Positions 1-31,632 of a DNA stretch of 31,632 nucleotides are shown piece by piece. The DNA is from a virus. How positions within the stretch are numbered: position 1 is the first letter of the stretch; the number at the start of each line of letters is the position of its first letter. The stretch is taken from positions 1-31,632 of the IMG/VR virus record IMGVR_UViG_3300035389_000005. One strand, written 5' to 3'. Both the position numbers and the translations under genes were made by a program. The notes under the pieces are model-generated. The model did not search any database. It was not told the DNA's origin and saw only the letters and a program-made list of their open reading frames with translations.

Positions 1-17
1 TTCTTTAGTGTTGACAT
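1..17 (-). CDS. Start of next phage gene (partial)
   Basis: An ATG at 15-17 on the minus strand reads M-S-T-L-K and runs off the left edge. It is preceded by a strong ribosome site (GGGGGTGAG) that overlaps the stop of the upstream DUF2341 gene. The close spacing is typical of this late operon. Product unknown; too little sequence to classify. Confidence 0.45.
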
Positions 18-28
18 CTACTCACCCC

Positions 29-1537
29 CTACCATGACAGATTAATGCAGCCAGCAGAGTATTCTCCGGACAGAACCGGTGCCGACGGCTGCACGTCGCC
101 TGAAGCGACAAGGGATCCGGTACCGCTAAGAATCACGTCACCGAGCACCTCGACAAGACCGTCGGCTGTCAGATCTCCTGAGCCCACCAACGCAGCTGCT
201 CCTTGAACTTCTACCATTCCATCAGCATCCAGAAAGCCACTACCATCAAGAATGGCTACTGCCACAATTTCCAGTAACGCTGCAGCTGTAAGCTCTGAAC
301 TACCCTGAAGGACTACCTCACCCAGCACTTCCAAGATAGCAGCCGCATTGATATCTCCTGATCCGGTCATTGTTACGGAACCAGTGAGGGTTTGACTTGC
401 CGACTCTTCAGTGCCTATGCTATGCAGGTCATGGCGAACCATGTCTGCGTGTTCAATCTCAGCCCAATCAGCCGTTCCATGCGATAGCTTGACACGTACC
501 TCGTCAATAACACCTGGGAAATAATCATTTACGCTCCCATTATACGAACGAGAACCAATATTGAATGCGTCAGAGGATGTGCCAGAAAATGAAAAAGTTC
601 CTGCTGTTGCTGCACTAACACCATCAGTATAGCCATACAGTGTCGATGAAATAGTAAACCCGCAGGTATGGTGGAACCTTGAGTCGTTGCAGGATGACAT
701 GTCATTGCCAGTTAGATACTTGCTCCCGTTCGCAAATGAATGGGTCCTGTTACTGCCGCCCCAATATGAGTCTAGGTACAACTTGTGATTGGAAGCATCG
801 TTCTCACCACAATAGCCACCTACGTCATCTGATGGCCATGAGTTGAACTTGAAAAGTGCCGACATTGTGACTGCCGAAACTCCCGATGGATAATAGTTAG
901 AATCTGCAACATCTCCTACTTCACTATACTCATGTCCTTTTCCGTTATGAGAATCAACAATGGTTGCTCCATTGTCCGTTAACGTGTGGTTGCCGGTTGC
1001 ATCGGTAAGCGTGATCCCCATGTGACAGACCAGCTCGTAGTCCGCCCAGACCGTGGCTGGAGCTGATGCGTCCGTCGCTGATGAGTACCCATAGTACAAG
1101 TAGATATCCGTGGCGGCTGATGATGATACGGACGGTACGAGAACAAAGAACATAGGCGAATAGGGCTCGCTTGACTTCGAGAACTCAGCCCGTTCATGGA
1201 ACCGCAAGGTCGTCTCGTCGGAAGCCGTGAACCGGAAATCATACCCTGTGGACTCGACCTTGCTGAAATCGAACTCATATCCCATGAACTGCCAGTCATC
1301 CTGCCAGTCTGTAGTGGTACCAGGTTCCTTTGATGTAGAAGCCGTCAGGCACTTGTAATAGGATCCATCATTCTTGACAATGTCGCCAACTGAATAGGAG
1401 CCACTGCCGGACCATGCATTCTTGCTGCTGTCATAATAGAGCTTGACCAGCATCGGAAAATCCGTAAGCGTCGAGTCCACCTTTGCATGGTCAATGGTTA
1501 TCTTCCGTCTGTATCCATAGTTCGTCAACCATGCCAT
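29..1537 (-). CDS. DUF2341/LamG-like tail fibre protein with tandem repeats
   Basis: A 502-aa protein, probably a virion surface or carbohydrate-binding tail component. The N-terminus (GYRRKITIDH, TDFPMLVKL) is typical of DUF2341. Residues about 40-85 (SYSVGDIVKNDGSYYKC, then paired W residues) look like a chitin-binding type 3 (CBM5/12-like) insert. Residues about 170-375 look like a concanavalin/LamG-type lectin fold (FPGVIDEVRV). Residues about 384-483 are about five tandem 20-aa repeats built on GSGDLTADGLVEVLGDV. The last 19 residues (PSAPVL...CINLSW) resemble the first strand of a fibronectin type III domain, but the frame then hits TAG, so the protein seems to stop just inside an Fn3. 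The start has a good SD (GGAGGTGAG). The N-terminal 370 residues resemble the front half of the gene at 5426-7153. Family call fairly sure; exact role inferred from position. Confidence 0.75.
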   Translation of the reverse strand: MAWLTNYGYRRKITIDHAKVDSTLTDFPMLVKLYYDSSKNAWSGSGSYSVGDIVKNDGSYYKCLTASTSKEPGTTTDWQDDWQFMGYEFDFSKVESTGYDFRFTASDETTLRFHERAEFSKSSEPYSPMFFVLVPSVSSSAATDIYLYYGYSSATDASAPATVWADYELVCHMGITLTDATGNHTLTDNGATIVDSHNGKGHEYSEVGDVADSNYYPSGVSAVTMSALFKFNSWPSDDVGGYCGENDASNHKLYLDSYWGGSNRTHSFANGSKYLTGNDMSSCNDSRFHHTCGFTISSTLYGYTDGVSAATAGTFSFSGTSSDAFNIGSRSYNGSVNDYFPGVIDEVRVKLSHGTADWAEIEHADMVRHDLHSIGTEESASQTLTGSVTMTGSGDINAAAILEVLGEVVLQGSSELTAAALLEIVAVAILDGSGFLDADGMVEVQGAAALVGSGDLTADGLVEVLGDVILSGTGSLVASGDVQPSAPVLSGEYSAGCINLSW

Positions 1538-1552
1538 CTAGCTCACCTCCAC

Positions 1553-1990
1553 CTACAGGGTCACAGGCTTGATATCCTTCACCCCATCAGTCTCTTTCAC
1601 AAACCACCGGGCTGCAATCATGTTGGCTGCATCACTCGGATCCTGTTTGTAGCCGTCCACCACAATGTAATCATCACCTTCCAGAACCACCTTGCCATTC
1701 ACCGCCACCAGTTCTGCATCGTACTTTCTGGCCAGCCAGTGGACCTCGCTAATGGAAGGAGTCGGTTCATTGTTCTTATACCAGGCTTCCTCGGTTGGCA
1801 GCCCTTCATCTACTACATAGAAAAAAACCGCTCGGTCAACGGCGGTCACTTCTCCTGTTTCCAAAAAAGACTGGCGATACAGTTTAAGGCTCACCCCATC
1901 CGGCGTAGCCAGTAAAGTATCCTCCTCCTTGATCAGTGTCTTCACCCAGCTGCGGCCCAGCAGGTCCGCTTGCAATTCTGCTTTATTCAT
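1553..1990 (-). CDS. Hypothetical phage tail-region protein
   Basis: A 145-aa protein I do not recognise. It starts MNKAELQADLLGRSW with an SD AAGGAGG eight bases upstream and lies in the late operon between a conserved tail-fibre-like gene and the DUF2341 gene. It has no signal peptide or membrane segment. The middle (VNGKVVLEGDDYIVVDGY) suggests beta structure and the sequence is acidic. A terminator-like hairpin sits just upstream at 2012-2038, so this gene may be expressed by readthrough. Its position beyond the lysis genes suggests an accessory tail or host-range protein, but this is inference. Confidence 0.7.
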   Translation of the reverse strand: MNKAELQADLLGRSWVKTLIKEEDTLLATPDGVSLKLYRQSFLETGEVTAVDRAVFFYVVDEGLPTEEAWYKNNEPTPSISEVHWLARKYDAELVAVNGKVVLEGDDYIVVDGYKQDPSDAANMIAARWFVKETDGVKDIKPVTL

Positions 1991-2011
1991 ATCGTTCCTC
2001 CTTAACTACAG

Positions 2012-2038
2012 AAAAAAGGGATAGCATAGCCATCCCTT
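2012..2038 (-). terminator. Intrinsic terminator after tail-fibre-like gene
   Basis: Read on the minus strand, AAGGGAT and ATCCCTT form a 7-bp stem around a short loop, followed by six T. The stem overlaps the stop codon (2037-2039) of the upstream gene. Two more same-strand genes follow, so it probably attenuates rather than ends transcription. Confidence 0.65.
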
Positions 2039-2411
2039 AAGTCAGTTGGATATCCAGGTCGGCAGCCGGGAGTTTGAACGTGTCCCCGGCATTCACAGTC
2101 TTAGAGGCTGTGAGAGGTCCGGCCCAAATGACATTCCCGGCGGATACAGCATCCATTAGGCAGACGTGCGTGACTGTACAGGCCGGCATACTAGCGAACG
2201 AGATATCCGCACTGTTGGATGTTGCTTCTGCTGCCGGTGCATCGAACGCCGCAGACTGTCTGGCATAGGACCCACCGGTGACCTCGTTGGCCGCCGTCTC
2301 TCCCGGATCCGCTGTGTGCAGCGATACATAGATCGTGGTCGGGTGAGTGAAATCCGTGTTGCGAAGAAGCTTGTTGATAATCTGGTGACTAATTGCAGCA
2401 ATAAAACCCAT
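2037..2411 (-). CDS. Conserved phage tail fibre-like protein
   Basis: A 124-aa protein of a family often annotated 'phage tail fiber protein'. Recognisable blocks are IYVSLHTADPGE near residue 30, NEVTGGSYARQ near 45, MPACTVTHVCLMDA near 80, and the C-terminal GPLTASKTVNAGDTFKLPAADLDI. Length matches the family. No catalytic residues or membrane segments are seen. The start follows AAGGAGGAAATACT. It lies just downstream of the endolysin gene. Being a structural protein is family knowledge; its exact place in the virion cannot be seen. Confidence 0.75.
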   Translation of the reverse strand: MGFIAAISHQIINKLLRNTDFTHPTTIYVSLHTADPGETAANEVTGGSYARQSAAFDAPAAEATSNSADISFASMPACTVTHVCLMDAVSAGNVIWAGPLTASKTVNAGDTFKLPAADLDIQLT

Positions 2412-2423
2412 AGTATTTCCTCC

Positions 2424-3473
2424 TTAAACTCTCTTAACACCTACCAGCAAGGGAACCTTCTTGAAGCTCCTCTTATATACTGGCCTACCATCGTTGTGAA
2501 AATAACACTGTGTACTGGATCCCCCATCCAGGAACAGCCATTCCGTATGCTTGAATCCCTGGGATGCCATCTGATCCTCGAAGTCAGGTAGCATGTAGGC
2601 TACCCCCGGTTTTGTTGTGACCATGTAGACTGTGCCGTCCTTGAATGCCATCGCAGTCCTGGGACGTCTTTCGCCTTCCGGAACCGATGGACCAACTTCC
2701 TCATACTTACGGATAGTCGCATCAGAGCTGAACCCGCCGATTGCCCAAAGCATCTCCTTGTACCTTTGGTGATGGGTTATGTCCTGCACAGCTTGAATCT
2801 TAACAGTGCCGTCCGGATATGCGACCATACAGGCTCTGGATGGTCTCCATGAAACACCGGCATAGAAGAGTGTTCCTCGATCAAAAGCTACTCCAAGGAG
2901 ATTATCTCCACTAAAAAAGCACCCGTTGATTCCATCGAATCCAGGTGCATCCCATGTGGTTGTGTATTTCCTGAGCAAATATATGTCATGAGGCCGTGCT
3001 GCCTTGATGATGAGTCCTCCCTGGGTGTATGCTGGTTTCGGCTTGTAGGCGGCTGGCCAGCCTATCTCAAAGTCGTCGATCGGGAACCTGGTACCAGGAC
3101 AGGTCTTGTCCGCGTAGCGGTTGTGCCCGGAGATCTTCTTGATCGGGTAGATTGTCCGCAGCCACTCAATGAGCTCACGCAGTTTCTCCAGGAGTTTCTC
3201 AGGGACCAAATCTTTGTCATAGTTTCCTACCACGCAGATACCAATCGTGTTGTTGTGATCGGTGGTGTGCGCGCCCTGGTACTTCATGGGCCGACCCACT
3301 AGAATTACCACCTCATCGTCTACCATCTCAATTAAGAAATGGTACCCGACCTCACCCCATCCGTTCTCGTGGATGTGATACCTCCTGATGCCCTTGTAGT
3401 CCAGAACTTGGACATCGTCGGTCAAACTGTGATGTAGGATGATTTCCTCCATCGGGTGCTTCATCTCGTACAT
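2424..3473 (-). CDS. Endolysin: N-acetylmuramoyl-L-alanine amidase fused to NAGPA-like domain
   Basis: A 349-aa bifunctional-looking lysin. Residues about 8-130 are an Amidase_2/PGRP-type zinc amidase: IILHHS (zinc His), the YHFLIEM strand, NTIGICVVGNY, and GHNRYADKTCPG carrying the distal His and Cys ligands. This domain cleaves the MurNAc-L-Ala bond of peptidoglycan. Residues about 150-349 match a phosphodiester glycosidase (NAGPA/DUF2233) fold: GINGCFF, the GGFSSDATI block, RPRTAMAFKDGTVYMV, and the signature LFLDGGSSTQ. The gene directly follows the holin gene (2-nt gap), the usual holin-lysin cassette. The usual C-terminal cell-wall-binding repeats are absent; the NAGPA-like domain takes that place and could act on, or bind, wall glycopolymers. 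That role is inference. Confidence 0.85.
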   Translation of the reverse strand: MYEMKHPMEEIILHHSLTDDVQVLDYKGIRRYHIHENGWGEVGYHFLIEMVDDEVVILVGRPMKYQGAHTTDHNNTIGICVVGNYDKDLVPEKLLEKLRELIEWLRTIYPIKKISGHNRYADKTCPGTRFPIDDFEIGWPAAYKPKPAYTQGGLIIKAARPHDIYLLRKYTTTWDAPGFDGINGCFFSGDNLLGVAFDRGTLFYAGVSWRPSRACMVAYPDGTVKIQAVQDITHHQRYKEMLWAIGGFSSDATIRKYEEVGPSVPEGERRPRTAMAFKDGTVYMVTTKPGVAYMLPDFEDQMASQGFKHTEWLFLDGGSSTQCYFHNDGRPVYKRSFKKVPLLVGVKRV

Positions 3474-3474
3474 A

Positions 3475-3741
3475 TCATTCGTCCTTCCTGGGTTGCTTGA
3501 TCATCTGGTTGCCGTAGACAGCAGCACCGGCAATCAAGACACCCTGAACGAAGCTTGTCATGAGCCCCTGTGCAGACCAGGCCACCATGATGCCGACATA
3601 GAGCATAGTCAGCACCACTGACATCACCCCTAGCAAGAGTGGGATCATGCGGTCGTCGAAAGCCCTCGCTTGTTTCAGGAAGTAGCCGATCACGTTCATG
3701 ACAGCCACCAGTATCAACAGTTCTTCTCTGATGTAGTCCAT
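3475..3741 (-). CDS. Phage holin
   Basis: An 88-aa membrane protein resembling Firmicutes phage holins (Phage_holin_5_2-like pattern: N-terminal IREELLILVAVMNVIGYFLK, then MIPLLLGVMSVVLTMLYVGIMV, then the conserved FVQGVLIAGAAVYGNQMIKQ). Three hydrophobic segments are visible and the C-terminus is short and charged (KQPRKDE). It would oligomerise in the membrane to time lysis and give the downstream amidase access to the wall. The ribosome site AAAGGAGAT overlaps the stop of the upstream gene, so translation is likely coupled. Confidence 0.85.
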   Translation of the reverse strand: MDYIREELLILVAVMNVIGYFLKQARAFDDRMIPLLLGVMSVVLTMLYVGIMVAWSAQGLMTSFVQGVLIAGAAVYGNQMIKQPRKDE

Positions 3742-3743
3742 CG

Positions 3744-4064
3744 TTATCTCCTTTCAATCAAATACTTGTGCATCTCTTCTCGCCGTTCAGTTACACGGCC
3801 ATTGGCACCTAGCTGTTCCAGGCCATCCATAATGACCAGGTCATTCTTCAGCATCTCGTTTTCTGTGTCATACGACCGGTTCACTTTCTTTTCTATTCTC
3901 TTGATGTCGTTAGCCATCTTATCCGAGTCGCAACGCTTCGATTTGCGGATCATCTTATCCACCTCTTTGTCACGACCTCGCCTACGATATACCTTGTCGA
4001 CAATGAGGGCTGATGTCACTGCTACGGACACTCCTGTTACTATCGATTGAATGTCTATATTCAT
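3744..4064 (-). CDS. Small membrane-anchored phage protein, lysis region
   Basis: A 106-aa protein with a hydrophobic N-terminal stretch (IVTGVSVAVTSALIVDKVY, about residues 7-25) followed by a very basic, helical and probably coiled-coil part (RRRGRDKEVDKMIRKSKR, DIKRIEKKVNRSYDTENEML). This layout recalls small accessory lysis proteins such as the XhlA/haemolysin type, although the hydrophobic segment here is N-terminal. It lies directly before the holin. I do not recognise the family, and a minor structural role is also possible. Confidence 0.65.
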   Translation of the reverse strand: MNIDIQSIVTGVSVAVTSALIVDKVYRRRGRDKEVDKMIRKSKRCDSDKMANDIKRIEKKVNRSYDTENEMLKNDLVIMDGLEQLGANGRVTERREEMHKYLIERR

Positions 4065-4073
4065 GCCGCCCTC

Positions 4074-4625
4074 CTATACCAGTTCCAGTATTTCGTAGGT
4101 GACATTAGGCTCGGTTCCTAACAGACTTGAGTTATGGGCAACGAGCCGGAGGGTCGTGCTATCCACGAAACTGTAAGTCACAGTCGAGGAATAGAGGTCG
4201 GGGTTCGAGTCCTCATGAATATTGGCGTAATGGAAAAACGCATTCACGAGACACTTACTGGTATTCACAGCATTGATTGTCACATCACTAGGTGTTCCGT
4301 TATCGTCAATATTCTCTACCAGTCCTGTTTGTTTGCTCTTCACCGCGCTAGGCTCGAACTCAAGAACCAAAGCCTGTCCTGCAGGTGTTCCATTGCCATC
4401 CAGATAAACCGACGTAGCACTCAGTATCTTTGGTGAATCGAATGAAGCATTCTCAACAGCTCGAAAACTTAACATGAGAATAATCGAATTCCCAGGGATA
4501 ATCGTATTGATTGTATAGGTCGTTGTTCCGGAAACAATATCCACAACCTGAATGCTCCGGATGCTACCTAATGCCCTCGATCCCACTCCATCAGGAACAA
4601 ATCGGTTAATGTCTATACCGCTCAT
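4074..4625 (-). CDS. Hypothetical phage structural protein
   Basis: A 183-aa protein with mostly beta-type sequence and no membrane segment (MSGIDINRFVPDGVGSRALG at the start, then alternating hydrophobic strands such as TYTINTIIPGNSIILML). Its ATG shares one base with the stop of the preceding gene (TAATG), so the two are translationally coupled. Position between a baseplate-like protein and the lysis genes suggests a baseplate or fibre component. Family not recognised. Confidence 0.7.
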   Translation of the reverse strand: MSGIDINRFVPDGVGSRALGSIRSIQVVDIVSGTTTYTINTIIPGNSIILMLSFRAVENASFDSPKILSATSVYLDGNGTPAGQALVLEFEPSAVKSKQTGLVENIDDNGTPSDVTINAVNTSKCLVNAFFHYANIHEDSNPDLYSSTVTYSFVDSTTLRLVAHNSSLLGTEPNVTYEILELV

Positions 4626-5413
4626 TATGCATACACCACCGTTCTACTTGATGTCAGGACTACCCCCGCCGAGTTATAGGTGAGCGAGTATGTATCAGTC
4701 CTATAGACTGTGGTACCATCGCTCAGATAATATCTTTCAACAATCGTCTGGTAGTAGTTGTTGGCATCTACATTTGAATAATTTCGGTCCAACGCTAGGG
4801 TTGCATCAGCTCGGTCATATTCAATCTCCGTTGCCCTACCAATCGCGTCTTGGGTGATTACTGTACGTTCATACCTGTTCAGATCGTTCTCATCTTCAAA
4901 CGTCTGCTGTCCAAGCGACTTTGCAAATCCGCAGAGCGACTCGTCACCCCGTTCATCAGTAATATTGGCGTTTACGATGGTCGTGAATCCATTAGCCACC
5001 GCCACCTGAGCCAAAGCTAGTTCATACTTGGATGCGTCCCGAGTAAGACTTGGTACCGAGGGTGAAGCAGCAGCTGTTCCCTTCAGGACAGCCATCTCGA
5101 TCTTCCGGTTCGTATAATCGATCCTGGCTACGACCCGATCAATCCGTGGATTCCCGGCAGAGTTGTCATCGATGGTGAGTGTCTCTGCTGCATCAACCTG
5201 GTACATGCCACCCTGGATAGCAGCAAATCCTGTGTTCACTTTGACTGTCTTTGCTGGCGTATCGCTTTCTGTTACTTTGCACTCATTGTCAATCAGGGCG
5301 AGTACCCCATCCCCTATAACCTTCTTCATGTAATTCCGCAGTGTGGAAGCATTGTACTGCCGGTCTCCGGCGGTCGAATTGAAAAATCCTCCCCAGTTCG
5401 TTAAATCTGCCAT
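4625..5413 (-). CDS. Baseplate/tail fibre-anchor protein
   Basis: A 262-aa protein resembling a common Firmicutes siphophage structural family. The N-terminal 150 residues carry the typical series GDRQYNAS, KVNTGFAAIQGGMY, NPRIDRVVARIDYTNRKIEM and YELALAQVAVANG, followed by NITDERGDESLCG. The last 90 residues (YERTVITQDAIGRATEIEY onward) differ in character and may be a receptor-binding or trimerisation tail. The start follows GAGGAGGGAAAAAC. It lies just after the split Gp37-like tail gene, the usual place for baseplate upper proteins. Host binding is inferred from position. Confidence 0.7.
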   Translation of the reverse strand: MADLTNWGGFFNSTAGDRQYNASTLRNYMKKVIGDGVLALIDNECKVTESDTPAKTVKVNTGFAAIQGGMYQVDAAETLTIDDNSAGNPRIDRVVARIDYTNRKIEMAVLKGTAAASPSVPSLTRDASKYELALAQVAVANGFTTIVNANITDERGDESLCGFAKSLGQQTFEDENDLNRYERTVITQDAIGRATEIEYDRADATLALDRNYSNVDANNYYQTIVERYYLSDGTTVYRTDTYSLTYNSAGVVLTSSRTVVYA

Positions 5414-5425
5414 GTTTTTCCCTCC

Positions 5426-7153
5426 TCAATTCACCATGTCAGCAATCACCTTGGCCAGGGTCCGCTGCGGCGTTCCGAATGTAACCTGTATATCTCTCTT
5501 GTCACCATTCCTGGTTTCTTCCACCTCTGTGATTTGCACCGTGTACTCCGTGCCCTTGAATACCACCGTGACCAAGTCTCCTAGGTCGAAGTCGTCCGGA
5601 TACTGGAAGGGGTTACCCGCCAGACGGATTGTCCCCTGGATGGATTCCACTTTATAGTATTTCCCCTGCAATTCCTGATCAGCACGGTCCGAGAGCTGGT
5701 CAGACGTCGTGAGCTTGGAATCGGTAACGCTGATCTCCCTCCTGGAAAGGCCAGATGCGGATCCATATTCTCCCGATACCCCGTCGCCGTTCATGTAAAC
5801 CACATTCCGGTAATTACTGAGTGATACATGCCGGCTCATCTCCAAGATGTTGAAGAAATCTTCAGTGAACTGGACATCGTCCGATCGGTCCACCCCGACG
5901 ATGATGTCGTACCTGATCTTGGTGTTCGCGAGATCCAGGCTAATCTTGTGTCCATAGTCATCGATGGACAAGACCGGTTCCACCAGTCTGTCCAGTCTCT
6001 GATCTTTTTCCGATTCAGGAATCGTCTGAGCAGTGCCACGCGTCTGATCAGTCGCGATTGACAGGATGGAAATGTTTCTATCCGTATCCGTTGCAGACAC
6101 CATCAGCTCATCGATGAAGTCCTTGACGATGGATTCAGTTCTTGATACCTGCTCCGTCGCAGCGAAAGTGTTCAGCTCATCATTGAGCGACCGGAACTCC
6201 GCGTCGCGCCAAGCCTTGACCCGGCTGATACTCGATACCCGGACCTCTTCCATGATTCCATCGTAGAAGCGCTCAGCTGTACCAGGACGACCGAGACGCA
6301 GGTCCGTGTCATAGTTGCTTGTTACGGATGCCGAGCTGCTGTCTTCGGTCACTGGTGTGCCATCAGTGGCCTGTACGGCGATATCCGCACTCGTGGTCAT
6401 GTTCTCGCCGGTCATGAAGAAGGCTGCGTAGTTGACCGTGTCAGAAAAACTTACCGAAGCCTCGTCTGTGGATCCATCCGCCTCGTTGTATGCGGTCAGC
6501 GTGTCTGCTGTTGAATAATGGAATCCAAGATGTCTCTCGTCCGTAGTACCAAATCCATTACCTCCTACATCACCTTCCCAGAACATCATGTGCGAAAGGC
6601 TCGTGTCATCAGCCTTACCGAACATCATGAGTGTGAGTGCCGTGAATGTCTTGGTTTCCAGGTTGGTCTGGATGTAGTCATCCGCTCCATCGAAGCTCCT
6701 GGCGTCACCGTTCTTTCCGGAAGTGGCAGTAGTACCGTTGTTGGTGAGCGTCACACCGTTGCCGGTACTGTCGACCAGGCTGCTACCCATATGAGATACC
6801 AGCTCGTAGTCAGCATCCCAGACATTGGCCGCGTCCACCTGATCCGCAGCTGATGCATATTCGAAGTACATATACAGCTCAGTGTTGGCCAGTGATGAGA
6901 CCGATGGCACCTTGACGTGAAATACTGCCTTCTCCCCTGTATCGTCATATTTCTCGCGTTCGAACTTGAGCGGTGTCGTGTCGTCACTGGCCACGAAGAT
7001 GACGTCATATCCGTCTAAACGCGCCTTCGTGAAATCAAAGTTTGTGCTGTTCAGGATGACCGTAAGCGGAAAGTCTGCAAGACCTGCATCGATCTTCGTG
7101 TAATCCACCGTGATTTTCTTTCGGTATAGATAGTTCCCGTTATACCAGCTCAT
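5426..7153 (-). CDS. DUF2341/LamG-like domain fused to C-terminal half of Gp37-like tail protein
   Basis: A 575-aa hybrid. Residues 1-335 are a DUF2341 start (YLYRKKITVDYTKIDAG) and a LamG/concanavalin-type domain ending near FYDGIMEEVRVSSISR. From about residue 337 (SRTESIVKDFIDELM) it matches the C-terminal half of siphovirus ReqiPepy6 Gp37-like tail proteins: ATDQTRG, NYRNVVYMNGDG, GLSRREISV, a conserved LSDRADQELQ, then FDLGDLVTVVFKG and TFGTPQRTLAKVI. The matching N-terminal half of Gp37 is the separate upstream gene at 7173-7457, which stops before the junction. The natural protein is one chain of about 350 aa, so this looks like insertion of a lectin-like domain into the tail hub/spike gene. 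The SD is weak-to-moderate (GGGTGGGTGATCCAGT). Confidence 0.8.
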   Translation of the reverse strand: MSWYNGNYLYRKKITVDYTKIDAGLADFPLTVILNSTNFDFTKARLDGYDVIFVASDDTTPLKFEREKYDDTGEKAVFHVKVPSVSSLANTELYMYFEYASAADQVDAANVWDADYELVSHMGSSLVDSTGNGVTLTNNGTTATSGKNGDARSFDGADDYIQTNLETKTFTALTLMMFGKADDTSLSHMMFWEGDVGGNGFGTTDERHLGFHYSTADTLTAYNEADGSTDEASVSFSDTVNYAAFFMTGENMTTSADIAVQATDGTPVTEDSSSASVTSNYDTDLRLGRPGTAERFYDGIMEEVRVSSISRVKAWRDAEFRSLNDELNTFAATEQVSRTESIVKDFIDELMVSATDTDRNISILSIATDQTRGTAQTIPESEKDQRLDRLVEPVLSIDDYGHKISLDLANTKIRYDIIVGVDRSDDVQFTEDFFNILEMSRHVSLSNYRNVVYMNGDGVSGEYGSASGLSRREISVTDSKLTTSDQLSDRADQELQGKYYKVESIQGTIRLAGNPFQYPDDFDLGDLVTVVFKGTEYTVQITEVEETRNGDKRDIQVTFGTPQRTLAKVIADMVN

Positions 7154-7172
7154 ACTGGATCACCCACCCTCA

Positions 7173-7457
7173 TTACGTCACCTGCTTGATCCTGTACGCA
7201 AGGATACCCAACAACCCGGTACCTTTCGCTATGATCACATTGCCCTTCTTGTCTTGAGAGTCATCAATGTCTACGATGATTCCGCAGGTATCATCATCAA
7301 GGGCCACGATACGTTCCTCCTGCAGGAGACCTTGTGCTGCAGCATTACTGACGGTTATCTCGAAGCTACCAGCGCCCCGAAGTTCTCTCTTGAATCTACA
7401 TTTATAATCTGTAATCACACCCAGCTGAGTCAAGGTTTGATCATACACCCTTATCAT
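7173..7457 (-). CDS. N-terminal half of split Gp37-like tail protein
   Basis: A 94-aa product beginning MIRVYDQTLTQLG. The ATG overlaps the TGA stop of the Dit gene (ATGA) and follows GGGGTGATCGC, so this start is preferred over the in-frame ATG ten codons upstream at 7487. The sequence matches the N-terminal part of Gp37-like tail proteins: DYKCRFKRELRGAGSFEITV, LLQEERIVALDDD, CGIIVDIDDSQD, then KGTGLLGILAYRI. In intact homologues the chain continues past this point; here it ends four residues later (KQVT, stop). The missing C-terminal half lies behind a LamG-like domain in the next gene. The two products may assemble together, or the gene may be a recombination remnant. Confidence 0.75.
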   Translation of the reverse strand: MIRVYDQTLTQLGVITDYKCRFKRELRGAGSFEITVSNAAAQGLLQEERIVALDDDTCGIIVDIDDSQDKKGNVIIAKGTGLLGILAYRIKQVT

Positions 7458-8368
7458 GCGATCACCCCACTGTAAGGAGATAGCCATTTACGCCGGTACT
7501 TCAGTAGCGCAGTGGTCCTTGAAGTGTCATCGCTTGAGTACTTAATTTCATTGATACCGCGCCTGAGCGTGATCCCGAAATCATTGAAAGTGGGATCCAC
7601 ATACTTGAACGCATTCTCCTCAACTCCACTGGATACGATGACAAGCCTTGGATTTCTATAATCCGTGTTCATAATAATCTGATCCCCGGCTGCCAGTGTC
7701 TTGTTGAGTTTCAGCTTCTCACCATAGGTCAGGTTCTCGATGACTGGATTCGTCGACAAACCTTCGAACTCGATGATGATTGGTGTCGACACGTCTCCGG
7801 TGTTGTTAATCTCCACGCCACCATCTGATACCTGACCAAACTCGAAGGTATCTGAGAACTCAATCGGAAACTCGAAAAGATCCACCTGGGATTCCAAAAG
7901 TACCGAAATCTCCTCCTGATCCTGCCAAAGCGGTTCCGGCAGCATGAAGGTCACCATTGATCTCTGGAAGCGGCTTGTGCGGTTTTCTGGATCCGATGCA
8001 TGGGATGGTCCCTTCCTCAGATAAGCCTCAATTTCCTTGGGCACCAGGCCGGTTCTTGAATACTGGAGCTTGAACATTTCCAGGTTGTCCACCGAAAGGT
8101 ACTCCCCATCAAAGAACCGGCATAGAGCAGCCCTCTTGCTAAGATATGATGTTTCTGTCGTACCGGTGATCCCGATTGTTATCCCCCAGAGTTTAGAGCC
8201 CAGGGTCTTCTGGGTCACACTGATGCCCCTTTGCAAGTAGCCTTTGCTTGTGACTATGTTATATTCGAGTCCGCCGACATCCCCGAAGTTCAGAAGGCGG
8301 TACTCGTTCTGCGGCATGAGGTCTAATTCATCCCCGTAAGGATTGATGATTTTAAGTTCTTTGCTCAT
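7454..8368 (-). CDS. Distal tail protein (Dit), siphovirus tail family
   Basis: A 304-aa protein of the Sipho_tail (Dit) type, which forms the hexameric ring linking tail tube to baseplate. Family-like features are the N-terminal LKIINPYGDELDL, the QRGISVTQKTLGSKLWGITI strand pair, the central ENRTSRFQRSMVTFMLPEPLW block (Dit proteins typically have a pre-sheet 'F.....PFWY' motif), and a C-terminal galectin-like part with NTGDVSTPIIIEFEG and LNKTLAAGDQIIMNTD. It lies directly after the tape-measure gene and overlaps the following gene by ATGA, the standard order. Length is usual. Confidence 0.85.
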   Translation of the reverse strand: MSKELKIINPYGDELDLMPQNEYRLLNFGDVGGLEYNIVTSKGYLQRGISVTQKTLGSKLWGITIGITGTTETSYLSKRAALCRFFDGEYLSVDNLEMFKLQYSRTGLVPKEIEAYLRKGPSHASDPENRTSRFQRSMVTFMLPEPLWQDQEEISVLLESQVDLFEFPIEFSDTFEFGQVSDGGVEINNTGDVSTPIIIEFEGLSTNPVIENLTYGEKLKLNKTLAAGDQIIMNTDYRNPRLVIVSSGVEENAFKYVDPTFNDFGITLRRGINEIKYSSDDTSRTTALLKYRRKWLSPYSGVIA

Positions 8369-8371
8369 GAT

Positions 8372-10264
8372 CTACAACCCCAATTCATACGCAAGGTCCA
8401 TATTCCCTTGCTTATTAATGTTCGCCATTTCATCCTCATCGACAGTCGTCTTGATGTCGTAATACTGGTTGACGGTCATAACCTTGCTTTCCTTCTCAGC
8501 CATTGGGTTGTTTTCAACCTCTTTCAATGCGTTCAGCATGTCAGCTGTAATGTCAGCACTTGAGATATCCCCTTTTTCCGCAAGAGTCTTCTCGAGTTTT
8601 GCCATGATCTCGGCATTCACAAGTTCATTAAGCGTGATTCCTCTGTCACCGGGATCCTCTTCCTCATCATCTGTAGATTTGCCCGTCCCAGAGGAGCTAC
8701 CAGTACTACCGCCAAATGATGGCATATACGAACTACCACCTCCGGATCCACTGTATCCGCCAGTTGGAATAGAGTCATCAGGTTCAGCTGTCGGATCATA
8801 TCCCGATCCCCATGCGCCAATTTCCTGTTTACCAGGCTTGTCTTCTTGAACAAGTTCTACTTCCTCAAATTCGTCCATTGGTTCAATACCGTGCTGTGCC
8901 CTTACCTTGTTGATTTCCCTAATGATCACGTTTACGAACCGAATCATGCTGTTGATCCCATTCTCAATGATCCGCAGGATGGAATCCCAGACAGCGCGTC
9001 CGATTTCCTTCACAGCTTCCCAGGCTTCTCCCCACTGCCCAGTGATTACAGCTTTGATGATTTTGAATATCTGCTCTATAATTGTGGCGAAGTTTCTCAG
9101 CTGCGCCATCATGGTGACCAGATGGCCGGCTACTATATCGTCAATGAGGTCCCAGCCCCATGAAAAGAAATCTACAATGGTCTGGACTACAAATCCAATA
9201 CTGTCCCCAATGTCCTGCCAGAGAGCAATCACATTGCTCCTGAACTCATCATTCGTCTGGAACAAGTTAATGACGCCTAGGACCAGTGCAGCGATTACAG
9301 CCACAACCAATCCTATCGGACCGGTCATGAGCTTGAATGCGGCTCCAACCAGTTTAAGTTTCCCTGGTAAACCGCTCGCAATCGACAGCACCTTTGAGAG
9401 CCCCATAAGAACCGGACCGATGGACGCTGCAAACATGGCCAGCTTCACGATCATCTTCTTGGTCTCTTCATCCAAATTGGAAATCGCCTGGATCTTCTCG
9501 TTTATGGCTGTCACTATCTCAGTAAACTTTGGTAGCAGAATCTCTCCGAACGTGGCTGCTAATTCCTTCAGGGATTCAGTGAACACCCGCATCTGGTTGG
9601 CAGCTCCACCACCAGTCCTTTCGAAGTCTCCATGAGCGTTCGAACTCAGATCCATAATGTAGGCATACCTGAGCTGCACCAGCTCGGCCTGGGTCATTTC
9701 CTTAGTTGTCTTGTTGATACCGTTGGCCAGAGAAAACGCGTCCAGGTTAGCCTGGGTCATAACATAACCCAGTTTTTTAAGTGATTCTGTCTCTCCAGTG
9801 AATATGCCCACTGCTGCGGTCTGGGCTTCATCAAGGCTGATATTCTTAAATGATGCCCAATCTCCAGCCAGTCCCACCAGCGACATGCTCATGTCCGTTG
9901 CTGCATCAATTGGTAACTTCATGCTGGTTGCCATGTCACCAAACATCGCAGCCATATCTAAAGAACTGCCTTTCGCTATACCGAATGACTTGAGAGTAGT
10001 ATTGCTCCACTCTTTCACCTTGTCGGAATTCTTGCCAAACGCCACCTCCACTTTGTTCATGGATTCCTGCATATCTGAGGCATATTTGATTGAGGCTATC
10101 CCCGCACCAAGAATTGGCATAGTGAGATGAGTCGTGAAAGCACGTCCCATATCTGCTAGGCTTCGGCTCCACTTCTTCATCTTGCGCTGCAGAGTTTGAA
10201 ATTTCTTCTCCAGGTCACTGAAATCAGCACCTGCCCTGAGCATTAGGTTCCGTACAATAGGCAT
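8372..10264 (-). CDS. Phage tail tape measure protein
   Basis: A 630-aa protein that sets tail length and is threaded inside the tail tube. The N-terminal 50 residues hold a helical KKFQTLQRKMKKWSRSLADMG segment. Next comes the PhageMin_Tail-type region (SMNKVEVAFGKNSDKVKEW, AAMFGDMATSMKLP, AQTAAVGIFTGETESLKKLG, YAYIMDLSSNAHGDFERT). Hydrophobic segments follow near residues 305-340 (GPIGLVVAVIAALVLGVINLF), and a Gly/Ser-rich linker near 515-545. It starts immediately after the stop of the frameshifted tail chaperone (TAGATG), the universal order in siphophages. It is on the short side for a tape measure, consistent with a short-to-medium tail. Confidence 0.92.
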   Translation of the reverse strand: MPIVRNLMLRAGADFSDLEKKFQTLQRKMKKWSRSLADMGRAFTTHLTMPILGAGIASIKYASDMQESMNKVEVAFGKNSDKVKEWSNTTLKSFGIAKGSSLDMAAMFGDMATSMKLPIDAATDMSMSLVGLAGDWASFKNISLDEAQTAAVGIFTGETESLKKLGYVMTQANLDAFSLANGINKTTKEMTQAELVQLRYAYIMDLSSNAHGDFERTGGGAANQMRVFTESLKELAATFGEILLPKFTEIVTAINEKIQAISNLDEETKKMIVKLAMFAASIGPVLMGLSKVLSIASGLPGKLKLVGAAFKLMTGPIGLVVAVIAALVLGVINLFQTNDEFRSNVIALWQDIGDSIGFVVQTIVDFFSWGWDLIDDIVAGHLVTMMAQLRNFATIIEQIFKIIKAVITGQWGEAWEAVKEIGRAVWDSILRIIENGINSMIRFVNVIIREINKVRAQHGIEPMDEFEEVELVQEDKPGKQEIGAWGSGYDPTAEPDDSIPTGGYSGSGGGSSYMPSFGGSTGSSSGTGKSTDDEEEDPGDRGITLNELVNAEIMAKLEKTLAEKGDISSADITADMLNALKEVENNPMAEKESKVMTVNQYYDIKTTVDEDEMANINKQGNMDLAYELGL

Positions 10265-10893
10265 CTACTCACCTCCCAGCACCACATTAAGCTTCTTAAC
10301 CTGTTCGAACATTTGCTCGTCTGTCATCTCTACTCGCTGTCGTTTCATGCAAAGCAGCTTGTCTAATTCCTCTGGTTTTTCTCCGTTTATCCAAGCAGCT
10401 GTCCAATGCGCATGTTTATACAACAGAATCGTTTCAGAATCTTTTCTTCTAAGTACGCCATCAGAATAAGCATCCAACTCCCTTGGCGTGAGATCTAACA
10501 CCTCATCAGGTTTTAGGCCAACAAAAGCCGCGTTCTCAATGACGCGGCTCAGGTCTATCTTTTCCCTTTTTTTCGTTGCTGACCTGGAGGCTTTTTTCCG
10601 GATGTTCCCATGCTCTTCATTGCAGCATCCATCGCCTCTGTCACCTTTATCATGAGGTCATCCAAACTCACATCATCGTCGTCCAATAAGTCCATCACAT
10701 CATCCACTGACAAAGACTTCTCTTCGTGGATCAGGCCCGCCCAGATAAAAGTAACAATCTGCTTGATTGAAACGTTAGAGAAATCGATTCCAGCAATACT
10801 ACATCCCAGCTCATCCTCAATTCGCGAAAGGGCTTTGAGGGAATACCGCAGGTTCCTCGTCTTGTCTAGCTTGATAGGCACATAATTTTTCAT
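10265..10893 (-). CDS. Tail assembly chaperone fusion made by -1 frameshift (gpGT-type)
   Basis: The zero-frame gene (start 10893) ends at 10555. Slipping back one base at A-AAA-AAG (10597-10591), or at the later A-AAA-AAA run (10573-10567), opens the -1 frame. That frame then reads without a stop through IDLSRVIENAAFVGLKPDEV into LDLTPRELDAYSDGVLRRKD and ends at 10265. The extension has the usual T-domain content (LTPRELDAYSDG, HWTAAWINGEKPEELDKLL). Coding in both frames over the junction, the classic slippery heptamer, and position just before the tape measure all fit the conserved G/GT frameshift of long-tailed phages. The GTG-initiated ORF at 10501 has no good ribosome site and is best read as this extension. 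The slip itself is inferred, not proven. Confidence 0.8.
10555..10893 (-). CDS. Tail assembly chaperone, short form (gpG-like)
   Basis: A 112-aa zero-frame product. MKNYVPIKLDKTRNLRYSLK is followed by ALSRIEDELGCSIAGIDF, the DFSNVSIKQIVTFIWAGLIHE block typical of phage tail assembly chaperones, and an acidic helix (DVMDLLDDDDVSLDDLM). The C-terminus is a basic tail (GKKPPGQQRKKGKR) that carries the two A-rich slippery runs. It would coat the tape measure during tail assembly. It lies between the major tail protein and the tape measure gene. Confidence 0.85.
   Translation of the reverse strand: MKNYVPIKLDKTRNLRYSLKALSRIEDELGCSIAGIDFSNVSIKQIVTFIWAGLIHEEKSLSVDDVMDLLDDDDVSLDDLMIKVTEAMDAAMKSMGTSGKKPPGQQRKKGKR
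10591..10597 (-). promoter_or_regulatory. Slippery heptamer for -1 frameshift (A AAA AAG)
   Basis: On the minus strand the heptamer lies in frame as X-XXY-YYZ (GG[A AAA AAG]). A second candidate, A AAA AAA followed by GGG, lies in the same register at 10573-10567. Either gives the same -1 frame, so the site used cannot be told from sequence. Confidence 0.7.
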
Positions 10894-10903
10894 ATCACAT
10901 CAC

Positions 10904-11311
10904 CTATACAGTTGCAGCCAAAGTCGGCTTACCACTGACTTTGATCTTTGCTTCCATTCCCACTGCTCCTTCGAGTTCAGCTTGAGTGGTCGCATAAGAC
11001 GTAACAATTCCGTTGAAGCTCCATGTGTAACCGATTGCTGTTGGAAACACAATTGCGAATGCCGTTACAGCACCACTCTCCAGAGCTGCTTGTAGGGCAT
11101 TCTGCCCATCAGTATCCGTTGGCACCAAGATACCTGAAATTGGGACCTCTCCTCCATCCTTCAATCCAGCCATATACTCCTTGTATTCGTCCGCGCTGTC
11201 GTGGGTGGTCACATCGACTACCCCTCTTGTGATATTGATGCCGCCAATGCTTTTCAGCTTCGCCACAGCATTCGCTGCAATTTTTAGTACTGTTCCAAAA
11301 GAACTACTCAT
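10904..11311 (-). CDS. Major tail tube protein
   Basis: A 135-aa protein that should polymerise as the tail tube. It has the lambda gpV/TTP-like pattern: N-terminal FGTVLKIAANAVAKLKSIGGINI, then the highly conserved VDVTTHDSADEYKEYMAGLKDGGEVPISG, and later AFAIVFPTAIGYTWSFNGIVTSY and LEGAVGMEAKIKVSGKPTL. It lies between a tail terminator-like gene and the tail chaperones. Length is usual for the short form without an Ig-like extension. Confidence 0.9.
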   Translation of the reverse strand: MSSSFGTVLKIAANAVAKLKSIGGINITRGVVDVTTHDSADEYKEYMAGLKDGGEVPISGILVPTDTDGQNALQAALESGAVTAFAIVFPTAIGYTWSFNGIVTSYATTQAELEGAVGMEAKIKVSGKPTLAATV

Positions 11312-11323
11312 CTGTTTCGCCTC

Positions 11324-11707
11324 CTAGTAAAATACGGTGAACTCAATCACCTTCCTATACAGTCCAACTTGTTCTTCATACATCTCCGGGTTATAATCCT
11401 CGAATTCCAGATTCTGGATAAAAGGACCGGATCCGCCGACTTGCTTATGTACAATACTTGTCACCTTCGTCTCAACCAGGGCACCTACTGTCTGCAGCTC
11501 CGTGTAACTCTTACATAGAAGGTCCAACGTACACCGTTGCGCTCCGTAATCTTCATACCCGTCATGAGTACGATCTTCCTGTCTATCACCGATCTCATAA
11601 ATCATATAGGGTGGCTTAATTCTCGGTGTAGCATGTAGAGGACAAACCCGGTTATTCAGTTTTGTTATGGTCAGCAGTTCGACGACCATGCCTTCTTCGA
11701 AATTCAT
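11324..11707 (-). CDS. Tail completion/terminator protein (gp17/DUF3168-like)
   Basis: A 127-aa protein with the layout of head-tail completion proteins that cap the tail tube. It has an N-terminal helix (MVVELLTITKLNNRV), PPYMIYEIGDRQED with the expected strand, YEDYGAQRCTLDLLCKS (viral strand matching 'v.v.i.a.s'), and a C-terminal VGLYRKVIEFTVFY strand. Its place between the HK97 gp10-like gene and the tail tube gene supports the call more than the sequence does. ATG at 11707 follows AGGTGG; an in-frame ATG five codons later is the alternative. Confidence 0.7.
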   Translation of the reverse strand: MNFEEGMVVELLTITKLNNRVCPLHATPRIKPPYMIYEIGDRQEDRTHDGYEDYGAQRCTLDLLCKSYTELQTVGALVETKVTSIVHKQVGGSGPFIQNLEFEDYNPEMYEEQVGLYRKVIEFTVFY

Positions 11708-11715
11708 GCAACCAC

Positions 11716-12171
11716 CTACTTCTTCGCTGCCAGCTTATCGAGCTTGGCCAACAACTTTTCGAATACTTTTGCAGCAATGGCATCAGCATTGTTATCTAGG
11801 GCATTACGCAGGAAATGTGTTCCAGGAACCTTTTTACCGTTCTTGGTGATGAAACCAAACTCCATTGATGACGGGTAATAGGCGTCCTTCTTCTTACCTT
11901 TCTTCCTGAAGATATCGGTCATCTTCGGATCCATCATTACGTCATAGACCTTTTTTCCCCTGGTTCGTTTGCGTTCGCCCTTGAGTATGATTCCCTTCTT
12001 CAGGTTTCCGGATGTGTCTGGTCCTCCAGGAGCATTATCCTGGGCTGCCTTCAAAGCAATCATAGCTCCAGCTCTGGCAGAGGGAGTGACCACCTTTTCA
12101 GGGAATTCTCCGATTTCCTTGACCAGAGCTTCAAACTCCTCCATGCCCTCAAACTTGAACTGGACACTCAT
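11716..12171 (-). CDS. HK97 gp10-like head-tail joining protein
   Basis: A 151-aa protein of the HK97-gp10 family. Seen: FKFEGMEEFEALVKEI near the start, SARAGAMIALKAAQDNAP, the DTSGNLKKGI motif, a basic middle, AYYPSSMEFGF and PGTHFLRNALDNNADAIA near the end. These blocks (GA..i...a...aP..tG.L...i; y....E.G......PFl..a) are family hallmarks. It overlaps the head-closure gene stop-to-start (4 nt). It acts at the neck between connector and tail. Confidence 0.85.
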   Translation of the reverse strand: MSVQFKFEGMEEFEALVKEIGEFPEKVVTPSARAGAMIALKAAQDNAPGGPDTSGNLKKGIILKGERKRTRGKKVYDVMMDPKMTDIFRKKGKKKDAYYPSSMEFGFITKNGKKVPGTHFLRNALDNNADAIAAKVFEKLLAKLDKLAAKK

Positions 12172-12494
12172 TGCTCCTGCACCTCCCTGGCGAGGATCTG
12201 GGTCTCCCGTCTGGCACCGTCGACCGGATTCAATCGGAGAATCTCGTAGGTCTTACCGCCATAGCTGATGCGCATATCCTCATCGATGTCAGTTCGGTGG
12301 CGGATAGTGAACAGCACCTCCACCTCAGAGTTAACCTTCTGAGCCGCATAGAACCTGCCACCTCCAGTAGTAGTCACCGAGGCCCATACCGTCTTCAAAT
12401 CAGACCATTCCGGGATCTGCTCATTGTATGAGTTTGGCGTATCGCTGCTGTCGTACAGGATTGTGATCCGTCGATTCAGTTCTCCTGCTTTCAT
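12168..12494 (-). CDS. Head closure/adaptor protein (SPP1 gp16-like)
   Basis: A 108-aa protein starting MKAGELNRRITIL; the family start 'm..g.l..ri.i' fits this ATG. The ATG overlaps the stop of the connector gene and follows GGTGGTGG. A GTG four codons upstream (12506) would give a slightly longer form. Also seen are WSDLKTVWASVTTTGGGRFYAAQ, EVLFTIRHRTDID and SYGGKTYEILRLNPVDG, all typical of phage head-tail adaptors that close the capsid after packaging. It is coupled to the gp10-like gene downstream. Confidence 0.87.
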   Translation of the reverse strand: MKAGELNRRITILYDSSDTPNSYNEQIPEWSDLKTVWASVTTTGGGRFYAAQKVNSEVEVLFTIRHRTDIDEDMRISYGGKTYEILRLNPVDGARRETQILAREVQEQ

Positions 12495-13057
12495 CAATTC
12501 CACCACCGATCACGGTGCTGGCTGAGTAATGCATGGACTGAAAACTCGATTTCTTTGGTGATTGTGCCGACCATGACCGCTTCACGGTTCTCGTACCAGT
12601 GCCCGATCAACAAATGGATCGCTTGTTTCACTGTCTCTGGGACTGTGCTGCCGACCGCATAATTGATCTTGATCGGGTTTACAGGATAAAGCATGACACT
12701 TGGCCAGCTGCCACTGTAAGGGAGGACCACATGGCCGCCCTCAATGTCGTCCAGGTAATCCGTCCCCTCGCTCATGCTGTGGTCCACTCCATCAGAATCC
12801 TTGTATGCCACGGAGCTGATTGCGGTCACAGGTTGATGTGGCAGTCGAATAAAATTCTCTAACGGAAAACTATACAGATAGTGCTCCAGCGTTTTCTCCA
12901 CGAATGACCGGCCGGTCCATCCCTCACAGTATTCCCTGGCCGCTTTGATCATTCTGGTGATCAGGGCGTCGTCATCGTCAAAGTCGACTCTGAGCTGCAG
13001 TTTCGATTCTTCCAGGTTGATCGGTTCGATTGCCGATTCTGTCTTTACGACTACCAT
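12494..13057 (-). CDS. Head-tail connector protein (gp6-like)
   Basis: A 187-aa protein of the phage_connect/gp6-like group. The N-terminal INLEESKLQLRVDFDDDDALITRMIKAAREYCEGWTGRSF is diagnostic. It is followed by RLPHQPVTAISSVAYKD and a C-terminal VKQAIHLLIGHWYENREAV helix. It forms the ring below the portal. The order capsid, two small genes, connector, closure, gp10, terminator, tube is the standard HK97-type head-to-tail order. It starts 10 nt after the stop of the upstream gene. Confidence 0.9.
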   Translation of the reverse strand: MVVVKTESAIEPINLEESKLQLRVDFDDDDALITRMIKAAREYCEGWTGRSFVEKTLEHYLYSFPLENFIRLPHQPVTAISSVAYKDSDGVDHSMSEGTDYLDDIEGGHVVLPYSGSWPSVMLYPVNPIKINYAVGSTVPETVKQAIHLLIGHWYENREAVMVGTITKEIEFSVHALLSQHRDRWWN

Positions 13058-13067
13058 TTTTCATCAC

Positions 13068-13394
13068 CTACTCTTCGTCTGCACCAGGCCCCTTGTCGCC
13101 GCCCTCATCAGGATTCGCGTTCTCAGCCAGAAAATTCTCAATCAGTTCCTGAAGTTCAGGCTTTTTGATCTTGCTGCCATACTCCAACTCCAGGCCATCG
13201 GCCAACCCTTTCAGCTGTGGAACGGTCATGTCCTTAAGTTCGTTTGGCGGCTCTTTATCGGGAAGTAGCTCCAATGCTTCGGCATACTTGCCCTCTACCA
13301 TCTGCTTTGCTTCCTCTTCAGGTACATCGAGCTCTTCCCCCACTGCGAAATTACCCAAGGGACTGGCATATCTGGATAAAAGCTTAATTCTCAT
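13068..13394 (-). CDS. Small head-region protein with HeH/SAP-like motif
   Basis: A 108-aa acidic protein. The N-terminus (MRIKLLSRYASPLGNFAVGEELDVPEEEAKQMVEG) is seen in many small phage proteins located between capsid and connector genes. Residues about 55-90 (LKDMTVPQLKGLADGLELEY, KIKKPELQELIENF) look like a HeH/LEM or Rho-N-like helix-extension-helix, which elsewhere binds nucleic acid. The C-terminus is acidic and flexible. Role unknown; a head-interior or joining function is possible. Confidence 0.7.
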   Translation of the reverse strand: MRIKLLSRYASPLGNFAVGEELDVPEEEAKQMVEGKYAEALELLPDKEPPNELKDMTVPQLKGLADGLELEYGSKIKKPELQELIENFLAENANPDEGGDKGPGADEE

Positions 13395-13407
13395 AGATTA
13401 CTCCTTT

Positions 13408-13722
13408 CTAAACAGCGCTAAGCGCCACACCTTCATTGCGTGCAATCGCCCACTCATCATGGTCCTTGTAGACCAGATCGATGCTATCTTCTGCTGTATC
13501 GAAAGTCATGGTATTGTTCGTGCCGTCCACACTCGTGCCCGCAGCGCAGGTGACTACGACCGTGCCGCTAGTTATGCTAGCCAGGCGAATCGTCGCTTTC
13601 GCTCCAGGCTGCGGAGAACCGAGTACTAGATCAGCAATCCCTGTACCACCGGCAATGATGCTCAGGCCGTTCACAAGACAATTCTTTTCGGTACCGTCTG
13701 TTTCTCTTACAAATAGATTCAT
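13408..13722 (-). CDS. Small head-region protein, possible decoration protein
   Basis: A 104-aa protein lying directly after the major capsid gene, where decoration or head-fibre proteins often sit. The sequence is beta-rich with alternating hydrophobics (ATIRLASITSGTVVVTCAAGTSVDGTNNTM, SIDLVYKDHDEWAIARNEG). It has no membrane segment. Family not recognised; decoration is inferred from size and place only. A stable UUCG hairpin lies just upstream. Confidence 0.65.
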   Translation of the reverse strand: MNLFVRETDGTEKNCLVNGLSIIAGGTGIADLVLGSPQPGAKATIRLASITSGTVVVTCAAGTSVDGTNNTMTFDTAEDSIDLVYKDHDEWAIARNEGVALSAV

Positions 13723-13736
13723 CTTCTTAACTCCTT

Positions 13737-13761
13737 AAAAGGGGAGCCCCGAAGGGCTCCC
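13737..13761 (-). terminator. UUCG-loop hairpin with short T tract after capsid gene
   Basis: On the minus strand GGGAGCCC and GGGCTCCC form a perfect 8-bp stem closed by a TTCG tetraloop, followed by C and four T. It is right after the capsid stop and before the next late gene. The short T tract suggests a leaky terminator or an mRNA-stabilising 3' end that lets capsid mRNA accumulate. Confidence 0.7.
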
Positions 13762-13769
13762 AACAATCA

Positions 13770-14957
13770 TTATGCAAGTTTCACGCGACTGAACGCCTCT
13801 TCAAGGACCGGCATGCCATCACCGAAGTAGCCGACCAAGTAGCCGATCTGGTTGTTAATTGCATACAGTTCTTTGAGCACTTTTAGCTCAAGCACATCTG
13901 CATCACAGAACCAGTAGTGTTTGAAATCACCAAACATAGCAACGTACTGACCAGTGGTGAAAGTGTTAGGCGCGTACTCGGACATATACACAGGTGCTCC
14001 CAAAAGTCTGTCAGGCTGTCCATTCACAACTGATCCCTGCCAGATGTATTGTCCGTCAGCGTCTTTGATTTTCGCGAGCATCTTGGCCAAGTCACGGTGC
14101 AGCACCCAAGAAGCTTTGTTCATGTACTGCTGTTTCACGTTGTACTTCGCGTTCTGCAGACCATCAAAGGTTACCGCAGAGGTAGTGTTACCGTCAGAGA
14201 TATCCCTACCGGTGGAGATTCCACTTGCGCTTGCGGTGAAGACGCCCAATGGTTTAGCAGAACCATCACCGTTCATATAGCCGTTCTCCTGAGATGTGTT
14301 GATGCGTAACTCCATCTCTTCCTTGACAACACCTGCTGCCATAGGAGCGTGACGAACCAAAGTATCGCTCACTTTGATAAGTTTTCCCATTCTGTATGGC
14401 TTGAATTCTCTGCGACCGAAATCGAGAGCGGTTTCTTCAGGCGCTGCAGCCACTTCGGCAACCCAGCTAGCATCAGTCGCAGACGTCTTGCGGTAAGGGA
14501 AGCCCAATGACTGAGCTGCACCGATCGGCCCAACTTTGCGACAAATCTGTCTCATGAACAAGATGTCATCCAACCCTTTGATCAGTTCCTCGACAAATTC
14601 CATCGGTGCAGTCAATGAGCCGGCAGTCGCATCGGTTCCGAGATCCAGCGCGTTCCTGTATTCAGCGATGTCTTTCGCCTCACCGTACAGAGCCTTCGCG
14701 AACAGATCCATTGACTCAGATTTTTTCTGAGTAGGAGCTGTTTCCTTGGCTTCACCGATAGTTCTCTCCCTGGCCAGCTGCTTCTCTTCATTGAGAATCT
14801 GCTCCGTCAGCTCGTCGAAACGGGCCTCCATCTTGGTCATCTCTTCTTTCTTCTCGCCAGGCATCGCCTTGTCCATATACTCATCGACAATGGTTCTGAT
14901 CTTCCCTGTCAGGTTTGCGCGTTCTTGTTTCTTTGCTAAAACCTCTTTTGCTGGCAT
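13770..14957 (-). CDS. Major capsid protein, HK97 family
   Basis: A 395-aa capsid precursor starting MPAKEVLAKKQERANL. This ATG is preferred over a GTG three codons upstream because AAGGAGAG lies eight bases before it and it sits just after the protease stop. Residues about 1-110 are a charged coiled-coil scaffold-like delta domain (ARFDELTEQILNEEKQLARE). The HK97 fold follows: ATAGSLTAPMEFVEELIKGLDD, FPYRKTSATDASWVAEVAAAPEE, FKPYRMGKLIKVSDTLVRHA, NGDGSAKPLGVF, then WVLHRDLAKMLAKIKDADG and LLGAPVYMSEYAPNT. The delta domain is expected to be removed by the upstream protease during maturation. Confidence 0.95.
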   Translation of the reverse strand: MPAKEVLAKKQERANLTGKIRTIVDEYMDKAMPGEKKEEMTKMEARFDELTEQILNEEKQLARERTIGEAKETAPTQKKSESMDLFAKALYGEAKDIAEYRNALDLGTDATAGSLTAPMEFVEELIKGLDDILFMRQICRKVGPIGAAQSLGFPYRKTSATDASWVAEVAAAPEETALDFGRREFKPYRMGKLIKVSDTLVRHAPMAAGVVKEEMELRINTSQENGYMNGDGSAKPLGVFTASASGISTGRDISDGNTTSAVTFDGLQNAKYNVKQQYMNKASWVLHRDLAKMLAKIKDADGQYIWQGSVVNGQPDRLLGAPVYMSEYAPNTFTTGQYVAMFGDFKHYWFCDADVLELKVLKELYAINNQIGYLVGYFGDGMPVLEEAFSRVKLA

Positions 14958-14959
14958 AT

Positions 14960-15760
14960 TTAACACTCTCCTTCGTAATTGCTGATTTTCTTTCTCAGCG
15001 AACTCAAATAGCTACGTTGTTCTTTCATATCTGATACCGGCTGGCTTTCGCCCCGGTCATCGTCATCCAATTTACCCTTCGGATCTTCTGGAGTTGGTTC
15101 CTCTGGTGGTTTAACCGGTTCAATCTCCGGCTTGTTCCTGTAGCGCTCCAGATCAAACTTTTCTTTTCCGAGCACTAAAAAACCGCCATCAATTGAGGCG
15201 GCTACCAGTTTCTCTTCTTCAATTTCATCAGCGAATCCCTTTTCCACAGCTTCCTCGGCAGTGAACCATGTCTCCGCATCCATAAGATCAATAATCTCAT
15301 CTTCTTCCGTACCTGTTTTGTCTGTGTAAGTAACCCTGATGCTCTCATCTATTTTATCCATGCGCTCCGCTATCTCTCGAAAGTCATTCGCATTTCCGGC
15401 TGCCCTAGTCCAAGCATTATGGATCATCATCATTGCGTTCTTCGGCATGATGATCTTATCCCCGGCCATAGCGATTACTGATGCGATAGATGCAGCCAGT
15501 CCATCAATGTAAACTGTCTTATATGCACTATGGCGCTTGAGCATCGAATGAATACTCTGTCCAGCGAAAACGTCACCTCCTCCGGAGTTGATGAAGATGT
15601 TCAGGTTCTCAATCTCGCCTAGATCGTCTAGGTCCTTTTTGAAATCTTTCGGTGTGACCTCGTCACCCCACCATGTACTGGAGGATATATCACCGTATAG
15701 CATCAGCTCCCCGGTGTCCCCCTTCTTCTCCATGTTCCAAAACTTCTTATTTCCCGCCAT
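14960..15760 (-). CDS. ClpP-like prohead maturation protease
   Basis: A 266-aa protein with the ClpP/crotonase serine-protease fold used by HK97-type phages. Seen: LNIFINSGGGDVFAGQSIHSML, GLAASIASVIAMAGD with the likely nucleophile Ser near residue 91, and MMMIHNAWTRAAGNA with the catalytic His near 114. About 150 C-terminal residues follow, including acidic and proline-rich stretches (PVKPPEEPTPEDPKG) that may target it to the prohead. It overlaps the portal gene by 14 nt and lies immediately before the capsid gene, the standard order. It would cleave the capsid delta domain. Confidence 0.92.
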   Translation of the reverse strand: MAGNKKFWNMEKKGDTGELMLYGDISSSTWWGDEVTPKDFKKDLDDLGEIENLNIFINSGGGDVFAGQSIHSMLKRHSAYKTVYIDGLAASIASVIAMAGDKIIMPKNAMMMIHNAWTRAAGNANDFREIAERMDKIDESIRVTYTDKTGTEEDEIIDLMDAETWFTAEEAVEKGFADEIEEEKLVAASIDGGFLVLGKEKFDLERYRNKPEIEPVKPPEEPTPEDPKGKLDDDDRGESQPVSDMKEQRSYLSSLRKKISNYEGEC

Positions 15761-17003
15761 TGGTTGTGCCTCCTTTCTGTGCGCCTTTCGGTAAATTATC
15801 TTTCACTGATGTGAGAGGAATCATGTTCCCATTCACTGCGTACACATCGCCACCCTGATCTTTAGGTAACGGATTTAGGTCTTCCAGTTTACGAATGTCA
15901 TTCGCACTAAACACTCCGTCCTGGCGCATGTTGTGGTAATAGGTTGTCCGTGCAGCAATATCACCACGCAACAGACCATTGACGCTGAACTTAGCATAGT
16001 AGCTTTTCTGTTCCTTCTCGATCAGTAGGTCTTTATAAATTGTCTGCTCCAGCCGAACCGCCATCGGTCCGATGGATTCCTGGACGAACTCGATATTCTG
16101 CTGCTCAATATTTGAGAACGTTGCCCGGTCCAAATCGAATACCTTATGAGGCGGCACCCCGAAGATCCGGCAAATTTCCGTCACTTCGAACTTTCTAGAC
16201 TCGATCGCCTGAGATTCTTTCGGGTTACGTCCTAACTGGTGGAGCTTGAAACCATCCTCCAGGAAAGCCCATTTGTGCTGCTTGCTCACACCTACATAGG
16301 TCTTGTTCCAAGATTCCTTGAATCGCTGATATGATTTATCTGATACCGCTTTATCATATTCAACGAAGCCTCCTAGGTTGGTACCTGCTTCAAAGAAGTC
16401 CTTAGCATAACTATTCAACGCCATTGATAGACCCAGAACATCGCCAGCAATCCGTATTGGGTCTTCAGGATCCGTAGCATCTCCAAACCTAAGCCCCGGT
16501 GTGTACATAAACTCACCTTCATGGAGACGTTCACCGTTTATCCCATCCGTGACATCCAAGTATCTCTCCCCACTTAGTTTATTCCGCCTAAGCATCACGC
16601 TTCCCGATGGGATATTCCAGAGTGCTCGAATGAATCCGTTTCGGTCGCGCTCTATCTTCGCATAAGCACCAGTTGTCAGCATCAAATTGAAAATATACAT
16701 ATGCCAGAATTCATAGGCTGTTGTTTCTGGATTCGGCATCATGTGCAAAAGCGTGTACAGCTGATGCTGTTTTGCTTTATCTCCGCCTCCATCTTTTCTT
16801 TCCTGGTAAAGATGAACCGGAAGGCTGGCCATAGTCTTAGCCACAACATCAACGCAGCGTATCACTGCTGAAACACGAAGAGCGGTCTTGGAACTCACAT
16901 GATGTCCCCGACCGCCCAGATAATCGACAAACGCAGCGTATCCTGAACCCACGGCTGTCTCGTTCTTCACTTCAAAAACTTTTCCAAATAATTTGAACTT
17001 CAA
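15747..17003 (-). CDS. Phage portal protein
   Basis: A 418-aa portal of the HK97/Phage_portal (PF04860-type) family. It forms the dodecameric ring at the DNA entry vertex. Seen: SKTALRVSAVIRCVDVVAKTMASLPVHLY, YTLLHMMPNPETTAYEFWHMY, GAYAKIERDRNGFIRALW, and later GVPPHKVFDLDRATFSNIEQQNIEFVQESI, which is a hallmark of the family. Length is normal. It lies 14 nt after the large terminase gene. Confidence 0.95.
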   Translation of the reverse strand: MKFKLFGKVFEVKNETAVGSGYAAFVDYLGGRGHHVSSKTALRVSAVIRCVDVVAKTMASLPVHLYQERKDGGGDKAKQHQLYTLLHMMPNPETTAYEFWHMYIFNLMLTTGAYAKIERDRNGFIRALWNIPSGSVMLRRNKLSGERYLDVTDGINGERLHEGEFMYTPGLRFGDATDPEDPIRIAGDVLGLSMALNSYAKDFFEAGTNLGGFVEYDKAVSDKSYQRFKESWNKTYVGVSKQHKWAFLEDGFKLHQLGRNPKESQAIESRKFEVTEICRIFGVPPHKVFDLDRATFSNIEQQNIEFVQESIGPMAVRLEQTIYKDLLIEKEQKSYYAKFSVNGLLRGDIAARTTYYHNMRQDGVFSANDIRKLEDLNPLPKDQGGDVYAVNGNMIPLTSVKDNLPKGAQKGGTTNGGK

Positions 17004-17017
17004 ATTCTCATCACCCC

Positions 17018-18565
17018 CTAAGCCATCCGAATGCCATGATCCTCATAGGCACTCAGTTTATCTTCAAGCTGCATAGCTGCAGCGAATGCATTAATCAATG
17101 CTACCGTTAAGTCAATTTTATCCACACTCTTGTTCTTCATTGGCTTTATGTTTTCATTTCCATCAACGGCCACTACCACATTACCAAAACACCACCTGGC
17201 CACTGGATGCTTTTCATGACTGAGCTCTCCGCGCCGAAACAAGCGTTCCATAAACTTCATGGCCGGTGACATGCCCGCCATTGTCTGTTCTATTTCAATA
17301 GTGTTGACACCTTTCTTTGCAAGTTGCTGTACAAGCATGGTTGAATTCCACTTATCAGTGCAGACATATTTGACTACATACTGCTTCGTATAGCTTTCGA
17401 CTTGAAGCTGGATGGTCTCATAGTCAGTAACATCGCCATCCGTCGCAATCATATAACCTTCATTCACCCACCTGTCATAGGGTACTTTGTCCCTATGGAC
17501 GCGTTCTTTCATGTTCTCTACCGGTATGAAAGGCTTGAACAGGCATCGCCAATCTTCAATTCCTTCCTGTGGTGGAAATAGAACCACTAGGCCCGCTATA
17601 TCGATTGTACTGGCCAAGTCGAGACCTAGATAACAATACTTCCCAACGAGCTCGCTAATCTCCCATTCAGCATTTGTAGTATCCCACAAGGTGAGCGGTA
17701 GCCAACCAGTGCGCTTGAGTGCCATCCATTGGTTAAGCCGCAACCATCGGAACAGACGCTCGGACGCTTCACTGTTCCTCGCTGCTAAAGCTTCTTGGCG
17801 AACTGTCTCAATCTTGATTGTCTGGCCTAAAGATGGATTGCATTTATACCAATTCTCCTCAGACCAAGGATCCTCATCTTCTGGCAACCCGTAGACTTTG
17901 ACATACCAGGAAGGATCCACCAGGGTACCCTCCTGAATCTTGAGTGCTTTCTCATGAATCTCCCAGCCAATTGAATATTTATCCGGATCATCTCCAGCTG
18001 TAGTAATTACCCACCATATCGGCTCGCGTCTTGCAGCACCAGCACCGAATGTCATAACATCCCATAAATCCCGGTTTGGTTGAGCGTGTAATTCGTCGAA
18101 GATAACTACTGTAGGATTTAATCCGTGTTTGCTATATGCTTCGGCAGATAGAACCTTCAAGAAAGTTCCGGTCTGCCGGTTGTATATTTCCTTCTTACTA
18201 TCCACCACCCGCAGCATTTTCTCCAGCGCATGGTCCTGTTCGATCATCTGCTTGGCCGCTTTGTACACTAGCCCAGCTTGCTCACGCTCTGCAGCGCAAC
18301 AATAAATCTGACCACCGGCGGGATCACATATTAAGTGATAAAGGCCAATGGCAGCGATCATTGTGGTCTTACCATTCTTCTTGGGTATCTCTAAATAAAT
18401 ATATTTGTACTGCCTGTAGAGATCATCGTTTATCGTACCGTACACATCCCAGATAATTTGGTGCTGCCAATCTTGTAGGATAAAAGGCTGCCCAGTGAAG
18501 TCATCTGGAAGGTTGAGCATCTGGATAAACTCAATAGGCTCCAGTGCACGTTGCTTGTCAATCAT
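17018..18565 (-). CDS. Terminase large subunit
   Basis: A 515-aa packaging motor. Residues about 61-68 (PKKNGKTT) form the Walker A loop and 153-160 (VVIFDELH) the Walker B with the catalytic Glu; an ITTAGDDPDK coupling motif follows. The C-terminal nuclease has YLGLDLASTIDIAGLVVLF with a metal-binding Asp, a second acid near VCTDKWNSTM, and a third near DKIDLTVALINAFAAA. It belongs to the HK97-like (Terminase_1/YmfN) group used by cos-type phages. The start ATG overlaps the stop of TerS (ATGA). Confidence 0.95.
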   Translation of the reverse strand: MIDKQRALEPIEFIQMLNLPDDFTGQPFILQDWQHQIIWDVYGTINDDLYRQYKYIYLEIPKKNGKTTMIAAIGLYHLICDPAGGQIYCCAAEREQAGLVYKAAKQMIEQDHALEKMLRVVDSKKEIYNRQTGTFLKVLSAEAYSKHGLNPTVVIFDELHAQPNRDLWDVMTFGAGAARREPIWWVITTAGDDPDKYSIGWEIHEKALKIQEGTLVDPSWYVKVYGLPEDEDPWSEENWYKCNPSLGQTIKIETVRQEALAARNSEASERLFRWLRLNQWMALKRTGWLPLTLWDTTNAEWEISELVGKYCYLGLDLASTIDIAGLVVLFPPQEGIEDWRCLFKPFIPVENMKERVHRDKVPYDRWVNEGYMIATDGDVTDYETIQLQVESYTKQYVVKYVCTDKWNSTMLVQQLAKKGVNTIEIEQTMAGMSPAMKFMERLFRRGELSHEKHPVARWCFGNVVVAVDGNENIKPMKNKSVDKIDLTVALINAFAAAMQLEDKLSAYEDHGIRMA

Positions 18566-19107
18566 CCAGCATCATCTGCCCTTCGGCTTCTGAGGAACGC
18601 ACTCATGCCACTATCATCTTCTTCCTCTTGCGATTTCTTAGGAATTGATCTCAGCTGCGATGCGATGGTCATAACGTTTTCCTTCTCGATGGACAGGATC
18701 ATTCTCCGTTTTGTCTGCAGGCTATTATCATTACCCTGAATCAATTTATTAAGATCAGACACCTTGTTAATGTAGTCGAGAAAATCTATCTCCGATTTCT
18801 TCTCATGTAACTCTCCTAGCAACCCGTGAAGGTATTTATCCTTTTCTTCATACCGATCACACTCCGAAAGGAGCATACAAAAACGGTTCAAAACAGCCTC
18901 ATTTAGGGCGTCATTTTTGTCAATTTTTTCAAATATCTTCCTCACTCGAAGATAGTATGTATGGGCTTTCTCATCAGCTTTTACCGAGGGCCACTCACGC
19001 ATCTTAAGCCCAGTAACCAAAAGGCTTTCAGCCTTTTTTCGCATGTTTCTTTCTGCCTTGGTCCGATGCCCTTTGACGAGCCCTATTGGCTTACCTGCTC
19101 TGGTCAT
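18562..19107 (-). CDS. Terminase small subunit (P27 family)
   Basis: A 181-aa protein starting MTRAGKPIGLVKGHRTKAER. This ATG follows TTGAGGTGT; a TTG six codons upstream is less likely. The N-terminal GKPIGLVKGHRTKAERNMRKKAE block and the following WPSVKADEKAHTYYLRVRKIFEKI, LNRFCMLLSECDRYEEK fit P27-type TerS. It would recognise the packaging site and load TerL. It lies between the HNH nuclease and TerL. About 115 nt upstream to the HNH gene are non-coding on this strand and could include a cos site, though I cannot identify one. Confidence 0.88.
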   Translation of the reverse strand: MTRAGKPIGLVKGHRTKAERNMRKKAESLLVTGLKMREWPSVKADEKAHTYYLRVRKIFEKIDKNDALNEAVLNRFCMLLSECDRYEEKDKYLHGLLGELHEKKSEIDFLDYINKVSDLNKLIQGNDNSLQTKRRMILSIEKENVMTIASQLRSIPKKSQEEEDDSGMSAFLRSRRADDAG

Positions 19108-19222
19108 AATACACCTCAAACTCAAATTTTCTTATTGGGAAAAAATCTCGCACATGGTTGGACACACGGTATCCCGGCGACGATCGCCAGAGATTCGATA
19201 CCCCCCTTCCACCGATTGCAAT

Positions 19223-19609
19223 TTATTTTTTGTTTCCAAATCCGCCATCCTCTCGCGCAGTCTTGGCATCGTGGCATGACTTACACAATGATTGCCAGTT
19301 GCTCGTGTCCCAGAATAGTAGCTGATCACAATTGTGCGGGATGACATGGTCCACCACAGTGGCTGGTACCACTCGACCATGACGCTCACACTCAGCACAC
19401 AGAGGATGATGTCGAAGGTATGTCGCTCTGGCTTTCTTCCACTTAGAGTTGTAACCACGCGCTGAAGGGCTGCCTCGGTGCTTGTCGTACCGCTCACGCT
19501 TCTGACGGTACTGCTCCTCAAGAATTGCCCTATGCTTTGCACAGTATCTTTTTACCGACAGCTCACTGCAGCCAGGATGCGCACATATCTTCAATGCTTT
19601 GCTCGGCAT
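19223..19609 (-). CDS. HNH endonuclease of the packaging module
   Basis: A 128-aa HNH nuclease starting MPSKALKICAHPGC. This ATG has AGGTGAGATT upstream; the longer frame start would lie across a terminator. It has an N-terminal zinc site (CAHPGCSELSVKRYCAKH), a basic middle (RYDKHRGSPSARGYNSKWKKAR), then the HNH core HPLCAECERHGRVVPATVVDHVIPH, SNWQSLCKSCHDAKTARED. In HK97-like cos phages this protein partners the terminase to cut concatemer ends; the gene next to TerS fits that role. Confidence 0.9.
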   Translation of the reverse strand: MPSKALKICAHPGCSELSVKRYCAKHRAILEEQYRQKRERYDKHRGSPSARGYNSKWKKARATYLRHHPLCAECERHGRVVPATVVDHVIPHNCDQLLFWDTSNWQSLCKSCHDAKTAREDGGFGNKK

Positions 19610-19631
19610 AATCTCACCTATTTCATTGCAT

Positions 19632-19654
19632 AAAAAAGAGAGCTTAGAGCTCCC
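19632..19654 (-). terminator. Intrinsic terminator between accessory block and late operon
   Basis: On the minus strand GGGAGCT/AGCTCTC (one G-U pair) forms a 7-bp stem with a 3-nt loop followed by six T. It lies 70 nt after the stop of the unknown gene ending at 19723 and only 20 nt before the HNH ribosome site. Confidence 0.7.
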
Positions 19655-19722
19655 TTTAATAGTACTGAAATTATTCATATTAAAAGCAAATCATTCTGTC
19701 TCATTCTTACACTCGTTGCACA

Positions 19723-20520
19723 TCACTCTTCGCTATCTTCTTGTTTCACCATTTTAAAAAAATCCATGAACTCGCTGCCGTATTTAGTTTCTCGATAACT
19801 ACCGGACATGATAAATTTCATAGGATATCTGAATGAAGCAGTAACACCCGTCATTCTCTTATTCTCTTGATTTTGGATATACTCAACTATATCATTAACT
19901 CTATCGTAAAGGCTGTCAATCTTCTTATTGTATTCCGTATCAAGGAGGCCCATGCGCACTAGTTTGTCACTTATGATAATAAACTGTTCATGGCTTAAAC
20001 CTATATCTTTTTGAAATTCTTCTGAATTAACGTTAAAAAAATCATAGTGATACTTCAATACAGCTATGTCGGCTATTCTCAATTCATTAAGAATATCATA
20101 GTTTGTTAGTACCAAATCCTCTTGTATATCCTCATAGCTTGCAAGGGTGATATAACCATTAATGATATATTCTATCTTTTCATCTTGAAGCTCGTTTATC
20201 ACATACTCGGTTATTATTGGAAAATACTTGTCTCTCATTTCAAAATATCGTTCTTCGCTATATCCTTTTACAGCTTTTTCCAATTCGTAAATGCGTTCAT
20301 TCATTTTGATAAAGAAAGCATTCATTTTTCTATCCGCTTTTTTTTGCTTCATAGACAGGATGAAATTCCCGACACCCGGCACTACTGCTCCCAAAGTCCC
20401 ATCTAAAAACAAAGGAATCAAATCCGGCGAAGACTCTACGATAGATGCTAAACCATCTTTAATTGCACCATGTCCAGCTTTTTCATTAATTTTATTAACA
20501 ACCTTCTTCTTTTCTATCAT
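19723..20520 (-). CDS. Unknown accessory protein with hydrophobic N-terminal segment
   Basis: A 265-aa protein starting MIEKKKVVNKINEKAG at an ATG with CGGAGG six bases upstream; an in-frame ATG at 20538 lies before the SD and is rejected. Residues about 30-56 (SSPDLIPLFLDGTLGAVVPG) are hydrophobic with Gly/Pro, like a membrane-active or amphipathic segment. A basic stretch (KQKKADRK) and a long helical region follow (EYVINELQDEKIEYIING). The C-terminal half has a winged-helix look (LSHEQFIIISDKLVRMGLLD). The gene is visibly AT-rich against the phage backbone. The layout recalls phage-borne exclusion or abortive-infection-type proteins (DUF4393-like), but I cannot assign it. It ends the accessory block. 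Confidence 0.8.
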   Translation of the reverse strand: MIEKKKVVNKINEKAGHGAIKDGLASIVESSPDLIPLFLDGTLGAVVPGVGNFILSMKQKKADRKMNAFFIKMNERIYELEKAVKGYSEERYFEMRDKYFPIITEYVINELQDEKIEYIINGYITLASYEDIQEDLVLTNYDILNELRIADIAVLKYHYDFFNVNSEEFQKDIGLSHEQFIIISDKLVRMGLLDTEYNKKIDSLYDRVNDIVEYIQNQENKRMTGVTASFRYPMKFIMSGSYRETKYGSEFMDFFKMVKQEDSEE

Positions 20521-20568
20521 AATTAACCTCCGATTCATTTAAATTATATCAGACATTAATATTGATAT

Positions 20569-20685
20569 CTATACTTTCCACACTCCACAGAAGACTCGCT
20601 CCCACACCCAGGCATCCAACTCCTGCAACCACGGATCATTGATTACCCATTCCGGCAACTCTAGCTCATCGTCTGAATACAACAT
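20569..20685 (-). CDS. Trp-rich 38-aa small protein
   Basis: ATG at 20685 is preceded by CTGGAGGTGATCAGT, one of the clearest ribosome sites in the area. The product begins MLYSDDELELPEWVIND and ends FCGVWKV. It has five Trp in 38 residues and an acidic N-terminal half. It lies between the terminator of the XRE-ImmA gene and the unknown 265-aa gene. Family unknown. Given the strong SD and codon-complete frame I consider it real; it could be a small phage regulatory or inhibitor peptide. Confidence 0.6.
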   Translation of the reverse strand: MLYSDDELELPEWVINDPWLQELDAWVWERVFCGVWKV

Positions 20686-20762
20686 ACTGATCACCTCCAG
20701 CGCAAGTATACGTCTGTTTGGTGGTCAGTTGCGGGATTTTGCGATTATTTGTTACGAAGTTA

Positions 20763-20791
20763 ACAAAACAAAAGAGCCCCAAAAAGGCTCT
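20763..20791 (-). terminator. Intrinsic terminator of XRE-ImmA gene
   Basis: Minus-strand AGAGCC and GGCTCT form a 6-bp stem around TTTTTGG, followed by a T-rich tail (TTTGTTTTG). It begins about 15 nt after the stop codon at 20806. Confidence 0.7.
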
Positions 20792-20805
20792 GATGTTACT
20801 TATTC

Positions 20806-21975
20806 TCATGCTTTTCTAGCCACACGCTTATTATCCTTAAATGTCACAACAAGATTTTCTTCTACATCATCCTCAGTTGTTGTCAAAGTTCCCCTTTCAA
20901 GAGAAAGTAAGTCTTCAATGTCATCAGCATATAGCGGTTCTCCAAAATTTGCTAATTCCGCTACAATTTGCTTCCCAGTTAAAGTTTCATGTTCATACAA
21001 AAGCTCAATCGACTTCCTAAATAGTTGAGGCTTGTTAACTTGCCAGTCATTATCAAATGGCTCACACTTTCTCCAACCTCTATACGAAATCTTCTTCATC
21101 AAACTCTGATAAACATTTGAATTAATTCTGCCTAAATGCTTAGCTCTCATTACCATTGCAGCGATGGAAACTTTCCATTTTGCTTTTAAACGTTTGTAGT
21201 CCTCAATATCATTCGGATTAATAAGGTCTGAATAAAAGGAATCCCTCGGCATCAAGAATGCAGCCGCAAATTGGTTCGCTTCCTTTTCAACCTTTTTTTG
21301 TTCCTCAGTAGATAGTTCCTTAATATTTGCTAAAGCACGATGCAAAACTATGTGTCCTAACTCATGAGCTGCATCAAAATTCCTTCGTACTAATGTGTCC
21401 TTATCTGTGCCTAAAACAATGCAATACTGGACTACACCTTTTGTATTGTGAATTTGAGTAAATGCATCAATTTTGTCTGTGCCGGTTTTCAATGAAGATA
21501 CAATAATTCCGTTATTTTCAAGTAATCCTACCATGTTAGTAATAGGTCCAAGACCCAAACCCCAAGATGCCCTTAGGACAGCTGCCTGTTCTTCAGGATC
21601 ATGAATATTGTCTGGATCAGATACAGGCAGTTTCAACTCTGGAAAGTTCAAATACTCATTTAAAAAATTATACAAAGTAACAATCGTACTCGTTTTCACC
21701 TCTTGTGTGCTCAAGTCCAATGACTTAGCACTTCTCATAGATCTGAAAAATGTATTCTCCACCTTGGGAGCATTATCACTACTCTGTTCAAAAAAAGATT
21801 TGGGAAATCGCAGTGTTGTAATAATCTGAAACAGTACACTAGGTTTAGGTGTAATCGCATTTCTTTCGTATTGTGACACAGCTTGTTTGCTCACGTCTAT
21901 CTTTTCAGCTAATTCACTTATTGTCAGGCCTCTAAATATTCTTGCCTTCTTAAGCATATCGCCGTTAAAAACCAT
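20806..21975 (-). CDS. XRE regulator fused to ImmA/IrrE metallopeptidase
   Basis: A 389-aa two-domain protein. Residues about 7-60 are an XRE helix-turn-helix (LKKARIFRGLTISELAEKIDVSKQAVSQYE). From about 130 an ImmA/IrrE (Peptidase_M78) domain follows with FDAAHELGHIVLH; the HExxH zinc motif lies at 204-208 and the third-ligand helix is EKEANQFAAAFLMP near 231-243. Such proteins cleave or regulate partner repressors, or act as the antitoxin-like half of toxin-antitoxin and anti-phage pairs. About 100 C-terminal residues extend beyond the peptidase. ATG at 21975 follows TAGGAG. It lies 24 nt after the DUF5986-like gene, and the two share a promoter. Confidence 0.9.
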   Translation of the reverse strand: MVFNGDMLKKARIFRGLTISELAEKIDVSKQAVSQYERNAITPKPSVLFQIITTLRFPKSFFEQSSDNAPKVENTFFRSMRSAKSLDLSTQEVKTSTIVTLYNFLNEYLNFPELKLPVSDPDNIHDPEEQAAVLRASWGLGLGPITNMVGLLENNGIIVSSLKTGTDKIDAFTQIHNTKGVVQYCIVLGTDKDTLVRRNFDAAHELGHIVLHRALANIKELSTEEQKKVEKEANQFAAAFLMPRDSFYSDLINPNDIEDYKRLKAKWKVSIAAMVMRAKHLGRINSNVYQSLMKKISYRGWRKCEPFDNDWQVNKPQLFRKSIELLYEHETLTGKQIVAELANFGEPLYADDIEDLLSLERGTLTTTEDDVEENLVVTFKDNKRVARKA

Positions 21976-21999
21976 ATTCTCAACTCCTATAATCCTCTA

Positions 22000-22719
22000 T
22001 TATTGTTGACTGGATTTATCTTGTTTTCTTTTCTCTGTAACGACTGGTGCATCCTTATTGTACTTAGGTTTGATGCTGACATAGATATCATCAATATCTC
22101 CCAGAACAGTATGCTGAGGAACGTCAATGTAATCAACTTCAATGTACTCACTCCAGTCCTCAGTATCTATCACATCTAAATGTTCATTGGTCAAAACAGC
22201 TTCAATACCCATTAACATGAAATCTTTCATATCAATGCAAACCGTTATATACTTATCTGGTACATCCCCATCAAGGAGTTGGACCACTTCTCCACGAATC
22301 CCATTCATTTTACCCAGGCATTCCTCATTAAACATGTCACCCAGGGAAATTTGCATTGGTTTGAATCCACAATCCCCGTTAAATCCGAACAATGCATACA
22401 TGTAATAGCTTCTATCACACTCTATTTTATTCAGATTATTCTCAAAGCTTTTTTTGCTTACAAACGTGATAAGCGTCCGAGTTGCCGTATGATATAGTAA
22501 AGCAACCTTGTAGGATCCTCTAGGCAATAATGTGATTCGATAATCATTATTATCACGAAAAGCCTCGATGATTGCATTTGCCATATCATCCATTTTCTTG
22601 AAATTCCTAGCGTTCCGCACCACCATAGGAGTGTCGTAATACTCCCTTGATTCATCTAGTCCTTCAACTATAGCTTGTACATATTGCTTCTTAAAAGCAG
22701 TTTCGACATCAATTGTCAA
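22000..22719 (-). CDS. DUF5986-like partner of XRE-ImmA protein
   Basis: A 239-aa protein starting at TTG (22719) with a strong AGGAGG eight bases upstream. The central RITLLPRGSYKVALLYHTATRTLITFVSKKSFENNL resembles DUF5986 proteins, which I recall as a family found beside XRE/ImmA-type genes; the match is from memory and tentative. It has no catalytic motif that I recognise and no membrane segment; the C-terminus is charged (VVTEKRKQDKSSQQ). It is the first gene of a two-gene unit with its own promoter and palindromic operator. A toxin or effector controlled by the XRE-ImmA partner is one reading; a passive regulator is another. Confidence 0.75.
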   Translation of the reverse strand: MTIDVETAFKKQYVQAIVEGLDESREYYDTPMVVRNARNFKKMDDMANAIIEAFRDNNDYRITLLPRGSYKVALLYHTATRTLITFVSKKSFENNLNKIECDRSYYMYALFGFNGDCGFKPMQISLGDMFNEECLGKMNGIRGEVVQLLDGDVPDKYITVCIDMKDFMLMGIEAVLTNEHLDVIDTEDWSEYIEVDYIDVPQHTVLGDIDDIYVSIKPKYNKDAPVVTEKRKQDKSSQQ

Positions 22720-22730
22720 TGTATTATCCT

Positions 22731-22763
22731 CCTAAAATTGTAATTCACTAATTGCATTTTAGG
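22731..22763. promoter_or_regulatory. 33-bp imperfect palindrome, likely operator of DUF5986/XRE-ImmA unit
   Basis: CCTAAAAT (22731-22738) and ATTTTAGG (22756-22763) form perfect 8-bp arms. Inner AATT pairs flank the centre CACT. It overlaps the -10 box and the leader before the SD of the TTG-started gene. The natural ligand is the XRE domain encoded next door; this is inference. Confidence 0.6.
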
Positions 22764-22784
22764 ATATATCTGTTGAAAAGTCAA
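22756..22784 (-). promoter_or_regulatory. Promoter of DUF5986/XRE-ImmA unit
   Basis: Minus-strand TTGACT, 17-bp spacer, TAAAAT: a near-consensus vegetative promoter about 37 nt upstream of the TTG start. Confidence 0.75.
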
Positions 22785-22903
22785 GCTCTAGCCTCGATTT
22801 TTCTGATTTCGTCTATCTAATTTACCTTTTCTTGTTAAAATTCAATGGAAAGCTAGCTTGTCCGCCCACTACCCATGCTCTCATTTAATCCTTTCACACT
22901 GAC

Positions 22904-22936
22904 AATATAACACGAAAAAACGGACATAAGCGGACA
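22904..22936 (-). promoter_or_regulatory. Probable late promoter with twin TGTCCG activator boxes
   Basis: On the minus strand, two TGTCCG boxes (22936-22931 and 22926-22921) are spaced 10 bp apart, one helical turn. They lie 11 bp upstream of an extended -10 (TGT-TATATT, 22909-22904). No -35 hexamer is present at normal spacing. An inverted copy (TTGTCCGC on the plus strand, 22858-22865) lies downstream. It is immediately downstream of the RinA/ArpU-like gene, the expected place for an activator-dependent late promoter. Confidence 0.6.
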
Positions 22937-22943
22937 AATTCTA

Positions 22944-23492
22944 TCAATCGTTTTTATACCGAAGCTCGATAGCATGGAGTGCCTCATGCACTATTCTGCG
23001 GCAATGCCTTTCATGGTAGCCAAGTTGAGACGATATCATCCACCACTTGTACTTTTTAAAGTACCGCAATTCTACCACTTTGCGTTCCACTGTAGGCAAA
23101 GCCCCCATAATTTCTTCAACTAATGCATGCTGTTCAAACAATCCTTTCTGCCGTTTCTCAATACGATCTATTTCGTTGCAATACTCGTCCAAGATTCGTT
23201 GTGCTTTCTTGTACGTTGGGTCATTCTTTCTTGATCGGTTACCTGGCATTCCAGATGTAACAGTTGATTTCAACCCACGTTCTCCGCTTGTCACATCCGT
23301 CAGGCGCTGAATCTCTTCACCACAGTTTCTAATTTCTTCAGTTACGTAAGTATGCTTATTCAACAGCTCTACGATTTCAGCTTTCGTCATGTGGTCACCT
23401 GCCAGTCCCTCAGGAGCTTTCAGTTCATCAATCCTCTGGTGGTCTTTATCACAATAGTGAAGTTGCCCGTCTTCCCACGCTGGGGTACTCAT
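22944..23492 (-). CDS. RinA/ArpU-like late transcription regulator
   Basis: A 182-aa protein whose C-terminal 60 residues look like a sigma-70 region 4-type helix-turn-helix: VEEIMGALPTVERKVVELRYFKKYKWWMISSQLGYHERHCRRIVHEAL. This is typical of ArpU/RinA/DUF1492 phage late activators. The middle is helical (TKAEIVELLNKHTYVTEEI, DEYCNEIDRIEKRQKGLFEQH). The start at 23492 overlaps the upstream stop (ATGA). An in-frame ATG at 23390 has a better SD (AGGTGACC) and would give 148 aa, so the N-terminus is uncertain. The protein should switch on the late operon, probably through the TGTCCG boxes just downstream. Confidence 0.85.
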   Translation of the reverse strand: MSTPAWEDGQLHYCDKDHQRIDELKAPEGLAGDHMTKAEIVELLNKHTYVTEEIRNCGEEIQRLTDVTSGERGLKSTVTSGMPGNRSRKNDPTYKKAQRILDEYCNEIDRIEKRQKGLFEQHALVEEIMGALPTVERKVVELRYFKKYKWWMISSQLGYHERHCRRIVHEALHAIELRYKND

Positions 23493-23740
23493 GCTATACT
23501 CCCAAATGTGCGCCTCTTGATTTTGACCAGGCTGTCCCGCCCCTGTACCACACTGAGAACATATCCTTCATCCAGTGACAGGAATTTTGCTGCCTTCTTC
23601 ACCGCCAAGCGCTTCTGACGTACTTCCAGGGCCGTCATCCTCACCTCATGATTGTAGTCTAGGATAGTGTTGTATCGCTCCCAAATGACATCCTCTAGCT
23701 GCTTTTCCCGTTCTTTACAGGTATTCTTATCTCGATTCAT
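23489..23740 (-). CDS. Small helical phage protein, early operon
   Basis: An 83-aa basic, helical protein starting MNRDKNTCKEREKQLED; the ATG follows GAGGGAGGGAGAAAA, preferred over an in-frame GTG seven codons upstream. It includes a possible helix-turn-helix (RLAVKKAAKFLSLDEGYVLSVV). It is coupled by ATGA to the late regulator. Family not recognised; a cofactor or small regulator is possible. Confidence 0.7.
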   Translation of the reverse strand: MNRDKNTCKEREKQLEDVIWERYNTILDYNHEVRMTALEVRQKRLAVKKAAKFLSLDEGYVLSVVQGRDSLVKIKRRTFGSIA

Positions 23741-23771
23741 TTTTCTCCCTCCCTCAGGCACTTTTCAATCA

Positions 23772-24098
23772 TCATCGTGTTTGATTTGTTACAACATACC
23801 TCACTTGCTCAGCCATGAGATTAGCTGCAATTCTGTGAATGCCTGCGCTGTCTTCATATCTTTTGAACTCCAGGCGTCCATCAAGAGTAACAATTGCTCC
23901 CCTCGTCAGATACTTCGCATCCCTTTCGGCCTGTTTACCAAATGAGATTATTCGGAATATATCTGATTTTGGCTCATTCGGCTTCGGATATGTCCTGTCC
24001 ACTTCCAAGGTATACACTGCCAATGGTTTTCCTTCTGGTCCGTGTCTCAGATTCGGATCCGAGTCCAAACGCCCAGTCAAGGTGATTTTGTTATACAT
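23772..24098 (-). CDS. ssb: Single-stranded DNA-binding protein
   Basis: A 108-aa SSB with an OB fold: MYNKITLTGRLDSDPNLRHGPEGKPLAVYTLEVDR, the DIFRIISFGKQAERDAKYLTRGAIVTLDGRLEFKRYEDSAG core, and a C-terminal VRYVVTN strand. It lacks the flexible linker and acidic tip (DDDIPF-like) that normally recruits partners. It coats ssDNA during phage replication. The start overlaps the upstream HNH gene by 22 nt and has GAGGAGG as its ribosome site. Confidence 0.9.
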   Translation of the reverse strand: MYNKITLTGRLDSDPNLRHGPEGKPLAVYTLEVDRTYPKPNEPKSDIFRIISFGKQAERDAKYLTRGAIVTLDGRLEFKRYEDSAGIHRIAANLMAEQVRYVVTNQTR

Positions 24099-24421
24099 CC
24101 ACGGCCTCCTCTCTTCTTCATGATTAGTTCGTCGATCACTGGCCCGTATCGTTCCCGGCTCCAGTCTTCAAGGCGTTCCCTGGTTTTACGGCTGCGATGG
24201 GCTAGCTTATGGCATTCATCACAGAGGCAGAGCATGTTGTATAATTCGTTTACACGCTTACCGCCCATTCCTGCCGGGACGATGTGGTGGACCTCCACTG
24301 CCCGCTTGCCGCACAACTGACAGGTGTCCTCGTCACGTTCACTTGCCAGCTTATTCGCCTTGGTTAGGTTCATCCTGACCGCCCTCTTTAGCTTTGCGCT
24401 CCTTATATGCTCGAAGTGCAT
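24077..24421 (-). CDS. Second HNH endonuclease (early region)
   Basis: A 114-aa protein with a compact HNH: DTCQLCGKRAVEVHHIVPAGMGGKRVNELYNMLCLCDECHKLAH, with two CxxC zinc knuckles and the catalytic HH pair. A basic helical N-terminus (RSAKLKRAVRMNLTKANK) precedes it. The start is uncertain: ATG at 24421 has a distant AGGAGG, and Met-17 downstream is an alternative. It differs from the packaging HNH at 19223-19609. In the replication block it may serve recombination or act as a free-standing homing-type nuclease. Confidence 0.85.
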   Translation of the reverse strand: MHFEHIRSAKLKRAVRMNLTKANKLASERDEDTCQLCGKRAVEVHHIVPAGMGGKRVNELYNMLCLCDECHKLAHRSRKTRERLEDWSRERYGPVIDELIMKKRGGRGCITKSP

Positions 24422-24444
24422 CAATTATTTTCCACAGCCTCCTG

Positions 24445-24681
24445 TTAATCCTTGGCATGACCGCCATGATGACTGCATCTCGAAACGCTGCCAAAGCCTC
24501 GCCTGGGTCTTTTCTTTTTGGCATCTCTGATCCTCTCTTTCTCTTTTCTTTTCACGTCCCTCAGGAGCTCTTTGATTTCACTATGCATCGGCTCTTTCGT
24601 CTTCCAGCGGTAGCCCCTCAGGACATTCTCTAAGTACTTCACCTGGCGTGCCGTCAGCTTGATGTCATATTTCTTGTTCAT
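24445..24681 (-). CDS. Small basic phage protein
   Basis: A 78-aa highly basic protein (MNKKYDIKLTARQVKYLENVL at the start, then a Lys/Arg-rich helix KRKEKERIRDAKKKRPRRGF). The N-terminal TARQVKYLENVLRG pattern looks helical. The ribosome site is poor (GATAAG), so expression may depend on upstream translation. Two of its codon stretches carry the recurrent CTGAGG(G) octamer. Function unknown; nucleic-acid binding is plausible from charge alone. Confidence 0.6.
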   Translation of the reverse strand: MNKKYDIKLTARQVKYLENVLRGYRWKTKEPMHSEIKELLRDVKRKEKERIRDAKKKRPRRGFGSVSRCSHHGGHAKD

Positions 24682-24819
24682 CTTATCTGGCTCGCTTTCA
24701 TGTGATATACTTAATCAAATTGCTTGTGTCTCTGTGCGGGTCCGATCCCCGCGCTCCCCTCCTCATTCATTCCTGTGCTTGATTTTGTCTTGGCGGCTTC
24801 AGCTACAGGATTAATTCAA

Positions 24820-24850
24820 GCACTTGCAACTGATGTTTATCGTTATATAA
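24820..24850 (+). promoter_or_regulatory. Plus-strand promoter of the mini-transcript
   Basis: TTGCAA followed by a 16-bp spacer and TATAAA lies just upstream of the AAGGAGTG ribosome site and the ATG at 24865. The -35 is two bases off consensus. Confidence 0.45.
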
Positions 24851-24854
24851 AGGA

Positions 24855-24980
24855 GTGTGTTTCTATGAGCGATATTATTAAAGTCATCCTACTTGGCACA
24901 ACGGGGAGCTCCTTGGAGGACAGGGTTAATAACCAGTAGGATGGCACCAACTACTATGAGCCTTTTGAGGCTCTTTTTTT
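24855..24980 (+). ncRNA. Short structured transcript with 24-codon ORF
   Basis: A plus-strand unit opposite to all neighbouring early genes. An ATG at 24865 with AAGGAG opens a 24-aa frame (MSDIIKVILLGTTGSSLEDR...) ending at 24939. Most of that frame lies inside a strong fold: CATCCTACT (24885-24893) pairs with AGTAGGATG (24935-24943), and within it are CTCC/GGAG and GGTTA/TAACC hairpins. A clean terminator follows at 24958-24980. It could be a small regulatory RNA, a type I toxin-like peptide mRNA, or a leader peptide-type gene. The short hydrophobic run IIKVILLG is weak for a membrane toxin. No known RNA family recognised. Confidence 0.5.
24958..24980 (+). terminator. Intrinsic terminator of the mini-transcript
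   Basis: GAGCC and GGCTC form a 5-bp stem around TTTTGA and are followed by seven T on the plus strand. There is no T tract on the opposite strand, so it serves plus-strand transcription. Confidence 0.75.
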
Positions 24981-25062
24981 ATTCCATCCTCATATGCCAA
25001 TAATCCGAGCTGGTCTTTTGCCATCTGCATATAGTCTGGTTTGGTCGTTACCTCTTACTGTT

Positions 25063-25308
25063 TCACGCTCTCACCTTCTCCCACTCGCAGATATCAGCTC
25101 CTACACTTACGCATTTCATCCGGATGTCGAATACTCCACGCCTGATCTGTATCACTACTCCCGGTTCCAGGTCAGCCCTCGCCAGTTTCTTAAAGAAGTC
25201 CGCGTCCCTTTCCTTAGTCAGGATGTACATTACCGGCGCTCCAGATATCCCCTGGTGCAGTACGTGCTGTAGCTGAAGGTGGTTCTGGATCGTTGTCTGG
25301 CTACTCAC
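25063..25308 (-). CDS. Small phage protein, replication block
   Basis: An 81-aa protein starting at GTG (25308) with GGGAGGTGA upstream. The sequence (VMYILTKERDADFFKKLARA, VIQIRRGVFDIRMKCVSVGADICEWE) is mixed alpha/beta with no known motif. It is the last minus-strand gene before the 381-bp gap. Function unknown. Confidence 0.65.
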   Translation of the reverse strand: MSSQTTIQNHLQLQHVLHQGISGAPVMYILTKERDADFFKKLARADLEPGVVIQIRRGVFDIRMKCVSVGADICEWEKVRA

Positions 25309-25323
25309 TCCGACTCACCTCCC

Positions 25324-25605
25324 TCAGCTCGCTTCATCAAACATGGGTAGCAGCTTCCTTGCCTTTTCTGCATCGTCCCTCAGGGTCTTACCTCGATGAT
25401 CCAGTTCCTCAATGTAGTGCTCCCACTCTTTTCTGTTTCTTGCTATCCAGTATCCGTAGTTATATGTGCTACTGCTTGAGCATATCGGGTACCCTTCATC
25501 CCTCAGCTGCCTGATAGCAATTCTCACTTCCCGGTCCGGAGCGCCAGTTCTTCTGATCATCTCACTTCGGCTGATTCTTCTGTCTTTTGATAGCAGCTGC
25601 AGCAC
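25324..25605 (-). CDS. Winged-helix DNA-binding-like phage protein
   Basis: A 93-aa protein whose N-terminal half is a winged helix: LQLLSKDRRISRSEMIRRTGAPDREVRIAIRQLRDEGYPI followed by a wing-like SSSSTYNYGYWI. This arrangement is common in small phage regulators and replication accessory proteins. The start is a GTG at 25605 with no clear SD, overlapping the upstream gene by 44 nt, so it probably relies on coupling. Target unknown. Confidence 0.7.
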   Translation of the reverse strand: MLQLLSKDRRISRSEMIRRTGAPDREVRIAIRQLRDEGYPICSSSSTYNYGYWIARNRKEWEHYIEELDHRGKTLRDDAEKARKLLPMFDEAS

Positions 25606-25774
25606 TTTCTTTTTGATTTCTTAATTCATCCTTTTCACCTCTTCCGTTCTTACCACCTAGCAGAGGCTTCTTCGGTTTGTTCCCTTTCACCCCTAGGGCC
25701 CTGAGGGACGGGCTGGCATATTTCAGGTCCGGATTCAGGATTGCCGCCAGTAACGCATGCCAATTCTCTTTCAT
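25562..25774 (-). CDS. Small basic phage protein coupled to helicase loader
   Basis: A 70-aa protein (MKENWHALLAAILNPDLKYA, then a Lys-rich tail with PKKPLLGGKNGRGEKDEL). Its ATG overlaps the TGA of the helicase loader (ATGA) with GAGAAGG upstream. Family not recognised. Its C-terminal third overlaps the winged-helix gene in another frame. Confidence 0.6.
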   Translation of the reverse strand: MKENWHALLAAILNPDLKYASPSLRALGVKGNKPKKPLLGGKNGRGEKDELRNQKESAAAAIKRQKNQPK

Positions 25775-26568
25775 TCGTCCTTCTCCCCAAACAGCCGGTA
25801 GTTCTCGTTCTCATCATCAAACTCGATGGTGTTGTCCCCAGCCTGGCCGATTAACCTACCGCCGATAGCTTCATCGATGAATAGCAGCTTATCTAGGGTG
25901 AGCTCTGTTGTCACGATAGTCGGCTTACGGTTGTTATACCGATAGTTGATAATCGAGTAGACCATGCGCTTATGGAAGTCCCTCAGGTACAGCTTCCCAT
26001 CCCATTCCCTGTACCCGACCTTAAACAGGTCATCAATGATTAGTAGCTCCGCATTCTCAATACGACCTATCGCCATGTGCTCTTCATAGCTGCCTGGCTT
26101 TAATACTTCCAGCTGCTGGATCATCTGCGGATAGTCGATGAACATGATCTTTACACCACGCGCCTCAAGCTCAGTGGCTGTTGCCACCGCCAGGTGGGTC
26201 TTGCCGGTCCCTGAGTGTCCACAGATGACCAGATTCTCATCCTTGAATGTGTCGATGTATTTCTTTGCCTGCATCATGGCCAGCTTCTGGTCTTCAGAAT
26301 CTGCTTTGAAATTCTTCAGTGTCTTGTTCCGGAACAGATCCACGACACCATTCTTCTCTTTGGCCTGGGTTGCAATCTGGTTGTAGTAGCATTCGCAGAA
26401 TGTGACCACGTCGTAGCCGTTTTCATCCTTCTCGATGGTAGCTTCCAGATCCCTGCACTTCGGGCACTTGTAACGTCGTTCTTCAGGTCCTCCCTTATCG
26501 ATGATGCTCTGTTTGATCTCTTTCATCTTCTCCATGAGGTAACTATCAATCGCTCTTGCCTGGTTCAT
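25771..26568 (-). CDS. DnaC-like replicative helicase loader (AAA+)
   Basis: A 265-aa ATPase starting MNQARAIDSYLMEKM; this ATG has GAGGTGGAGCGG upstream, whereas the GTG three codons earlier does not. An N-terminal zinc site (KCPKCRDLEATI...TFCEC) precedes the AAA+ core with Walker A GHSGTGKTH (about 117-125), Walker B AELLIIDDLF (about 174-183), a sensor 1-like KPTIVTTEL, and a terminal GGRLIGQAG arginine-finger-like segment. It should load the host helicase at the phage origin. The gene overlaps the initiator gene by 23 nt. Confidence 0.9.
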   Translation of the reverse strand: MNQARAIDSYLMEKMKEIKQSIIDKGGPEERRYKCPKCRDLEATIEKDENGYDVVTFCECYYNQIATQAKEKNGVVDLFRNKTLKNFKADSEDQKLAMMQAKKYIDTFKDENLVICGHSGTGKTHLAVATATELEARGVKIMFIDYPQMIQQLEVLKPGSYEEHMAIGRIENAELLIIDDLFKVGYREWDGKLYLRDFHKRMVYSIINYRYNNRKPTIVTTELTLDKLLFIDEAIGGRLIGQAGDNTIEFDDENENYRLFGEKDE

Positions 26569-27361
26569 CCGCTCCACCTCTCGATTTCTTCAGCTTGGCT
26601 CTGTACCGTTCAGCCTGACGTTCCGCCCTAGCCTTGTCCGGATCCACCGGTGACACTTGACCGGATTTGTCAGCAACGGGACCCTTGTAGAACTCGTCCA
26701 GGAATTCCACATGCCGGGTGGTCCAGAATGTACTCTCATTCAGGATTCCGCGCCAAGGGTTCAACCGACAGTCTTCTGCGTAGCGATCAATGCAGCTGCG
26801 GATCTGCTCCTCGCCGTACAGCTCAATCAGCTTTGGCAGCTTCTTATCCCGTACCTTTTTGACTTTTCTCCCTGGGTAATTCTTTACGATATCCTGGAGA
26901 AGAAAATCACTATTCTTTTCCTTTCTTACCTTCTTATCTTTCTTACCTTCTTCTCTAGTTGTCAGGTCTTTGTCACCTCTTTGTCGGGTCTTTGTCACTA
27001 TCTTTGTCGGCTGTTCATCCTGTGACTGGTAAGAAGCCCAGTTTACAATGGTTATAAGCCTTCCTGTCTTTGTCGATTCGTTTGTCAAAAAATCGAAGTT
27101 TTCAAATCGTTTTAATGCCGTTCTTATATTGCGTATGCTCACGCCTGAGCCGGCATTCTTCGCTATATTATCTAAGCTGGTGACAAATTGCCCCGGCTTG
27201 GCGATGAATTTTTGGCCCTTCCATTCCCATTGTTTTTCATTAAAATTGGCCATTAAGAGTAGCGTGATGAGTATCACTTTTTGCTCGACTGTGGAACTCT
27301 CCCATATAGGTTTGGCGGCAAGTTCCCTGTGTATTTTGATGTACCCAACAGGATTGATCAT
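26546..27361 (-). CDS. Phage replication initiator (DnaD/RepO-like)
   Basis: A 271-aa protein. Residues about 5-110 form a winged-helix replisome-organiser domain: NPVGYIKIHRELAAKPIWESSTVEQKVILITLLLMANF, KPGQFVTSLDNIAKNAG, SIRNIRTALKRFENFDFLT, TIVNWASYQS. A charged linker (TREEGKKDKKVRKEKN) follows and then a helical C-terminal region ending in a lysine-rich tail. Phage proteins of this kind bind iterons in their own gene and recruit the helicase loader encoded next. Exactly such repeats are present at 26969-27074. The ATG overlaps the stop of a 26-codon leader ORF. Confidence 0.85.
   Translation of the reverse strand: MINPVGYIKIHRELAAKPIWESSTVEQKVILITLLLMANFNEKQWEWKGQKFIAKPGQFVTSLDNIAKNAGSGVSIRNIRTALKRFENFDFLTNESTKTGRLITIVNWASYQSQDEQPTKIVTKTRQRGDKDLTTREEGKKDKKVRKEKNSDFLLQDIVKNYPGRKVKKVRDKKLPKLIELYGEEQIRSCIDRYAEDCRLNPWRGILNESTFWTTRHVEFLDEFYKGPVADKSGQVSPVDPDKARAERQAERYRAKLKKSRGGADEPGKSD
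26969..27074. repeat. Iterons TCTTTGTC, candidate phage replication origin
   Basis: TCTTTGTC occurs at 26969, 26980, 26991, 27003 and 27067. The first four are 11-12 bp apart, one helical turn. They lie inside the initiator gene (encoding a TK/DK-rich linker), next to a polypyrimidine, T-rich stretch at about 26915-26960 that could melt. This matches the layout of lambda O-like and Firmicutes phage origins. Origin function is inferred. Confidence 0.65.
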
Positions 27362-27438
27362 TCCACCACCGCCCTTCGGTCCTCAGGCGCACGGGGAATG
27401 TTTTTTGTACTATGTATAGTATTACTGATTCTTTTCAT
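27358..27438 (-). CDS. 26-aa leader ORF coupled to the initiator gene
   Basis: ATG at 27438 with GAGGTAATTATAC upstream opens a frame starting MKRISNTIHSTKNIPRAP and ending at a TGA that overlaps the ATG of the initiator gene (ATGA). The basic peptide has no known family. Coupling could control initiator synthesis. It is possible that this is only chance, but the SD and the overlap argue for translation. Confidence 0.45.
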   Translation of the reverse strand: MKRISNTIHSTKNIPRAPEDRRAVVE

Positions 27439-27459
27439 GTATAATTACCTCGGAGTTTC

Positions 27460-27470
27460 GGGGGGGGGGG
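27460..27470. repeat. G11 homopolymer tract
   Basis: Eleven G in a row on the plus strand, in the intergenic region between the divergent initiator leader and the zinc-ribbon gene. It lies upstream of the leader ORF on the minus strand. Such tracts vary in length by slippage. No other long G tract is seen in the window. Confidence 0.6.
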
Positions 27471-27580
27471 ATTCTTGCAGTAGTTTTATTCTCTTCGTTT
27501 TTTTACTTAAAGCGAAAATTATATACCAGTGCTGCAATTTGCCCGTACAAGTGCAAAATCTTGTGAAAGGAGGAATTGAT

Positions 27581-27721
27581 ATGCCTAAAACTGGAGAACA
27601 ACCTGGTATCGGTATTTACAAGTGCACAAAGTGTGATGCCCCTAAAAATCTTGATGATGCTACCGATACATTGCCACCCTGCTCTGTATGTAACAACACA
27701 GAGTTCACTAAAATTGCTTAG
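27581..27721 (+). CDS. 46-aa zinc-ribbon protein
   Basis: ATG at 27581 follows AAAGGAGGAATTGAT. The product MPKTGEQPGIGIYKCTKCDA...DTLPPCSVCNNTEFTKIA has two CxxC knuckles and matches the small zinc-ribbon family with the 'GxYxCxxC...LPPCxxCxNTEF' pattern. A longer frame opens upstream, but the SD and family length fix this start. It is on the plus strand, convergent with the next gene; the two stop codons overlap (TTAG). Function unknown; it may be a moron-type gene. Confidence 0.85.
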   Translation: MPKTGEQPGIGIYKCTKCDAPKNLDDATDTLPPCSVCNNTEFTKIA

Positions 27722-28062
27722 TGCTTCTTGATGAAATCGATTATTGAGCTATCGGAATATCCAAAGGCCTTACCGCATACCCAGTGCTCAAAAAGACTTT
27801 GTGGTTTTTCTGGTAGTTCTTTAATTATTTCAATCATGATATCGTCTTTGAACATGTAGACCACTTTCCAATCCAGGCCATTCTGCTCAACATGTGATAG
27901 AAGGGTTTCTGATGCTACTAGTGATATAACCGCATCGACATAGCGTTTCTGGCAATTAATACATGCTACTGGTTTTATACCTGTTCTTACTAACTCACAA
28001 TAAGTAAGTGACTCATGCAACAAGTTCTGACTGATTCTAAACCCATTAAATTCAGCATCCAT
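27718..28062 (-). CDS. Hypothetical early phage protein
   Basis: A 114-aa protein (MDAEFNGFRISQNLLHESLTYCELV at the start). It has one CINC pair, and ends with a compact LFEHWVCGKAFGYSDSSIIDFIKKH, a pattern seen in small phage proteins of unknown role. The ribosome site is weak (GAAG close to the ATG). No known domain. It ends convergently against the zinc-ribbon gene. Confidence 0.65.
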   Translation of the reverse strand: MDAEFNGFRISQNLLHESLTYCELVRTGIKPVACINCQKRYVDAVISLVASETLLSHVEQNGLDWKVVYMFKDDIMIEIIKELPEKPQSLFEHWVCGKAFGYSDSSIIDFIKKH

Positions 28063-28084
28063 ATCTTCAGATATATATTGCCCC

Positions 28085-28276
28085 CTATATCCAGTTCCCC
28101 GGATGGATTACATCATCTACATCCAGCGACACTCCGGCCTGGTCCCTCAAGTGGTACCCTTTACGATAGAGAGCCCGGATATAGTCCTCAGTGGACTGAT
28201 CCTGTTCCAATCCTTTAGCCCGCCCCCTACATAGCCACACCTCATACTTACCCGTGTAGTACATGATTTTCGCCAT
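28085..28276 (-). CDS. Small hypothetical phage protein
   Basis: A 63-aa protein starting MAKIMYYTGKYEVWLCRG; this ATG follows GAGGAGGAAACTTTGT, whereas the longer frame has no SD. It overlaps the upstream gene by 29 nt. Sequence KGLEQDQSTEDYIRALYRKGYHLRDQAGVSL resembles a small alpha/beta phage protein; family not recognised. Confidence 0.7.
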   Translation of the reverse strand: MAKIMYYTGKYEVWLCRGRAKGLEQDQSTEDYIRALYRKGYHLRDQAGVSLDVDDVIHPGNWI

Positions 28277-28583
28277 ACAAAGTTTCCTCCTCAATATTAT
28301 CCGCGCGTACCTTCTTGATTGCCTTCTTGGTTTTACGCACTTCCTTTTCCACTTGCTCACTACAGAGTTGCCAAAAAGACAGACTCTCCAAATAACTTTC
28401 CTGCAAATCTATAGGTCCATCAGTAATTGTGTCTTCTGCAATCTCCTTTTTCATTTTGAGATCGCCATAAGTTTCCCGGCCCACAAACGGTGCGCCACCC
28501 ACGCCCTCAATCTTCAAGCATGCCATGTACCCGATACAGCAGCCTAGGGCTATTGCCAATAGCATTGTCGTTGTTTCAGTCAT
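28248..28583 (-). CDS. Small phage protein with N-terminal membrane segment
   Basis: A 111-aa protein with an N-terminal hydrophobic stretch (MLLAIALGCCIGYMACLKI, about residues 7-25) that could be a membrane anchor, followed by a charged, helical cytosolic part (KEVRKTKKAIKKVRADNIEEE). A strong SD (AGGGAGGTGGAGAT) precedes the ATG. Function unknown. Confidence 0.7.
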   Translation of the reverse strand: MTETTTMLLAIALGCCIGYMACLKIEGVGGAPFVGRETYGDLKMKKEIAEDTITDGPIDLQESYLESLSFWQLCSEQVEKEVRKTKKAIKKVRADNIEEETLYGENHVLHG

Positions 28584-28657
28584 ATCTCCACCTCCCTTTA
28601 CTAATTAAATAATTTGTAATATATTGTTTCTATACGCACCATGAAAGGAGTACCCTT

Positions 28658-28933
28658 ATGCTGGATAAGAAATCAAAACTAGTTTTGGTAGCACTACAAG
28701 ACATACCTAAAGAATGGGCAACTATGGAAGAGCTAAGTAGAGCGATACCAAAAGACAGCTATGAAAGCCTGTTCTCTTCAGACAAGAAAAGTCTAGGGAA
28801 AACCGTTCGTCACTTGGATGCCTCCGGCCTTGCAGAGTGTAAAATATATGCTCAAGATATCTTGCGTGTGAATTTGACATACGTTGGTGAAAACTACACT
28901 GAATTTAAATGGTACCAACGCAGAGATTTTTAA
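28658..28933 (+). CDS. Plus-strand small protein, winged-helix-like
   Basis: A 91-aa protein (MLDKKSKLVLVALQDIPKEWATMEELSRAIPK). LVALQDIPKEWATMEELSRAI...SLGKTVRHLDASGLAECKI has the helix spacing of a winged helix, followed by a beta-rich end (ILRVNLTYVGENYTEFKWY). A good SD (GAAAGGAGT) lies upstream. It sits on the opposite strand to its neighbours and looks like an independent insertion; it may be a regulator. Family not recognised. Confidence 0.7.
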   Translation: MLDKKSKLVLVALQDIPKEWATMEELSRAIPKDSYESLFSSDKKSLGKTVRHLDASGLAECKIYAQDILRVNLTYVGENYTEFKWYQRRDF

Positions 28934-28993
28934 TTGAGAGCATTGCCGTCCCCATTGGTATTTCTTTTGTAGTAGCCCTTTTGACAACTATTA

Positions 28994-29221
28994 TCATTTC
29001 ATAAATGCCAAGACTATATATGTTGTAGTTATCGCTGTAGTCACACTAACGATGATAGCCAAAACCAAGCGATACCAATGACAAGCTTCATCAAAAATCC
29101 CATCACATTTAAAGTGCGTTCCACATTGAGAACATTTCAACTGGCCAATTACAACTTCCGCGCCGCAGTTCGGGCACTTAAGCTGTCTGTGTTCTTTTTT
29201 TATATCACCATTCACTATCAT
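28994..29221 (-). CDS. Zinc-ribbon membrane protein
   Basis: A 75-aa protein with an N-terminal zinc ribbon (LKCPNCGAEVVIGQLKCSQCG, two CxxC) and a C-terminal transmembrane segment (YRLVLAIIVSVTTAITTTYIVLAFM). The ATG overlaps the stop of the upstream gene (TGATG) behind GAGGGGGTG; a GTG one codon earlier is the alternative. Domain order resembles small phage or host 'zinc-ribbon plus TM' proteins. Role unknown. Confidence 0.7.
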   Translation of the reverse strand: MIVNGDIKKEHRQLKCPNCGAEVVIGQLKCSQCGTHFKCDGIFDEACHWYRLVLAIIVSVTTAITTTYIVLAFMK

Positions 29222-29457
29222 CACCCCCTCTTCTCCCTCAGGTGCTTCTTATATGACTCACTCTCCGCATCACTGGTCAGCACTTCGGCTGACTTCCTTT
29301 TCATGTACCAATCAATGGCCTCTGTTGAATACAATCTCTTCCGGCCTATCTGCACATTTGGAATATGCTCCCACAGGCGCTGATAGTAGTATGCATTCTT
29401 GGTTACGCCCAGGTAGACAATTAAGGCATCCCTATCTATATATGTGCAATTTTCCAC
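29221..29457 (-). CDS. Excisionase-like/MerR-type small DNA-binding protein
   Basis: A 78-aa protein starting at GTG (29457) with AAAGAGGTGATTTATA upstream. The pattern YIDRDALIVYLGVTKNAYYYQRL...IPNVQIGRKRLYSTEAIDWYMKRK is a winged-helix HTH_17-type domain ('vtkn.yyq'...'kI..gRkrly...aid') typical of excisionases and small phage regulators. Being second from the Cro-like gene supports a control or excision role. Which of the two cannot be told. Confidence 0.7.
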   Translation of the reverse strand: MENCTYIDRDALIVYLGVTKNAYYYQRLWEHIPNVQIGRKRLYSTEAIDWYMKRKSAEVLTSDAESESYKKHLREKRG

Positions 29458-29487
29458 TATAAATCACCTCTTTGTTTTAAATTTCCA

Positions 29488-29709
29488 TCATTCGTGGGCA
29501 TAAAAAGTAGCCCCGAAGTCAAGTTCCATGACGTCTACTATCCGCAACATCTCTAAATATGTGAATGTTTCTGGCCTACGGTTCAGCTTTTCATAAAGCG
29601 TTCTTTTGGACATCCCAATTTCCCTCGCCAATCCTTCTAGATTGATATCCTTGTCAATCAATGCCTTACTGATAGCTTTCCGATCCAGCCTTACAATAGC
29701 GCTGCTCAT
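29488..29709 (-). CDS. Cro-like small XRE regulator
   Basis: A 73-aa protein with a central HTH: ALIDKDINLEGLAREIGMSKRTLYEKLNRRPETFTYLEMLRIV. It is the first gene of the leftward early operon, divergent from the CI-like repressor, the classical Cro position. ATG at 29709 follows GGGGGCGGAGTGAT. It should bind operators in the 29710-29863 switch region. Confidence 0.8.
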   Translation of the reverse strand: MSSAIVRLDRKAISKALIDKDINLEGLAREIGMSKRTLYEKLNRRPETFTYLEMLRIVDVMELDFGATFYAHE

Positions 29710-29753
29710 ATCACTCCGCCCCCTTTCGCGTGTAAATATATAACACTGTGTAC

Positions 29754-29782
29754 ATTCTAGTTGGATTTTTCCATCATGTCAA
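29754..29782 (-). promoter_or_regulatory. Early leftward promoter (cro side)
   Basis: Minus-strand TTGACA, 17-bp spacer, TAGAAT, about 45 nt upstream of the Cro-like start. Near-consensus; the -35 is perfect. AT-rich partial inverted repeats (GTGT...ACAC near 29730-29748) nearby may be operators. Confidence 0.8.
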
Positions 29783-29812
29783 CATATATTTGCGACATCT
29801 ATCCGTTATGTG

Positions 29813-29840
29813 TTGTAATTCTGCACATCATTGTTATAAT
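29813..29840 (+). promoter_or_regulatory. Lysogenic rightward promoter (repressor-integrase)
   Basis: TTGTAA, 16-bp spacer, and a perfect TATAAT on the plus strand, about 24 nt before the repressor ATG at 29864. Confidence 0.7.
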
Positions 29841-29863
29841 TAAGCTCATAGGGAGGTGACACT

Positions 29864-30202
29864 ATGAACGACTACACCATGATATTCAAAAGATCAGGAT
29901 CCAGAGTTAAGTCATTACGTGAGAGTATTGGGATGACCCAAAAGGAACTTGCTGAGAAGGTTGGAGTGGACAGAACAACAATAACTAGATACGAAGAAGG
30001 GCAGATTTCTTCAGCAAAAGCATCAACGCTTGCATCTCTCGCTAATGCTTTAGGTGTTAATTTACTGACATTATTAGGGCATGATATAGATGAACATGAC
30101 GAATTGACCGATTTTGTTTCGGGAAATAAGTGGAGCTCTGGAGAAACTGCACAATTAATTAACTTTGGAAAATTTTTGATAAGCCAGAGAGGAGATGAGT
30201 AA
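29864..30202 (+). CDS. CI-like XRE repressor
   Basis: A 112-aa repressor with HTH at about residues 15-65 (VKSLRESIGMTQKELAEKVGVDRTTITRYEEGQIS, then LASLANALGVNLLTLLG). It lacks the peptidase-like C-terminus of LexA/CI-type repressors, so a RecA-driven autocleavage is not expected; relief could come from the ImmA-type protein in the accessory block, though that is speculative. A strong AGGGAGGTGACACT precedes the ATG. It is co-transcribed with the integrase, whose start lies 2 nt after its stop. Confidence 0.88.
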   Translation: MNDYTMIFKRSGSRVKSLRESIGMTQKELAEKVGVDRTTITRYEEGQISSAKASTLASLANALGVNLLTLLGHDIDEHDELTDFVSGNKWSSGETAQLINFGKFLISQRGDE

Positions 30203-30204
30203 CC

Positions 30205-31314
30205 ATGACTCTTGAAAAGAGAAGTGGTAACCATTGGCGATTTCGTGTAAAGCACAAGGGTGAGCTGCACATGAAATCTTTTGAGGGGAATAAGCGTGAT
30301 GCCAAGAAAGCGCACGATGAATTTGTCGTCTTGGTCCGCCAGGGGCTTGCTACAGGTAATAATCTGACTTTAAAGATCTTCACTGAAATCTATCGCGAAA
30401 GCAGATATCCGGACATGGCTCCTATGACCAAACTTGACTATGATAGGCAGATCAACAACCGCATCATCCCCAACCTGGGTAAATATAAACTGGATGAAAT
30501 TGGAGTGATGCAACTGAAGCGCTTCTACAGAAAGCTCAAAGCGGAGGATACGGGTGATAGGACCGTCAAAAAATGTCATCAGACCCTATCATCGATGTTC
30601 ACAGAAGCCATGCGCCTAGGGTATGCAGCTTCTAATCCATGCATGCGCGTGGAAACCCCGAAGTATAAACGTGAGTTGGGGGACAACTTCCTAAGAAGTG
30701 AAGAGGTACCAATATTTCTTGAAGCATTGGAGACTGAACCTCTCAGCAATTCAATCATCGCTTATCTGGCATTCTTTACTGGTGCAAGACTTGGCGAACT
30801 CTGCGCCCTCAGATGGGATGACGTAGATCTGGATAACAAGACAATCTACATAAATAAGAGCCGACAGCGCGTGCCTGGCTTGGGCGTGATTGAGAAGGAA
30901 ACCAAGACCGAAGGTTCTAACCGCACCGTACCCTTCCCGGAAGCCCTGGAGAGCAAACTGCGCCTCCTGAAGGCAGATCAGAGTAAAGCGGCGCTCCTTT
31001 TAGGCAAGGATTATATCCGCAGCGGTTATGTTGTCACCTATACAGATGGCAGACCGACTGCCCATGACAATCGCTCGGGTTGGTTCCGGAAGTTCATTGA
31101 ACGGCATGGGCTACGTAAAATCACCTTCCACGGCCTCCGGCATACCTACGCTACATTGCTGATCCATAGCAAATCCATGCCGGAATTCGCAATCAGTAAG
31201 ACACTAGGCCACTCGGACACATCAATGCTAACCAAGACATACGCTCATCAGCTGGCCGAAAGCGGCAGAAAGGGTGCTGATTTCTTAGATGAATTAGTGG
31301 CTAAAGCAAAGTAA
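30205..31314 (+). CDS. int: Tyrosine recombinase integrase
   Basis: A 369-aa phage integrase. The N-terminus (SGNHWRFRVKHKGELHMKSFEGNKRDAKKAHDEF) is an AP2-like arm-binding domain; residues about 55-150 are the core-binding SAM-like domain; the catalytic part carries Arg195 (GARLGELCALRW), His309 and Arg312 (FHGLRHTYATLL), His335 (LGHSDTSM) and the nucleophile Tyr346 (TKTYAH). All expected catalytic residues are present, so it appears active. It lies at the prophage end, next to tRNA-Arg. The gene follows the repressor closely. Confidence 0.95.
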   Translation: MTLEKRSGNHWRFRVKHKGELHMKSFEGNKRDAKKAHDEFVVLVRQGLATGNNLTLKIFTEIYRESRYPDMAPMTKLDYDRQINNRIIPNLGKYKLDEIGVMQLKRFYRKLKAEDTGDRTVKKCHQTLSSMFTEAMRLGYAASNPCMRVETPKYKRELGDNFLRSEEVPIFLEALETEPLSNSIIAYLAFFTGARLGELCALRWDDVDLDNKTIYINKSRQRVPGLGVIEKETKTEGSNRTVPFPEALESKLRLLKADQSKAALLLGKDYIRSGYVVTYTDGRPTAHDNRSGWFRKFIERHGLRKITFHGLRHTYATLLIHSKSMPEFAISKTLGHSDTSMLTKTYAHQLAESGRKGADFLDELVAKAK

Positions 31315-31326
31315 ACTTTCAAAAAG

Positions 31327-31347
31327 TGTACCAAAATTGTACCAAAA
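31327..31347 (+). repeat. Direct repeats TGTACCAAAA, likely integrase arm sites
   Basis: Two copies of TGTACCAAAA at 31327-31336 and 31338-31347, 11 bp apart, lie between the integrase stop and the terminator. The spacing and position fit arm-type integrase binding repeats beside attP. Function inferred. Confidence 0.5.
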
Positions 31348-31350
31348 CGA

Positions 31351-31380
31351 AAAACAGCCCTTGTTTGCAGGGCTGTTTTT
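31351..31380 (+). terminator. Strong terminator after integrase
   Basis: AAAACAGCCCT (31351-31361) and AGGGCTGTTTT (31369-31379) form a perfect 11-bp stem with a 7-nt loop and a T tract. It ends the repressor-integrase transcript and looks bidirectional. Confidence 0.85.
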
Positions 31381-31385
31381 TGCAC

Positions 31386-31424
31386 AAAAAAAGCTTAAAA
31401 CCCTTGATACTAAAGGCTTTAAGC
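31386..31424 (-). terminator. Terminator of the tRNA operon (minus strand)
   Basis: Minus-strand GCTTAAA.CC pairs with GG.TTTTAAGC around a short loop and is followed by seven T. It lies just 3' of the tRNA-Arg CCA end, at the presumed prophage junction. Confidence 0.6.
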
Positions 31425-31425
31425 A

Positions 31426-31502
<77 letters not shown>

Positions 31503-31517
31503 ATGATTACAAAAAAA

Positions 31518-31591
31518 TGGAGCGGGTGATGGGAATCGAACCCACGTGTCCAGCTTGGAAGGCTGGCGCCCTACCATTGTGCTACACCCGC
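31518..31591 (-). tRNA. tRNA-Gly (UCC)
   Basis: Minus-strand cloverleaf: acceptor GCGGGTG/CACCCGC, D-arm with AATGGTAG, anticodon loop CTTCCAA (anticodon TCC), T-loop GGTTCGATTCC, discriminator T and encoded CCA. It lies 15 nt upstream of tRNA-Arg and is probably co-transcribed. Host chromosome. Confidence 0.95.
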
Positions 31592-31619
31592 ACGTCATTA
31601 ATTCATAACTGCAAGACTT

Positions 31620-31625
31620 ATTATA
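31620..31625 (-). promoter_or_regulatory. -10 box of tRNA promoter (partial)
   Basis: Minus-strand TATAAT lies about 29 nt upstream of the tRNA-Gly 5' end. The -35 would be beyond the window edge, so only half the promoter is visible. Confidence 0.45.
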
Positions 31626-31632
31626 TAGACTC

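What the first reader, a model, noticed from the sequence alone, without database searches (positions are those of the whole stretch)
5426..7457. Gp37-like tail protein split by an inserted DUF2341/LamG-like domain
The N-terminal half (94 aa, 7173-7457) and C-terminal half (from about residue 337 of the 5426-7153 gene, about nt 6145) of a Gp37-like tail protein are in separate genes. The gap between them is filled by about 335 aa of DUF2341/LamG-like sequence with its own start codon. An essential hub/spike protein appears rebuilt as a two-chain complex carrying a sugar-binding head, possibly a new route to change host range.
Basis: partly seen in the sequence, partly recalled or inferred. Interest (0 to 1): 0.75.

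Follow-up and report, generated by a model that had tools for sequence, protein, structure and literature searches.

The report
Two-chain phage hub with lectin insert
In this bacterial virus the protein that plugs the tip of its tail is made as two separate chains, because a piece carrying a probable sugar-binding domain and its own start signal sits inside the gene; relatives show that the split is real, old and kept by selection, and it resembles a split already known from phage lambda.

Summary
The 94-aa gene (7173-7457) matches the first domain of the Gp37-like tail hub. The 575-aa gene (5426-7153) carries DUF2341 and a LamG jelly roll, then the rest of the hub. Intact homologues align to both pieces; only their 8-12-residue linker is missing. 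In about 170 hub homologues the halves lie in one open frame. The closest intact one (L106) has a short loop exactly there.

The split is not an error or a dead gene. A close relative (L005) keeps it with a different stop codon and dN/dS about 0.06 on the 94-aa chain. A distant relative (L186, 53% there) has the same break plus an extra gene in the gap. That gene and its DUF2341/LamG chain match, in order, the window's own fibre module (1553-1990, 29-1537). So a fibre module, bringing its own start codon, was probably inserted between hub domains HDI and HDII.

Lambda (gpL/gpJ) and RcGTA (gp13/gp15) hubs are split at the same boundary, and sugar-binding inserts in hubs ("evolved Tals") are known. 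This is an independent variant of a known kind, unusual because the donor module and an intact sister can be seen. Sugar binding, two-chain assembly and host-range change are inferred.

The parts
7173..7457 (-). Hub chain 1 (94 aa): hub domain I (D1/HDI, tail-tube-like barrel) of a Gp37-like hub
   Evidence: PF14594 positions 2-97, E 7.8e-8; 40% identical to residues 3-98 of the intact hub L106, ending just after its last HDI helix; dN 0.038, dS 0.635 against L005
5426..7153 (-). Hub chain 2 (575 aa): DUF2341 + LamG + hub domains II-IV
   Evidence: Pfam and PHROG hits; full-length relative L186:5743-7560, 42% identical
6158..7153 (-). Inserted cassette, residues 1-332: DUF2341 then LamG/ConA-like jelly roll
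   Evidence: DUF2341 E 7.4e-9, LamG_3 E 0.0016; aligns end to end with other phage DUF2341/LamG proteins; model matches arabinanase AbnA domain 4, Z 18 over about 187 residues
5426..6145 (-). Hub domains II-IV (C-terminal part of the Gp37-like hub)
   Evidence: PF14594 positions 116-370; 46% identical to L186; about 35% to the intact hub L106
7154..7172 (-). 19-nt gap with RBS-like GGTGATCC (7157-7164) 3 nt before the ATG; same motif and position in L005
7454..8368 (-). Dit (distal tail protein), 4-nt ATGA overlap with hub chain 1
   Evidence: SPP1_Dit PF22768 E 5.2e-8, phrog_33
8372..10264 (-). Tape measure protein
   Evidence: phrog_1535 E 3.8e-48
4625..5413 (-). Structural protein that follows the hub in relatives too
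   Evidence: phrog_1220 E 3.1e-46; same position in L106 and L186
29..1537 (-). Second DUF2341/LamG protein of the phage (fibre-like), DUF2341 interrupted by a CBM5/12 insert; probable relative of the donor of the hub cassette
   Evidence: groups with the L186 hub cassette in the tree
1553..1990 (-). Companion gene (145 aa) of the DUF2341/LamG fibre; its homologue lies inside the hub split in L186
   Evidence: 44-46% identity to L186:5315-5734; no Pfam or PHROG family

Best explanation
The baseplate hub (Tal, gp27-like) of a siphophage with relatives in Bacillota is made as two chains. Chain 1 is hub domain I; chain 2 carries a DUF2341 + LamG head followed by hub domains II-IV. The arrangement most likely arose when the 5' part of a tail-fibre module (companion gene plus DUF2341/LamG gene, with its own ribosome-binding site and start) was inserted into the loop between HDI and HDII of a formerly single gene, ending in frame with HDII; in this phage the companion gene is absent from the break. 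Inferred: both chains co-assemble as trimers on the Dit ring, HDI and HDIV forming the last tube ring, as gpL and gpJ do in lambda, and the jelly roll points outward and binds a host surface glycan.
For: Both pieces match complementary parts of one profile. Intact homologues keep the halves together; the closest, L106, has only a loop between the two helices that flank the insert site. L005 keeps the split with another stop codon (TGA, not TAA), the same RBS-like motif, and purifying selection on chain 1. L186 has the same break at 53% (chain 1) and 46% (C part) identity, with a gene in the gap that matches the companion of the window's own DUF2341/LamG fibre. The split pair and L106 form one clade, 100/100. 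The L186 hub cassette groups with the window's fibre cassette (93/82) and shares its CBM5/12 insert. The intact fold is a hub: Bxb1 tail tip Z 25.0, 80alpha Z 17.8, T4 gp27 Z 14.8. Two-chain hubs split at HDI/HDII are seen in lambda and RcGTA (PMC10721106).
Against: The model of chain 2 is poor in its C half, where its alignment had almost no rows. Only three contigs show the split, two of them incomplete around it, and no cultured phage does. The insertion history rests on L186 and one moderately supported fork. The LamG fold alone does not prove sugar binding.
Confidence: 0.8

Rival explanations
1. Artefact or decay: the gene is broken by a sequencing error or mutation and the 94-aa piece is a remnant.
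For: A plasmid-borne prophage hub in Peribacillus (L024) is cut in two genes by what looks like a simple frameshift near the same place, so accidental breaks occur.
Against: The split recurs in L005 and L186, with different stop codons and, in L186, a whole gene in the gap; chain 1 has dN/dS about 0.06; its core is conserved at 53% over long divergence. Peribacillus keeps all the sequence, merely shifted in frame.
Confidence: 0.04
2. The DUF2341/LamG block is only structural (spacer, plug or assembly domain, like the HDII insertions of T5, RcGTA and lambda) and not a receptor-binding head.
For: Large HDII insertions close the tube in T5 and GTA (PMC10038345); LamG folds are often not lectins; no conserved glycan site was tested.
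Against: The same cassette family occurs in a separate fibre-like protein of this phage and in many other phage proteins without a hub; its best structural match is the sugar-binding domain of an arabinanase; cassette type differs between window and L186.
Confidence: 0.25
3. The insert is a tail-fibre gene whose frame happens to run into the hub C part; chain 2 works mainly as a fibre and another protein supplies the hub.
For: The cassette is a fibre-like family and has its own start.
Against: Dit, chain 1, chain 2 and the next structural gene lie in the order of intact relatives; the hub C part is conserved at 46% to L186. No other Gp37-like hub was seen among the window genes scanned.
Confidence: 0.05

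Closest known systems
Phage lambda gpL + gpJ (and RcGTA gp13 + gp15) two-chain hubs (PMC10721106, PMC11101478)
   Same: HDI on one chain, HDII-IV on a second; extra domains at the N-terminus of the second chain; extra genes between the two (K and I in lambda, one gene in L186)
   Different: Here it arises inside the Sipho_Gp37 family, whose other surveyed members are single-chain; no iron-sulfur domain was recognised on chain 1; the extra domains are DUF2341/LamG, from a visible fibre module
Evolved Tals and evolved Dits with carbohydrate-binding modules (PMC7291167)
   Same: Carbohydrate-binding-type domain placed in the gp27-like hub of a Gram-positive siphophage
   Different: As far as read, evolved Tals are single chains; here the insert carries a start codon and breaks the gene; the module is DUF2341/LamG, not a BppA-type CBM
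Methanoculleus virus Blf4 / L4768 gp33 and IMG/VR L204, L208, L209
   Same: DUF2341 + LamG on the same polypeptide as a Gp37-like hub
   Different: The cassette is fused in front of an intact hub (D1 + C); independent by hub tree and cassette tree
Intact Gp37-like hub of IMGVR_UViG_3300001335_000123 (L106)
   Same: Closest intact hub; same Dit-hub overlap and following gene
   Different: One chain, short loop at the insert site, C-terminal Collar domain

Membership tests
Sipho_Gp37 / gp27-like baseplate hub (Tal) | Sequence match over hub domains I-IV | tested here: met
   Positions 2-97 on chain 1 and 116-370 on chain 2, both above the family cut-off
Sipho_Gp37 / gp27-like baseplate hub (Tal) | gp27-like four-domain fold | tested here: met
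   Intact sister L106 model pLDDT 92.6; Bxb1 Z 25.0, 80alpha Z 17.8, p2 Z 15.4, T4 gp27 Z 14.8. Tested on the sister, not on the two chains
Sipho_Gp37 / gp27-like baseplate hub (Tal) | Gene directly after tape measure and Dit | tested here: met
   TMP 8372-10264, Dit 7454-8368, then chains 1 and 2
Sipho_Gp37 / gp27-like baseplate hub (Tal) | Single polypeptide (usual, not strictly defining: lambda and RcGTA hubs are two-chain) | tested here: not met
   Two genes here, in L005 and in L186; about 170 homologues have one
Lambda-type two-chain hub (gpL/gpJ) | HDI separate from HDII-IV | tested here: met
   Break falls after the last HDI helix of the L106 model and before the next long helix; domain names from PMC10721106
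Lambda-type two-chain hub (gpL/gpJ) | Chain 1 with gpL-type Fe-S C-terminal domain (four cysteines) | tested here: not met
   Chain 1 is 94 aa with two cysteines and only a Gp37 hit; it works like lambda's arrangement but is not a gpL
Evolved Tal (CBM-decorated hub) | Carbohydrate-binding-type domain inserted in the gp27-like hub | tested here: met
   LamG/ConA-like jelly roll at the HDI/HDII linker
Evolved Tal (CBM-decorated hub) | Binding to host cells or glycans | not testable with these tools
   No binding data
Two chains assembled in the virion | Both chains present in one tail-tip complex | not testable with these tools

The most novel reading that the evidence does not exclude
The split hub is an exchange dock: with HDI on its own gene, the second gene starts with a fibre module that can be swapped with the phage's own downstream DUF2341/LamG fibre module by recombination, so the receptor-binding head of an essential hub can change while HDI stays fixed; and lambda-type two-chain hubs may have arisen through such insertions.
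Probability: 0.25. Interest if true: 0.7.

Novelty: new variant of a known kind. Interest (0 to 1): 0.5.

Why it matters
Lambda and RcGTA hubs are split at the HDI/HDII boundary, and how such splits arise is not told in the papers read. Here an intact sister, a split with the companion gene still inside, and a split without it can be lined up with a donor-type module in the same phage, which makes the origin testable. It also gives a candidate example of a lectin-like head placed directly on an essential hub chain with its own start codon.

Tried and rejected
Programmed frameshift or readthrough joining the chains: rejected, the second frame has a TGA just before its ATG and two stops follow chain 1. 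Pseudogene: rejected (L186). Recurrence of the split in about 170 other hubs and 398 genomes of one phylum: none; other broken cases were frameshift-like (L024, L097) or contig ends (L063). Blf4 gp32/gp33 first looked like the same split, but gp32 has no Gp37 match and gp33 carries an intact hub behind the cassette. Fold matches of the LamG model to clostridial neurotoxin binding domains are 7-13% identical and reflect the shared jelly roll only; this is no toxin. Sequence search of the hub profile against the PDB: no hits. Host: not identified; terminase 67% to Paenibacillus phage Wanderer. A PubMed Central search for DUF2341 in phage tails found nothing relevant.

Full report
What was checked. 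The window is a 31.6 kb virus contig with terminase, portal, protease, major head protein, tail genes, an endolysin and an integrase: a temperate siphophage. Its terminase is 67% identical to Paenibacillus phage Wanderer. The stated genes exist. The 94-aa start at 7457 is right; it overlaps the Dit stop.

The split is real. One Pfam family, Sipho_Gp37 (PF14594), is covered by two genes: positions 2-97 by the 94-aa product and 116-370 by residues 335-561 of the 575-aa product; phrog_538 says the same. In an alignment with hub homologues, only the short linker between ...LKGVAAQRL and ...ETVMKHYV is absent. In its place stand a stop, 19 nt with an RBS-like GGTGATCC, a start, and about 332 aa of DUF2341 and LamG.

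It is rare. Scans for the hub C part gave 80 genome and 80 viral loci; nearly all hold both halves in one frame. The exceptions are a frameshift-like case (L097), a contig end (L063) and, from another search, a frameshifted plasmid prophage (L024). Across 170 hubs none has a linker more than 35 aa longer than the norm. None of 398 genomes of one phylum showed it.

It is old and kept. L005 has Dit, chain 1, and chain 2's start in the same order; chain 1 is 88/94 identical with 36 nucleotide differences, dN 0.038 and dS 0.635, the stop is TGA instead of TAA, and the RBS-like motif is identical. L186 is a far relative: Dit, chain 1 (94 aa, 53%), a 139-aa gene, then a 605-aa DUF2341/LamG/hub chain whose hub part is 46% identical. 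L106 is the closest intact hub: same Dit overlap, same following gene, a short loop at the break. Window, L186 and L106 form one clade with full support; the order among the three is unresolved.

Where the insert came from. The 139-aa gene inside the L186 hub is 44-46% identical to the window's 1553-1990, which lies directly before the window's other DUF2341/LamG protein, 29-1537. A third phage contig (L195) has a related gene before a DUF2341/LamG gene. L186's hub cassette shares with 29-1537 a CBM5/12-like insert in DUF2341 and groups with it in a cassette tree (93/82), apart from the window's own hub cassette. The simplest reading is insertion of a fibre module, start codon included, into the HDI/HDII loop, followed by loss or exchange. 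DUF2341/LamG also sits in front of an intact hub in Methanoculleus virus Blf4 and three related contigs; by both trees that is an independent event.

Structure. AlphaFold2 of L106 (pLDDT 92.6) gives a gp27-like hub: Bxb1 Z 25.0, Douge Z 24.8, HFTV1 Z 21.9, 80alpha Z 17.8, T4 gp27 Z 14.8. Chain 1 corresponds to residues 3-98, that is the first barrel and its closing helix; the insert sits in the loop before the next long helix. The model of chain 2 is good for DUF2341, fair for LamG and poor for the hub part, whose rows could not be aligned together with the LamG rows; the LamG part matches ConA-like sugar-binding domains, best arabinanase AbnA domain 4.

Comparison with the known. Hubs of T5, T4 and 80alpha hold HDI-HDIV in one protein; in lambda HDI is on gpL and HDII-IV on gpJ, and RcGTA is alike, with genes in between (PMC10721106; PMC11101478; PMC13243795). 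Tal hubs with carbohydrate-binding modules are known (PMC7291167). So both ingredients are known; their combination in a Gp37-like hub, with a visible source for the insert, is new to me and was not found in the papers searched.

Shown: split, site, recurrence, selection on chain 1, relation of the cassette to a fibre module. Inferred: co-assembly, glycan binding, host-range effect, order of insertion and exchange.

Noticed in passing
window 2424-3473 (-): Endolysin-like protein with an N-terminal Amidase_2 and a C-terminal NAGPA (phosphodiester glycosidase) domain, an unusual pairing to me.
   Followed up: no
window 29-1537 (-): Fibre-like protein whose DUF2341 domain is interrupted by a CBM5/12 module, followed by LamG and a tail of GSG-type repeats.
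   Followed up: partly
window 1553-1990 (-); L186:5315-5734; L195:5729-6001: Small protein family without Pfam or PHROG match that precedes DUF2341/LamG proteins in three phages; possibly an assembly or attachment partner.
   Followed up: partly
L106:1280-2779: Intact Gp37-like hub extended at its C-terminus by a Collar domain and a Gp10_C-like domain.
   Followed up: no
L007:7923-10100; L204:1476-3632; L208:5917-8094; L209:5776-7935: DUF2341/LamG fused in front of an intact Gp37-like hub, in a methanogen virus and three related contigs.
   Followed up: partly
window 20806-21975 (-): Single protein matching both phage repressor-type regulators and a metallo-protease family, as in fused repressor/ImmA-like proteins.
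   Followed up: no
L024:2166-3322 (Peribacillus plasmid NZ_CP085515): Gp37-like hub broken in two genes by an apparent frameshift and annotated as two family members.
   Followed up: yes
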